Of a stretch of 64,000 bases of DNA, positions 1-64,000 are shown piece by piece; the stretch's first letter is position 1; every line of letters begins with the position of its first letter. The DNA lies in the NCBI RefSeq assembly GCF_900101625.1, contig NZ_FMYZ01000001.1, positions 280,304 to 344,303 of the forward strand, read 5' to 3'. A program made the translations under genes and the position numbers. The DNA comes from Cupriavidus sp. YR651 (GTDB lineage: Bacteria; Pseudomonadota; Gammaproteobacteria; Burkholderiales; Burkholderiaceae). The notes beneath the pieces were generated by a model that searched no databases, had not been told where the DNA came from, and saw nothing but the letters and a program-made list of their open reading frames with translations.

Positions 1-204
1 GACAACGAATCGCGCCCGCCGCGCCGTTATGGTGATGACGAGCGCCGTCCGCCGCAGCGTGGTAGCGATGACAATCGCCCGCCGCGTCCGCGTAGCTTCG
101 GTGACAACGACTCGCGCCCGCCGCGTCCGCGCAGCTTCGGCGACAACGAATCGCGGCCACCGCGCCGTTATGGCGACGACGAACGCCGTCCGCCGCAGCG
201 TGGT
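1..204 (+). repeat. Coding tandem repeats in the rluB N-terminus
   Basis: A 63-bp unit at 1-63 recurs at 142-204 with a few synonymous changes. Between them are two 39-bp units at 64-102 and 103-141 sharing the CCGCCGCGTCCGCG core. All units are multiples of three, so copy-number change keeps the frame. They encode Arg/Asp/Pro-rich repeats. More copies may lie upstream of the window. Confidence 0.85.
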
Positions 205-1155
205 TTCAGCGATGACAATCGCGCGCCGCGCCCGCGCCGTGCAGGTGGCGACGACTCGGCTCGCCCGGCCGCGCCGGCCCGTCGCTTTAGCGACAATGCG
301 GATCGCGCACGCCCGGTCCGCACCGAGCGTCCGGCACCGCGCACCGAGGCCCACGAACAGCGCGAAGCGCACGAGACCGATGAAAGCGGTTTGGTTCGCC
401 TCTCCAAGCGCATGTCGGAACTGGGCCTCTGCTCGCGCCGCGAAGCTGACGAATGGATTCCGCGCGGCTGGGTGCTGGTCGACGGCAAACCTGTCACCGA
501 ACTGGGCTCGCGCGTCCGCCCGGACGCCGAGGTCGAGATTCTGCAGGCCGCCCGCTCCGAACAGGGCGAACGCGTGACCGTGCTGCTGAACAAGCCGGTG
601 GGTTACGTGTCCGGCCAGGCGGAAGACGGCTACGAGCCCGCCGCCGTGCTGTTCGCGCCCGAGAACCAATGGGCGGAAGACCCCACGCGCAAGCGCTTTG
701 CGCCGTGGCAGCGCAAGAACCTGGCCCCGGCTGGCCGCCTGGACATCGACTCCACGGGCCTGCTGGTGCTGACGCAGGACGGCCGCGTGGCCCGCGCGCT
801 GATCGGCGACGACTCGAACGTCGAAAAGGAATACCTGGTGCGCGTGGTCTGGGAATCGCCGGAAGGTCCGGTCGAGCGCAATATCAGCGCCGCATTCCCG
901 GCTGACCAGTTGGAACGGCTGCGCCACGGCCTGTCGCTCGACGACGTCCCGCTCAAGCCCGCGAAGGTCAGCTGGCAGAACGAGGAACAGCTCCGCTTTG
1001 TGCTGCGCGAAGGCCGCAAACGCCAGATCCGCCGGATGTGCGAACAGGTGGGCCTGAAGGTGATCGGCCTGAAACGCGTGCGCATGGGCCGTGTGGTGCT
1101 GGGTGACCTGCCGCCGGGCCAGTGGCGCTTCCTGGGTCCGTTCGAGAAGTTCTGA
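1..1155 (+). CDS. rluB: 23S rRNA pseudouridine synthase RluB, 5' partial
   Basis: The reading frame is open from the first base of the window, so the start lies outside it. RsuA/RluB-family enzymes isomerise a uridine in 23S rRNA helix 89 during large-subunit maturation. An S4 RNA-binding domain (LSKRMSELGLCSRREADEW) begins near base 400. The catalytic motif GRLDIDSTGLL, with its aspartate, lies near 733-765, and the RKRQIRRMCEQVGL element is near the C-terminus. The visible N-terminal stretch of about 130 codons is low complexity (Arg, Asp, Pro, Gly; repeats such as ESRPPRRYGDDERRPPQRG) and is probably a disordered, RNA-contacting tail. A TTG at 391 could start a core-only protein, but the open frame with matching amino-acid repeats upstream argues for the longer form. 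A terminator follows. Confidence 0.93.
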   Translation, partial: DNESRPPRRYGDDERRPPQRGSDDNRPPRPRSFGDNDSRPPRPRSFGDNESRPPRRYGDDERRPPQRGFSDDNRAPRPRRAGGDDSARPAAPARRFSDNADRARPVRTERPAPRTEAHEQREAHETDESGLVRLSKRMSELGLCSRREADEWIPRGWVLVDGKPVTELGSRVRPDAEVEILQAARSEQGERVTVLLNKPVGYVSGQAEDGYEPAAVLFAPENQWAEDPTRKRFAPWQRKNLAPAGRLDIDSTGLLVLTQDGRVARALIGDDSNVEKEYLVRVVWESPEGPVERNISAAFPADQLERLRHGLSLDDVPLKPAKVSWQNEEQLRFVLREGRKRQIRRMCEQVGLKVIGLKRVRMGRVVLGDLPPGQWRFLGPFEKF

Positions 1156-1187
1156 GCCGTTTGGCCAACGGACGGCCGCGAGAAATG

Positions 1188-1222
1188 AAAAAAGCGGAAC
1201 GCGCGTGCGTTCCGCTTTTTTT
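1188..1222 (+). terminator. Rho-independent terminator after rluB
   Basis: AAGCGGAACGC and GCGTTCCGCTT form an 11-bp stem with a 4-nt loop, flanked by an A-run on the left and a T-run on the right. It lies about 35 bp after the rluB stop. The A/T flanks would let it work in both directions, so it may also end the minus-strand regulator whose stop is at 1257. Confidence 0.9.
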
Positions 1223-1256
1223 ATGCGTCATCCCTTCTGGCCATTCCTGGAACCAG

Positions 1257-2156
1257 CTATCGCGGCCGTACGGGCGGCAGGCGACGCAGCGCTGCCTCGG
1301 TCGCCTCATCGGCAGGCACATAGACCAGCAGCCGCGCGCCGTTGCGCGGCGCCGTCCACCAGTTGGTCTGCGTCAGGCTCAGCACGCCCGTTTCCGGATG
1401 CGTGAACTGCTTCACGTGATTCTGGATGCCGCGCACCTGGTAGCGCTGCCAGAGATCGCGGAACAGGTCGGAAACCGCCAGGTAGCGCTGCAACTGGGCT
1501 TCCCACAGCGGGTCGTTCATATGCTCGGCCATGGCCGCACGGTACAACGCCACCATGTTGGCCACCATCCCCTGCCAGTCGACCACGATCGCCCGCCAAA
1601 CCGGCTGTGTCAGCGCCAGATAAATGCAGTTGCGATCCTCGACGGGCAGGTTTGGCACGTCGATCTGGAGCAGTCGGCAGTAGGCGTCGTTGTGGGCAAC
1701 GATGTCGAAACGCGCATTCTGGACCAGTGCAGGAATCGGATCGAGCTGATCGAGAATGCGCTGCGTGCTTGCCGCCACCGTCTCGCAGACAAAGGAAGCG
1801 GACGGCGGCACCGGACGCTGCATGCCCGCCAGCGTAAAAAGGTGTTCGGTCTCGGACTCGCTACATTGCAGCGCCGCCGCCACGGCACTCAACACCTTGA
1901 CGGAGACCCGGATCGGGCGCCCCTGCTCCAGCTTGGTGTACCAGGTGATACCGATGTCCGCGAGCGCGGCCACTTCCTCCCGACGCAGACCCGGCGTGCG
2001 CCGCCGGCCGATACGGGCCATGCCGACCCGCGACGGGTCCAGGCTCTCCCGGCGGGCGCGCAGGAAGGCGCCAAGCTCCGCTTCCCGGCCGGTGGCCGTT
2101 GGCAGGTCGGCGTCGGCCGGATCGGCCAACTGCGCGGGATCGTGGCGAACGTTCAT
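1257..2156 (-). CDS. XRE-family HTH regulator with MmyB-like ligand domain
   Basis: A 299-residue regulator. An N-terminal XRE helix-turn-helix (roughly residues 30-95) carries the typical LRREEVAALADIGITWYTKLEQGR segment. The remainder matches the MmyB-like domain (WRAIVVDWQGMVANMVALYR and the NWWTAPRNGARLLVYVP region), which in this family has a PAS-like fold and can bind fatty-acid-like ligands. It is divergently transcribed from an MFS exporter gene with a 193-bp shared promoter region that holds repeated AGACTGGTAYA-like sites, so it probably controls that exporter. The ligand is unknown. Confidence 0.85.
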   Translation of the reverse strand: MNVRHDPAQLADPADADLPTATGREAELGAFLRARRESLDPSRVGMARIGRRRTPGLRREEVAALADIGITWYTKLEQGRPIRVSVKVLSAVAAALQCSESETEHLFTLAGMQRPVPPSASFVCETVAASTQRILDQLDPIPALVQNARFDIVAHNDAYCRLLQIDVPNLPVEDRNCIYLALTQPVWRAIVVDWQGMVANMVALYRAAMAEHMNDPLWEAQLQRYLAVSDLFRDLWQRYQVRGIQNHVKQFTHPETGVLSLTQTNWWTAPRNGARLLVYVPADEATEAALRRLPPVRPR

Positions 2157-2250
2157 GATGCGGCACTCCGGATAGGGGCTGGGGCGGCCTGAAGGTGGGT
2201 CGAAGGTGGCTCGAAGGCAGGTAGACGGCTGCCCGACGGCTGGCTGAAGC

Positions 2251-2298
2251 TAGGCTGGCACCATTTATACCAGTCTATCCGGGCTCTTGTACCAGTCT
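2251..2298. promoter_or_regulatory. Repeated operator-like motif between regulator and MFS gene
   Basis: ATACCAGTCT (2267-2276) and GTACCAGTCT (2289-2298) are direct repeats spaced 22 bp, about two helical turns. An inverted, degenerate copy (AGGCTGGCAC) lies just left of the first. They sit in the divergent promoter region of the MmyB-like regulator and the MFS gene. Binding by that regulator is inferred. Confidence 0.5.
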
Positions 2299-2349
2299 CG
2301 ATCGGCCACCATACTCCGGTCCTCTGTTTCTGTCGAGGCGCGCATCGCC

Positions 2350-3809
2350 ATGCATTCCGAAGCATCTCCCACCACTCTCCGGCAGGCCGGGCTCTTTGTG
2401 CTGCTGGCCGGCCAGCTACTTCCGCAGATCGATTTTTCCATCGTCAACGTGGCGATGCATGCCATCGCGCACTCGCTGCATGCCACGGCCACCGAGCTGG
2501 AACTGATGGTGGCGGTGTACGGCGTCGCGTTTGCCGTCTGCCTGGCCATGGGTGGCCGTCTCGGCGACAACTACGGCCGCCGCCGGATCTTCAATATCGC
2601 CGTCTTCCTGTTCGGCGTGGCCTCGCTGCTCTGCGGCGTGGCCAACTCGATGTGGTTCCTGCTGGGCGCCCGGGTTCTCCAGGGCATCGCGGCCGCGTTG
2701 CTGATTCCGCAGATCCTGGCAACGATCCACGTCGGCCTGCGCGGCCACGCACACTCGCGCGCGCTGGCGCTGTTTGCATCGATCAGCGGGCTGGCGTTCA
2801 TCATCGGGCAGGTGCTGGGCGGATTCCTGGTCGCGGCCGATATCGGCGGGCTGGGCTGGCGCAGCGCGTTCCTGATCAACTTGCCCGTATGCGCCGCGAT
2901 TCTTGCCCTGTCGCGCCGGCTCATCCCGGAAACGCGCCGCGACAACGCGGCGGGCATCGACGTGCCCGGCACCATGCTGCTCGCGTTCGTCATTCTGGCC
3001 GTCCTGCTGCCGCTGGCCATGGGGCCGTCGATGCACTGGACGTGGCCGGTGCTGGCCGTGCTGGTGGCCGCCGCACCGCTCACGCTGTGGCTCTGGAAGA
3101 CGGAGCTGCGCCAGGAGCGGCGCGGCCTGCATCCGTTGCTGCCGCCGTCACTGGTGCGGCTGCCCAGCGTGCGCTTCGGCTTCTTTGTCGCCATCCTGTT
3201 CTATGCGTGCTGGAGTGGCTTCATGTTTGTGCTGGCGCTGGCATTGCAGGCGGGGGCCGGCATGGCGCCGACGACTGCCGGCAATGCCTTTATCCCGCTG
3301 GGCCTGGCGTTCTTTGCCGGATCGCTGATGAGCCCGCGCCTGGTCGGGGCATGGGGCCGCACGCGCGTGCTGATCCTGGGTTGTCTGATCCAGATGGTGG
3401 GGATGGTCGCGCTCGGCTACACGCTGCACCATGTGTGGCCGCATCCGGACATCCTCGACCTGGCCGCGCCGACCATGCTGATCGGCATCGGCAATTCGCT
3501 GGTGGTGGGATGCTTCTACCGGATCGGGCTGGCCGATATTCCCGCCGATCAGGCGGGCGCCGGCAGTGCGACGCTGGCAACGGTGCAGCAGGCAGCCTTC
3601 GGACTGGGATCGGCGCTGCTGGGCTCCGTGTTCGCCCAGTCGCTGCACCAGTCGGCCCACCTTCCCACCGAACTTGTGGCCCGATACCTCGATGCCACGC
3701 TGGCCAGCCTCGGCGCCGAGCTTTGCCTGATGGCGATACTGGTGTGCGGCGCAATGGTCTATCACGTCCGCCACGGGCAGCCGGCGCTGGTGGCCGGTGC
3801 CGCCCCCGC

Positions 3810-3822
<13 letters not shown>
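2350..3822 (+). CDS. MFS transporter, DHA2-like (14-TM drug:H+ antiporter type)
   Basis: A 490-residue membrane protein with hydrophobic segments throughout. The MFS signature between TM2 and TM3 is visible ([14 protein letters not shown]), as is the TM4/5 motif ([20 protein letters not shown]) typical of the DHA2/EmrB-QacA group. The likely role is proton-driven efflux of hydrophobic compounds. I chose the ATG at 2350 (MHSEASP) because a GAGG element precedes it; a TTG at 2287 would add 21 residues that do not look membrane-related. The gene's last 13 bp overlap the end of def on the other strand. The substrate cannot be read from sequence. Confidence 0.87.
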
Positions 3823-7875
<4,053 letters not shown>

Positions 7876-7876
7876 C

Positions 7877-10800
7877 TTAAGCGGCCTCCGCCATCGACAC
7901 TGCTGCATCCATATCCACCGCCACGATCCGCGACACACCCTGCTCCTGCATGGTCACGCCGATCAGCTGGTGGGCCATCTCCATCGCAATCTTGTTGTGG
8001 GAAATAAAGACGAACTGCGTCTTGTCGGACATGCGCGCCACCATGTTGGCGTAGCGTTCCGTGTTGGCATCGTCCAGCGGCGCGTCCACCTCATCCAGCA
8101 AGCAGAACGGCGCGGGGTTCAGCTGGAACATCGCGAACACCAGCGCGATCGCCGTCAGCGCCTTCTCACCGCCGGACAGCAGGTGAATCGTCGAGTTCTT
8201 CTTGCCCGGGGGCTGCGCCATCACCTGTACGCCGGCATCGAGGATTTCCTCGCCGGTCATGATCAGGCGCGCCTGGCCACCGCCGAACAGCGACGGGAAC
8301 AGCTCGCCGAAATGATGATTGACCTGGTCGAACGTGCCCTGCAGCAGCGCGCGGGTTTCCTGGTCGATCTTGGCGATCGCGTCTTCCAGTGTGTTGATGG
8401 CGTCGTTCAGGTCGGCGGACTGCGCGTCCAGGAACGTCTTGCGTTCGCGCGCGGCGGCCAGTTCGTCGAGCGCGGCCATGTTGACCGGACCCAGCGCGTT
8501 GATCGCGTTGTTGATCCGCGTGACTTCGCCCTGGAGATACGACGGCTTCAGGTCGCCAGTCAGCTTGTCCGCCAGCGCCGCTTCATCGACCTGCGCGGTC
8601 GACAGCTGCTCGGTGAACTGCTCCTGGTTCAGGCGCGCGGCCTGCTCCTTCAACTGGCATTCCGTGATGCGGTCGCGCAGCGGCTGCAGGCTGCGTTCCG
8701 CAGCCAGGCGTTGCTCGTCGTACTGACGCAACTGCGCGGACAGCGCATCGAGTTCGATACGCGCGGCAGCCAGCTCTTCTTCCTTCTCCGCACGCACCTC
8801 GAGGGCGTCCTGCAGGCCGGTGTGGGCGGTCTGCTCGTTGATCGTTTCCAGCTCGACGCGCGCATTTTCCAGCGACTCGGCGATGCGCTCGGACTGGTCG
8901 GCGGCCATCTGGATATTGCGGCGCAGTTCGTCGATGCGACCCGACAAATTGCGCTCGGCAAACAGCGCCTCCTGCGCGGCACGTTCGAAATCGCGCAACT
9001 GGTGGCGGGCGGACGACAACTTGCTATCCAGCGCCTCGAAGGCCATCTGGTGGTCCTCGTGCGAGGCCTGCATCTCCGCCAGCTGGGTATCGTGCTGCTC
9101 GAAGCTCGCCTCGGATTCCGCGCGCACGGCGCGTTGCTCCTCGATCTGCGCGCCGATCTCGGCCAGTTCCTCGCGGATCTGGCCGCTACGCGCCGAGAAG
9201 CGCTCCATCGCCTGCGACAGCTTGAGCACGTCCATCTGCAGCGTATGGACGCGGCGCGTGGCCTGCTCGGCACGCGAGCGGGCGTCGGCCAGCGTCTGGC
9301 TGGATTGCGTGTAGGCAGCCTCGGCCCGCACGGCCTGGGTCTTGGCCTCGTCGGACAGCAGCGTCTGCGCGCGGGCCTGCTTCTGCAGGTTTTCGATTTC
9401 CTGCTCGCGGGCCAGCATGCCGGCCTGCTCGGAATCGGCGGCGTAGATCTGGATGGCGTTGCGGCCGACCAGGTGGCCATCCGCCACGACGAACTGCGCG
9501 CCTTCCGGCAGCGTATTGCGCGCAGCCAGTGCCTGCGCCATGTCGGTGGCCGTGTAGATATCGGCCAGCCAGTCCTGCATCACCGCGCGGATGCCGGGTT
9601 CGGTGATCTGCACCAGCGACATCAGCGGACGCAGGCCGGCCGGCGCCTCGATGGGGCGGGCGGCGGGCGGCGGGGAATAGAAGGCCAGCTTGGCCGGCGG
9701 CGCGTCGGACAGGAAGGCCTTGACCCAGTCCAGGTTCGAGACTTCCAGCGCGGCGAGCTTTTCGCGCAGCACCGATTCCAGCGCGTTTTCCCAGCCCGGC
9801 TCGATATGGACCTTCTTCCAGAGACGCGGCAACTCGGACAGGCCATGGCGTTCCAGCCACGGCTGGACCTTGCCTTCGGTCTGGACGTTTTCCTGCAGCT
9901 GGCGCAGTGCCGCCAGACGCGCTTCCAGCGAGGCGATGGTCGCGGCTTCGCGCTGCACGCGCTCCTGCGCGCCACGGCGCTCGGCGTCCAGGCGCGGCAC
10001 GGTGTCCTCGCTGTCCATCAGCACGGCCTGCGCTTCTTCCAGCAAGGCTTCCTGCTCGGCCAGTTCGGCGCGCTGCTCTTCCAGGCGCGTCTCGTCCGGG
10101 CGATCCAGACCCTTCTCTTCCTGAGACAGGCGATCCTTGCGCTGCTCCAGCTGTTGCAGCATCTGATCCGCGCTGCGCTGCTGCGCGGCTTCCAGCTTCA
10201 GTGCCTGCTCGGCCTGCATGATGCCGGCGCGCTGCTCGCCCAGCAGTTGCTGGGCGTCGCGCCACTGGCCTTCCAGGGTCGGCAGCTCATCGTTCTTCAC
10301 GGCGACCGCTTCCTGCGCCTCGATCGTGCGGGCTTCGGCCAGCGCCAGGCTTTCCTCGGCCTGGGCCAGTTCCTCGGTGGCCTGCTCCGCCTTGCCCTGC
10401 CACTGCTCGCGCTGCGTGCTCAGCGCCGCGATCTGGGCCTGCACGCGGTTGCGCGATTCCACCACGTAGCGGATCTCGGCCTCCAGCTTGCTGACCTCGG
10501 CGTTGGCCTCGTACAGCGCGCCCTGCGCGGTGTGCATGCCGTCGGACGCGGCATAGTGCGCCGCGCGCATGGTTTCCAGCTCGGCTTCGACGTGGCGCAG
10601 TTGCGCGGTCTGGGCCTCCAGGTCGATCTGCGCCGTTTCAATCGCGCGCGTGTGGCGTTCCTGCTCGGCCTGGGCTTCGCGTTTGCGCAGCAGCCACAGC
10701 AGGTGCTGTTTCTCTTCGCCATCGGCCTGCAGCGTCTTGAAGCGTTGCGCCACCTCGGCCTGCCCCTCGAGCTTGTCGAGGTTGCTGCCCAGTTCGCGCA

Positions 10801-11392
10801 GGATGTCTTCCACGCGGGTCAGGTTCTCGCGGGTGTCGCCCAGGCGGTTTTCGGTCTCGCGGCGGCGTTCCTTGTACTTGGAAACGCCGGCGGCCTCTTC
10901 CAGGAAGATCCGCATGTCATCGGGCTTGGCCTCGATGATCCGGGAGATCATGCCCTGCCCGATGATGGCGTACGCGCGCGGGCCCAGGCCGGTGCCCAGG
11001 AAGATGTCCTGGATGTCGCGGCGGCGGACCGGCTGGTTGTTGATGTAGTAGGACGACGTGCCGTCGCGCGTCAGCACGCGCTTGACGGCCACTTCGGCGT
11101 ATTGGCTCCACTGGCCGGCGGCGCGGCCTTCGGCGTTGTCGAACACCAGTTCCACGCTGGCGCGGCCGGCCTGCTTGCGGGCCGTGGAGCCATTGAAGAT
11201 GACGTCCTGCATGGATTCGCCACGCAGCTCGGAAGCACGTGACTCCCCCAACACCCAGCGCACGGCGTCGATGATGTTGGATTTACCGCACCCGTTGGGA
11301 CCTACGATGCCGACCAGCTGGCCGGGCACTTGAAAATTGGTGGGATCGACGAAGGACTTGAAGCCCGCCAGCTTGATCGAGGACAGTCGCAC
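7877..11392 (-). CDS. smc: Chromosome partition protein SMC
   Basis: A 1171-residue SMC ATPase that works with ScpA/ScpB to organise and segregate the chromosome. It has Walker A GPNGCGKSNIIDAVRWVLGE at about residue 32, then a long coiled coil. The hinge lies at about 500-640 (WENALESVLREKLAALEVSN onward). A second coiled coil follows, then the C-terminal ABC signature LLSGGEKALTAIAL and Walker B CLLDEVDAPLDDAN. The start is GTG, giving MRLSSIKLAGFKSF. No strong ribosome binding site is visible. It is the first gene of the smc-zipA-ligA-def run. A CDS frame on the opposite strand spans most of it but is a shadow. Confidence 0.98.
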   Translation of the reverse strand: MRLSSIKLAGFKSFVDPTNFQVPGQLVGIVGPNGCGKSNIIDAVRWVLGESRASELRGESMQDVIFNGSTARKQAGRASVELVFDNAEGRAAGQWSQYAEVAVKRVLTRDGTSSYYINNQPVRRRDIQDIFLGTGLGPRAYAIIGQGMISRIIEAKPDDMRIFLEEAAGVSKYKERRRETENRLGDTRENLTRVEDILRELGSNLDKLEGQAEVAQRFKTLQADGEEKQHLLWLLRKREAQAEQERHTRAIETAQIDLEAQTAQLRHVEAELETMRAAHYAASDGMHTAQGALYEANAEVSKLEAEIRYVVESRNRVQAQIAALSTQREQWQGKAEQATEELAQAEESLALAEARTIEAQEAVAVKNDELPTLEGQWRDAQQLLGEQRAGIMQAEQALKLEAAQQRSADQMLQQLEQRKDRLSQEEKGLDRPDETRLEEQRAELAEQEALLEEAQAVLMDSEDTVPRLDAERRGAQERVQREAATIASLEARLAALRQLQENVQTEGKVQPWLERHGLSELPRLWKKVHIEPGWENALESVLREKLAALEVSNLDWVKAFLSDAPPAKLAFYSPPPAARPIEAPAGLRPLMSLVQITEPGIRAVMQDWLADIYTATDMAQALAARNTLPEGAQFVVADGHLVGRNAIQIYAADSEQAGMLAREQEIENLQKQARAQTLLSDEAKTQAVRAEAAYTQSSQTLADARSRAEQATRRVHTLQMDVLKLSQAMERFSARSGQIREELAEIGAQIEEQRAVRAESEASFEQHDTQLAEMQASHEDHQMAFEALDSKLSSARHQLRDFERAAQEALFAERNLSGRIDELRRNIQMAADQSERIAESLENARVELETINEQTAHTGLQDALEVRAEKEEELAAARIELDALSAQLRQYDEQRLAAERSLQPLRDRITECQLKEQAARLNQEQFTEQLSTAQVDEAALADKLTGDLKPSYLQGEVTRINNAINALGPVNMAALDELAAARERKTFLDAQSADLNDAINTLEDAIAKIDQETRALLQGTFDQVNHHFGELFPSLFGGGQARLIMTGEEILDAGVQVMAQPPGKKNSTIHLLSGGEKALTAIALVFAMFQLNPAPFCLLDEVDAPLDDANTERYANMVARMSDKTQFVFISHNKIAMEMAHQLIGVTMQEQGVSRIVAVDMDAAVSMAEAA

Positions 11393-11861
11393 GGTTGTCG
11401 TGTGGTTTGGGCAATACGAAGATAGGAAAAGCCGGGCTGTCCCGGGGCGCTCGGCGCGGCGTGACGCCTGCGACCCTTCCTGCCCCCGGTGCCCGATAGA
11501 TTGGCGGTAATCATACCATCGCCATACCCTCGTCCGGCCGCTTTATCGACCGTTGCGCAGGCCCCGAAACGGCTCCGGCCGGAATTGGAAAAGCCTTGCC
11601 ATTCCATCGCTTGCGGACGTTGCTGCAAGCATTTTCTAGGCACCCGGCCTGTTACGCGGAAACGTCACCGTGCCAGCGCCGGCGGAAATGTCTTAGGGTT
11701 TTTGCTAATCCCTTCCAATGCCCGCGTGATCCCGGAGACTCTCCGGGCAAGCGCCCTCCCCGCCGCTCCGCCGCCATCGTGGCCGTCACATGCCACGGCC
11801 GGGTGCGGCTTGCTGTACGGATGGCGACCCGCCCACCACGTGGGCGGCTGGCGGGCCGATG
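11393..11861. other. 469-bp gap between smc and the PanE-like gene
   Basis: No convincing gene is present. It should hold the smc promoter on the minus strand. One short perfect hairpin is visible (CCCGGAG-ACT-CTCCGGG, 11731-11747) without a T-run. A T-rich segment, TTAGGGTTTTTGCTAATCCC, lies near 11693-11712. Reading frames crossing it have no recognisable domain. Confidence 0.6.
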
Positions 11862-12797
11862 CTATCCGCCGCGCGCCTGGCGTGCCTCGTAGGCCTTCAG
11901 GTGGCCATAAGCGAGGCGCAGCAGCGACAGCCCGCCGCGCTGCCCCTGCGCCGCCGGCCCGCGCCGGATCAGGTCGCCGAGGATATGGTCGGCTTCCGTG
12001 CGCGAGCGATTCTCGACATCGCGCAGCATGGATGCCGTCAGCGGCGACGGCGTGAGAAGCATTCTGTTGGCGCGCACATCGAATTCCGGCGGCATGACGT
12101 GGCCATTCTCCTGCGCAACGGCACGGCATTCGTCCAGCAAGCCCTCGATGAACGCCTTGCCGTCCGGCGTGCCGAGGATATCGCCGACCGATGCCCGCAT
12201 CAGGCAGGTGCTGCCTGCCAGCGTTGCGAGGAATATCCATTTCTCCCACATGCTTTGCACGATGTCCGGACTGACCGCGATATCGAATCCGGCCCCCGTC
12301 ATCGTGTCGGCAATCGCCTGCACGCGCGGCGACACGCCTCCCGCCAGTTCGCCAAAGGTGATGCCGTGGATGTCGTTCAGATGATCGATTTCCCCCTCGG
12401 GATTCAGCGTCGCCGCAATCACGCACTGGCCGCCAAGCACCTGGTCGTTGCCAAAGCGCTGTTGCAGGACATCGATGTGCCGCATGCCGTTCAACAACGG
12501 CAGGATGACCGTCGACGGCCCCACCATCGGCGCGAACGATGCCATCGCATCGTCCAGGCTGTAGGCCTTGCAGCTCAGCAGGACCAGGTCGAATGCCCCG
12601 GCGGCGCCGCCGGTCTGGACCGTCCTGACCTCTCGCAACGCCAGGTCGCCGCGCGGGCTCCTGATCACCAGCCCGCCGTGACGCAGCGTCTCGGCCCGCT
12701 GCGGCCGCACCAGAAAGGTCACGTCCCGGCCGGCTGCGGCAAGGCGCCCACCAAAATAGCCGCCGACGGCCCCCGCTCCGACTACCAGCACTCGCAT
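11862..12797 (-). CDS. Ketopantoate reductase family protein (PanE/ApbA-like)
   Basis: A 311-residue NADPH-dependent reductase of the 2-dehydropantoate 2-reductase family. It has an N-terminal Rossmann motif VVGAGAVGGYFGGRLAAAG, the conserved LLSCKAY segment with the substrate-proximal lysine, and a C-terminal helical domain with the family's E-x3-N/S-x3-D pattern (ENRSRTEADHILGDLIRRG). I chose the ATG at 12797 for its GGAGG at good spacing. It stands alone, not beside panB/panC, so it could reduce another 2-keto acid rather than serve pantothenate synthesis; Burkholderiaceae commonly carry several paralogues. Confidence 0.87.
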   Translation of the reverse strand: MRVLVVGAGAVGGYFGGRLAAAGRDVTFLVRPQRAETLRHGGLVIRSPRGDLALREVRTVQTGGAAGAFDLVLLSCKAYSLDDAMASFAPMVGPSTVILPLLNGMRHIDVLQQRFGNDQVLGGQCVIAATLNPEGEIDHLNDIHGITFGELAGGVSPRVQAIADTMTGAGFDIAVSPDIVQSMWEKWIFLATLAGSTCLMRASVGDILGTPDGKAFIEGLLDECRAVAQENGHVMPPEFDVRANRMLLTPSPLTASMLRDVENRSRTEADHILGDLIRRGPAAQGQRGGLSLLRLAYGHLKAYEARQARGG

Positions 12798-12861
12798 GAT
12801 CCACGCCTCCTGAAACAAGCGGACAAAAAGTGATTCAAAATCAACTCTAAAGTACCGATCC

Positions 12862-13827
12862 CTATGCGGCCGCCTCCACGCCCGGCGCCGCCGCCGTGCT
12901 GGCGGGCTTCGCCCGGTGCACCAGTCCCGACAAGGCGCCGGCCGCCACGATGCACAGCCCGCCCGCCGCCTCCTTCCAGCTCAGTGTTTCCGTCGCCAGC
13001 CACCACGCCGACACGGCCGCCACCACGATCTCGAACAGCATCAGCAGCGACACCCGGTTGGCCGGCAACCGCTGCAGCCCGTACTGGACGATGGCATTGC
13101 TCACCACCAGCACGACGGCCAGGCCGAGCACCAGCGACGCCACGGACACGCCGGCACCGCGTGCCAGCACCACATGGCTGCCATCCAGCAACAGCGCACA
13201 GGGCACGCCGACCACCGTGCAGCCGACATAGACCACGACCGTACGCAGGCGGGCGTCCATCTCCGGAAAGCGCTGCCCTGCGCGGCGTGACAGCACATTG
13301 TTGACGGCAAAGCCCATGCCGCCGGCGAGGCCCGACCATTCGGCGGCATTGCCCGGCAGCGGCACCCCGACCTCCGGCGTCCACAGCATCAGCCCGGCGC
13401 CAAAGAGTGCCAGCGCCACCAGCAGCAGGCCGGCGGCGGACAGGCGTTCGCCCAGGAACATCCGGGCAAACAGCGCGGTCCAGACCGGCGTCAGGTAGAA
13501 CAGCAGCAGCACGCGCATCACATGGCCATTGACGCTGCCCCAGACAAAGCCGGCATTGGTCACGCCCGCCGCCAGCCCGATCGCGGCGAACAGCCACGAC
13601 CCGCGCAGGCCCGACAGTTGCCGGCGGAACACGATCAGCGAAATCAGGGCGGCGGTGCAACTCACCAGCGCCGCCGCGCTCATGCCGCCCAGCCCCCAGC
13701 CGTTCAGCACGCGATACGGAAACCAGGCGATGCCCCAGACCGAGGCGCCAAACAGGATGGACAGGGACGATTTGACGGAATGCGGGTCGGCGTGGACATG
13801 CTGCGCCGCGACGTTGGATGCGCTCAT
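12862..13827 (-). CDS. EamA/DMT-superfamily transporter
   Basis: A 321-residue protein with two repeats of five predicted membrane helices, as in EamA drug/metabolite transporters. Recognisable parts are the first helix (SILFGASVWGIAWFPYRVL) and the ILxxxWLATETLSWKEAAGGL segment near the end of the second repeat. These proteins usually export amino acids or metabolites; the substrate is not predictable. The ATG at 13827 (MSASNVAAQ) is chosen over an upstream start that would translate the A-rich simple repeats. It lies 64 bp upstream of the PanE-like gene on the same strand. Confidence 0.85.
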   Translation of the reverse strand: MSASNVAAQHVHADPHSVKSSLSILFGASVWGIAWFPYRVLNGWGLGGMSAAALVSCTAALISLIVFRRQLSGLRGSWLFAAIGLAAGVTNAGFVWGSVNGHVMRVLLLFYLTPVWTALFARMFLGERLSAAGLLLVALALFGAGLMLWTPEVGVPLPGNAAEWSGLAGGMGFAVNNVLSRRAGQRFPEMDARLRTVVVYVGCTVVGVPCALLLDGSHVVLARGAGVSVASLVLGLAVVLVVSNAIVQYGLQRLPANRVSLLMLFEIVVAAVSAWWLATETLSWKEAAGGLCIVAAGALSGLVHRAKPASTAAAPGVEAAA

Positions 13828-13830
13828 GGA

Positions 13831-13877
13831 AATGGGAAAAACGGGGAAAACACGGAAAACACGGAAAACAGGAAAAG
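13831..13877. repeat. Short A-rich tandem repeats upstream of the EamA gene
   Basis: About four imperfect copies of a nine-base unit ending in ACGGAAAAC or GGGGAAAAC lie directly before the EamA start, with the CTTTTCC complement on the coding strand. The tract overlaps the expected ribosome binding site and leader, so copy number could affect expression. That is inference. Confidence 0.6.
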
Positions 13878-14047
13878 ATCGCAAGGCAAGCGGGCAGGCA
13901 AGCCGCCGCACGAAGCACACAGCATGGCGGGGTGGCGGGAGCGACGGCGGCCAGTGCGGTGGCCATCACCGGTTGCCGATGCCCGGCATCGGTGCGCGAA
14001 CCGGGCGCCAGGGCCTCGCCGACGCACGGAATGCGGTGCCATTCCTC

Positions 14048-14053
14048 TATAAT
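14048..14053 (+). promoter_or_regulatory. Promoter -10 element of dapC
   Basis: A perfect TATAAT lies 26 bp before the dapC start. No good -35 hexamer is found 16-18 bp upstream, so it may rely on an activator or on other contacts. The short distance means a very short leader of about 20 nt with no clear Shine-Dalgarno. Confidence 0.6.
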
Positions 14054-14079
14054 GCGTGGTTTTAACCGGCCCCCACCAG

Positions 14080-15279
14080 ATGAATCCGCGCCTCGACCTG
14101 CTCCAGTCCTACCCCTTCGAGAAACTGCGGGTGCTCTTTTCGGATGTGAAGCCTGCCGACAAGCCTGCAATCAGCTTCGGCATCGGCGAACCCAAGCACC
14201 CCACGCCCGAATTCATCAAGACGGCACTGGCCGGGTCCCTCTCGGGGCTGGCGAATTATCCCACAACGGCCGGTTCCGACGCACTGCGACAGTGCATCGC
14301 CCGCTGGCTGGAACGCCGCTACGGCCTGCCCGGCGTCAACGCCGCGACCGAAGTGCTGCCGGTGACCGGCTCGCGCGAAGCGCTGTTCGCCTTCGCCCAG
14401 ACCGTGGTCGACGGCACCCGTCCTGACGCGCTGGTGCTGTGCCCCAACCCGTTCTACCAGATCTACGAAGGCGCGGCCCTGCTGGCCGGCGCCCGCCCGG
14501 TTTTCGCCAACAGCGACCCGGCGCGCAATTTCGCCCCGGCGTTCGACCAGATCGACGCCGATGTCTGGCCGAAGGTCCAGTTGCTGTACGTCTGCACGCC
14601 GGGCAACCCGACCGGCGCGGTGCTGTCCCTGGAGGACTGGCGCCAGCTGTTCGAGTTGTCCGATCGCTACGGCTTCGTGATCGCCTCCGACGAGTGCTAC
14701 TCCGAGATCTATTTCGACGAGGCCCAGCCGCCGCTGGGTGCGCTGGAGGCCGCCCACAAGCTGGGCCGCGGCTTCGAGCGGCTGGTCATGTTCTCGAGCC
14801 TCTCCAAGCGATCGAACGTCCCGGGCCTGCGCTCCGGCTTCGTGGCCGGTGACGCCGCGATTCTCAAGAAATTCCTGCTATACCGTACCTACCACGGTGC
14901 CGCGATGAATCCGGCCGTGCAGACGGCCAGCGTGGCCGCCTGGAACGACGAAGCCCATGTGCGCGACAATCGCGCCGCCTACGTGCGCAAGTTCGGCGAA
15001 GTCACGCCGCTGCTGGCCGAGGTGCTCGACGTGGCGTTGCCCGATGCGGCGTTCTACCTGTGGGCCGATGTTTCGCGCACCGGGCTGACCGATACCGAAT
15101 TCGCCGTGCGCCTGCTGGCCGAGCAGAACCTGACCGTGCTGCCCGGCAGCTACCTGGCGCGCGACGCCCACGGCACGAATCCGGGCCGGAACCGCATCCG
15201 GATGGCGCTGGTGGCCACGCCCGAGGAGTGCCTGGAAGGCGCGCGCCGGATCGTCGAATTCTGCAAGTCGCTGGGCTGA
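14080..15279 (+). CDS. dapC: Succinyldiaminopimelate aminotransferase DapC
   Basis: A 399-residue class I/II PLP aminotransferase that converts N-succinyl-2-amino-6-ketopimelate to N-succinyl-LL-diaminopimelate in lysine and peptidoglycan synthesis. The PLP-lysine motif SSLSKRSNVPGLRSGFVAGD is present, as are the NPTGAV loop and the YSEIYFDE segment (SDECYSEIYF). The substrate-carboxylate Arg region is near the end (NRIRMALVATPEECLEGARRI). The ATG at 14080 gives the family's MNPRLDLLQSYPFEKLR start. Close neighbours dapD and dapE support DapC over a general aspartate-type enzyme. Confidence 0.95.
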   Translation: MNPRLDLLQSYPFEKLRVLFSDVKPADKPAISFGIGEPKHPTPEFIKTALAGSLSGLANYPTTAGSDALRQCIARWLERRYGLPGVNAATEVLPVTGSREALFAFAQTVVDGTRPDALVLCPNPFYQIYEGAALLAGARPVFANSDPARNFAPAFDQIDADVWPKVQLLYVCTPGNPTGAVLSLEDWRQLFELSDRYGFVIASDECYSEIYFDEAQPPLGALEAAHKLGRGFERLVMFSSLSKRSNVPGLRSGFVAGDAAILKKFLLYRTYHGAAMNPAVQTASVAAWNDEAHVRDNRAAYVRKFGEVTPLLAEVLDVALPDAAFYLWADVSRTGLTDTEFAVRLLAEQNLTVLPGSYLARDAHGTNPGRNRIRMALVATPEECLEGARRIVEFCKSLG

Positions 15280-15316
15280 CCGGCGCGAACGTTTGACCCT
15301 GATTCACCAAATGTCC

Positions 15317-15346
15317 CGGCGCCGGGGCACGCAAACCCCGGCGCCG
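15317..15346 (+). promoter_or_regulatory. Strong intercistronic hairpin between dapC and dapD
   Basis: CGGCGCCGGGG (15317-15327) pairs with CCCCGGCGCCG (15336-15346), an 11-bp all-GC stem with an 8-nt loop. No T-run follows, so it is more likely an RNA-stability or attenuation element than a full terminator. Confidence 0.6.
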
Positions 15347-15377
15347 CCTCCGCAAATTCACCACTGAAGACACAAAC

Positions 15378-16205
15378 ATGACGCAAGCACTGCAAGCCCT
15401 GATCGACCAGGCCTGGGAAGACCGCGCCAGCCTGTCGCCGAAGTCCGCCCCGAACGACATCCGCGAGGCGGTGGCCAACGTGATCTCCCAGCTGGACACC
15501 GGCGCCCTGCGCGTGGCCGAAAAGCAAGGCAAGGACTGGGTGGTCAACCAGTGGATCAAGAAGGCCGTACTGCTGTCGTTCCGCCTGGAAGACAACGCGC
15601 CGATGAGCGCCGGCGGCTTCGCCCAGTTCTACGACAAGGTGCCGACCAAGTTCGCCAACTGGACCGGCGACGACTTCGCAAAGGCCGGCTTCCGCGTGGT
15701 GCCGCCCGCCGTGGCGCGTCGTGGCTCGTTCATCGCGAAGAACGCCGTGCTGATGCCGTCGTACGTGAACATCGGCGCCTATGTGGATGAAGGCACGATG
15801 GTCGACACCTGGGCCACCGTGGGTTCGTGCGCGCAGATCGGCAAGAACGTCCACCTGTCCGGCGGCGTGGGCATCGGCGGCGTGCTGGAGCCGCTGCAGG
15901 CCAACCCGGTCATCATCGAGGACAACTGCTTCATCGGCGCCCGCTCGGAAGTCGTGGAAGGCGTGATCATCGAAGAGAACTCGGTCATCTCGATGGGCGT
16001 GTACCTGGGCCAGTCGACCAAGATCTATGACCGCGAAACCGGCGAAATCCATTACGGCCGCGTGCCGGCGGGTTCGGTGGTGGTGGCGGGCAACCTGCCG
16101 TCGAAGGATGGCAAGTACAGCCTGTACTGCGCCGTCATCGTCAAGAAGGTGGACGCACAAACCCGCGCCAAGACCAGCCTGAACGACCTGCTGCGCGGCG
16201 ACTGA
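15378..16205 (+). CDS. dapD: Tetrahydrodipicolinate N-succinyltransferase DapD
   Basis: A 275-residue trimeric acyltransferase that transfers succinyl from succinyl-CoA to tetrahydrodipicolinate, the step before DapC. After a helical N-terminal domain, the middle is a left-handed beta-helix of hexapeptide repeats (about residues 105-225: [47 protein letters not shown]). A C-terminal strand region follows ([20 protein letters not shown]). The length matches the family (about 274). It lies 98 bp after dapC with a hairpin between them. Confidence 0.98.
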
Positions 16206-16252
16206 TCGCCGGCGAGCGGATCGCGCGACGCCGCCGGCCGGCCTGCTGGCTG

Positions 16253-16294
16253 GGCTGGCGGCGTCGAGACCTGCCGATGCCGCCAGCCAGTTTT
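16253..16294 (+). terminator. Weak terminator-like hairpin after dapD
   Basis: GGCTGGCGGC (16253-16262) pairs with GCCGCCAGCC (16279-16288), a 10-bp stem with a 16-nt loop followed by AGTTTTCC. The large loop and short T-run make it a partial or weak terminator, so transcription may continue into the downstream small genes. Confidence 0.45.
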
Positions 16295-16316
16295 CCGGCG
16301 GCATCGACATCTGCCA

Positions 16317-16703
16317 ATGCCCTCCCTCCGCAAGCGACTCATGGCCCTGGACCCCGCCACCGTCAGCACCGTGCTCTCCCTGCTGCCGACCATTCTCGAA
16401 CAGGCCAACAAGACCATCGAGAAGATCAAGAAAGGCAAGCGCAAGGGCGAGGCGCCCGGCGCCCCGGACCTCGTGGAAAACCGCGATCCGGCCGCCCGCA
16501 TCGCCGAGCTGGAAGCGGCCGTGGTGCAACAGGCCGAAGCCGTCAAGATGCTGGCCGAGCAACATGCGATCACCATCGAGGCCCTGCGAAAGGAAGCGGC
16601 GCGGCTGGAACGCCGGCTGCGCCTGATGACCGGCGTGGCCATGGCCGGCGTGGCGCTGGGCCTGGGCGGGCTGGTCATCGCGATCAACCTGCTGTTCCGC
16701 TAG
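16317..16703 (+). CDS. Small tail-anchored coiled-coil protein of unknown function
   Basis: I do not recognise a named family. The 128-residue product has a basic stretch (KTIEKIKKGKRKGEA) at about 38-52. A heptad-rich helix predicted to form a coiled coil follows (about 64-105, ARIAELEAAVVQQAEAVK onward), then one C-terminal membrane helix (about 106-127, GVAMAGVALGLGGLVIAINL). It would therefore be anchored by its tail with the coil in the cytoplasm. A second ATG at 16341 (MALDPATV) is equally plausible; neither has a clear ribosome binding site. It lies between dapD and the YffB/ArsC-like gene on the same strand. Confidence 0.7.
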   Translation: MPSLRKRLMALDPATVSTVLSLLPTILEQANKTIEKIKKGKRKGEAPGAPDLVENRDPAARIAELEAAVVQQAEAVKMLAEQHAITIEALRKEAARLERRLRLMTGVAMAGVALGLGGLVIAINLLFR

Positions 16704-16720
16704 ACGCCTGGCTGCGCTGA

Positions 16721-18325
<1,605 letters not shown>

Positions 18326-18418
18326 GCGTTTCACCCGCCGGGCCTCACCGGGACCGGTTTTCAGAGGCGTCCGATGGACGCTTCCATACGGCCCGGCCCG
18401 GCGTTGTCGCCAGAGTTT

Positions 18419-18486
18419 GCTGACCGCACTGGCGGTCAGCGTCGTTTCATCCCGGCCTCCGATTCATCCGGCCGTCGTTTCATCCC
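18419..18486 (+). promoter_or_regulatory. Hairpin and direct repeats upstream of prmB
   Basis: GCTGACCGC-ACTG-GCGGTCAGC forms a 9-bp stem-loop (18419-18440). It is immediately followed by two exact copies of CGTCGTTTCATCCC at 18440-18453 and 18473-18486, 33 bp apart. There is no T-run. This 184-bp gap separates dapE from prmB and may hold a promoter or attenuator for prmB. Confidence 0.45.
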
Positions 18487-18509
18487 AGCCAATTCCAGCG
18501 AGTCCTTCC

Positions 18510-19400
18510 ATGGCCACCTCTCCCCTGCAAACCGTCCGTGACCTGCTGCGCCTGGCGGTCTCGCGCTTTACCGCCGCGAAACTGTCCTTCGGCCACGGCA
18601 GCGCCAACGCCTACGACGAGGCCGCCTACCTGGTGCTGCATACGCTGAGCCTGCCGCTCGACACGCTCGATCCGTTCCTGGACGCCCGCCTGCTGCCCGA
18701 GGAAGTCGACGCGGTGCTCAAAGTCATCGAGCGCCGGGTCACCGAGCGCGTGCCGGCTGCCTACATCACGCACGAGGCCTTCATGCACGGCCTGCGCTTC
18801 TATGTGGATTCCCGCGTGATCGTGCCGCGCAGTTTTATCGGCGAGCTGCTGCAGGAGGGGCTGGAACCCTGGCTCGGCGAGACGGCGCAGATCGGGCCGG
18901 TGCTGGAGCTCTGCACGGGCTCCGGTTGCCTGCCGGTCATCGCGGCGCACGTCTGGCCGAATGCGCGAATCGATGCCGTGGACATCTCCCCGGACGCGCT
19001 GGCCGTGGCACGGCGCAACGTGGCCGACTACAAGATGGGCGACCGGATCTCGCTGTACGAAGGCGACCTCTATGCGCCGCTGCCGGCCGGCGCCACCTAT
19101 GACGTCATCCTGACCAACCCGCCCTACGTCAACGAGCAATCGATGCGCGACCTGCCGGCCGAATACCTGGCCGAGCCGCGCATCGCGCTGGCGGGTGGCG
19201 ATGACGGCATGGACATCGTGCGCCGGATCATTGCGGGCGCGAAGAAGCGCCTGAACCCGGGCGGCGTGCTGGTGGTGGAGATCGGCAACGAAAAGGAAAA
19301 CGTCGAGACCGCGTTCGCGGATCTGGACATCATCTGGCTCCCCGTCAGCGCCGGCGAGGAACAGGTGTTCCTGCTGACGTACGAGGCGCTGCCGGGCTGA
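18510..19400 (+). CDS. prmB: Ribosomal protein L3 glutamine methyltransferase PrmB
   Basis: A 296-residue SAM-dependent N5-glutamine methyltransferase. The PrmB-type N-terminal helical domain (about 1-90) is followed by a Rossmann-like methyltransferase domain with the SAM-binding LELCTGSGCLPVIAA motif and the catalytic NPPY tetrad in ILTNPPYVNEQS. The PrmB form VLELCTGSGC separates it from PrmC, which reads DLGTGSG. It methylates the glutamine of ribosomal protein L3 in E. coli. I chose the ATG at 18510 (MATSPLQTVRDLL) because the frame's further 31 upstream codons overlap the hairpin and repeats and look non-coding. Confidence 0.94.
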   Translation: MATSPLQTVRDLLRLAVSRFTAAKLSFGHGSANAYDEAAYLVLHTLSLPLDTLDPFLDARLLPEEVDAVLKVIERRVTERVPAAYITHEAFMHGLRFYVDSRVIVPRSFIGELLQEGLEPWLGETAQIGPVLELCTGSGCLPVIAAHVWPNARIDAVDISPDALAVARRNVADYKMGDRISLYEGDLYAPLPAGATYDVILTNPPYVNEQSMRDLPAEYLAEPRIALAGGDDGMDIVRRIIAGAKKRLNPGGVLVVEIGNEKENVETAFADLDIIWLPVSAGEEQVFLLTYEALPG

Positions 19401-19566
19401 TTGACCAGCCGTTCCCTAAGATTTGGTGCGAAATTTTCGCCGAAATATAAACTCTCTTCGTTCAGCGCAAATTTTGTTGCGTCGAATAAATCACATCGAG
19501 GGGAAAGCGCAAAAAATGTGTCTGGTCGGAGTAGCACCGCTGCGGCAGCGGCCTCCCGATCCCGCA
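19401..19566. other. AT-rich non-coding stretch after prmB
   Basis: About 19420-19530 is much more AT-rich than its neighbours. It contains the 13-base palindrome GCGAAATTTTCGC at 19428-19440, then AAATATAAACTCTC and later AAATTTTG and GCAAAAAATG tracts. No gene is supported here. Such islands can be promoters or nucleoid-protein sites; which is not visible. Confidence 0.5.
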
Positions 19567-19599
19567 TGAAAAAGGGCATGCCGTCGATCGCCGGCATGC
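19567..19599 (-). terminator. Terminator of the RcnB-like gene
   Basis: GGGCATGCCG (19572-19581) pairs with CGGCATGCCC (19590-19599), a 10-bp stem with an 8-nt loop. On the minus strand the stem is followed by TTTTT. It lies 52 bp after the stop of the minus-strand gene. Confidence 0.85.
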
Positions 19600-19650
19600 C
19601 CGTTGTCTACACAATCCGCACCTTCCGCGCGGCTCGCGCGGGGACCGGGA

Positions 19651-20001
19651 TCAGCCTCCCGGACCCACTGACCAGATCGTCCCGTTCGAGGACACCTGGT
19701 AGTAGTCGGCGCCCACGCCTACCCAGTGATAGCCCTTCTTGGGCGCAGGGAGGTTGTATTCCTTGTACTTGTCGATGACATATTGCCGGTCACGGAACTC
19801 CGCGGGCAAACGGTCGCCCTTGTTCCATTTCTGCGGGGCGTAGGGGGACTGCGCGCCCATCGGCGCCGCACTCGCCGAATCGGCTGGCATCTGTTGCTTC
19901 GACGTGCCATGCGGCTTCTGTCCTTGTTGGGAGAGAGCGAATGGCATGGTCAGCATGCCTGCCGCAACCAGCGCGGCGGATATTAACGTCTTCGTTTTCA
20001 T
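19651..20001 (-). CDS. RcnB-family periplasmic protein
   Basis: A 116-residue secreted protein. A signal peptide (MKTKTLISAALVAAGMLTMP...ALS) is followed by a linker rich in Gln, Ala and Ser. An RcnB-like domain follows at about 57-112 (WNKGDRLPAEFRDRQYVID, GYHWVGVGADYYQVSSNGTIW). E. coli RcnB is a periplasmic factor affecting Ni/Co homeostasis through the RcnA exporter; here no rcnA or metal gene adjoins it, so a metal role is only possible. GAGGAGAT precedes the ATG at good spacing. A perfect 22-bp palindrome lies about 28 bp before the start, and its own terminator follows. Confidence 0.88.
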   Translation of the reverse strand: MKTKTLISAALVAAGMLTMPFALSQQGQKPHGTSKQQMPADSASAAPMGAQSPYAPQKWNKGDRLPAEFRDRQYVIDKYKEYNLPAPKKGYHWVGVGADYYQVSSNGTIWSVGPGG

Positions 20002-20028
20002 CGTGATCTCCTCACGGATGGACCCGTC

Positions 20029-20050
20029 GGTTGCCCGGGCCCGGGCAACC
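20029..20050. promoter_or_regulatory. Perfect 22-bp palindrome upstream of the RcnB-like gene
   Basis: The left arm GGTTGCCCGGG is followed directly by its exact reverse complement CCCGGGCAACC. It lies in the 5' leader or promoter region of the minus-strand gene. No T-run follows on either strand, so a protein-binding operator or a leader hairpin is more likely than a terminator. The 415-bp gap 20002-20416 otherwise holds only the two CTGACC/GGTCAG sites listed separately. Confidence 0.6.
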
Positions 20051-20078
20051 TAAAACAGCTTAGTAGCAATTGCGGGGC

Positions 20079-20090
20079 CTGACCGGTCAG
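20079..20090. promoter_or_regulatory. CTGACCGGTCAG palindrome, distal GntR operator candidate
   Basis: A perfect 12-base palindrome made from the same CTGACC and GGTCAG half-sites as the proximal site at 20327-20343, but in the opposite orientation and with no spacer. The two are about 250 bp apart in the promoter region of the GntR gene, which could allow DNA looping. Binding is inferred. Confidence 0.45.
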
Positions 20091-20326
20091 AGATCGGCCA
20101 CTCGTGACGGATGCAAGCCATTTCCCGAACAATTCTTGCGCGCGGCCGGCGATTTGGTGCGATTGCGGCACCCCGGCGACGCTCCCACGCGCGCTTGCCG
20201 CATGTGCGACGAAGGCCCGCCGCATGCGTAGATTTGGCAGCGGGTGCGTGTAGCAAATGCCACCGTCGCCTGCTGCGGCGCGGCAAATGTTCTCCTTGCG
20301 GACCCTGTGAAAATTTCCTAAAAATT

Positions 20327-20343
20327 GGTCAGACCGCCTGACC
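20327..20343 (+). promoter_or_regulatory. GGTCAG-N5-CTGACC operator candidate of the GntR operon
   Basis: The inverted repeat GGTCAG/CTGACC with a 5-bp spacer lies 74 bp before the regulator's start, just after an AT-rich stretch (AAAATTTCCTAAAAATT) that could be the promoter. FadR-subfamily GntR proteins commonly bind TGGTC-rich palindromes of this kind, so autoregulation and control of the downstream operon are likely. Confidence 0.6.
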
Positions 20344-20416
20344 TCCATGCCAACGAACCGGCCGGAGGCGGGTGCCGCCCCGATGCAGCGAATCCATCCA
20401 GGACCTCAGATCCGAC

Positions 20417-21205
20417 ATGCCGATTCAGCAGATCGAACCGCGCCGTCTTTACCGCCAGATCGCCGACCAGCTGCGCCGGCTGATCGAGGGTGGTGAATTT
20501 CCCGTGGGCTCCCGGCTGCCGCCGGAGCGGGACCTGGCGGCACAGCTTGGCGTATCGCGCCCGTCCGTGCGCGAGGCCTTGATTGCGCTGGAGGTGGAAG
20601 GTTTGGTCGAAGTCCGCATGGGCTCGGGCATCTACGCCTGCGCCGCGGACCTCGCGCCACTGGGCACGCCGGCGGGCAGCGTCATTGCCGAGCCGCCGCT
20701 CGACGTCATCCGTGCGCGCCAGACCATCGAAGGCGAGATGGCCGCCAATGCGGCACGGCACTGCACCCCGGCGCTGCTCGAGGCGCTGGCCGAGGCCATC
20801 GCGCTGATGGAAGAGGAAGCCGGCGCAGGTCACATCCCTGTGCGCGGCGACCGCCTGTTCCATCTGCGCATCACCGAGGTCTCGGAAAACTCCGTACTCC
20901 TGCGTCTGGTCGCCGAACTCTTCGACGAGCGCCACAACCCGCTGTTCGCGCAGTTTGGCAGTCATTTCGAGAACGCCGCCAGCTGGATGGCCGCGATTGC
21001 CGAACATCGCACCGTGGTGGCCGCCATCGCTTCCGGATCCGCCGATGCCGCACGGGCCGCCATGTGCGAGCACCTCGAGCTATCGCACAGCCGCTTCTAT
21101 GCCGCGTGGCCGGGCAACGCGGAATCCCCGGCGGCCGCCGCCCCCGCCCGGCCGCGCCGCAAGAAGGCCGCGGGCACCGCCAATTCGCTAAGCGAGGAAA
21201 CCTGA
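20417..21205 (+). CDS. GntR-family regulator, FadR/FCD subfamily
   Basis: A 262-residue transcription factor. The winged helix (about 10-75) reads [37 protein letters not shown]. The C-terminal all-helical FCD domain has histidines suited to bind a metal and an organic acid ligand ([27 protein letters not shown]). A basic tail (RPRRKKAA) ends the protein. The stop overlaps the next start as TGATG, so it is the first gene of the sugar-acid operon. It probably represses the operon until a sugar acid or keto-acid intermediate binds; the ligand is inferred from the neighbours. Confidence 0.9.
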
Positions 21206-22230
21206 TGTCGCTGACCTGCCATATCCACGCCAGCGAGGACCTGCGGTTCTCGGACATCGAGCCCGTTGCGCCCGGTCCCCACGAAGTCCAGGTCCGGCTG
21301 GGCGCGGCCGGCATCTGTGGCTCGGACATCCACTACTTCTTCCATGGCAAGGTGGGCGCATTCGTCATCCGGGAACCCCTGACGCCGGGGCACGAGGCCT
21401 CCGGCATCGTGGAAGCCGTTGGCAGCGCGGTCACGCGCGTCGCGCCGGGCATGAAGGTGGCGATCAATCCGTCCCATGCGTGCGGGCAGTGCGATTACTG
21501 CCGCGCGGGCCGCGACAACCTCTGCCGCAACATGCGCTTCCTGGGCAGCGCCAGCATCTACCCGCACGTGCAAGGCATGTTCCGCCAGCACTTCCTGATG
21601 CACGAGCGGCAGCTCACGCCGGTGGAATCCGACATCTCGCTCGGCGAGCTGGCCTTTGCGGAGCCGCTTTCCGTGGCCCTGCACGGCGTCAATCGCGCGG
21701 GCGAGCTGCTGGGCAAGACCGTGCTGGTGACCGGCGGCGGCACGATCGGCAGCCTGACCGTGATGGCCGCCCGGCTGGCCGGCGCCGCCCGCATCATCGT
21801 CTGCGACATCGCCGAACGGCCGCTGGAAGTCGCGCGCTCGGTCGGTGCGGATGAGACGATTCTCACCACCGGCACCGCTGCCAGCGCACTGCAGGACCTG
21901 GCGGACGTGAGCCTGGAAGCGGCGGGCAGCCCCGCCGCGCTGGCTACCTGCCTCACGGCCACACGCCGTGGCGGACGCATCGTGCAGGTCGGCACCCTGC
22001 CCGCGGAGGGCCTGCATTTCCCCGCCAACAACATCATGGCGCGCGAGCTGGACTACGTCGGCGCCTTCCGCTTTGGCCGCGAATTCGACTGGTCGGTGCA
22101 GTACCTGACCGGACGGCGGCTCGATGTCCGCCCGTTGCTTTCGGCGCAGTTGCCGCTGGCGCAGGCGGTGGAGGCGTTTCACCTGGCGGCCGACAAGGGC
22201 CGCAGTACGAAAGTGCAGTTGACCGGCTGA
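21205..22230 (+). CDS. Zinc-dependent dehydrogenase, L-idonate/L-gulonate 5-dehydrogenase type
   Basis: A 341-residue MDR alcohol dehydrogenase. The catalytic zinc ligands are in GICGSDIHYFFHG and GHEASG. The structural zinc site has four cysteines in CGQCDYCRAGRDNLC. The Rossmann motif is VLVTGGGTIGSL. Overall resemblance is to E. coli IdnD, which oxidises L-idonate to 5-ketogluconate; relatives oxidise L-gulonate to D-fructuronate. The presence of ManD and a UxuB-like enzyme downstream fits L-gulonate to fructuronate to mannonate to 2-keto-3-deoxygluconate. The exact substrate is not decided by sequence. It overlaps the GntR stop by 1 bp. Confidence 0.85.
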   Translation: MSLTCHIHASEDLRFSDIEPVAPGPHEVQVRLGAAGICGSDIHYFFHGKVGAFVIREPLTPGHEASGIVEAVGSAVTRVAPGMKVAINPSHACGQCDYCRAGRDNLCRNMRFLGSASIYPHVQGMFRQHFLMHERQLTPVESDISLGELAFAEPLSVALHGVNRAGELLGKTVLVTGGGTIGSLTVMAARLAGAARIIVCDIAERPLEVARSVGADETILTTGTAASALQDLADVSLEAAGSPAALATCLTATRRGGRIVQVGTLPAEGLHFPANNIMARELDYVGAFRFGREFDWSVQYLTGRRLDVRPLLSAQLPLAQAVEAFHLAADKGRSTKVQLTG

Positions 22231-22307
22231 GGCCCCGGCCTCGCCCCGACCGGCTCCCTCTACTAAAAAAGGCCGGCGGGATTCCACCCAGAACCAGGAG
22301 ACAACCA

Positions 22308-23312
22308 ATGATGCGTCATCGCCGGCAGTTCTCGTCGTGCGTGCTCGGGGCGGCCATGCTGTTGGCCGGCTTCAGCCTGTCGTCCACCGCCCTCGCCCAG
22401 GCGCAGGCCCCGATCAAGCTCAAGTGGGCGCACGTCTACGAGACTTCCGAGCCGTTCCACAAGTGGTCCGTGTGGGCGGCGGAGGAAATCAAGAAACGCA
22501 GCAACGGCAAGTACCAGATCGATGTCTTCCCCGCCTCCCAGCTGGGCAAGGAAAACGACATCAACCAGGGCCTGGCGATGGGTACGGTCGACATCATCAT
22601 CTCGGGCTCCAGCTTTGCCGCCAAGTCGTTCCCGCGCATCGGCGTGACGTACTACCCGTACACCTTCCGTGATGCCACGCACTTGCTGGCATACACCAGG
22701 AGCGACATCTACAAGGAACTGACGCGCGGCTACGAGGACAAGACCGGCAACCATATCGTCGCCACCACGTACTACGGCACGCGGCAGTCCACGTCGAACA
22801 AGCCGTTTTCTCATTGCACGGAAATGAAGGGCCTGAAGATGCGCGTGCCGGACGTGCCCGCCTACCTGGCCATGCCGCGCGCGTGCGGCGTGAACACCTC
22901 GCCGATTGCCTTTGCCGAGGTCTACCTGGCGCTGCAGAACGGCACGGTGGAAGCGCAGGAAAATCCGCTGACGACCATCGAGGCGAAGAAGTTCTACGAG
23001 GTGCAGAAGTACATCGTGCTGACCGGCCATATCGTGGATCACCTGAACACGGTGATATCCGGCGCGCTGTGGAAGAAGCTGTCCGAGCCCGAGCGGAAGA
23101 TGTTCAACGAGGTGGCGCAGGAAGCCGCCGCCAAGGCGACGGAAGACGTGGTGGCGCGCGAGAAGGAACTGGTCGCCGTGTTCCGGCAGAAGGGCATCAC
23201 GGTGACCCAGGTCAGCGTGCCCGAGTACCGCGACGCGGTGCTCAAGAACGTGACCTTCGAATCGCAGGGCTATCGCAAGGCCGACTGGGAAAAGATCCAG
23301 GCCGTTCAATGA
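22308..23312 (+). CDS. TRAP transporter substrate-binding protein (DctP family)
   Basis: A 334-residue periplasmic binding protein with a signal peptide (hydrophobic GAAMLLAGFSLSSTALAQA, cleavage near residue 28). The DctP fold shows in IKLKWAHVYETSEPFHKWS, FPASQLGKENDINQGLAMG and KMRVPDVPAYLAMPRA, the last with the conserved arginine that binds the substrate carboxylate. It feeds the two membrane subunits encoded next. Family members near IdnD, UxaA or UxuB genes usually bind hexuronates or aldonates. An AGGAG sequence precedes the start. Confidence 0.93.
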   Translation: MMRHRRQFSSCVLGAAMLLAGFSLSSTALAQAQAPIKLKWAHVYETSEPFHKWSVWAAEEIKKRSNGKYQIDVFPASQLGKENDINQGLAMGTVDIIISGSSFAAKSFPRIGVTYYPYTFRDATHLLAYTRSDIYKELTRGYEDKTGNHIVATTYYGTRQSTSNKPFSHCTEMKGLKMRVPDVPAYLAMPRACGVNTSPIAFAEVYLALQNGTVEAQENPLTTIEAKKFYEVQKYIVLTGHIVDHLNTVISGALWKKLSEPERKMFNEVAQEAAAKATEDVVAREKELVAVFRQKGITVTQVSVPEYRDAVLKNVTFESQGYRKADWEKIQAVQ

Positions 23313-23381
23313 TGGCGGGCCGGTGGCGCCCCGCGCCACCGTGCTGAAGGGAGCTGAAGGGAGCCAAACGGAGCCGAACCC

Positions 23382-24020
23382 ATGGAAATGCAGTCCCGCC
23401 TTGCCAACCCCGACGGCCCGCCGCCGCAGCCCGACCCCGAGAACCCGACGACGGACGGACCGCATATGTCCTCCGTCGCGGACCTCGTCCACAGCTTCGA
23501 GGAAGCCGACGCCCAGCCCGTGGTCCTTGACGACGTCGCCGCCGAGGACTGGTTCACCCTCGGCCTGTTCTGGGTGATGACGATCCTGGTCTTCCTGCAG
23601 TTCTTCACGCGCTACGTGATGAACGACTCGCTGGCGTGGACGGAGGAGCTGGCCACGTACTGCCTGATCGGCGTGGTCTTCATCGGCGCGTCGATGTGCA
23701 TGCGCAAGTGCCGCCATATCCAGGTGGACCTGCTCTACCGCTACCTGCCGCACCGGCCGGCACGCGTGCTTTCCACGCTGGTCGACATCGTGCGCACGGC
23801 GTTCTTCGCCTATGCCGCGTGGCTGGTGTGGCGCTACATCGGCATCGTCGGCGACGAGCCCATGACTACCATCGAGTGGAACAAGAACCACGTCTACTGG
23901 CTCGCGCTGATCGGCTTCGTGCTGATGTTCGGGCGGTCCGTCCAGGTGAGCTGGCAGAACTGGCGACGCGGCTATTCGATCCTGGAGCGCCCGCAGGCGT
24001 TCGAATCGTTCGACAACTGA
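23382..24020 (+). CDS. TRAP transporter small permease (DctQ family)
   Basis: A 212-residue protein with an unusually long hydrophilic N-terminus (about 55 residues, Pro/Asp-rich) before four predicted membrane helices. The DctQ signature region is present (FTRYVMNDSLAWTEELATYCLIGVVFIGAS). It pairs with the large subunit 30 bp downstream. An internal ATG at 23466 (MSSVADLVHSF) would give a more usual length of 184 and may be the true start. Confidence 0.92.
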   Translation: MEMQSRLANPDGPPPQPDPENPTTDGPHMSSVADLVHSFEEADAQPVVLDDVAAEDWFTLGLFWVMTILVFLQFFTRYVMNDSLAWTEELATYCLIGVVFIGASMCMRKCRHIQVDLLYRYLPHRPARVLSTLVDIVRTAFFAYAAWLVWRYIGIVGDEPMTTIEWNKNHVYWLALIGFVLMFGRSVQVSWQNWRRGYSILERPQAFESFDN

Positions 24021-24050
24021 CCCCCGCCGTCCCGAACCCGGAGCCGCAAG

Positions 24051-27354
<3,304 letters not shown>

Positions 27355-27374
27355 ACGGCCATCGAGGGTTCCCC

Positions 27375-28985
27375 ATGCCAGCCGCCACCCCGCTCAGGCC
27401 CGATCCAGCGCAGGCCACCCAGGCCACCCCGGCCACGCCGGGCGCCCCTGCCGCCCCGGCCGTCATCCGCATCCATCCCGCCGACGACATCGTCATCGCC
27501 TGCCGCCAGCTGTTGTCCGGCACCGTGCTGCCGGAGGAAGGCGTGACCGTGACGGGGCTGGTGCCGCCCGGCCACAAGGTGGCCGTCCGCGCCATCCGGG
27601 CCGGCGCGCCGGTGCGGCGCTATAACCAGATCATCGGCTTTGCGCGGCAGGACATCGCGCCGGGCCAGCACGTCCATACGCACAACCTGGCGATGGGCGA
27701 CTTTGCCCGCGACTACGCGGCCGGCGCGGACATCCACGCCACCGAATACGCCAGCCGTGCCGTGACGTTCGACGGCATCGTGCGTGCCGATGGCCGCGTG
27801 GCCACGCGCAACTACATCGGCATCCTGACCTCGGTCAATTGCTCGGCGACGGTCGCGCGCGCCATTGCGGACCACTTCCGCCGCGACATCCATCCGGAGG
27901 CGCTCGCGCCCTACCCCAACGTCGATGGCGTGGTGGCACTCACGCATGGCGCCGGCTGCGCCACGGACAGCGATGGCGAAAACCTGCGCGTACTGCGCCG
28001 CACCCTGGCCGGCTATGCGAAGCATCCGAATTTCGCGGCGGTGCTGGTGGTGGGCCTCGGCTGCGAAACCAATCAGATCGATGCGCTGCTCGCCGAGCCC
28101 GGCCTCGCCGACCTCGCCGCTGGCCCGCGTTTCCACAGTTTCAATATCCAGGACACCGGTGGCACGGCCAAGACCGTGGCGCGCGGCGTGGGTATCGTGC
28201 AGGCGCTGCTCGACGATGCCAACCGCGTGACGCGCCAGCCCGTGCCGGCCAGCCACATCATCGTCGGCCTGCAATGTGGCGGGTCCGATGGCTACTCGGG
28301 GATCACGGCCAATCCGGCGCTCGGCGCGGCCGTGGACCTGCTGGTGCGGCACGGCGGCACGGCGATCCTGTCGGAAACGCCGGAAATCTATGGCGCCGAA
28401 CACCTGCTGACACGCCGCGCCGCGTCGCCGGCCGTGGCGGAGCGCCTGATCGCGCGCATCCGCTGGTGGGAGGATTACACCGCGCGCAATGCCGGCAGCA
28501 TGGACAACAACCCGTCGGCCGGCAACAAGGCGGGCGGGCTGACCACGATCCTGGAGAAGTCGCTGGGCGCGGTGGCCAAGAGCGGCACGACCAACCTCGT
28601 CGATGTCTATGAATTTGCCGAGCCGGTGCGCGCCAAGGGCCTGGTGTTCATGGACACCCCGGGCTACGACCCCGTCTCCGCCACGGGCCAGGTTGCGGGC
28701 GGCGCCAACCTGATCTGCTTCACCACCGGGCGCGGATCGGCCTACGGCTGCGCGCCCTCGCCCTCGCTCAAGCTGTCCACCAACAACGCGCTCTGGCAGC
28801 GGCAGGCGGAGGACATCGACATCAACTGCGGCGACATCCTCGACGGCGCCACCAGCATCGCCGGCAAAGGCGAGGCGATCTTCCGGCTCATGCTGGAGAC
28901 CGCCTCGGGGCGCAAGACGCGCAGCGAACTGCATGGCTACGGACAGAATGAATTCGTGCCGTGGTCGCTCGGCGCGGTGATGTAG
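27375..28985 (+). CDS. UxaA-family dehydratase (altronate dehydratase-like)
   Basis: A 536-residue protein. After a 30-residue Ala/Pro/Thr tail comes a SAF domain (about 30-115: IRIHPADDIVIACRQL, HVHTHNLAMGDFA). The UxaA/GarD C-terminal domain follows, with the conserved segments RNYIGILTSVNCSAT, HGAGCATDSDGENLRVLRR, GLGCETNQID and CGGSDGYSGITANPA. Such iron-dependent enzymes dehydrate D-altronate, D-galactarate or related acids. Both halves are fused here as in UxaA. Cysteines in GCETN and QCGGSDG suit a metal or cluster site. The substrate in this operon could be D-altronate or another hexonate. Confidence 0.88.
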   Translation: MPAATPLRPDPAQATQATPATPGAPAAPAVIRIHPADDIVIACRQLLSGTVLPEEGVTVTGLVPPGHKVAVRAIRAGAPVRRYNQIIGFARQDIAPGQHVHTHNLAMGDFARDYAAGADIHATEYASRAVTFDGIVRADGRVATRNYIGILTSVNCSATVARAIADHFRRDIHPEALAPYPNVDGVVALTHGAGCATDSDGENLRVLRRTLAGYAKHPNFAAVLVVGLGCETNQIDALLAEPGLADLAAGPRFHSFNIQDTGGTAKTVARGVGIVQALLDDANRVTRQPVPASHIIVGLQCGGSDGYSGITANPALGAAVDLLVRHGGTAILSETPEIYGAEHLLTRRAASPAVAERLIARIRWWEDYTARNAGSMDNNPSAGNKAGGLTTILEKSLGAVAKSGTTNLVDVYEFAEPVRAKGLVFMDTPGYDPVSATGQVAGGANLICFTTGRGSAYGCAPSPSLKLSTNNALWQRQAEDIDINCGDILDGATSIAGKGEAIFRLMLETASGRKTRSELHGYGQNEFVPWSLGAVM

Positions 28986-29094
28986 TGCCGAAGCCTGAGT
29001 CGTCGGACTACCGGACTATCGATTCCACGAAACAACGGGCCACCGAATCACTGGCCGTCAATCAGACCATTCTCATATCGATGGGAGACCTGGC

Positions 29095-30306
29095 ATGAAG
29101 ATCACCAAGGCGCGCGTTATCGTCTGCAGCCCGGGGCGCAACTTCGTCACGCTGAAGATCGAGACCGACGAGGGCCTGTCCGGCATCGGCGACGCCACGC
29201 TCAATGGCCGGGAACTCGCCGTGGCCAGCTATCTGGAAGACCACGTGATTCCGTGCCTGATCGGCCGGGACGCGCACCAGATCGAGGATATCTGGCAATA
29301 CCTGTACCGGGGCGCCTACTGGCGGCGCGGCCCGGTGACGATGAGCGCCATCGCCGCGGTGGACACCGCGCTCTGGGATATCAAGGCCAAGGCCGCCGGC
29401 CTGCCGCTCTACCAGTTGCTCGGCGGCAAGAGCCGCACCGGCGTGATGGTGTACGGCCACGCCAACGGCAGCGACATCGCCGCCACCGTGGATGAAGTGC
29501 TGCGCTACAAGGAAATGGGCTACAAGGCCATCCGCGCCCAGTCCGGCGTGCCGGGGCTCAACAAGGTCTACGGCGTGTCCAGGGATCGCCTGTTCTATGA
29601 ACCGGCCGACGCCAACCTGCCGTCCGAACACGACTGGAGCACCGAGCGCTACCTCGACCACACGCCCCGGCTATTCGAAGCCGTGCGCGATGCCGTCGGG
29701 CCGGACATCCACCTGCTGCACGACGTCCACCACCGGCTCACGCCGATCGAGGCCGGGCGCCTCGGCAAGTCGCTGGAGCCGTATCGCCTGTTCTGGATGG
29801 AGGACGCCACGCCGGCGGAGGACCAGCGCGCCTTCCGCCTGATCCGCCAGCACACGGTGACGCCGCTGGCCGTGGGCGAGATCTTCAACAGCATCTGGGA
29901 CTGCAAGACGCTGATCGAGGAGCAGCTCATCGACTATATCCGCGCCACCGTGGTCCACGCCGGCGGCATCACGCACCTGCGCCGCATCGCGGACTTCGCG
30001 GCCATGCATCAGGTGCGCACCGGCTGCCATGGCGCCACGGACTTGTCGCCGGTCTGCATGGGCGCGGCATTGCATTTCGACCTCTGGGTGCCGAACTTCG
30101 GCATCCAGGAATACATGCGCCACACCGACGACACCGACGCGGTCTTTCCGCACGCCTACACGTTCCAGGACGGCATGCTGTACCCGGGCGATGTGCCCGG
30201 CCATGGCGTCGAGATCGACGAAGCGCTGGCGGCGAAGTACCCCTACCAGCGGGCCTACCTGCCGGTGAACCGGCTGGCCCACGACGGCACGCTGTGGCAC
30301 TGGTAG
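29095..30306 (+). CDS. manD: D-mannonate dehydratase, enolase superfamily (ManD)
   Basis: A 403-residue enolase-superfamily protein matching the ManD (RspA-like) group along its length, with residues aligned to the characterised enzyme's own numbering. Arg147 and Tyr159 lie in the active-site loop ([16 protein letters not shown]). The metal ligands are Asp210 (LLHDVHH), Glu236 ([10 protein letters not shown]) and Glu262 (AVGEIFN). The acid/base histidines are His212 and His312 ([11 protein letters not shown]). It converts D-mannonate to 2-keto-3-deoxy-D-gluconate, replacing the unrelated UxuA. As I recall, alanine rather than proline at position 314, as here, marks efficient mannonate dehydratases. 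AGACC and a GGGAG site precede the ATG. Confidence 0.92.
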
Positions 30307-30320
30307 ACCGGAGGATGCCC

Positions 30321-31868
30321 ATGCCACGACTCCATCCCGACCAGCTCGACGCCCTGCCCCCCGAGGTCCGCCGGCCCCGCTATGCGCGCGAGCGGCTGCG
30401 CGCAGGCATCGTCCACCTGGGCATCGGCGCCTTTCACCGTGGCCATCAGGCCGAGATCACCGAGGCCGCCATCGAGGCCGGTGGCGAGGATGGCCTCGGC
30501 TGGGGCATTGTCGGCGTGTCGCTGCGCCGGCCCGATACCCACGACGCGCTGATGCCGCAGGGCGGCCTGTATACGCTGTCACTGCGCAGTGCCGGCGATG
30601 GCGGCGAGATCCATGAATCGCTGCAGGTCATCGGCGCGGTGATCGACATCCTGGTGGCCGAGCGCAACCCGGCCGCCGTGCTGGACCGCGTCTCCCATCC
30701 GGACACACGGATCGTCAGCCTGACCGTGACCGAGAAGGGCTACTGCCACGATCCGGCGACCGGCGCCCTGAACCGCGACGATCCGGGGATCGTGAGCGAC
30801 CTCGCGCATCCTGACGGGCCAGTCACCGCCATCGGCTACCTGGCGCGCGGCCTGCAACGCCGCATGGCGCGCGGGCTCGGACCGCTGACGCTGCTGTCCT
30901 GCGACAACCTGGCCAGCAACGGCGACACGCTGCGCAAGGTGCTGCTGGCCTTTTGCGCGGAAATCGATCCGGCGTTGCAAGACTGGGTGGCCACCCGCTG
31001 CACGTTTCCGAATTCGATGGTCGACCGTATCGTGCCGAAGACCACGCCGGACGATGTGGCGCGGGTCGCCACGGCACTCGGGCAGCAAGACGCGTGGCCG
31101 GTCGTCGGCGAGCCCTTCTTCCAGTGGGTGATCGAAGACCGCTTCGCTGCGGGCCGGCCGCGCTGGGAAGCCGGCGGCGCGCAGTTCGTCGACGAGGCCC
31201 GGCCATTCGAGGTGCTCAAGCACCGATTGGTCAACGGCAGCCAGTCGATGATGGCGTACACGGGTGTCATGGCTGGCTGGCCGACCACCGATCGCGTGAT
31301 CGCCCAGCCGGCGGTACGCACGTTCATCGCCACCACGATGGCGCGCGAGGTGCAGCCCACGCTGCCGCCGCTGCCGGGGCTCGACATCGACGCCTACCGC
31401 GACAGCCTGCTGCCGCGTTTCACCAATCCCGCGCTCGGCCACCAGACGCGGCAGATCGCCATGGATGGGTCGCAGAAGATCCCGCAACGGCTGCTGGCGC
31501 CGATCCGTGACCGCATCGCCGCCGGCCAGCCATTCCCCCGGCTGGCGCTGGGCGTGGCCGCGTGGCTGTATTTCCTGCGCGGCTATGACGAGGCCGGCGC
31601 CGCCTACCGGATCGAGGACCCACTGGCCGGGGCACTGGCGGGTGTGATGGCCGAAGCCGAATCGCAGGCGGAAAACCGGTTCGATGCGACCGAGCGAGAA
31701 CGCGTCCGCGTGCGCGCGATCGCCGCATTCCAGCCGGTGTTTGGCGCGTTGGGCGAGTCGGACGTCTTCATCCAGGCCGTCGCGGAACAGCTCGAACGGC
31801 TACGGTCGCACGGCGTGGCCGGCGCCCTGGGCGCGATCAACGCCGCGCCGGACCCAGCCCAGGTTTAG
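30321..31868 (+). CDS. uxuB: Mannitol dehydrogenase-family oxidoreductase, fructuronate reductase-like
   Basis: A 515-residue long-chain polyol dehydrogenase, closest to UxuB, which interconverts D-fructuronate and D-mannonate with NAD(H). Shared segments are IVHLGIGAFHRGHQ (cofactor), VSLTVTEKGYCHDPATG, CTFPNSMVDRIVPKTTP, EPFFQWVIEDRF and AMDGSQKIPQRLL. In the catalytic motif K-x4-N-x2-H the Lys300 and Asn305 are present but position 308 is Gln instead of His (LVNGSQSMMAY). GGAGG is placed correctly for the ATG at 30321, not for the ATG at 30315. The stop codon borders an inserted element that supplies its last base. Confidence 0.87.
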   Translation: MPRLHPDQLDALPPEVRRPRYARERLRAGIVHLGIGAFHRGHQAEITEAAIEAGGEDGLGWGIVGVSLRRPDTHDALMPQGGLYTLSLRSAGDGGEIHESLQVIGAVIDILVAERNPAAVLDRVSHPDTRIVSLTVTEKGYCHDPATGALNRDDPGIVSDLAHPDGPVTAIGYLARGLQRRMARGLGPLTLLSCDNLASNGDTLRKVLLAFCAEIDPALQDWVATRCTFPNSMVDRIVPKTTPDDVARVATALGQQDAWPVVGEPFFQWVIEDRFAAGRPRWEAGGAQFVDEARPFEVLKHRLVNGSQSMMAYTGVMAGWPTTDRVIAQPAVRTFIATTMAREVQPTLPPLPGLDIDAYRDSLLPRFTNPALGHQTRQIAMDGSQKIPQRLLAPIRDRIAAGQPFPRLALGVAAWLYFLRGYDEAGAAYRIEDPLAGALAGVMAEAESQAENRFDATERERVRVRAIAAFQPVFGALGESDVFIQAVAEQLERLRSHGVAGALGAINAAPDPAQV

Positions 31869-32071
31869 AGGTTGTCTCAAAATGAAGCGAAGCGGTTCTG
31901 GCTAGGGCGCAGCAGGGATTTCGGATCGCATGCGATCCGCCTGCGAAGCGGTATGCGCCTACCGGCGCATACGCGCCCTGCAAGGGCGCGGCCGCAGACT
32001 CCATACAAGTGGTACGGCAAGCGAAATGGCAACCCCGGCAACGACGCCAGAATCATTTTGAGGCGACCTCT
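31867..32071. mobile_element. MITE-like inverted-repeat element between convergent genes
   Basis: The ends are inverted repeats matching at 17 of 19 bases: AGAGGTTGTCTCAAAATGA (31867-31885) and the complement of TCATTTTGAGGCGACCTCT (32053-32071). If the element is GAGG...CCTC (31868-32070), both flanks read TTA, a 3-bp duplication of the TNA type made by some IS5-family transposases. Inside are three hairpins in a row: an 18-base palindrome at 31922-31939, GTATGCGC/GCGCATAC at 31951-31972, and GCGCCCT/AGGGCGC at 31973-31989, the last two abutting. No transposase is encoded. The flanking stop codons of uxuB and the TSUP gene use the left junction and the right TTA. Confidence 0.8.
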
Positions 32072-32820
32072 TAGAGCAGCTTCGGCACGGAGGCGATGAG
32101 CATCGCCGCGCCGGAGCACGTGAGCAGCGTCAGCACGATGCGCCGGAAGGCGACATCGCTGATGCCGATATAGACGCGCGTGCCCAGCAGCGTGGGAATC
32201 AGCATCGCCGGCGCGACGATCGCGAACATCGGCAGCATGTCCTTCGTGATGATGCCGGTGCCGATGTAGACCCCCATCGTCACCAGCAGCGCGCCGAGGT
32301 TGAAGTTCTGGATCACCACGCGCTGCGTGTCCTTGTCGAAGCCGCGCAGCGTGCACCACAGCGTGGGGGCGATGCCAGTGAATCCGCCGATCCCGCCCAT
32401 GATCCCGCCAATCCCGCCCACGATGGCGTCGGCCACGCGTCCGCCGTGCCGGATCGGCGGCAGCTTGCCCGAGAACAGCATGATCGGGCACCAGATCACG
32501 AGGATGATGCCGAGGCAGAGCTTGAACAGGTGGACGTCGAGCATCGGCAGGATGGTGACGCCAATGGGAATGCCGACGATACCGCCCAGCAGGAAGGGCA
32601 ATACGGTGGCCAGGTGGAATTTGCGCCGGACCGTGAACGCCGCGAGCAACTGGCCGGTCAGCGCGCCGAAGACGGACATCGCCGAGGCCATCCGGGGCTC
32701 CACGCCCCAGGCCCAGAACGACATGGCGACCATGCCGAAGGCAAAACCGGAAAGACCCTGGACAAAACCGGCGACGACGGCGCCGAGCGCAATGATGAGT
32801 ACGACCGAATCGACATGCAT
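32071..32820 (-). CDS. TSUP-family (TauE/SafE) membrane permease
   Basis: A 249-residue protein with about eight predicted membrane helices and the two TSUP repeats: GAVVAGFVQGLSGFAFGMVAM near the N-terminus and GGIGGIMGGIGGFTGIAPTLW after the central loop. The family moves sulfite, sulfonates or other small organic anions; relatives lie next to many carboxylate pathways. It converges with the sugar-acid operon and is divergent from the MHS transporter gene, separated by 228 bp. Its TAA stop lies within the TTA flank of the inserted element. Confidence 0.87.
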   Translation of the reverse strand: MHVDSVVLIIALGAVVAGFVQGLSGFAFGMVAMSFWAWGVEPRMASAMSVFGALTGQLLAAFTVRRKFHLATVLPFLLGGIVGIPIGVTILPMLDVHLFKLCLGIILVIWCPIMLFSGKLPPIRHGGRVADAIVGGIGGIMGGIGGFTGIAPTLWCTLRGFDKDTQRVVIQNFNLGALLVTMGVYIGTGIITKDMLPMFAIVAPAMLIPTLLGTRVYIGISDVAFRRIVLTLLTCSGAAMLIASVPKLL

Positions 32821-33048
32821 GAACGCGTGAGCTGGGAGCGCTTCTTATGCTTCTTCTTTTTGCAGGCCCCGGCAGGTCCGCAACAGACCCGGCACCGGGG
32901 AACTCCGGCATTGTAGACCGATCGCACGCGGCGCCCCGCGGCAGCCGGCATGCATGCGCTGGCGTCATGGCCGCATGCGCAGATTTCGTTTCCCGCGTCA
33001 TCGTGGCGCCCCTAACATCGGCCTCACCTGCCAGAACGGGAGAGAGAC

Positions 33049-34353
33049 ATGCAAGCCAGCGCCCCCACCTACGTTGCCGCCCCGCCTCATATCGGCGCCA
33101 GCCAACGCCGCCGTGCCATTATCGCCACGGTCATCGGCAACGGCCTCGAATGGTTCGATTTCACGGTGTACAGCTTCTTCGCCGTGATCATCGCCAGGCT
33201 GTTCTTTCCGACAGGCAATGACCTGTCGTCGCTGCTGCTGGCCGTCGCCACGTTTGGCGTCGGCTTCTTCATGCGGCCCGTGGGCGGCATCATCCTTGGC
33301 GTCTATGCCGACCGCGTCGGCCGCAAGGCGGCGTTGTCGCTCACCATCCTGCTGATGGCGCTGGGCACCACGCTGATCGGCATCGCCCCCACCTATGACC
33401 AGATCGGCGTGTTCGCGCCGTTGCTGATCGTCGTTGCCCGGCTGATGCAGGGCTTTTCCGCCGGCGGCGAGATGGGCGGCGCCACCGCCTTCCTGACCGA
33501 GTACGCGCCAGAGCACCAGCGCGCCTACTACTCCAGCTGGATCCAGGCCAGCATCGGCGTGGCGGTGTTGCTGGGCGCCGCCGTCGGCACCTTCGTCACG
33601 GCCTCGCTGAGCCCCGAGGCGCTCAACAGCTGGGGCTGGCGCCTGCCGTTCCTGCTCGGCATGGTGATCGGCCCCGTGGGCTACTACATCCGCCACCACC
33701 TCGACGAGACGCCCACCTTCCGCGCGGCCACGGACAAGACCGATTCGCCGCTGACCGAGGTGCTGCGCGACTATCCGCGCCAGACCGCGGCCAGCTTTTC
33801 GATGGTGATCCTGTGGACCGTGTGCACCTACGTGCTGCTGTTCTACATGCCGACCTACGCCGTCAAGGTGCTCAAGGTGCCGCAATCGACCGGCTTCATC
33901 GCCGGCATGGCCGGTGGCCTGGCCATCATGATCTTCGCCCCGCTCGTTGGCCTGCTGGCGGACCGCATCGGCCGGCGCGGCCTGCTGTCCGGCGCCGCCG
34001 CGCTGATCTTCGTGCTGGCGTACCCGATGTTCGTCTACATCAACCAGGCGCCCGGGCTGGCGTCGCTGCTGGTGTTCCAGATCGTCTTTGGTGTGCTGAT
34101 CGCCACCTACACCGGCCCGATCCTGGCGGCCTTCTCCGAGCTGTTCCCGGCCAAGGTGCTGTCGACGGGACTCTCCGTCGCCTACAACCTGGCGGTGACC
34201 ATCTTCGGCGGCTTTGCCTCCTTCTTCATCACGTGGCTGATCGCCACCACCGGCAGCACGATGGCCCCGGCGTTCTACGTGATGATCGCCGCCGCCATCA
34301 GTTTTGCCGGCACGCGCCTGGTGCGCGAACCGGCCTATCTTCAGAAGCGCTAA
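33049..34353 (+). CDS. MFS transporter, metabolite:H+ symporter (MHS) family
   Basis: A 434-residue, 12-helix transporter. The MHS hallmarks are GNGLEWFDFTVYSFFAVIIARLFFP (shown here in part), the loop signature GVYADRVGRKAALSLTI and RLMQGFSAGGEMGGATAFLTEYAP. Members import organic acids, betaines or dipeptide-like compounds. GGGAGAGAG precedes the ATG. It ends 3 bp before an amidohydrolase gene, so it probably imports that enzyme's substrate. Confidence 0.92.
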   Translation: MQASAPTYVAAPPHIGASQRRRAIIATVIGNGLEWFDFTVYSFFAVIIARLFFPTGNDLSSLLLAVATFGVGFFMRPVGGIILGVYADRVGRKAALSLTILLMALGTTLIGIAPTYDQIGVFAPLLIVVARLMQGFSAGGEMGGATAFLTEYAPEHQRAYYSSWIQASIGVAVLLGAAVGTFVTASLSPEALNSWGWRLPFLLGMVIGPVGYYIRHHLDETPTFRAATDKTDSPLTEVLRDYPRQTAASFSMVILWTVCTYVLLFYMPTYAVKVLKVPQSTGFIAGMAGGLAIMIFAPLVGLLADRIGRRGLLSGAAALIFVLAYPMFVYINQAPGLASLLVFQIVFGVLIATYTGPILAAFSELFPAKVLSTGLSVAYNLAVTIFGGFASFFITWLIATTGSTMAPAFYVMIAAAISFAGTRLVREPAYLQKR

Positions 34354-34356
34354 GCC

Positions 34357-35589
34357 ATGACCCAGATCCTGCTCAAGGGCGGCAACGTCCTCGACCCCGC
34401 CCGCGGCACCGCGCTGCCGCGCCACGATGTGCTGATCGACGGCGACCGCATCGCCGACGTCTCCGCCGCGCCGCTGCACGCGCCGCTGGCCACCGTCATC
34501 GACGTCAGTGGCAAGACCGTCATGCCGGGCCTGATCGACTGCCACGTTCACGTGCTGGCGGCGCTGGCCAACCTGGGCGTGAACGCGATTCAGCCGAATG
34601 TGCTGGTGGCCTTCCGCGCCATGCCGATCATGAAAGGCATGCTGGAGCGCGGCTTCACCACCGTGCGCGATGCAGGCGGCGCCGACTGGGGCCTCTCGCA
34701 GGCCGTGGCCACCGGCCTGATTCCCGGCCCGCGCATCTTCCCCTCGGGCAAGGCGCTGTCGCAAACCGGCGGACACGGCGACTTCCGCCCGCGCGCGGAC
34801 ACGCTGGAGCCCTGCTCCTGCGCCTTCCGCGCGGGAGCCATCGCGCGCATCGCCGATGGCGTGGACGCCGTGCGGCTGGCCGTACGCGAGGAAATCCAGA
34901 AAGGCGCCACGCAGATCAAGATCATGGCGTCGGGCGGCGTTGCGTCGCCAACTGACCCGATCGGCAATACGCAGTACAGCGAGGACGAAATCCGCGCGAT
35001 CGTGGCCGAAGCCGAAGCCGCCCAGACCTATGTGATGGCCCATGCCTACACGGGCCGCGCCATCACGCGGGCGGTGCGCTGCGGCGTGCGCACCATCGAG
35101 CATGGCAACCTCGTCGATGCAGCCGCGGCCCGCGTGATGCGCGATCACGGCGCGTTCGTCGTGCCGACGCTGATCACCTACGATGCCCTGGCGCGCGACG
35201 GCGCGCGGCTGGGCCTGCCGGCCGAATCGGTCGCCAAGATCGAAACCGTGCGGCAGGCCGGCCGCGATTCGCTGGCGATCTACGCCGAGGCCGGCGTGCC
35301 GATGGGTTTCGGCTCCGACCTGCTGGGCGAGATGCATCAGTACCAGTCCGAGGAATTCCGCATCCGCGCCGAATACCTCGGCAATCTGGAGGCCATCCGC
35401 TCGGCCACGTCGATTGCCGCCGCGATCCTGCAGCGCGAAGGGGAACTTGGCACCGTACGCGTCGGCGCGCTGGCGGACCTGATCGCGGTCGATGGCGACC
35501 CCCTGACCGATATCGGCGTGCTGGCGGGCCCGGATGCCCGCATCGGCCTCATCATGCAGGCTGGCAAGGTCCATCGCGCACCACGCTGA
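34357..35589 (+). CDS. Metal-dependent amidohydrolase, Xaa-Pro/Xaa-Arg dipeptidase type
   Basis: A 410-residue amidohydrolase-superfamily enzyme. The metal ligands are visible: HxH in DCHVHVLAAL, the carboxylated lysine in IKIMASGGV, His in MAHAYTGRA and IEHGN, and Asp in GFGSDLLGEMH. These motifs match the subgroup of bacterial carboxypeptidase-like enzymes that cleave Xaa-Pro, Xaa-Arg or similar N-acyl amino acids. It is coupled to the MHS transporter 3 bp upstream and followed by a LysR regulator, forming an uptake-and-hydrolysis unit. The substrate is not known. Confidence 0.88.
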   Translation: MTQILLKGGNVLDPARGTALPRHDVLIDGDRIADVSAAPLHAPLATVIDVSGKTVMPGLIDCHVHVLAALANLGVNAIQPNVLVAFRAMPIMKGMLERGFTTVRDAGGADWGLSQAVATGLIPGPRIFPSGKALSQTGGHGDFRPRADTLEPCSCAFRAGAIARIADGVDAVRLAVREEIQKGATQIKIMASGGVASPTDPIGNTQYSEDEIRAIVAEAEAAQTYVMAHAYTGRAITRAVRCGVRTIEHGNLVDAAAARVMRDHGAFVVPTLITYDALARDGARLGLPAESVAKIETVRQAGRDSLAIYAEAGVPMGFGSDLLGEMHQYQSEEFRIRAEYLGNLEAIRSATSIAAAILQREGELGTVRVGALADLIAVDGDPLTDIGVLAGPDARIGLIMQAGKVHRAPR

Positions 35590-35679
35590 CGCATGGAGAC
35601 GCCGTGGCACGCCAGACGTGCCGCGGCGCGGGCGTCCGACTTATCATGGTGGCTTCCCCCGCCATCGGTCACGCCCGTC

Positions 35680-36582
35680 ATGCGCATCTCCCCGCTCCCG
35701 CCGCTGCCATGCCTGGTCGCCTTCGAATCGGCGATGCGGCACGGCAGCTTTACCCGTGCCGCGTCCGAACTCCATCTCACACAGAGCGCCATCAGCCGGC
35801 AGGTGGCCCAGCTTGAGCGCTTTCTCGGCAAGAAGCTCTTTATCCGCGAGCCACGTGCGCTGCGGTTGACCGTCAGCGGCCAGGAATATGCCGAGCAGGT
35901 GCAGCGCCTGCTGGTGGGCTGCGCCGAAGCGACGGAAGATGTGATGAAGCGCAAGGGCCAGGTCGAGCTGACAGTGGCCTGCTCCTCAGGCGTCGCCGTG
36001 CTGTGGCTGGCGCCACGGCTGGCCACCTTCCGCGCGCGCCACCCCGATTTCCACGTGCGCATGATCGTCAACGACAGCCTCGCCTCGCTGGCGGGAACCG
36101 ACTTCGACATCGGCCTGTACTACCTGCGCGAAGGCGCCCCGAGCGGGCTGGCGGCACGCCGGCTCTACGAGGAAGAGGTGTTCCCGGTGTGCGCACCGGA
36201 CTACCTGCGCGGCAGGCACCTGAGCGTGGCGGACCTGCCGCGCGAAACGCTGCTGGTGCTGGAAGACGCGCAGCGGCAATGGATGTCCTGGCCGACCTGG
36301 TTCGCGCGCAACGGCCTGCGCGACGCCCGCATCGCGCATGAACTCGTGATCAACGCCTATCCCGTGCTCGTGCAGATGGCCATCGAGGGCCAGGGCATCG
36401 TTTTGGGATGGCGCCACATGATCGACCGTTGCATCGAAACCGGCGTGCTCGTGCGGGCGTGCGATGCCAGCGCTTCGCTCGGTGGCGGCTATTACGCTGT
36501 CTGGCCGAGCGACCGTGCAGAGCCGGCCGCGGCGCGCATGTTCCGGAACTGGCTCGTCGACGAAAGCGGCGCGGAACAGTAA
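35680..36582 (+). CDS. LysR-family transcriptional regulator
   Basis: A 300-residue regulator of the GcvA-like LysR branch. The N-terminal winged helix reads LPCLVAFESAMRHGSFTRAASELHLTQSAISRQVAQLE. The C-terminal two-lobed effector domain begins near residue 90. I chose the ATG at 35680 (MRISPLPPL) because this gives the family's usual distance to the helix-turn-helix. It lies 90 bp after the amidohydrolase on the same strand, rather than divergently, so it may regulate the transporter-hydrolase pair or be co-transcribed with it. Confidence 0.92.
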   Translation: MRISPLPPLPCLVAFESAMRHGSFTRAASELHLTQSAISRQVAQLERFLGKKLFIREPRALRLTVSGQEYAEQVQRLLVGCAEATEDVMKRKGQVELTVACSSGVAVLWLAPRLATFRARHPDFHVRMIVNDSLASLAGTDFDIGLYYLREGAPSGLAARRLYEEEVFPVCAPDYLRGRHLSVADLPRETLLVLEDAQRQWMSWPTWFARNGLRDARIAHELVINAYPVLVQMAIEGQGIVLGWRHMIDRCIETGVLVRACDASASLGGGYYAVWPSDRAEPAAARMFRNWLVDESGAEQ

Positions 36583-36631
36583 GGCCCGCGAGATCGCTGT
36601 CGCAGCCATGCCACAGCGATAGTGCCCACCC

Positions 36632-36661
36632 TTGCCACCGCCCCGCAGACCGCCGTAGGAT
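36632..36661 (+). promoter_or_regulatory. Candidate promoter of the rtcB2-prfH leader
   Basis: TTGCCA (36632-36637) and TAGGAT (36656-36661) are 18 bp apart, a fair sigma-70-type match. Transcription would start near 36668, about 20 nt before the leader ORF's ribosome binding site. An 8-bp inverted repeat ATCGCTGT/ACAGCGAT (36593-36620) lies just upstream and could end the lysR transcript or bind a regulator. No sigma-54 site, common for rtcBA operons, was found. Confidence 0.4.
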
Positions 36662-36698
36662 CACAACCCTCTTCCCCACCACTGCAAAGGAGATCGCC

Positions 36699-36740
36699 AT
36701 GAAGCAGCAATCGGTTCCTTGCAGGCCGCGTCTGGGCTGA
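36699..36740 (+). CDS. Candidate 13-codon leader peptide upstream of rtcB2
   Basis: ATG to TGA encodes MKQQSVPCRPRLG. AAAGGAG lies 6 bp before the ATG (36685-36691), a near-ideal ribosome binding site, much better than that of rtcB2, 105 bp downstream, which has none visible. The pairing of a strong site with a tiny ORF ahead of a ribosome-rescue operon suggests a translational sensor, but it could also be the remnant of a lost gene. Expression is unproven. Confidence 0.4.
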   Translation: MKQQSVPCRPRLG

Positions 36741-36845
36741 CCGCATTCCCCGTTTCCGCACCTCGCGCGGGAACCCACACATGCGTTGCCCTGGCTCCGG
36801 CCTGCCCCATTCGGATGTTTCTTTTTCCCTATCTGGATATGGCAA

Positions 36846-37988
36846 ATGGGCAACTGCTTCGTGCAATTGTCGGAGGCGATCTCGCTGATCGCTTCGGACG
36901 ACACCTGGATCGAAGGTAACGCGATCCACCAACTTCACACTACCGCGGCACTTCAAGGCATGCGACAGGTCGTGGCGATGCCCGACCTGCATCCCGGCCG
37001 CGGCTACCCTGTCGGCGCCGCGTTCTTCTCGGTCAACCGACTCTACCCCGCACTCGTCGGCAACGACATCGGCTGCGGCATGGCGCTGTGGCAGACCGGG
37101 CTCGTCGCCGGACGTGTCGGCATCGACCGGCTCGACAAGCGGCTTGGCAACCTCGACGTCCCGCTGGGCGATGCCTGGGCCGAGGAAATCGCCCGGCTGG
37201 CACCTCCGGGCATCGGGCATGCCGACGCACTGGGCACGATCGGTGGCGGCAATCACTTCGCCGAGCTGCAACAGGTCGACAAAATCCACGACGCCGTGGC
37301 CATCGACAGGCTGGGCATCGTCGCGCGACAGCTCCTGCTGCTCGTGCATAGCGGATCGCGCGGACTTGGCCAGGCCATTCTGCGCGACCACGTCGACCAG
37401 TTTGGCCACCAGGGGCTGGCCGATGACGACGCGGCCTGCGCCGCCTACCTCGCCCGCCATCGGCAGGCACTCTCCTTTGCGCACGCCAATCGCGAACTGA
37501 TCGCGCTGCGGATGCTCGACCGGCTCTGCGGCGGCGAAGGCCGGCGCGTGCTGGACGTCCATCACAACTTCGTGTCGCCGGCCGTGATCGACGGCGTATC
37601 GGGCTGGCTCCATCGCAAGGGTGCCACCCCCGCCGACGCCGGCCCGGTGGTCATTCCGGGTTCTCGCGGCGACTACAGCTACCTCGTCGAACCCATCGCC
37701 GACACGCGCAGCCTGCTGTCGCTCGCGCATGGCGCCGGACGCAAGTGGATGCGCAGCGAATGCAAGGACCGGCTGGTCAGGCGGTTCAGCGTCGAGCAAC
37801 TGCGCCGGACGAAGCTGAACAGCCATGTGGTCTGCGAGCATCGCGACCTGATGTATGAGGAAGCTCCGGAAGCGTACAAGCCGATCGATAGCGTTGTCGG
37901 CGCGCTGCACGATGCCGGGCTGCTGAAGATCCTGGCGCGGCTGCGGCCAGTGCTGACGTACAAGACGCGCGGGGGGTGCTGCGAATGA
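36846..37988 (+). CDS. rtcB2: RtcB2-type RNA ligase (PrfH-associated)
   Basis: A 380-residue 3'-phosphate RNA ligase of the RtcB family, shorter than E. coli RtcB (408). Active-site residues are visible: Cys77 in GNDIGCGM and His137 in GGGNHF for manganese, His168 in VHSGSR, His239/His240 in DVHHNF, and the GMP-accepting His295 in AHGAGR. The N-terminus MGN...WIEGNAIHQLH and the MPDLHPGRGYPVG motif match the RtcB2 group linked to prfH. Reported RtcB2 enzymes reseal 16S rRNA cut in the decoding centre, after PrfH releases the stalled peptide. No clear ribosome binding site precedes the ATG. The stop overlaps prfH as ATGA. Confidence 0.93.
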   Translation: MGNCFVQLSEAISLIASDDTWIEGNAIHQLHTTAALQGMRQVVAMPDLHPGRGYPVGAAFFSVNRLYPALVGNDIGCGMALWQTGLVAGRVGIDRLDKRLGNLDVPLGDAWAEEIARLAPPGIGHADALGTIGGGNHFAELQQVDKIHDAVAIDRLGIVARQLLLLVHSGSRGLGQAILRDHVDQFGHQGLADDDAACAAYLARHRQALSFAHANRELIALRMLDRLCGGEGRRVLDVHHNFVSPAVIDGVSGWLHRKGATPADAGPVVIPGSRGDYSYLVEPIADTRSLLSLAHGAGRKWMRSECKDRLVRRFSVEQLRRTKLNSHVVCEHRDLMYEEAPEAYKPIDSVVGALHDAGLLKILARLRPVLTYKTRGGCCE

Positions 37989-38599
37989 TCCTGTTGCAGA
38001 TCTCCGCCACGCACGGCCCCGAGGAATGCGGGATCGCCGCAGCCAGGGCCCTGCATCGGCTGCTCCATGAGGCGGGCCAGTGCGGCGTCGATGCCTGCGT
38101 GCTCGAGCAGGTGGATGGCGCGTCGCGCGGCACACTGCGCTCCGCCCTGCTGAGCCTGGACGGCGACCAGGCAGAACCCCTGGCCGGCCGCTGGACCGGC
38201 ACGATCCAGTGGATATGTGCCAGCCCCTGCCGGCCAAGGCATCCGCGCAAGAACTGGTTCATTGGTGTGGCACGCTGTGCGGCGCCGGCGCCGGTACTGG
38301 AGAGCGCCATCCGTTTCGAGGCCATGCGCGCATCGGGACCGGGCGGCCAGCATGTCAACAAGACGGCATCGGCGATCCGGGCGACGCATCTCGCCACCGG
38401 CATCAGCGTTCGCGTGCAGACCGAGCGCAGCCAGCATGCCAACAAGCGGCTGGCCATCGCGTGGATCGCGCACCGTCTGGCAGAGCATGCGGAAGCGCAG
38501 GATGCGGGCCTGCGCGCGCAGCGCCGGCAGATGCATCACGAAGTCGAGCGCGGCAAACCGGTGCGGATCTTCCGGGGGGGAGATTTCGTACCGGACTAG
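37985..38599 (+). CDS. prfH: Peptide chain release factor homologue PrfH
   Basis: A 204-residue class I release-factor homologue with the catalytic GGQ at 120-122 (RASGPGGQHVNKTASAIR) in a domain-3-like core, and a basic C-terminal tail (QRRQMHHEVERGKPVRIF). It lacks the codon-recognising superdomain of RF1/RF2. PrfH recognises ribosomes whose 16S decoding centre has been cleaved and hydrolyses the peptidyl-tRNA, so that RtcB2 can religate the rRNA. The ATG overlaps the rtcB2 stop by 4 bp. The gene pair appears complete and intact. A hexanucleotide repeat follows the stop. Confidence 0.93.
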   Translation: MILLQISATHGPEECGIAAARALHRLLHEAGQCGVDACVLEQVDGASRGTLRSALLSLDGDQAEPLAGRWTGTIQWICASPCRPRHPRKNWFIGVARCAAPAPVLESAIRFEAMRASGPGGQHVNKTASAIRATHLATGISVRVQTERSQHANKRLAIAWIAHRLAEHAEAQDAGLRAQRRQMHHEVERGKPVRIFRGGDFVPD

Positions 38600-38607
38600 G
38601 TCGTCAG

Positions 38608-38640
38608 GCGGAGACGGAGACGAAGACGGAGACGGAGGCG
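38608..38640 (+). repeat. GGAGAC hexanucleotide repeat after prfH
   Basis: About five imperfect copies of GGAGAC (one GAAGAC, one GGAGGC) lie in the 63-bp gap between the convergent ends of prfH and the DUF2817 gene. It is purine-rich on the plus strand. No hairpin terminator was seen here for either gene. Confidence 0.6.
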
Positions 38641-38662
38641 CGGGCGTGCCCCGCTTCGATGA

Positions 38663-39754
38663 TCAGATCCCGGCGCCTCGCCGGACGGCTTCCGTCACCT
38701 GCGCCACCACGCCGTCGCGCCAGTCGTCGGCATCGCCATAGAAGGCGCGCCAGACCGCCTGCTTGATCAGGGTCCGCTGGTTTTCATCGGCCTCCGGGTG
38801 ACGATGCAGCCAGTGATCGCCACGCAAGGCTTCCAGCACCTCGCCCAGCGGCAGCGTGCCGAATTCGAGCGCGATGCCCGCATAGTCGATGGCGGGCAGC
38901 GTCTGCGGCACGGCCATCCACGCCAGGCCGGTCAGGTTGGAGGAGGTCGAGGAGCCGTCGTAGATCGAGGTCACGCTGTTGCCCCAGATCGCGCGCACCT
39001 TGCCGATCTGGTCCGCATGGTCCGGCCCCATGTAGATCGGCTCGCCGTAGCCCCAGGGGCCCAGCCCCGTATGGATATCGATCCAGCGCAGGGTGTCGCG
39101 GCCGGCGCCAAAGCGCGCCAGGATGCGGCGCAACGTGTAGTTGCTCCACGTCGCCTTGTGTCCGCCGAAGAACAGTCCTCCCGGATCCTGGTACTGGCCG
39201 CCGCTGACCGCCGCCTGATACCACGGCATGCCCTTTTCGGCCACGATCTTCATCAGCGCAGCCTGGTCTTCGCCGGATGGCGGCCAGTGGGGCGGCAGCA
39301 GAAACGGCGCCACCTCGGCATACGGCGCGTTCTGCGGCAGGGGCGCGTCGAAGTCCATGAAATTCCGGTTCAGGTCGACGTTTTCCTCGTTGACGCGGCG
39401 CAGGTGCGAGAAACCGTAGGGATTGACCGCGTGAACCAGCACGAGCGCCACGCCCGCGGCGCGGCAGTCGGCATGCAGGGCGGTATCGCCCAGCATCGCC
39501 ACCTGCGCGCCCGATCCGCAGAATCCCTCCGCGCCATGTGTGCCCGATGTCACCAGCACGACGTGCCGCGCATCGTCCGCGCCAACCCAGGCAACATCCA
39601 TCGCGAGCGTCTCGCCCTCGTGGCCGGTCTGGGTGGGATGTGGGAATTCGGTCAGCGTGGCACCGGTCTGGCGCGCCGCGGTCAGGAACTTCTGGCGGGC
39701 TTCCGCATAGCTTCGGGCGAAGCAGCGGGCAATCGGACTGGCGCTGGCAGGCAT
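38663..39754 (-). CDS. DUF2817 family protein, M14 carboxypeptidase-like
   Basis: A 363-residue protein of the DUF2817 group. It has zinc-peptidase features like M14 enzymes: VTSGTHGAEGFCGSG with His/Glu ligands, NPYGFSHLRRVNEENVDLNRNF, WIDIHTGLGPWG with the third histidine, and a late catalytic-type Glu in GIALEFGT. The likely activity is removal of an amino acid or acyl group from a small peptide or amide. It is the last gene of a minus-strand run that starts with an isoaspartyl peptidase and a peptide importer, which supports a peptidase role. The substrate is unknown. Confidence 0.85.
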   Translation of the reverse strand: MPASASPIARCFARSYAEARQKFLTAARQTGATLTEFPHPTQTGHEGETLAMDVAWVGADDARHVVLVTSGTHGAEGFCGSGAQVAMLGDTALHADCRAAGVALVLVHAVNPYGFSHLRRVNEENVDLNRNFMDFDAPLPQNAPYAEVAPFLLPPHWPPSGEDQAALMKIVAEKGMPWYQAAVSGGQYQDPGGLFFGGHKATWSNYTLRRILARFGAGRDTLRWIDIHTGLGPWGYGEPIYMGPDHADQIGKVRAIWGNSVTSIYDGSSTSSNLTGLAWMAVPQTLPAIDYAGIALEFGTLPLGEVLEALRGDHWLHRHPEADENQRTLIKQAVWRAFYGDADDWRDGVVAQVTEAVRRGAGI

Positions 39755-39837
39755 GGCAAAGGGGGCCTGGGCCGAGTGGGGATGGGCAGATTAAACGCCA
39801 TTTCGCGCCGGCTTGCCACCTCGGCGCGGCAATTCCG

Positions 39838-40581
39838 CTAGAAGAGCTCGCCGCTCCCCTCCTGCGGCCAGGCGGAGCGAAAGGCGTGGGGGTGCATGAC
39901 GATGCCAGCGGCCTCGATCTGCGCGGCCGACAGCACCAGATGTCTGGCCAGCCAGTCATGCAGGCTGCGCAGGAAACGTATGTTCTCGACGTTGTTCGAC
40001 GCCGCGATCAGCCACTCCAGCTTGATATGCGCGGTATAGACATCGAGCAGGTTCAGGCCCTTGAGCTTGGCCGGCGTGGCCGCACTGCGCTCGATGGCCA
40101 GCACCCGCTGGACCTGTGCGCTGCCGAGCACGCCGCCGGCCGCGACCTGCTGGTAGAGGTCCTCGAGCGCCGGAAAGCGCACGGTCGGCTGCACGCGTGG
40201 CACCGCCGCCACCTTCTCCATGCGCAGGATCACGTAGCGCGTGGCGGCATTGCGGCGGGCGAGTTCCTGCTCTGCCGCGCTGGCCTTGCGGCTGCGGCGT
40301 GGCGGGGGCACATCGGTGAAGTCGGGGAGCCGCTTGACGGCGTCGCGCTCGGTGTAGTCCGGCACGCGGTCGAGCCAGGCCGGATCGGCCAGCAGGGCGC
40401 GCGCGCATTCCGGGCCGAACGGGTATTCATGGCCGGCCGGGTCGCGCAGGATATAGGCGTGGCCTTCCGGAAAGCCGTGGTGCCGGCCGCCCTTCGCCCC
40501 GCGCGCGTGGCAGCGTGTGGTGGCCGGGTCGACGAAATCCTTGCGTACGGGCACCCAGCCCCCGTGCATGGCGTCAATCAT
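39838..40581 (-). CDS. Uncharacterised 247-residue protein with Cys/His-rich N-terminus
   Basis: I do not recognise this family. The N-terminal 60 residues hold CHARG (Cys24, His25), a HHGFPEGH cluster (His34, His35, His41) and FGPECA (Cys59), which could form a metal-binding ribbon. A basic segment follows (PPPRRSRKASAAEQELARRN, about 93-112), then a helical region. No signal peptide or membrane helix is seen. Codon use and composition match the neighbours. It lies 56 bp downstream of the M55 peptidase gene and 83 bp upstream of the DUF2817 gene on the same strand. A second in-frame ATG five codons in is also possible. Confidence 0.72.
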   Translation of the reverse strand: MIDAMHGGWVPVRKDFVDPATTRCHARGAKGGRHHGFPEGHAYILRDPAGHEYPFGPECARALLADPAWLDRVPDYTERDAVKRLPDFTDVPPPRRSRKASAAEQELARRNAATRYVILRMEKVAAVPRVQPTVRFPALEDLYQQVAAGGVLGSAQVQRVLAIERSAATPAKLKGLNLLDVYTAHIKLEWLIAASNNVENIRFLRSLHDWLARHLVLSAAQIEAAGIVMHPHAFRSAWPQEGSGELF

Positions 40582-40638
40582 GGTGTGGCGAGAAAGGGAA
40601 CGGCCGCTATTGTCCCACTATTCGCGCCACGGCCCGCG

Positions 40639-41466
40639 CTACTTCAGCATGAACGACATCGCCGAGCAGCAATTCAGCATCCGCACGGCGGACTGGACGG
40701 TCGGCGCGTTGAAGGACAGCGTCACGCCATCCACCCGCTCGAAGGTCGGCCACTGGCAGAACAGGTCGGCATGGGCCGAGGTCACGGTCTGCAGGCGACA
40801 GTTGATCGGGCCGTCCAATTCGAAGCAGCGCGCCTCGGGCCGCGCCATCGCGTCGCGCGTCACGGCCTCCGCCGCCTGCGCGATGGCCTCGCGCGCGGCG
40901 GCGGGCGACAGCGTCACGCCGCTGCCCTGCCCTCCGGCGGTCTTGGTCTGTACATAGCGCACCCACGGCATCAGCGGCTGCGTTTCGGCGATGAACACGT
41001 CGTCCCCGCTGGCCAGCAGCACCGGCACATCGAACTCGCCCGCCAGCGCCGCATAGATGCCGGCCTCGCCCAGTTCCAGCCCATTGAGCCAGACCCGCGC
41101 GAACGCCCCGCTATTGATCGTATGCGCCAGCACCCCGCGACTTTGCGCGCGGCCGTGGTAGCCGATCATGAACACGCCGTCGCAGTCGTCCTCCACCCCG
41201 GCCATCATGCTCAGGTAACGCGGCTTGCCAAGCACCAGTTGCGCGCGCGGATCGATCTGGTCCGGCAGCAGGTTGCGAAAGCCGCCGTGCGAGTCATTGA
41301 CCAGCACCGCGGAGGCGCCACCCGCAAACGCCCCCTGCACGGCCGCGTTGGCCTCGGCGGTCATCCAGGCGCGGGCCCGTTCGTATTCGCCATTGCCGGC
41401 GCGCGTCTGTTCGGCGTGGAAAACGCCAGCCACGCCTTCGATATCGGTGGAGATCAGGATCTTCAT
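40639..41466 (-). CDS. M55-family D-aminopeptidase (DppA-like)
   Basis: A 275-residue zinc peptidase. The M55 ligands Asp8 and Glu10 are in STDIEGVAG, with histidines in VNDSHGG and IGYHGRA and a later Glu in NGLELGEAG. Bacillus DppA forms a decamer that releases D-Ala or Gly from the N-terminus of D-amino-acid peptides and is thought to scavenge cell-wall peptides. The ATG at 41466 overlaps the DmpA-type gene's stop as ATGA, so the two are coupled. It follows the GsiABCD-type importer in the same operon. Confidence 0.92.
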   Translation of the reverse strand: MKILISTDIEGVAGVFHAEQTRAGNGEYERARAWMTAEANAAVQGAFAGGASAVLVNDSHGGFRNLLPDQIDPRAQLVLGKPRYLSMMAGVEDDCDGVFMIGYHGRAQSRGVLAHTINSGAFARVWLNGLELGEAGIYAALAGEFDVPVLLASGDDVFIAETQPLMPWVRYVQTKTAGGQGSGVTLSPAAAREAIAQAAEAVTRDAMARPEARCFELDGPINCRLQTVTSAHADLFCQWPTFERVDGVTLSFNAPTVQSAVRMLNCCSAMSFMLK

Positions 41467-42518
41467 GCGGTCAGGTCTTGCAGCAGGTCGCGCAGGGCAT
41501 GGCGGCGGTGGCCGTCGCGGCCCTCCACGGCTTCGGCATGCCACAGCGCGCAAACGATGGCCGCCTCCACGCTGTCCGCTGCGGCGCGGAACAGCGGGTC
41601 GAGGCGGGATTCATGGACCATCGGGATGGCAGGCATGGGCACATCGGCCAGGTGCGGCACCGTATATGCCGTGGAAAACGCCAGCGCGATGTCACCGGAG
41701 CCATGACCGAACACGGAACCGGTACGCGCCAGCCCGGCCCCGGCGCGGAGCGAGAGCCGGCGCAGTTGACGGCTATCGAGTGGAGCGTCGGTGGCGATGA
41801 TCATGATGATCGAACCCTTCTCCGGCGTGGCGTCCTGTTTCAGCCGCGCCGCCAGCTTCGCGCCGAGCGGCTGGCCGGCAAGGATCAGCGACTCCGGCGT
41901 GCCGAAATTCGACAACACCAGCGCGCCGACCGTATAGCCACCGGCCACGCGCGATGCCGTGCCGATGCCGCCTTTCAGTCCGAACGACGACATGCCGCGC
42001 CCGGCACCGACCGCACCTTGCGCAACGTCGACGCCGCTGGCGGCCAGCGCGGCGGCATAGTGTGCCTCCTGCACCGCCATCGCCTGGATGTCGTTCAGGA
42101 AGCCGTCGTTGCACTCGAACACCAGCGGATTGACAGTCGGCCAGCGCCTGCCGATCTCCGGGTTGGCGGCGATCGCCTCGCGAATCTGCGCCTGGGCGAC
42201 GGCGCCGACCGAGAACGTATTGGTCAGCGCGATGGGCGTTTCCATCACGCCGAGTTCGTCGACCTGCACCAGCCCGATGCTCTTGCCAAAACCATTCAGC
42301 ACCGTGGCGGCGGCCGGCACCTTGTCCGTGTAGACGTTGCCGGCATGGGGCCGGATCACGGTCACGCCGGTCTGGCACGCGCCGTCGGCCAGCGTGCAGT
42401 GGCCGACGGTCACACCCGGCACATCGGTGATGGCGTTGCGCGGGCCGGCCGGCAGGTCGCCGACATGCGGCGCGGGCGGGATGCGAGCGCCGGACACGGC
42501 GGGATCGATGGCGGTCAT
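41463..42518 (-). CDS. dmpA: P1-family (DmpA/BapA) aminopeptidase
   Basis: A 351-residue self-processing Ntn-type hydrolase of peptidase family S58. The predicted autocleavage is between Gly235 and Ser236 in PEKGSIIMIIATDAPLD, freeing Ser236 as nucleophile. Other family segments are ITDVPGVTVGHCTL near the N-terminus, TPIALTNTFSVGAVAQA and GRGMSSFGLKGGIGTASR. Members cleave N-terminal D-amino acids, L-amino acids or beta-amino acids from short peptides. It is between gsiD (7-bp gap) and the M55 gene (4-bp overlap). Confidence 0.93.
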   Translation of the reverse strand: MTAIDPAVSGARIPPAPHVGDLPAGPRNAITDVPGVTVGHCTLADGACQTGVTVIRPHAGNVYTDKVPAAATVLNGFGKSIGLVQVDELGVMETPIALTNTFSVGAVAQAQIREAIAANPEIGRRWPTVNPLVFECNDGFLNDIQAMAVQEAHYAAALAASGVDVAQGAVGAGRGMSSFGLKGGIGTASRVAGGYTVGALVLSNFGTPESLILAGQPLGAKLAARLKQDATPEKGSIIMIIATDAPLDSRQLRRLSLRAGAGLARTGSVFGHGSGDIALAFSTAYTVPHLADVPMPAIPMVHESRLDPLFRAAADSVEAAIVCALWHAEAVEGRDGHRRHALRDLLQDLTA

Positions 42519-42525
42519 GCGTGTA

Positions 42526-43434
42526 TCAGCGGCGGTCGATCTTGGGGTCCAGCGCGTCGCGCAGCCCGTCGCCGAGCAGGTTGAACGCCAGCACCGTCAG
42601 GAAGATCGCCAGGCTCGGGAAGATGGCCACATGCGGCGCGGTGACCATGTCGGCGCGGGCCTCGTTGAGCATCGCGCCCCATTCCGGCGTGGGCGGCTGG
42701 GCGCCAAGGCCCAGGAAGGACAGGCCAGCGGCCGTGATGATCGAGGTGCCAATCCGCATCGAGAAATACACGACGATCGACGACACGGTGCCCGGCAGGA
42801 TGTGCCGCATCAGGATGGTCCAGTCCGACGCGCCGATGCTCTTGGCGGCCTCCACATAGGTCAGGCGCTTGAGCATCAGCGTATTGCCGCGCACCAGCCG
42901 CGCGAACGCCGGAATGCTGAAGATGGCCACGGCGAAGATCACGTTGGTCATGCCGTTGCCCAGGATCGCCACGATGCCGATGGCCAGCAGGATGCCGGGG
43001 AACGCGAACAGCACGTCGGAGAGACGCGTCACGACGCGGTCCCACCAGCCTTCGTAGTAGCCGGCCAGCAGGCCCAGCACCGTGCCGATGATGGCGCCGA
43101 TGATCACCGAGAAGAAGCCCGCGGCCAGCGAGATCCGCGTGCCGGCCAGGATGCGGCTGAAGATGTCGCGACCCAGCGAATCCACGCCCATCCAGTGGGC
43201 GGCGGACGGACCCGCGTTCAGCGCGTCGTAGTCGAAGAAGTTCTCGGGGTCGTACGGCACGATATGCGGTGCCAGGATGGCGATCACCACGAGCAGCAGC
43301 ACAAAGGCGCCGGCGGCCAGCGCCAGATGCTGCTTGCGGAACTTGCGCCAGAACTCGCTCCAGGGCGTGCGGACGGCCTCGGGGGCGGCGGCGGTTGCGG
43401 CCTCGGGGGCGGCGGGCGTGGAAAGCTCAGTCAT
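42526..43434 (-). CDS. gsiD: ABC peptide transporter permease GsiD/DppC type
   Basis: A 302-residue inner-membrane subunit, matching E. coli GsiD in length (303). After an Ala/Pro-rich cytoplasmic tail there are six predicted helices. The binding-protein-dependent permease loop is [21 protein letters not shown], and [14 protein letters not shown]-like sequence ([19 protein letters not shown]) is typical of DppC/GsiD. It forms the channel with GsiC, 9 bp upstream. The presence of iaaA and all four gsi subunits in the E. coli order supports the glutathione/peptide importer call. Confidence 0.93.
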
Positions 43435-43443
43435 GCCGGCCTC

Positions 43444-44364
43444 TTATTTGTAGCGGATGGTGGGATTGATCACGGTGTAGAGCATGTCCACGACCAGGTT
43501 GATCAGGATGAATTCGAGCGAGAACAGCAGCACCTCGGCCTGGATCACGGGGTAGTCGCGCATTTCCACGGCGTCCACCAGCAGGCGGCCCAGACCGGGC
43601 CAGTTGAATACCTTCTCCACGAGGATCGAGCCGCCCAGCAGGAAGCCGAACTGCAGGCCCATCATCGTCACCACGGGAATCATGGCGTTGCGCAGCGTGT
43701 GCTTGGCCACGACGACCGTCTCGCGCACGCCTTTGGCGCGGGCCGTGCGGACAAAATCCTCCTGCAGCACCTCGATGAACGACGCGCGGGTGAAACGCGC
43801 CATGACGGCGGCCACGGCGGCGCCCAGCGTCAGCGAAGGCAGGATGTAGTGCTTCCAGCTATCGGCGCCAATCGACGGCAGCCAGCCCAGCTGGACCGAG
43901 AAGACTTCCATCAGCAGCATGCCGAGCGCAAAGGCCGGGAACGAGATACCGGACACGGCCAGCGTCATGCCCACGCGATCCGGCCACTTGTTGCGCCACA
44001 CAGCCGAACAGATGCCGATGGTCATGCCGAAGATCACGGCCCAGACCATCGACGCCAGGGTCAGGTACAGCGTCGGATAGAACCGCTCGCCGATTTCCTC
44101 GGCAACCGGCCGCTTGGTGCGCAGCGACGTGCCGAATTCGCCGCGAACGGCATTGGTGAAGAAGCGCACGAACTGCTCGTGCATCGGCCGATCCAGGCCC
44201 AGGTCCTTGCGGACCAGTTCCACCGTGGCCGTGTCGGCCTCCGGGCCGGCAGCCAGCCGTGCGGGATCGCCAGGCAGCATATGGACGAACAGGAACACCA
44301 GCACCGCCACGAGCAGCAGTGTGGGGATCACGCCCAGAAATCGTTTGATGAAGTAATTCAGCAT
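43444..44364 (-). CDS. gsiC: ABC peptide transporter permease GsiC/DppB type
   Basis: A 306-residue permease, the same length as E. coli GsiC. It starts [20 protein letters not shown] and contains [17 protein letters not shown], typical of the first periplasmic part of DppB-like subunits, followed by six helices and the cytoplasmic loop [21 protein letters not shown] that contacts the ATPase. I chose the ATG at 44364; an upstream frame start would add 16 residues without the family's N-terminus. A 276-bp gap with a hairpin and repeats separates it from gsiB. Confidence 0.94.
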
Positions 44365-44486
44365 CTGGCACCAGAAATTAAGACCGTTGGCCACCCGCCC
44401 ATGCCCCCGCATACCGAGCGGGCGGCCATCACGGTTTACCGCGTACAGCTTTTTATAGGACTACTAACCGCGACTTCAGAACATCC

Positions 44487-44556
44487 ACTTCAACTGCAAC
44501 TGCCACTACCACTGCAACTACACCTGCACCCGCAGGTACCGCTACCACTTCACTGA
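44487..44556. repeat. Degenerate ACTGCAACT-type repeat tract between gsiB and gsiC
   Basis: Several imperfect copies of a short unit (CAACTGC, CCACTAC, CAACTAC, CCTGCAC) form a tract of about 70 bp with an almost complete lack of G on the plus strand until GCAGGTACC. It lies in the leader of gsiC. No coding function is evident. Confidence 0.5.
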
Positions 44557-44595
44557 AACACCCCGTCTCAGTTCGGTGCCGGCGACGTCGGGTAT

Positions 44596-44626
44596 CGGGG
44601 CTGCCTCGCTATCCATGGCAGCCCCG
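44596..44626 (-). promoter_or_regulatory. Stem-loop downstream of gsiB
   Basis: CGGGGCTGCC (44596-44605) pairs with GGCAGCCCCG (44617-44626), a 10-bp stem with an 11-nt loop, 15 bp after the gsiB stop. No T-run follows on the minus strand. Intercistronic hairpins after binding-protein genes often stabilise the upstream mRNA, giving excess binding protein over permease. Confidence 0.65.
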
Positions 44627-44640
44627 AAGTCCCGCATGCC

Positions 44641-46191
44641 TTATTGCTTGATGTCGATCTCTTCGAAGTTGAACGAGCCGTCAGGCATCACGTAGGCACC
44701 GGTCAGGCGCTTGGCGCGCGCATACAGCACCTTTTCCGTGACCAGGAAGGCCCACGGTGCGTCCTTCCAGATACGTTCCTGGGCATCCTTGTACAGCCTG
44801 GCCTTCTCGGCGCGGTCCGTCGTGCGCAGGGCCCCGGCGATGTCCGCGTCCACCTGGTCGTTCTTGTAGTAGGCCGTGTTCAGCAGCTTCGGCGGCATCG
44901 ATTCCGACGCCAGCAGCGGACGCAGCGCCCAGTCCGATTCACCGGTCGACGACGACCAGCCCACGTAGTACAGGCGCACGCCGGCGTCTTCCGGCTTCTG
45001 CACGGACTCCACGCGCTCCACGCGCTGGCCGGCTTCCAGTGCCTGCACCTGGGCCTTGATGCCCACTTGCTGCAGCTGTTGCTGGACGAACTGGATCACC
45101 TTCTGCGCGGTGGTATGGTTGTAGGCCGACCACAGCGTGGTCTCGAAACCGTTCGGATAGCCGGCTTCCTTCAGCAGCTCGCGCGCCTTGGCCGGGTCAT
45201 ACGGCCACGGCCCGAGCTTCTCGGCAAAGTCCACGCCCGGCGGCACCACGCCTTGCGCCGGCACCGCGTAGCCGGCAAACGCCACCTTGGCCAGCGCGTC
45301 CTTGTTGATCGCGTAGTTGATGGCCTGGCGCACCTTCGGGTCGTTGAACGGCTTGACCATCGTGTTGAACGACACGTAGCGCTGGATGATCGACGGCGAG
45401 TCGATCAGGTCCACCTTCGGGCTGGCCTTCAGCACCGCGGCCTGCTCGAACGGAATGCTGAACGCGAAGTCCGCCTCGCCCGTCTGCATCACGGCCGAAC
45501 GGGTGTTGTTGTCCACCACGGGCTTCCAGGTGATCGTGTCGATCTTCGGATAGCCGGTCTTCCAGTAGCCCGCAAACTTCTTGCCCTTCAGGTAGTCGGT
45601 CTGCTTCCACTCGACGAATTCGAACGGGCCCGTGCCCACCGGGTGGAACGCGATCTCCTTGCCGTACTTCTTCAGCGCGGTCGGGCTGATCATCACGGCC
45701 GACGGGTGGGCCAGCACGTTGATGAACGGCGAGAACTGTTCCTTCAGCGTGATCTTCACCGTGTTCGGGTCCACCACGTCGGTCTTGGCCACGCGGTTGA
45801 ACAGCGTGTAGCGCTTGAGCTTGTTGGCCGGATCGATCACGCGGTCGAGGTTGGCCTTGACGGCCGACGCGTCGAACGTGGTGCCGTCGTGGAACTTGAC
45901 GCCCTTCTTCAGCTTGATGGTGTAGACCAGGCCATCCTTGCTGACGTCATAGCTTTCAGCCAGCACGTTGACCAGCTTCAGGTCCTTGTCGAAGCCGAAC
46001 AGGCCCTGGTAGAACGACTTGGTGGCTGCCTGGGACAGCGTGTCGTTCGCATCGTACGGGTCCAGCGTGGTGAACGTGGAATACACGGCCATCACCGCAT
46101 CCTTGGCGGCAAAGGCGGGCGTGGCAGCCAGCGTACCAATGGCGCCCACTGCGGCGGCACCGGCCAACAGGCGGAAGGAAACCTTAGACAT
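44641..46191 (-). CDS. gsiB: ABC peptide transporter substrate-binding protein GsiB type
   Basis: A 516-residue periplasmic protein of SBP family 5, matching E. coli GsiB (512). A signal peptide ([24 protein letters not shown], cleavage near residue 28) is followed by the family motif [26 protein letters not shown]. The C-terminal lobe contains [18 protein letters not shown]. It binds glutathione in E. coli; close relatives bind di- and oligopeptides, so the ligand here could be broader. AGAGGAGAAG precedes the ATG. Confidence 0.94.
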
Positions 46192-46237
46192 CTCTTCTTC
46201 TCCTCTGAGGGAAATACAAGACTTCAGTACAACAGGA

Positions 46238-48130
<1,893 letters not shown>

Positions 48131-48209
48131 GCGGCCCCCGGTTTCCTGCTGAATACGGTTTGATGCTGTGGTGTCTCGTGTCTCTTCGGCTGAAGTCGCG
48201 CGCTCGCGC

Positions 48210-49178
48210 TCAGCCGTAGATCAGGACGCTGACGGGTTCGCCGACCCGTGCCACGCCGCGGTACATCCCTTCCGTGTTGAACGGCAGCGTGACGTTGCCG
48301 TCGCGGTCCACGGCGATCAGGCCGCCCCGGCCGCCGATGGCGGGCAGCTTTTCCATGACCACGCGGCGCGCGGACTCTTCCAGCGACAGGCCGGCGTAGC
48401 GAATCTGCGCCGCCACGTCGTGCGCGGCCACGGTGCGGATAAACATCTCGCCGGTGCCGGTGGCGGAGACGGCGGCCACATCGTCGGCATAGCATCCGGC
48501 GCCCACCACGGGCGTATCGCCCACACGGCCGACCTGCTTGTTGGTCACGCCACCCGTCGACGTGGCTGCCGCCAGGTTGCCGTTGGCATCGCACGCCACG
48601 GCGCCCACGGTGCCGAACTTGCGATCCGGATCGATCGGCTCCTCCTTCTTGGCCATGGCGGCCAGCGCGGCGGCATCGTGATCGAGCAGCGCCATGCCGG
48701 CCGATGCGCGGGCCCGCTCCCATTGCTCCTGGCGCGCCTGCGTGAAGTAGTAGTCGGGCGTGACCAGCTCCAGCCCCTGCGCCTCGGCAAACGCCTCGGC
48801 GCCTTCGGCGGCAAACAGCACATGCTCGCTGCGCTCCAGCACGGCGCGTGCGGCCAGCACCGGATTGCGCAGGCGCTTGACGCACGCCACGGCGCCCGCG
48901 TTCAGCGTGGCGCCATCCATCACGGCGGCGTCCAGTTCATAGGTGCCGGCATGCGTCAGCACGGCGCCCTTGCCGGCGTTGAACAGCGGGCAGTCTTCCA
49001 GCAGACGCACGGCCTCGGTCACGGCATCCAGCGCGCTGCCGCCTTCGGCCAGCACGCGTTGGCCGGCCAGCAGCACATGTTCCAGGGCGGCGATGTATTC
49101 GCGCTCGCGGTTGGCATCCATGGCCGCACGGGTAATCGTGCCGGCGCCGCCGTGGATCGCAATGACAGCTTGGGTCAT
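48210..49178 (-). CDS. iaaA: Isoaspartyl peptidase/L-asparaginase, Ntn hydrolase
   Basis: A 322-residue self-processing hydrolase. It begins [12 protein letters not shown] as in E. coli IaaA. The autoproteolytic nucleophile is Thr190 in [11 protein letters not shown], followed by [24 protein letters not shown] and [10 protein letters not shown], which line the active site. It cleaves beta-aspartyl dipeptides and L-asparagine. I chose the ATG at 49178 by homology; a GTG at 49196 overlaps the regulator's stop as GTGA and would add six residues. The order iaaA-gsiABCD is the same as in E. coli. Confidence 0.94.
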
Positions 49179-49192
49179 ATCGGACTTCAACT

Positions 49193-50161
49193 TCACTCGG
49201 AGGATTTGGGGGCGGCCTGGCGCTGCGCGCGCGGCCGGGATCGGGGACTGGCCGTGCCATTTTTGGCGGGCAGCGGTGCCGCCTGGCTGTCACGCGCACC
49301 GGGCGCGCCGTATAGCCATGGCAGCAGGAATTCGGTCATCTCGGCCGCCGCCTTCACGGAACGGGCCGAGCGGTAGGCCACGGCCCCGCACAGCGCTTCG
49401 ATCAGCGCCAGCACGGTGGCATCGGAATTGGCGGACAGCCGGTTGCGCGCGTTGGCATACAGCGCGATATCGGCCAGCGGCGCCAGCGGCGAGGTCGGGC
49501 CATCGGTCAGCGCCAGCAGGCGTCCGCCGTGCGCCTTGACGCGCTGGGCCAGCAGCATGGTGTCCGTCACGTAGCGCGGAAACGCGATAGCAATCACCAG
49601 GTCTTGCGGCTGCAGCTTGAACAGCTGGCGCGCCGAGTGGGAGGCGCCGCCGGCATTGGACACCGACGTCACCATGCGGCAATGCATTTCCAGCCCGTGT
49701 TGCAGCAGGCCGGCCAGGAAACCGCTGGCGCCGAAGCCCATCACGTAGACGCGCTCGGCTTCCAGGATCGCCGCCACGGCGCGTTCGCAGGCGTCGGCAT
49801 CCAGCGCGCGGCGCGTGGCTTCCAGGTTGCGGGCGCCATCTTCCAGCGCGGCGGCAAACACCTCGGACACCGTCGTCGGCCGGGCCAGCTCGTCGCGCAG
49901 GCGTTCCACCGGGGCCAGCGTGGCCTCGAAGCCGCGCACCAGCTCGGCGCGGAATTGCGGATAGCCCTCGAAGCCGAGCGCGCGCGCAAAGCGGTTGGCG
50001 GTGGCGACCGATACGTCCACGGCGGTGGCGAACTCGTCGATGCGCATCGTGGCCGCGCGAAACAGGTTGTCCAGCACGTACTGCGCCATGCGCTGGTGCG
50101 CGGGCGTCAGCGTGGGCAGGCTGCGCGCGATGCGTTCGGAAATCGACTGGCCGTCGGGCAT
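49193..50161 (-). CDS. MurR/RpiR-family transcriptional regulator
   Basis: A 322-residue regulator. The N-terminal RpiR helix-turn-helix (about 12-85) contains MRIDEFATAVDVSVATANRFARALGFEGYPQF. A SIS domain at about 120-260 (RVYVMGFGASGFLAGLLQHGL, DLVIAIAFPRYVTDTMLLAQ) would sense a sugar phosphate or related ligand. A basic tail rich in Pro/Arg follows. I chose the ATG at 50161 (MPDGQSISERIARS); an upstream start adds 23 weak residues. It is first in the iaaA-gsi operon, and a TGTAAAT/ATTTACA palindrome lies 90 bp before its start. Confidence 0.9.
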   Translation of the reverse strand: MPDGQSISERIARSLPTLTPAHQRMAQYVLDNLFRAATMRIDEFATAVDVSVATANRFARALGFEGYPQFRAELVRGFEATLAPVERLRDELARPTTVSEVFAAALEDGARNLEATRRALDADACERAVAAILEAERVYVMGFGASGFLAGLLQHGLEMHCRMVTSVSNAGGASHSARQLFKLQPQDLVIAIAFPRYVTDTMLLAQRVKAHGGRLLALTDGPTSPLAPLADIALYANARNRLSANSDATVLALIEALCGAVAYRSARSVKAAAEMTEFLLPWLYGAPGARDSQAAPLPAKNGTASPRSRPRAQRQAAPKSSE

Positions 50162-50250
50162 GTCAGAGGTTTGGGTTCGATTTGGGGACCCCCGCACCAC
50201 ACTGGAATTCAGCGCCTGATGAAAAGGCACTTTCCCGGTGCGCGGGTCGA

Positions 50251-50266
50251 TGTAAATAAATTTACA
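50251..50266. promoter_or_regulatory. RpiR-type operator candidate TGTAAATAAATTTACA
   Basis: Seven-base arms TGTAAAT and ATTTACA flank AA. This resembles the TGTAATTWWATTACA sites bound by HexR and other RpiR-family proteins. It lies in the promoter region of the adjacent RpiR-family gene and stands out in otherwise GC-rich sequence. Confidence 0.6.
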
Positions 50267-50427
50267 CGCAAATCATGTACCAGGAGAACCTGGAAGTGCT
50301 CGATTACGGGTAATCCCTCAATACATGGGGCCGGACATAGGCGCGGAGTCGGGGTCCCGGGCCAGCCGCGCTACAATGCCGGCCTGCCCGCTTCCGGGCG
50401 CGTCCCAGCCTTCTCCGCACCTCCCTC

Positions 50428-52371
50428 GTGATCCGAATCGACCAGCTTGTCCTCCAGCGCGGCACCAAGGTGCTGTTCGACCACACCAGCGTGACGCTCA
50501 ACCCGGGCGAGCGCGTGGGCCTTGTCGGCGCCAACGGCAGCGGCAAGTCCACGCTGTTTTCCATGCTGCGCGGCGATCTGCACCCGGACGGCGGCGATGT
50601 CTTCGTGCCCGCGCAATGGCGCATCGCGCACGTCGCGCAGGAAACGCCCGCGGTCGACCGCACGGCCGTGGACTACGTGATCGACGGCGATGCGCGCCTG
50701 CGCGAGATCGAGGCGCGCATCGCCGCGACCCAGGCCAGCGGCGACGGCAGCGCCGAGGGCGAGGCCCATGCGGCGTTTGCCGATGCCGACGGCTACACCG
50801 CGCCGGCCCGCGCCGAGGCGCTGCTGCTGGGCCTGGGCTTCACGCTGCCGCAGGTGTCGCAACCGGTGGCGTCGTTTTCGGGCGGCTGGCGCATGCGCCT
50901 GAACCTGGCGCAGGCGCTGATGTGCCCGTCCGACCTGCTGCTGCTTGACGAACCGACCAACCACCTGGACCTGGACGCCATCGTCTGGCTGGAAGACTGG
51001 CTGGCCCGCTACCCGGGCACGCTGGTGATGATTTCCCACGACCGCGAATTCCTGGACGCGATCTGCAACGTCACGGTGCATATCGAGAACCAGCAGTTGC
51101 GCCGCTACGGCGGCAACTACACGCAGTTCGAGACGCTGCGGCTCCAGCAGATGGCCCTGCAGGCATCGGCCTATGTCCGCCAGCAGAAGGAAATCGCCCA
51201 TCTGGAATCGTTCATCAACCGCTTCAAGGCCAAGGCGACCAAGGCCCGTCAGGCGCAGAGCCGCGTCAAGGCGCTGGAGAAGATGGAGCGGCTGGCCCCG
51301 GTGCACGTGGCGGCCGGCTTCGCGTTCGAGTTCCGCGAGCCCGATTCCGCGCCGAACCCGATGATGGTGCTCGACGGCGTGGACTGCGGCTACGCCGAGG
51401 CCGATCCGCCCGTCACGATCCTGCACAACCTGACGCTGTCGATCCAGAACGGCCAGCGCATCGGCCTGCTGGGCGCCAACGGCCAGGGCAAGTCGACGCT
51501 GGTCAAGACGCTGGCCGGCACGCAGGCGCCCATGACGGGCACGCTGCGACTGGGCAAGGGTCTGGTCATCGGCTACTTTGCCCAGCACCAGCTGGAAACG
51601 CTGCGCGACCACGACTCCCCGCTCCAGCATCTGGCGCGGCTGGCGCCGGATACGCGCGAGCAGGAACTGCGCGACTTCCTCGGCAGCTTCAATTTCCGTG
51701 GCGACATGGCCACCGCGTCCATCGAGCCGTTCTCGGGCGGCGAAAAAGCCCGGCTGGCCCTTGCACTGATCGTCTGGCAGAAGCCCAACTTCCTGCTGCT
51801 CGACGAACCGACCAACCACCTGGACCTGGACACGCGCGAGGCGCTGACGATGGCGCTGGCCCAGTTCGAAGGCACGCTGATCCTGGTGTCCCACGACCGG
51901 CACCTGCTGCGTGCCACGTCGGACCAGTTCATGCTGGTGGCCGACGGCACGATCCGTCCGTTCGATGGCGACCTCGACGACTATCGCGACTGGCTGCTGC
52001 AACAGGCGGCCGCCAAGCGCAACGCGGCCACGGCGGCGCATGCCTCGGAGGCGGCCGGCATCGCGGGCGACGCGAGCGCGGCGGTCAACCGCAAGGACCA
52101 GCGCCGCGCCGAGGCGGACGAACGCCAGCGGCTGTCCGTCCTGCGCAAGCCGCTGACCAAGGAAATCGAGAAGATCGAAAAGCGCATGGCGGCACTGCAG
52201 GCCGACAAGGAGGCGATCGACGCCTTCATGGCCGATGAGTCGAGCTATGCCGAAGCCAACAAGGCAAAGCTGATGGAGATGCTCAAGCGCCAGGGCGAGG
52301 TGACCGGGGAGCTGGGTCAGCTGGAAGAACGCTGGCTGGAGCTTCAGGAACAGATCGAACAGATTGCCTGA
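50428..52371 (+). CDS. ABC-F family ATPase, YheS-like
   Basis: A 647-residue soluble protein with two ABC domains and no membrane helices. The first has GANGSGKSTLF, FSGGWRMRLNLAQAL and LLLLDEPTNHLDLDAI. A basic linker (FINRFKAKATKARQAQSRVKAL, about 255-280) is the P-site tRNA-interacting motif. The second has GANGQGKSTLVK, FSGGEKARLALAL and LLLDEPTNHLDLDT. A charged C-terminal coiled coil ends it (about 555-645). ABC-F proteins act on ribosomes to relieve stalling; the YheS group is housekeeping and its exact role is unclear. The start is GTG. A perfect palindromic terminator follows. Confidence 0.93.
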   Translation: MIRIDQLVLQRGTKVLFDHTSVTLNPGERVGLVGANGSGKSTLFSMLRGDLHPDGGDVFVPAQWRIAHVAQETPAVDRTAVDYVIDGDARLREIEARIAATQASGDGSAEGEAHAAFADADGYTAPARAEALLLGLGFTLPQVSQPVASFSGGWRMRLNLAQALMCPSDLLLLDEPTNHLDLDAIVWLEDWLARYPGTLVMISHDREFLDAICNVTVHIENQQLRRYGGNYTQFETLRLQQMALQASAYVRQQKEIAHLESFINRFKAKATKARQAQSRVKALEKMERLAPVHVAAGFAFEFREPDSAPNPMMVLDGVDCGYAEADPPVTILHNLTLSIQNGQRIGLLGANGQGKSTLVKTLAGTQAPMTGTLRLGKGLVIGYFAQHQLETLRDHDSPLQHLARLAPDTREQELRDFLGSFNFRGDMATASIEPFSGGEKARLALALIVWQKPNFLLLDEPTNHLDLDTREALTMALAQFEGTLILVSHDRHLLRATSDQFMLVADGTIRPFDGDLDDYRDWLLQQAAAKRNAATAAHASEAAGIAGDASAAVNRKDQRRAEADERQRLSVLRKPLTKEIEKIEKRMAALQADKEAIDAFMADESSYAEANKAKLMEMLKRQGEVTGELGQLEERWLELQEQIEQIA

Positions 52372-52420
52372 GGCAGTGCCGGCCGCCGGTCGTCACGACC
52401 GGCCACGCCCCGCAAGCACG

Positions 52421-52448
52421 AAAAAGCCGACGCATGCGTCGGCTTTTT
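52421..52448. terminator. Perfect bidirectional terminator between ABC-F and dsbB genes
   Basis: AAAAAGCCGACGCA and its exact reverse complement TGCGTCGGCTTTTT form a 28-base perfect palindrome between two convergent genes. A-run and T-run flanks allow termination on both strands. Confidence 0.93.
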
Positions 52449-52462
52449 CGTTGGGAACGCTT

Positions 52463-52948
52463 CTATCGATAATGCTTTTCGCGGCGGATCAGCCCGACGG
52501 CCAGCGTGAGCGTCAGGATCACCAGCCAGATCAGCGACCACGCCGGGATCGACAGGCCCAACAGCGGCGGCAGCGGCGCCGTGCACAGGCCGTCCGAATA
52601 GAACACCTGCGGCAGCAGCTTGGCCGTGGGCAGCGCGTTGACCCAGTTCTCGAGCGGGTCGATGCCGCACGATGCCTTGGGATTCAGCAACAGCGACACA
52701 TGGTAGCCAGCCACGGCGATGCCGGCCACGCCGGACAGCATGCCCAGCCCCTGCCACAGCGTGCGGGTGTTCTGGGCGATGGCCGCCAGCAGCGAGAAGA
52801 TGCCGATGCCGACGAAGGCAAAGCGCTGCATGATGCAGAGCGGGCATGGCTGGTAGCCCTCCACATACTGCATGTAGAGCGCGGCGCCAAGCATCGCGAA
52901 CGACACAATGGCGATCAGCAGGAAGTAAGCACGGGAATTGGCTTGCAT
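52463..52948 (-). CDS. dsbB: Disulfide bond formation protein DsbB
   Basis: A 161-residue inner-membrane protein with four helices that reoxidises DsbA and passes electrons to quinones. The two periplasmic cysteine pairs are Cys35/Cys38 (PCPLC, followed by IMQRF) and Cys94/Cys122 (ASCGIDPLENW and DGLCTAP). I chose the ATG at 52948 (MQANSRAYFLLIAIV), which puts the first helix at the N-terminus; an upstream frame start adds 12 residues. An AATATA complement at 52963-52968 could be a -10 element, giving a leader of only a few bases, so it is uncertain. Confidence 0.95.
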   Translation of the reverse strand: MQANSRAYFLLIAIVSFAMLGAALYMQYVEGYQPCPLCIMQRFAFVGIGIFSLLAAIAQNTRTLWQGLGMLSGVAGIAVAGYHVSLLLNPKASCGIDPLENWVNALPTAKLLPQVFYSDGLCTAPLPPLLGLSIPAWSLIWLVILTLTLAVGLIRREKHYR

Positions 52949-53159
52949 AGGCGTCGATGACAAATATAGGTCACGGCGAACCATGACGGTGTGGCAGCGC
53001 CGCCCGCCCTGTCGGGCCGGCGTGCTGCCTTCGACGCGAATTATTACCGATTTTCCCCCTGCGCATGATCGCGCCCGAACAATCCGTCGCGGTGCCGGCT
53101 GTGGCCGATTGCCGCAGGCGCCACCATCAGGAAATCAGGCGCTCCGGAGGCCGGGGATT

Positions 53160-54446
53160 TCAGGCCGCGGCCGGCGTCGCCAGATAGCGGCGGCGCCACG
53201 GCTTGAGCACCGCGATGGCCAGCAGCGCGGTCAGGATATCGAGCGTGATCGCCACGCCGAACACCGGCATCCAGCTGCCCAGGCGCTCGTGCATCAGCGC
53301 CGCCAGCGGGCCGCCGAAGATCGAGCCGATGCCCTGCGAGATGTAGAGCCAGCCGTAGTTGGTGGTGGCGAACTTCGTCCCGAACGTGTCGGTCAGCGTC
53401 GACGGGAACAGCGAGAAGATTTCCCCCCAGCCCAGGAACACCACGCCGGAGAGCAGCACGAACAGCACCGCGTTCTCGCGCGTCAGCAGCCACAGCGTCA
53501 TCGCCACGGCCTCCAGCGCGAAGGCGAAGCACATCGTGTTCTCGCGACCCCAGCGATCCGAGACCCAGCCGAACAGCGGACGCGTCAGGCCGTTGGTCAG
53601 CCGATCGATGGTCAGCGCCAGCGGCAGCGCGGCCATGCCGAACACGACGGCGTTGGACACGCCGAAATCCTTGGCGAAGGCCGCCATCTGCGACGTCACC
53701 ATCAGGCCGGAGGTCGACATCATCGTCATCATCGCGAACAGCAGCCAGAACAGCGGGGTCCGGAGCATCTTGCGCGTCGGCACGTCGGCGACCGTGGAGG
53801 GGGTATAAGACGGCCGCAGCGGCAGTTGCTCGCCGGCAGCCGGCGCGCGCAGGCCCTGCGAGGCCAGGAATCCGATCACCGCGAACACCAGGCCGAACTG
53901 CCACAGCGTGGTTTCCAGCCCCTTGCCCGCCAGCGCGGCCGCGATCGGGAACGTGGTCACGATCGCACCCATGCCGTAGCCGGCCGCCACCATGCCGACG
54001 GCAAACCCGCGGCGATCCGGGAACCATCGCACCATCTGGCCGACCACGCCGACGTAGACGATCCCGGTGCCCAGCCCGCCGATGACGCCGTAGGTCAGGT
54101 ACAGCATGCCCACGCTCTGGACCGATGCGGCCAGCACCCACGACAGGCCCGCCATCACCGTGCCCGCCGCGATCAGCCGGCGCGGGCCAAAGCGCTCGAT
54201 CAGCGCGCCCTGGAACGGCGAGAAGAACGTCTGCAACACGATCAGCAGCGAGAACGTGATCTGCAATTCCGACAGCGGCACGCCCAGCTTGGCCGACAGC
54301 GGTTTCGTGAACAGCGTCCACACATACTGCGGACTGGAAATCGCCATCATGCACACGATGCCCAGCAACAGCTGCAGCCAGCGCGTGCGCGCCAGCGGCA
54401 TGGCCTGCGGCACGCCAAGGGCCGCGTTATCAGCAACGGTACGCAT
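53160..54446 (-). CDS. MFS transporter, oxalate/formate antiporter (OFA) family
   Basis: A 428-residue, 12-helix transporter. OFA features are SSPQYVWTLFTKPLSAKLGVPLSELQ at the first extracellular loop and helix 2, ERFGPRRLIAAGTVMAGLSW, GGLGTGIVYVGVVGQMVRWFPDRRG, and GWVSDRWGRENTM in the second half. OFA members exchange mono- or dicarboxylates. GGAG with good spacing supports the ATG at 54446; the frame continues upstream without a credible start. It lies 98 bp after the gamma-glutamyltransferase gene on the same strand and may serve its product or substrate. Confidence 0.9.
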   Translation of the reverse strand: MRTVADNAALGVPQAMPLARTRWLQLLLGIVCMMAISSPQYVWTLFTKPLSAKLGVPLSELQITFSLLIVLQTFFSPFQGALIERFGPRRLIAAGTVMAGLSWVLAASVQSVGMLYLTYGVIGGLGTGIVYVGVVGQMVRWFPDRRGFAVGMVAAGYGMGAIVTTFPIAAALAGKGLETTLWQFGLVFAVIGFLASQGLRAPAAGEQLPLRPSYTPSTVADVPTRKMLRTPLFWLLFAMMTMMSTSGLMVTSQMAAFAKDFGVSNAVVFGMAALPLALTIDRLTNGLTRPLFGWVSDRWGRENTMCFAFALEAVAMTLWLLTRENAVLFVLLSGVVFLGWGEIFSLFPSTLTDTFGTKFATTNYGWLYISQGIGSIFGGPLAALMHERLGSWMPVFGVAITLDILTALLAIAVLKPWRRRYLATPAAA

Positions 54447-54544
54447 CGAACCACTCCTTGAGACACACTTCGAGAGAGACACGCGGCCGGGGGCGGCCAC
54501 GCGTTGTTGGAATACCGGCTTGCTATCAGGTCACTACCAGCCCA

Positions 54545-56152
54545 CTACCAGGCCGCCACCGCGCCGTCGCTGCGCGGGTCGCTGCCGCCCTGGTAAAGCC
54601 CGTCCGCCTGCAGCACGATGGCGCCCGCGTGGCCCATCGTTTCGTCGTAGGGGCGCAGGATCTCCACCTCGTGGCCCAGCGTGCGCAACGCGTCCTGCGT
54701 GGCGCGGGGAAAGCGCGATTCGAGCTTGAGCGTGTCGCTGGTCTGGCCCCAGGTGCGGCCCAGCAGCCAGCGCGGCGCGTCGATGGCGGCCTGCGGGTTC
54801 ATGCCGAAATGGACGATCCGCGAGAACACCGCGCTCTGCGACTGCGGCTGGCCATCGCCGCCCATGTTTCCGTAGACCAGCGTGCGGCCGTCGGCCAGCC
54901 GTGCCATGGCCGGGTTGAGCGTGTGGAACGGCTTGCGGCCCGGCATCAGCGGATTGCGCGCGCCCGTATCCAGCGAAAAACTGCAGCCACGGTTTTGCCA
55001 GTTGACGCCCGAGCCGGGCAGCACGATGCCGCTGCCAAACTCGTGATAGATGCTCTGGATGAAGCTCACCGCCACGCCGTTGCCGTCCACCGCCCCCATC
55101 CAGACGGTATCGGCCGGGCCCATGCCCTCTCCCCACGGCAGCACGCCATCGGGCCGGATACGCGCGGCCGCCGCATCGAGCCACGGCGGCGCGAGCAGGT
55201 CCTGCGGATCGATCTCCATATGGGCCGGGTCCGTGATATGGCGGTCCCGCACGCGGAACGCCTGCTTGGTGGCTTCCACGCAGGCGTGGACGAAGTCAGG
55301 CCCCAGCGGGTCCATGCCACGTTCGAGGAGGCGGTCGAGCTGGCCGAGGATCAGCAGCGACACCAGTCCCTGCGTGGGCGGCGGCATGTTGTAGACCGTG
55401 CCGCGCGAATGGGCCAGCGTCAGGGGTGGCTTCCATGTGGCGCGATGCGCCTGGAGGTCCGCCAGCGCAATCGGACTGCCGGCGTTGGCCAGTTCGCGCG
55501 CGAGGATGCGGGCCAGATCGCCCTCGTAGAAATCGCCAAGTCCCGCGCGAACCATCTGCTCGAGCGTTGCCGCCAGACGCGGATGACGGAAGCGGCTGCC
55601 CGGCGCCGGTGCCTTGCCGTCGACCAGGAAGGTCTCGGCAAACCCGGCGATGCCGGCAAGTTCATCGGCCTTGGCGGCCACGCAGGCGGACTGGCTGTCC
55701 GTGACCGGCACGCCGATGCGCGCGTAGTCGATGGCATCGGCCAGCAGGCGTGACAGCGGCATGCGCCCGCCGAGCGCGTCGCGGGACCAGTCCAGCGCGG
55801 CCTTCCATCCCGATACCGTGCCGGCCACGGTATTGGCCGCCATGCCACCGCGTGCAGGGATCGCCGACAAGCCGGCCTCCCGGTAGCGCGCGATCGTCGC
55901 CGCGCCGGCGGCAGCCCCGCAGGCATCCAGCGCACGCGGCGCCTCGCCCGGGCGGGCAATCAGCCAGAAGCTGTCGCCGCCCAGGCTGTTCATATGGGGG
56001 TAGACCACCGCGATGGTGGCGGCCGCCGCGACCATCGCCTCGACGGCATTGCCGCCCTCGCGCAAGACCGCCAGCGCGCTCTGCGATGCCAGCGCGTGCG
56101 GTGCCACGGCCATGCCCCGGCTGCCACGAATCGGATTCAGATGAAGACTCAC
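54545..56152 (-). CDS. Gamma-glutamyltransferase family protein
   Basis: A 535-residue Ntn hydrolase. It starts near RGSRGMAVAPHALASQSALAVL and has the GGNAVEAMVAAAATIAVVYPHMNSLGGDSFWL region that binds the glutamyl carboxylate. The autocleavage site is just before the threonine of ADTVWMGAVDGNGVAVSFIQS, the nucleophile. GSGIVLPGSGVNWQNRG follows. No signal peptide is seen, so this is the cytosolic YwrD-like branch, which may hydrolyse glutathione or other gamma-glutamyl compounds. The start is GTG at 56152, with AGAGG upstream. A TTATGTATACATAA palindrome lies 15 bp before it. Confidence 0.9.
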   Translation of the reverse strand: MSLHLNPIRGSRGMAVAPHALASQSALAVLREGGNAVEAMVAAAATIAVVYPHMNSLGGDSFWLIARPGEAPRALDACGAAAGAATIARYREAGLSAIPARGGMAANTVAGTVSGWKAALDWSRDALGGRMPLSRLLADAIDYARIGVPVTDSQSACVAAKADELAGIAGFAETFLVDGKAPAPGSRFRHPRLAATLEQMVRAGLGDFYEGDLARILARELANAGSPIALADLQAHRATWKPPLTLAHSRGTVYNMPPPTQGLVSLLILGQLDRLLERGMDPLGPDFVHACVEATKQAFRVRDRHITDPAHMEIDPQDLLAPPWLDAAAARIRPDGVLPWGEGMGPADTVWMGAVDGNGVAVSFIQSIYHEFGSGIVLPGSGVNWQNRGCSFSLDTGARNPLMPGRKPFHTLNPAMARLADGRTLVYGNMGGDGQPQSQSAVFSRIVHFGMNPQAAIDAPRWLLGRTWGQTSDTLKLESRFPRATQDALRTLGHEVEILRPYDETMGHAGAIVLQADGLYQGGSDPRSDGAVAAW

Positions 56153-56166
56153 ACGACCTCTGCGAT

Positions 56167-56180
56167 TTATGTATACATAA
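56167..56180. promoter_or_regulatory. GntR-type operator candidate TTATGTATACATAA
   Basis: A perfect 14-base palindrome immediately upstream of the gamma-glutamyltransferase start. FCD-type GntR regulators bind ATGTATACAT-like palindromes, and such a regulator is encoded 248 bp upstream. It would overlap the ribosome-loading region or the transcription start, consistent with repression. The rest of the 56153-56400 gap shows no gene. Confidence 0.6.
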
Positions 56181-56400
56181 AATTCCCTGGAGAACCATCG
56201 CAATAGGCATGCCACGACGCCGCCCCACGGAGGGGTGGCATGGGGCGATACGGGGGAAAAGTAAGAGCGACCCGCCGGCAAACCCGCGTCGGTGCGCGGT
56301 TGGCGGGAAATCGAAGAGGAACGATCAGGGGTGCCGGATCATGGGCGCCGGGCGCGCCGGGGGAGGCGCGACCCGTGGCTAACCTTGGCTGAACCCGTGT

Positions 56401-57246
56401 TCAGCCGAAGCGCCTGCGCCGCCGGGGTGCGCTGGTCACGGCCGGTCGCACAAGGCTGGTGCGGGCCTGCTCCAGGCGTTCCATCGTCAGCCGGCTGACT
56501 TCGGCGCGGCCATCCTCGATGTGGGTCGAGAGCAAGGCCACCGCGCGGGGGCCGTCGCACGCGTCCAGCGCATCGAGGATCGCGGCATGCTCGTCATAGG
56601 TGAGCGAGATCCGCTCGCCATAGGCAAAGTCGAGCCGGCGGATGATGCGGATGCGGTCCGTCACCTGCTGATGAACCGCTGCCGACTCCGGGTTGCCGGC
56701 GGCATGCACGATGGCAAGGTGGAACGCCTCGTCGAGCCGCGCCACGTGATGGCCATCGGTCAGTCGTTCCGCGACGGGCACGCGCCAGATCGCGTCGAGC
56801 CGGGCCACCAGTCCCGCGCGGTCAAGATGCGGCGCGGCCGACTGCTGGCACAGCCGTGTCACCGCATGGGTCTCCAGCAGCGTGCGGAGTTCGTAGAGGG
56901 CTTCGAAGCGCGCCAGGTCCAGCGGCACGACTTCCCAGCCGTTGCGGTAGTAGCCGCGCACCAGACCATCGGCCTGCAGGCGCAGCAGCGCCTCGCGCAC
57001 GGGCGTGCGGGAAATGCCGAGCCGCTCGGCCACGTCGTTTTCGGTAAAGCGGTCACCGGGCAACAGGCGGAACGCGAAGATATCGTCGCGCAACGTCCGG
57101 TAGGCGGCCTGCGAGCGCGAAGCCCGCGAGGATGTGCCCCCACCCGTGCCCTCGCCCGAGCCCTCACCCGAGCCCTCACCCGTGCCCCCACCCGAGCCCT
57201 CGCCCGCGCCGTCTTCGGGCTCCGTGGTTGCCGTGGCCGCCGTCAT
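56401..57246 (-). CDS. GntR-family regulator (FCD domain) with Gly-rich N-terminal repeat
   Basis: A 281-residue regulator. The first 40 residues are a low-complexity Gly/Glu/Ser/Thr stretch (GEGSGGGTGEGSGEGSGEG). The winged helix follows (about 50-112: FRLLPGDRFTENDVAERLGISRTPVREALLRLQADGLV), then the FCD ligand domain with the metal-site histidines (HHVARLDEAFHLAIVHAAGN, DEHAAILDALDA). It is upstream of the gamma-glutamyltransferase gene and probably controls it. An ATG nearer the domain is not visible, so the repeat may be translated. It begins 36 bp after the radA stop. Confidence 0.88.
   Translation of the reverse strand: MTAATATTEPEDGAGEGSGGGTGEGSGEGSGEGTGGGTSSRASRSQAAYRTLRDDIFAFRLLPGDRFTENDVAERLGISRTPVREALLRLQADGLVRGYYRNGWEVVPLDLARFEALYELRTLLETHAVTRLCQQSAAPHLDRAGLVARLDAIWRVPVAERLTDGHHVARLDEAFHLAIVHAAGNPESAAVHQQVTDRIRIIRRLDFAYGERISLTYDEHAAILDALDACDGPRAVALLSTHIEDGRAEVSRLTMERLEQARTSLVRPAVTSAPRRRRRFG
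57134..57215. repeat. 12-bp tandem repeats in the GntR gene
   Basis: About six to seven imperfect units of CCCGAGCCCTCA or CCCGTGCCCCCA. Copy-number changes would keep the frame and change the Gly/Glu-rich N-terminus. Confidence 0.8.
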
Positions 57247-57282
57247 TGCCGTTATTTGCCTGTGTTGGCCCGTTGTGCGGGG

Positions 57283-58650
57283 TCAGTCCAGATGCCGCAC
57301 GCGGTCGATGGCGTGCTCGAGGCGATCCACCGCGATGACTTCCAGCCCGTCGATCCGCTGCTTGGGCGCGTTGGCTTTCGGGATCACCGCCACCGTGAAG
57401 CCGAGCTTGGCGGCCTCCTTCAGGCGCTCCTGGCCACGCGGGCTCGGCCGGATCTCGCCAGCCAGCCCCACTTCGCCAAAAACCACCAGCCCGCGAGGCA
57501 GCGGCTTGTTGCGCATCGACGAATGAATCGACAGCAGCACGGCAAGGTCGGCCGCAGGCTCCGTGATCTTGACCCCGCCCACGGCGTTCAGGAATACGTC
57601 CTGGTCGAAGCACGCGATGCCCGCATGCCGGTGCAGCACGGCCAGCAGCATCGCCAGCCGGTTCTGCTCCAGGCCCACGGCCAGCCGGCGCGGGTTGGGC
57701 ACGTTGGCGGTATCGACCAGCGCCTGCACCTCCACCAGCAGCGGCCGCGTGCCTTCCTGCGTCACCAGCACGCAGGAGCCGGCCACCATCTCGTCGTGCT
57801 GGGACAGGAACAACGCCGACGGATTGCTGATGCCGCGCAGGCCGCGCTCGGTCATCGCAAACACGCCCAGCTCGTTGACCGCGCCAAAACGGTTCTTGAA
57901 CGCGCGGATCAGCCGGTGCGACGAATGGGTGTCGCCCTCGAAGTACAGCACCGTATCGACGATATGCTCGAGCACGCGCGGGCCGGCCAGGCTGCCTTCC
58001 TTGGTGACGTGGCCGACCAGGATGATCGTGATGCCGGTGCTCTTGGCCACGCGGGTCAGCTGCGCCGCGCATTCACGCACCTGCGCCACCGACCCCGGCG
58101 CGGAGGTCAGCGCTTCCGAGTACAGCGTCTGGATCGAGTCGATCACCGCGACCTCGGGTTTTTCCGCCTCCAGCGTGGCCTGGATCTTCTCCAGCTGAAT
58201 CTCGGGCAGCAGGCCCAGCGACGGGCTTTCCACGCCCAGCCGCTGCGCGCGCAGCGCGATCTGCGCCGCCGACTCCTCGCCACTGACATAGAGCACGCGG
58301 CGCGTGCCGGCCAGGTTGGCCAGCGTCTGCAACAGCAGCGTGGACTTGCCGATGCCGGGATCGCCCCCGATCAGCACCACCCCGCCGGCCACCAGGCCGC
58401 CGCCCAGCACGCGGTCGAATTCGTCGATCTCCGTGGAAAAGCGCGGCACATCGGCGGCGTCGATCTCGGACAGCTTGCGCACCACGGCGGAGGACGCCAG
58501 TGGCTGGAATCGCCGCGCGGCCGGTGACCCGGAATCCGCCACGGTTTCCACCAGCGTGTTCCAGGCATTGCATTGCGGGCACTGGCCCGCCCAGCGCGGT
58601 GCCGTGCCGCCGCATTCGGTGCACGTATAGACAGTCTTGGTCTTGGCCAA
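57283..58650 (-). CDS. radA: DNA repair protein RadA
   Basis: A 455-residue RecA-like ATPase that drives branch migration in recombination. It has an N-terminal four-Cys zinc finger (Cys10, Cys13, Cys24, Cys27 in CTECGG and CPQC), Walker A GDPGIGKSTLLLQ, Walker B VAVIDSIQTLYS, the RadA-specific KNRFG motif (RAFKNRFGAVNELGVF), and a C-terminal Lon-like domain. Length is normal (450-460). It lies 39 bp downstream of alr on the same strand. Confidence 0.97.
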   Translation of the reverse strand: MAKTKTVYTCTECGGTAPRWAGQCPQCNAWNTLVETVADSGSPAARRFQPLASSAVVRKLSEIDAADVPRFSTEIDEFDRVLGGGLVAGGVVLIGGDPGIGKSTLLLQTLANLAGTRRVLYVSGEESAAQIALRAQRLGVESPSLGLLPEIQLEKIQATLEAEKPEVAVIDSIQTLYSEALTSAPGSVAQVRECAAQLTRVAKSTGITIILVGHVTKEGSLAGPRVLEHIVDTVLYFEGDTHSSHRLIRAFKNRFGAVNELGVFAMTERGLRGISNPSALFLSQHDEMVAGSCVLVTQEGTRPLLVEVQALVDTANVPNPRRLAVGLEQNRLAMLLAVLHRHAGIACFDQDVFLNAVGGVKITEPAADLAVLLSIHSSMRNKPLPRGLVVFGEVGLAGEIRPSPRGQERLKEAAKLGFTVAVIPKANAPKQRIDGLEVIAVDRLEHAIDRVRHLD

Positions 58651-58689
58651 ACCCAGTTCCTTTTTCTTGTGAGGGCGCCGGGTCCGGCG

Positions 58690-59799
58690 TCAGGCCGCGT
58701 CGTCGGCCGTGGTCAGCGTGGCCACCGAGGTCGGCACACGCGGCGCCAGCGCGCACATCAGCTCGTAGCCCACCGTGCCGCTGGCCTCGGCCACATCGTC
58801 GATCGGCAGGCCGTGGCCCCACAGCGTGACCGGCGTGCCGACCCTGGCCTTCGGGCAGGGGGTCAGGTCCACGCAGATCATGTCCATCGACACCCGGCCG
58901 ACCAGCGACGTGCGCACGCCGTCGACCAGCACCGGGGCGCGCTTGTCGCCCCAGCCCGCCGCATGGCGCGGGTAGCCGTCGGCGTAGCCGCAGGCCACGA
59001 CGCCGATGCGCATGGCGCGGTCCGCCGTGAACATCGAGCCATAGCCGACGGTATCGCCAGGCTGCAGGTCCTGGACGGCGATCAGCTCACTGTGCAGGGA
59101 CATGGCCGGTTGCAGGCCGGTCTCGGCGATATCCGCCGACAGGCCCGTCGGCGAGCCGCCATACAGGATCACGCCCGGACGCACCCAGGCGCGATGGGCC
59201 TGCGGGTGCCAGAGCACGGCGGCCGAATTCGACAGGCTGGCCTCCCCCGGCAGGTTGGCGGTGGCGGCGTCGAAGGCCTCGATCTGGTGGGCGATGCCGC
59301 GCGGGCTGTCGGCATCGGAGAAATGCGTCATATGGACAATGCTGCCCACGCAGGACATCGTGCGGGCGCGCTCCCAGGCGGTGCGGTAGTTGTCCGGCCG
59401 GAAGCCCAGCCGGTTCATGCCGGTGTTCAGCTTGAGCTGGATCGCCAGCGGCCCCCTGGGGCGGGCCTGCTCCAGCATGCGAAGCTGCTCCTCGCAATGA
59501 ATGGCCGTGGTGAGTCGATATTGTTCCAGCAGGGGAATATCCTGTGCCTGGAAGAATCCTTCCAGAAGCAGGATGGGGCCCTGCCAGCCCAGGTCGCGCA
59601 GCAGCACGGCCTCGTTGAGGTCCAGCAGGCCGAAGCCATCGGCGGCACGCAGGCCGGCAAAGGCGCGGCGGATGCCGTGCCCGTAGGCGTTGGCCTTGAC
59701 CACCGCCCAGACGCGGGCGTCCGGCGCGTGGCGGCGCACCACATCGAGGTTGTTGGCCAGCGCGGGCTGGTGGATAACGGCGTGAATCGGTCTGGGCAT
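58690..59799 (-). CDS. alr: Alanine racemase
   Basis: A 369-residue PLP enzyme that interconverts L- and D-alanine for peptidoglycan. The PLP lysine is Lys35 in [10 protein letters not shown]. The catalytic tyrosine is in [25 protein letters not shown] and [10 protein letters not shown] are family signatures. I chose the ATG at 59799 ([14 protein letters not shown]); the frame runs about 100 codons upstream into non-coding sequence with no domain. It is divergent from lplT, with radA downstream. Confidence 0.96.
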
Positions 59800-60263
59800 G
59801 GTGTGGCTTCTTGGGGGACTGCCGATCCGGTCTTGCACCGGATCAGGGAAAGCCCGGTCGGCAGCCCGCGAAAATTGGGCGTTGATGCTGCAAACACTGT
59901 GCCGGGGCCGGCACGTGAGCGGTGGCCGGCAGCCCGCGCGCGGCAGCATCGCGCAGATGATATTTGAACACATCCGGGTACGGGTTCCGGGAATCCCCCG
60001 GGACGCGGACTGTCGAACAGCCCGTCCGCCGGTGTGCTGAAATGTCGCTGTTTCGTGATATAAAGCCGGACGCTCCGGCCATGTTTTAAAAGTGAAGCAA
60101 TATGTCAATGACGGTCAGGCAAGCCGAAAGGCGCGCGAAAGTCGCGCAACCGCCCCACTTTGACAAGGCCGTCGCGCCAGGTTCCCTGCAAGCCGCGATG
60201 CTGCCGGCCGGCGCGCCCCTGCCCGCCGTGTCGGGCGTCCGCGATGGAGACAAAGTCGACAGT
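59800..60263. other. Divergent promoter region between alr and lplT
   Basis: 464 bp without a convincing gene. It contains GATCCGGT-CTTGC-ACCGGATC (59824-59844), an 8-bp hairpin near the alr start, and the promoter listed separately at 60037-60064. The lplT frame is open from 60102, so up to 54 extra N-terminal residues are possible there. Confidence 0.6.
60037..60064 (+). promoter_or_regulatory. Candidate extended -10 promoter of lplT
   Basis: CTGAAA (60037-60042) and TATAAA (60059-60064) are 16 bp apart, and TGA immediately before TATAAA forms an extended -10. The AT-rich context contrasts with the flanks. A start near 60071 would precede both candidate lplT starts. Confidence 0.55.
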
Positions 60264-61583
60264 ATGAAGAAGGGTTTCTATACCATCATGGCCGCGCAGT
60301 TTTTTTCGTCGCTGGCCGACAATGCGCTGCTCATCGCAGCCATCGCCCTTCTTACCGAGTTGCATTCCCCGCAGTGGATGACGCCGCTGCTCAAGCTGTT
60401 CTTCGTGCTGTCGTACGTGGTGCTGGCGGCCTTCGTGGGCGCCTTCGCGGACTCGATGCCCAAGGGCAAGGTCATGCTGATCACCAACGCCATCAAGATC
60501 GTTGGCTGCGCCATCATGATGTTCGGGCTGCACCCCCTGCTGGCCTACGGCGTGGTGGGATTTGGCGCGGCGGCCTACTCGCCGGCCAAGTACGGCATCC
60601 TGACCGAACTGCTGCCCCCCGAGAAACTGGTGATGGCCAACGGGTGGATCGAAGGGCTCACCGTCGGTTCGATCATCCTGGGCACGGTGGTCGGCGGCGC
60701 ACTGATCTCCGTGCACATCTCCGAGATCCTGCTGCGCTTCGACATCCCCTACGTCGACACCGGCATCAACACCCCGGCCGAGGCCGCGATGGTCGTGATC
60801 ATGATCTGCTACGTGATCGCTTCCGTCTTCAACCTGTTCATCCCGGACACCGGCGCACGCTATCCCCAGCAGGAAAAGAACCCCATCAAGCTGATTGCCG
60901 AATTCGGCGACTGCTTCATCGCCCTGTGGCGCGACAAGCTGGGCCAGATCTCGCTGGCCGTGACCACCCTCTTCTGGGGCGTCGGCGCCACCCTGCAGTT
61001 CATCGTGCTGAAGTGGGCGGAAAAATCACTTGGCCTGAACCTCTCGCAGGGCGCGTTGTTGCAAGCCGTGGTGGCCGTGGGCGTGGCCGTAGGCGCCATC
61101 ATGGCCGCCGCCCGGATTCCGCTGCGCCGCTCGTTGTCCGTGCTGCCGTTCGGCGTGGCGATGGGCGTGACCGTGATGCTCATGGCGTTCTATACCAAGG
61201 ACGCCATGCCTGCCGTGACGCTGGATCTGCTGGGCATGCACATGCCGCTGTACATGGCCATCGCCTATGTGTTCCTGATGATCGTGGGCGCCATGTCAGG
61301 CTACTTCGTGGTGCCGATGAACGCCCTGCTCCAGCACCGTGGGCATGTGCTGCTTTCCGCCGGCCATTCGATCGCCGTGCAGAACTTCAACGAGAACGTG
61401 TCGGTGCTGCTGATGCTGTGCCTGTACGCGCTGCTGATCAAGCTGAATGCGCCGATCGGTTTCGTGATCGTCGCGCTCGGGCTGTTCATCGCCGTCACGA
61501 TGCTGCTGGTGATGCGCCTGCACAAGCACAATGTGAAGATGTACAACTCGCTGGCCATGATCGGCGAGGACAAGCACCACTGA
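60264..61583 (+). CDS. lplT: Lysophospholipid transporter LplT
   Basis: A 439-residue MFS protein that flips lysophospholipids inward across the inner membrane for reacylation. It starts MKKGFYTIMAAQFFSSLADNAL, typical of LplT, with KLFFVLSYVVLAAFVGAFADSMPKG and GFGAAAYSPAKYGILTELLP characteristic of the family. In some bacteria LplT is fused or adjacent to the acyltransferase Aas, which is absent here. An upstream ATG at 60102 would add a 54-residue Ala/Pro-rich tail without homology; I chose 60264 by family start. A terminator follows at 61692. Confidence 0.93.
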   Translation: MKKGFYTIMAAQFFSSLADNALLIAAIALLTELHSPQWMTPLLKLFFVLSYVVLAAFVGAFADSMPKGKVMLITNAIKIVGCAIMMFGLHPLLAYGVVGFGAAAYSPAKYGILTELLPPEKLVMANGWIEGLTVGSIILGTVVGGALISVHISEILLRFDIPYVDTGINTPAEAAMVVIMICYVIASVFNLFIPDTGARYPQQEKNPIKLIAEFGDCFIALWRDKLGQISLAVTTLFWGVGATLQFIVLKWAEKSLGLNLSQGALLQAVVAVGVAVGAIMAAARIPLRRSLSVLPFGVAMGVTVMLMAFYTKDAMPAVTLDLLGMHMPLYMAIAYVFLMIVGAMSGYFVVPMNALLQHRGHVLLSAGHSIAVQNFNENVSVLLMLCLYALLIKLNAPIGFVIVALGLFIAVTMLLVMRLHKHNVKMYNSLAMIGEDKHH

Positions 61584-61691
61584 GGGATGTCGACGGCGGC
61601 CGGCCACGGGCCACGCTGCCTTCTGGAGCACCTTCTGGAGCAAATCGGACTGCTGCGGACCACACCGGACCGCACCGTCCAAGGCAAAGGC

Positions 61692-61720
61692 AAAGGCCAC
61701 CCTCGGGTGGCCTTTCTGCT
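61692..61720 (+). terminator. Terminator after lplT
   Basis: AAAGGCCACC and GGTGGCCTTT form a 10-bp stem with a CTCG loop (61692-61715), followed by CTGCT. The A/T base of the stem supplies part of the T-run, and the T-poor tail makes it moderate on the plus strand. Confidence 0.7.
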
Positions 61721-61761
61721 GTCTATCTGCTTCTGATTGCTGTATTCGGAATCCGGGACGT

Positions 61762-62874
61762 TCAGGGCACCCGTGCCCGCTCTCTCGCGCGGTCTTCCCA
61801 CCCCTGCGGCACCACGAAGCCGCGTGAGCGTTCCTGCCAGATGCCGGGATATGCGGGCCCGGCCGGCTCGAGTTCGCACAGCATGACCGGGGCCTCGCGG
61901 CGCCAGCTATGGGCCTGGTGCGGATCGGCAAAACGCTGCGCCAGGGTGGCCTGCAGCGATTCCGCGGTCTCGGTGTCGGCCTCCGCAACGCGCGCCCCGG
62001 ACAGCCAGTTGGCACGCGGCAGGCGGCACCAGCGCACGGCCCCCGGATCGGCCAGATGCGCGCTGCGCGCCGCCCAGTCATCGAGCGTCGACCACCAGCC
62101 ATGCAGATGGTCGGGGGCGATGCCCAGCGTATCCAGGCCCGCCGGCAACCGGCCATCGCGATAGAACAGCCAGCCCAGCAGGTAGACCTCGCTGCGATCG
62201 ATCGCGTGGCCCAGCACGGCGCGCGCCTCGTCCGTGCGGCCAAGCGGAAGCTGCCGGCGCACGATGTGCTCGAGCTTGTCGCCCAGCCGGTCCACCAGGT
62301 TCGGTCCGACGAAGGCGCGCCGGTCGGGGGCCCCAGACTGCTCGCTTTGGGGATCGACCATCAGGTAGAACTTGGCGGCCATCTCCCAGTGGACAATCTG
62401 GCCCCTGGCCGGATCGCGCCAGATCACATCGAGTTCGCCCAGGGTCTGGATGCCGTGGCCGTTCGCCCGCCGGATCGGGACATTGGCGGCCAGCAGCTCG
62501 ATCCCCTCCGCCCGTTGCAGGGCAAAGTGCAGCAGCCGCTCGGCATGGCGGCCCAGCCGCAGGCTGCGGCTGCCGGTGGGGTCGGGGTGGCCGCTCAGTT
62601 CGGCGATGGTTTCGGGCAGCGTGGCGGGATCGGCCGTCTCCAGCCAACGCTGCCATGCCGCGCGCGTGCCGGCCGGCCACTGCGCCAGCCCGGCGGCGGT
62701 GCCATATTCATCGGGAAGGCGAGATAACAGCGGCGGGGACAGCGAGCACCACGCGAGGTCGCGCGCGCGTTGCGAGGCGGCGCGGCACCACGGCGCCGCC
62801 TGCCCGTCGGCGCCGGTCAGGACCGGCCCGCCCGGACGGATGGCTTGCGCGGGGTCAGGCTTGAGCTCCCGCAC
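61762..62874 (-). CDS. DUF1853 family protein
   Basis: A 370-residue protein of the DUF1853 family, function unknown. Conserved segments are LGRHAERLLHFAL, the core IQTLGELDVIW and VHWEMAAKFYL (Glu147, Asp149, Glu164, Lys168), GPNLVDRLGDKLEHI and SEVYLLGWLFY. The acidic-acidic-lysine pattern in that core resembles PD-(D/E)XK nuclease-like folds, though the spacing from Glu164 to Lys168 is not the classic one. It overlaps the end of the uracil-DNA glycosylase gene by 20 bp, so the two are co-transcribed and a nucleic-acid role is possible. Confidence 0.85.
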   Translation of the reverse strand: MRELKPDPAQAIRPGGPVLTGADGQAAPWCRAASQRARDLAWCSLSPPLLSRLPDEYGTAAGLAQWPAGTRAAWQRWLETADPATLPETIAELSGHPDPTGSRSLRLGRHAERLLHFALQRAEGIELLAANVPIRRANGHGIQTLGELDVIWRDPARGQIVHWEMAAKFYLMVDPQSEQSGAPDRRAFVGPNLVDRLGDKLEHIVRRQLPLGRTDEARAVLGHAIDRSEVYLLGWLFYRDGRLPAGLDTLGIAPDHLHGWWSTLDDWAARSAHLADPGAVRWCRLPRANWLSGARVAEADTETAESLQATLAQRFADPHQAHSWRREAPVMLCELEPAGPAYPGIWQERSRGFVVPQGWEDRARERARVP

Positions 62875-63832
62875 GGTCGTGTACCTCGCGCGCCAGGCAA
62901 AGATCTTCCCAGGCGCGTGCCTTGTCGGTCAGCGTTCGCAGCAGGTAGGCCGGATGGTAGGTCACCACCACCGGGATGCCCTCGTACGCATGGACGGTCC
63001 CGCGCAGCTTGCCGATCGGCGTGGTCGACCGCAGCAGCGACTGCGCCGCGAAACGCCCGAGCACCACGATCACCTTCGGCTTGATCAGCGCGATCTGCCG
63101 GCGCAGGTAGGGTTCGCACTGCGCCACCTCGTCCGGCTCGGGATTGCGATTGCCAGGTGGCCGGCACTTGAGAACATTGGCGATAAAGACGTTGCGCCCG
63201 CGCGCCAGCCCCAGCGCGCCGAGCATGTTGTCCAGCAGCTTGCCAGCCTGGCCGACGAACGGCTCGCCCTGCAGGTCTTCGTTCTCGCCCGGCGCCTCGC
63301 CGACAAGCATCCACTCGGCTTGCGCATCGCCAACGCCGAAGACCGTCTGGGTGCGCGTCGTGCAGAGGCCACAGGCCGTGCATCCGGCGACGCTCGATTC
63401 CAGCGCCGGCCAGTCCATGGCGGCAATGGCAGCGTGGCGGGCGTCCTGATCCGGATGCGGCGCCTTGCGCAGCGGCGATGTGTCGGATTGAAAATCGGAT
63501 GGAGAATCGGATGGCGGTTGGGAAACCTCGCGTGACGCCGGCCGGGCTTCCTGCTCCACAGGCGCAAATGCCTCGACCATGGCGACCGCATCCGCTGCCT
63601 CCGCCGCATCCGCGAGAGAGTCGGCATCGAAGGCTTCAGCCGTCTCGACCACCCCGGCCACCTTGACCGCCCCGACGGGCGCGTCGACAGTCGCCTGCGC
63701 CATCGCCTCCCACTGCGCTTCGGCAGCGGCAACGTCGACCGCTTCCGGCACCCCGGCTGGGTCCGGCATGCGGCGCGGCACCCATTCGGTCGGGATCCCG
63801 AGCACTTCCAGGAACTGGCTGCGGCGGTTCAT
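62855..63832 (-). CDS. Family 4 uracil-DNA glycosylase
   Basis: A 325-residue protein. The C-terminal 185 residues form a family-4 UDG with an iron-sulfur cluster. Cysteines are in CTACGLC, VLKCRPPGNRNP and AQCEPYL. The uracil-binding motif is VGEAPGENEDLQGEPFVGQAGKL-like, and VVTYHPAYLLR holds the catalytic-loop histidine. The first 140 residues are a low-complexity Ala/Asp/Glu/Pro extension not needed for catalysis. It excises uracil from DNA. The ATG overlaps the rimI stop as ATGA. The same protein is often annotated as an SPO1 DNA polymerase-related protein. Confidence 0.93.
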   Translation of the reverse strand: MNRRSQFLEVLGIPTEWVPRRMPDPAGVPEAVDVAAAEAQWEAMAQATVDAPVGAVKVAGVVETAEAFDADSLADAAEAADAVAMVEAFAPVEQEARPASREVSQPPSDSPSDFQSDTSPLRKAPHPDQDARHAAIAAMDWPALESSVAGCTACGLCTTRTQTVFGVGDAQAEWMLVGEAPGENEDLQGEPFVGQAGKLLDNMLGALGLARGRNVFIANVLKCRPPGNRNPEPDEVAQCEPYLRRQIALIKPKVIVVLGRFAAQSLLRSTTPIGKLRGTVHAYEGIPVVVTYHPAYLLRTLTDKARAWEDLCLAREVHDRAGAQA

Positions 63833-64000
63833 GCGGACTCCTTGTCAGCTGGCCATGCGCGGCGCAGCACCAGCGCATCCTCTCGCCCGTTGGCGGGCCC
63901 CGGATAGTAACCCTTGCGCCGGCCGATCTCGATGAAACCCGCCTGCTGATACAGCACCAGCGCGCCGATATTGGACGGACGGACTTCCAGCAGCATCGTG
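63829..64000 (-). CDS. rimI: Ribosomal protein S18 alanine N-acetyltransferase RimI, C-terminal part
   Basis: Only the last 56 codons lie in the window; the rest is beyond the right edge. The frame reads LLEVRPSNIGALVLYQQAGF then GRRKGYYPGPANGREDALVL, the typical RimI acetyl-CoA-binding and C-terminal GNAT segments. RimI acetylates the N-terminal alanine of ribosomal protein S18. Its TGA overlaps the glycosylase ATG. In related genomes tsaB lies just upstream. Confidence 0.88.
   Translation of the reverse strand, partial: TMLLEVRPSNIGALVLYQQAGFIEIGRRKGYYPGPANGREDALVLRRAWPADKESA

Follow-up and report, generated by a model that had tools for sequence, protein, structure and literature searches.

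A family of short inverted-repeat elements with a Correia-type core at stop codons in Cupriavidus sp. YR651

An inverted-repeat element between two convergent genes

The window analysed here, the whole stretch of 64,000 nucleotides taken from a contig of Cupriavidus sp. YR651, contains a uxuB-like gene of the mannitol dehydrogenase family (30294–31868, plus strand; PF01232 and PF08125) and, convergent to it, a TauE/SafE (TSUP) gene (32071–32820, minus strand; PF01925), and between the two lies an element of 203 bp (31868–32070) into whose left and right tips, respectively, these genes read. Its terminal inverted repeats are GAGGTTGTCTCAAAATGA on the left (31868–31885, plus strand) and GAGGTCGCCTCAAAATGA, read on the minus strand, on the right (32053–32070), and TTA stands on either side (31865–31867 and 32071–32073) in the manner of a 3-bp target duplication. 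The initial annotation, made from the sequence of the window, had described 19-base ends that match at 17 positions, and this count is reproduced when the ends are followed inward from 31867 and 32071, the mismatches falling at tip positions 6 and 8. It had also described the TTA flanks and the position of the two gene ends correctly: the TAG stop of uxuB consists of TA and the first G of the element, and the right-hand TTA is the TAA stop of the TSUP gene.

As had likewise been reported, the part left of the centre contains three hairpins, namely hairpin 1 (CGGATCGCATGCGATCCG, 31922–31939), hairpin 2 (31951–31972) and hairpin 3 (31973–31989, abutting hairpin 2), all given on the plus strand. 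The first two hairpins and most of the third belong to a segment (31907–31985, plus strand) that is present in the long form of the element and missing from a 112-bp form described below. This segment is followed by a Correia-type core (31986–32044, plus strand), the middle of which has diverged here from the family consensus GCCGCAGACAGTACAANNNGTACGGCAAGGC, and an outer core stem is formed by a left arm GGTTCTGGCTAGG (31894–31906) and a right arm CGACGCCAGAATC (32042–32054), both on the plus strand. No gene of its own was seen inside the element among the open reading frames of the window.

Two relatives (L098 and L099) possess the same convergent uxuB–TSUP pair without the element, and there the 3' ends of the two genes overlap. 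The TSUP protein ends at the same place in relatives (VPKVL, here VPKLL), which bears out the proposal that the insertion spared it.

A family of copies in the genome

The sequence of the window element is repeated in its own genome far above chance. A DNA search of the assembly (6.96 Mb in 46 contigs) with the window element returned at least 55 BLAST pieces, with 40 of 113 first-pass candidates scored; these pieces do not equal copies, since some copies are split into two of them. Further copies were found when the tip and the segment next to it were used as search patterns. The 67 loci that were fetched hold 68 copies, 60 of which have two clear tips, while the eight copies without two clear tips (L031, L037, L039, L042, L059, L069, L138 and L139) were left out of the tip and stop counts given below. 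The multiple copies that the initial annotation expected of a mobile element, and which it set against a sequence occurring only once, are therefore present.

Among the 60 resolved copies, 22 measure 190–206 bp and 30 measure 112–113 bp, the remainder being 213, 123–126, 48 or 27 bp long, so that the family ranges from 27 to 213 bp. In the 112-bp form the counterpart of 31907–31985 is missing. According to their tips the copies fall into two subfamilies, GAGGTYGYTTC... and GAGGCRCTATC.... With terminal inverted repeats, short length, no transposase gene and many dispersed copies, the family has the features of a miniature inverted-repeat transposable element (MITE). Among plasmid records the full-length query matched only two, both from C. 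metallidurans, and the 112-bp form was without a match among phage records.

Target site and candidate transposases

The comparison of the flanks used an earlier collection of 53 copies that included a few in the wrong orientation. In the 3-bp register the middle base of the two flanks agrees in 34 of these copies, against 19.3 under shuffling, and identity extends to the whole triplet in 10 (3.8 expected), most copies being without full identity. The only other registers that exceed the shuffles are shorter ones contained within the 3-bp register. The flanks thus behave as a 3-bp TNA duplication, the target type that had been proposed for the window copy.

Insertion sequences (IS) of the IS5 family offer a candidate source of the transposase. 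A screen covered 34 rows, of which four derive from the own genome (two being the same region) and 30 from relatives, and the 12 IS with placeable tips were used. These IS, from genomes of the same genus, resemble the family in their GARRCYGTTTCAAAAAGA-type tips and in their TNA duplication, which is exact in eight of the 12: TTA is duplicated around L157, L149, L165, L162 and L168, and TAA around L146, L164 and L155. Four (L158, L167, L145 and L148) are without an exact duplication, and two of these, L145 and L148, have another tip type. Tips such as GAGACTGTTTCAAAAAGA deviate from the family tip GAGGTTGTTTCAAAATGA at three of 18 positions and are hence similar, not exact. L157, with a length of 986 bp and the tip GAGACTGTTTCAAAAAGACG, is inserted where an MFS gene ends in TAG, and its transposase is split over two frames, one of which scores above and the other below the cut-off of the NCBIfam model transpos_IS5_3, whereas the transposase of L149 (tip GACCGGCTAACAAAACTC) reaches 253 bits on this model (cut-off 110). 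Unlike the family, the IS with a transpos_IS5_3 transposase (DUF4096) encode their own enzyme, measure about 0.85–1 kb and show no core, and three of the 12 abut stops. We take the transpos_IS5_3 IS to be IS1031-like.

In the own genome, no IS with the tips of the element was found by domain searches or by a pattern search allowing at most two mismatches, a limit at which an IS with L157-like tips would escape. Two regions with an IS5-type transposase and one marginal hit were considered as parents and rejected, their ends being different. Of the full-length IS with the same ends that the initial annotation anticipated, the genus therefore provides versions with similar tips and TNA duplications, and the own genome yielded none, so that mobilisation in trans is deduced from the IS of relatives. 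The proposed assignment to an IS5-like MITE agrees with the 60 copies, the TNA register and the similar tips of the genus IS, and the family is best read, on this comparison of sequences, as a non-autonomous MITE that would be moved by IS5_3-type transposases and contains a Correia-type core.

Insertion at stop codons

A copy was counted as abutting when a gene directed into the element has its stop at a distance of 0 or +1 from the tip, with gene ends taken from a home-made codon score that was trained on the window and is not a standard gene finder. By this measure a stop lies exactly at the tip in 40 of the 60 own copies; right-tip stops number 35 and left-tip stops six, and the one copy with both is that of the window. 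In a 464-kb sample of the own genome, with thresholds slightly stricter than those applied to the copies, abutment among tolerated sites amounts to 0.5% for any site, 8.6% for TNA and 24% for C-TNA-G, and against the last and highest of these the 40 of 60 copies give a p of about 4e-12. The 35 right-tip stops comprise 18 TAG, 11 TAA and six TGA, while 399 sample genes end with 248 TGA, 80 TAG and 71 TAA, a difference that is expected with a TA-containing target.

Copies from other genomes behave less distinctly. Out of 32 such copies (29 of the genus and three of a neighbouring genus), 13 abut a stop, with p about 0.03 relative to the 24% null, which was computed only in the own genome. The 32 rows include two with poorly fitting tips (L221 and L222), one locus that appears twice in one genome (L218 and L219) and, as orthologues of the own copy L047, L079, L176 and L218/L219. 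Since abutment outside is near the null and several rows are orthologous, the strong excess and the orientation bias are demonstrated for this genome alone. A general right-tip rule was dropped, given eight right-tip and five left-tip stops among the outside copies.

Empty sites were traced for 14 other stop-abutting loci by searching 10 same-genus genomes with the joined flank pairs. For 12 of the 14 at least one relative has a stop exactly at the junction, as do 38 of the 50 relative rows listed (two rows being the same place), and no element was seen at the junction in any of these 50 rows for the 14 loci. The two exceptions are L019, for which there is no aligned relative, and L048, where four relatives have no stop at this position. 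The gene ends are thus mostly already in place at the empty sites; the element inserts at ends that existed before it and is not their source. A rewriting of the stop by the insertion was considered for L014, L015b, L030 and L040, which have TAG where 21 of 22 relative sequences have TGA; it was ruled out because element-free TAG genes of the own genome also correspond to TGA in 20 of 30 relative sequences, a control for which five of 13 genes gave matches among the fetched loci.

The placement at stop codons is best read as a consequence of the target motif together with the loss of harmful insertions. The further excess in this genome may provisionally be attributed to a retention of hairpins that follow the stop. 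This placement across copies and the Correia-type core are new relative to the initial annotation.

RNA structure and paired changes

Folding of 31869–32071, one base off the bounds of the element, is better than that of all 200 shuffles on both strands (z −5.75 on the plus and −5.00 on the minus strand), and a long stem is predicted in the RNA of the element. A simple scan of 31700–32250 found no terminator in the window copy, and searches with 4227 Rfam models gave no match for the window stretch (E up to 1) or for four loci (E up to 0.1). Many 112-bp copies carry GATCTTTTTG after the core stem; the terminator scan covered the window copy only.

Among 26 paralogues from the own genome, standard pairing accounts for 99.0% of pair cells, and double changes occur at eight of 39 pairs, compared with a shuffled mean of 1.8 (none of 500 shuffles reaches eight) and 0–2 in slid controls. 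Across genera, double changes are found in eight of 18 pairs of 27 cores. One copy, which adjoins the stop of an aceF-type gene encoding a 2-oxoacid dehydrogenase acyltransferase, has been retained along with its conserved flanks in five genomes, namely the own genome, Cupriavidus sp. BIS7, C. necator A5-1 and two further genomes of the genus. In these five orthologues three of 39 pairs are double-changed (shuffled mean 0.8, reached by 8 of 500 shuffles; none in the slides), and one pair occurs in three states, G-C, C-G and A-U. Further pair types among the orthologues are unexceptional, being reached by 103 of 500 shuffles and surpassed by one slide. This vertically inherited copy is the strongest single case for kept pairing, although the evidence from five sequences is limited.

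Outside position 6, 28 tip mismatches were classified, of which 14 form G.U on the plus strand, one does so on the minus strand and 13 pair on neither strand; as several copies share ancestry, the independent events are fewer than these counts. Pairing of the outer flanks beyond the tips was also tried and does not exceed the shuffles.

A Correia-type core across genomes

In two N. gonorrhoeae records the 112-bp form has 27 and 28 matches, the best showing 83% identity over 53 bases, and it also matches Paraburkholderia, Eleftheria terrae and C. metallidurans. One of the Neisseria matches (L140) is part of an element of 106 bp that has Correia ends, in accord with the lengths, the AAATTTAAA ends and the TCAGGACAA side given for Correia repeat enclosed elements (CREE) in a published account (PMC2649163). 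The exact core pattern, with 25 fixed letters, occurs in at least 97 stretches of genome contigs, and the 80 matches listed include Neisseria, Cupriavidus, Vogesella, Crenobacter, Aquitalea, Chromobacterium, Ralstonia, Acidovorax, Roseateles, Accumulibacter, Oxalobacteraceae and others, as well as one Avibacterium. When a covariance model built from 27 cores was run with the scoring limited to 11 candidates for each genome, the core was detected in 97 of the 399 genomes examined from the order, a count that includes the own genome, and in 51 of 158 genera. In a class-wide draw the model is present in 11 of 369 genomes, these being the own genome, two more of the order and eight others, and in each of the eight genomes outside the order the match is single, seven of them being weak.

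The inverted repeats that accompany the core are specific to lineages, with TATAGTGGATTAA in Neisseria, GAGCGGCTAACAAAACYC-like repeats in several genera and GAGRCYGTTTCAAAATGA-like repeats in Cupriavidus. Those flanking the core mostly match from left to right, and some loci are without a clear repeat. The present family contains the conserved core, whereas its ends are of the GAGGYYGYTTCAAAATGA type, the Correia ends (TATAGTGGATTAA...) being absent from it, and its register is the 3-bp TNA instead of the TA target of CREE. The occurrence of one core across the order with different inverted repeats suggests that it was taken up by more than one transposition system.

Proposed origin and alternatives

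Taken as a whole, the observations are very probably best explained by a MITE that is moved by an IS5-family transposase, inserts at TNA, survives at stop codons and carries a Correia-type core. A transposase of this family (NCBIfam transpos_IS5_3 type) would read the ends of the element, and insertion would occur at TNA, often within C-TNA-G, with duplication of TNA. Insertions within genes would be lost, and stop codons would be over-represented among the harmless sites. Most copies surviving in the own genome would thus lie exactly on a stop, where the protein is kept and a stable hairpin would open the 3' untranslated region. For the window copy the target would have been TTAG, a site at which the stops of the two convergent genes overlapped, and the TTA duplication together with the first G of the element would have preserved both. 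The core itself would have been adopted by more than one transposition system. A more far-reaching version, which we advance tentatively, regards the Correia core as an ancient, order-wide module that exchanges its inverted repeats and is therefore carried by transposases that differ between lineages, of the TA type in Neisseria and of the IS5/TNA type in Cupriavidus and further genera; in Cupriavidus it would have become a stop-docked hairpin under pair selection that shapes mRNA 3' ends.

It is also possible, if on balance doubtful, that the copies represent a putative domesticated 3'-end RNA element, in which selection keeps the hairpin to end or process transcripts (as a putative terminator, insulator against antisense transcription or RNase III site) and the stop position reflects selection, not insertion preference. 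This would agree with a stop excess beyond the C-TNA-G null and with the location of just three of 12 IS of similar target at stops, but the IS comparison is small and copies of the same subfamily are not independent. The preservation of the aceF-type copy in five genomes with three double-changed pairs points in the same direction, while the further pair types of these orthologues do not rise above the controls. Similarly, the 14 of 28 tip mismatches that form G.U on the plus strand, against one on the minus strand, would fit an RNA under selection, yet 13 pair on neither strand and, for the gene usually found at the tip, the plus strand is the antisense strand. The negative terminator scan of the window copy also speaks against it, and a role of the element as terminator, which the initial annotation had considered, or in mRNA processing would be a conjecture.

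The paired changes could, in turn, be unselected, if template switching during replication copied one arm of these imperfect palindromes to the other and survivorship accounted for the stop position. The inverted repeats are long, and in L135, L023, L137 and L047 the tips match even where both deviate; moreover, survivorship could explain some of the 67% at stops, and abutment outside (13 of 32) is near the null. We nevertheless consider this unlikely, given that the C-TNA-G null of 24% is already restricted to tolerated sites and that the strand asymmetry of G.U is unexpected from arm copying, few as the independent events are. Movement as single-stranded DNA by a Y1/RAYT-type transposase (REP or IS200/IS605-like) in place of a DDE transposase would suit the strong folding and the oriented insertion in this genome; it is very improbable in view of the terminal inverted repeats, the duplicated target and the IS5-family elements with similar ends.

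Relation to known repeats

ERIC and REP/BIME sequences are intergenic hairpin repeats, some of which lie in the 3' ends of transcripts. The present family resembles both in being an intergenic hairpin repeat, a comparison made by description only (for ERIC, PMC10969869). For RUP of Streptococcus pneumoniae, a published report proposes a MITE that is mobilised in trans by a known IS with matching tips (PMC2229807); RUP belongs to the IS630 family and has a TA target, and its likeness to the family is again one of description only.

According to a 2009 paper, the Correia repeat had been found only in Neisseria and the mechanism that mobilises it was not determined (PMC2649163). The open-licence literature searched yielded no description of the present repeat or of Correia-type cores beyond Neisseria. 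A relative in which this core is combined with ends suggestive of a named transposase family makes the origin and mobilisation of Correia elements testable in laboratory strains that are harmless, and a repeat that lands on stops while the proteins are kept provides a natural experiment on how a strong hairpin directly after a stop affects the transcript. The CREE/NEMIS of Neisseria share with the family the hairpin core GCCGCAGACAGTACAANNNGTACGGCAAGGC, the lack of a transposase, the many copies, and the existence of a short form of about 105–113 bp beside a longer one. In contrast to the placement of the family at stops, none of 22 CREE copies abuts a stop exactly, as judged by open-frame length only. 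The single 155-bp CREE that was seen (L344) carries its extra segment on the side of the core opposite to that in the family.

Target sites and orientation

Among the 60 copies in the window's genome with both tips (the ends of the terminal inverted repeats) resolved, the base just outside the left tip is A or G in 58 and that just outside the right tip is T or C in 59, a pattern broader than a pure TNA target predicts and one that possibly reflects a single donor base carried over. Stop codons of genes reading into the element lie at its right tip in 35 cases vs. six at its left tip in this genome, the only one of those compared in which this orientation bias is clear.

Five Cupriavidus-type genomes retain the element at one identical place, where an aceF-type gene has its stop codon (positions within the fetched loci, L047:509–620, L079:1431–1542, L176:1485–1596, L218:932–1043 and L322:3008–3119), and paired changes are seen among these five copies.

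Variant forms and related cores

The copies in the window's genome include a tandem pair of full copies separated by a few bases (L015:509–710 and 714–916) and minimal 27-bp forms comprising barely more than both tips (L064:1011–1037 and L067:1061–1087). The left tip of Cupriavidus copies carries GAGG followed, ten bases on, by ATG AAG CGA AGC GGT YCT GGC TAG, an arrangement that by sequence resembles a ribosome site with its start and would give a seven-codon frame; copies from Eleftheria (L143) and Paraburkholderia (L144) lack the ATG.

The hairpin core shared with the Correia repeats of Neisseria also occurs in a record of the gammaproteobacterium Avibacterium paragallinarum (L311), where it may stem from transfer or from contamination of the record, and, as the exact pattern, in seven viral or prophage contigs from IMG/VR (L402–L408). 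Two Accumulibacter loci (L305, L375) combine the core with another type of ends (TTCCTTTTCCAGTTCATTC), and a 3-bp duplication is possible there.
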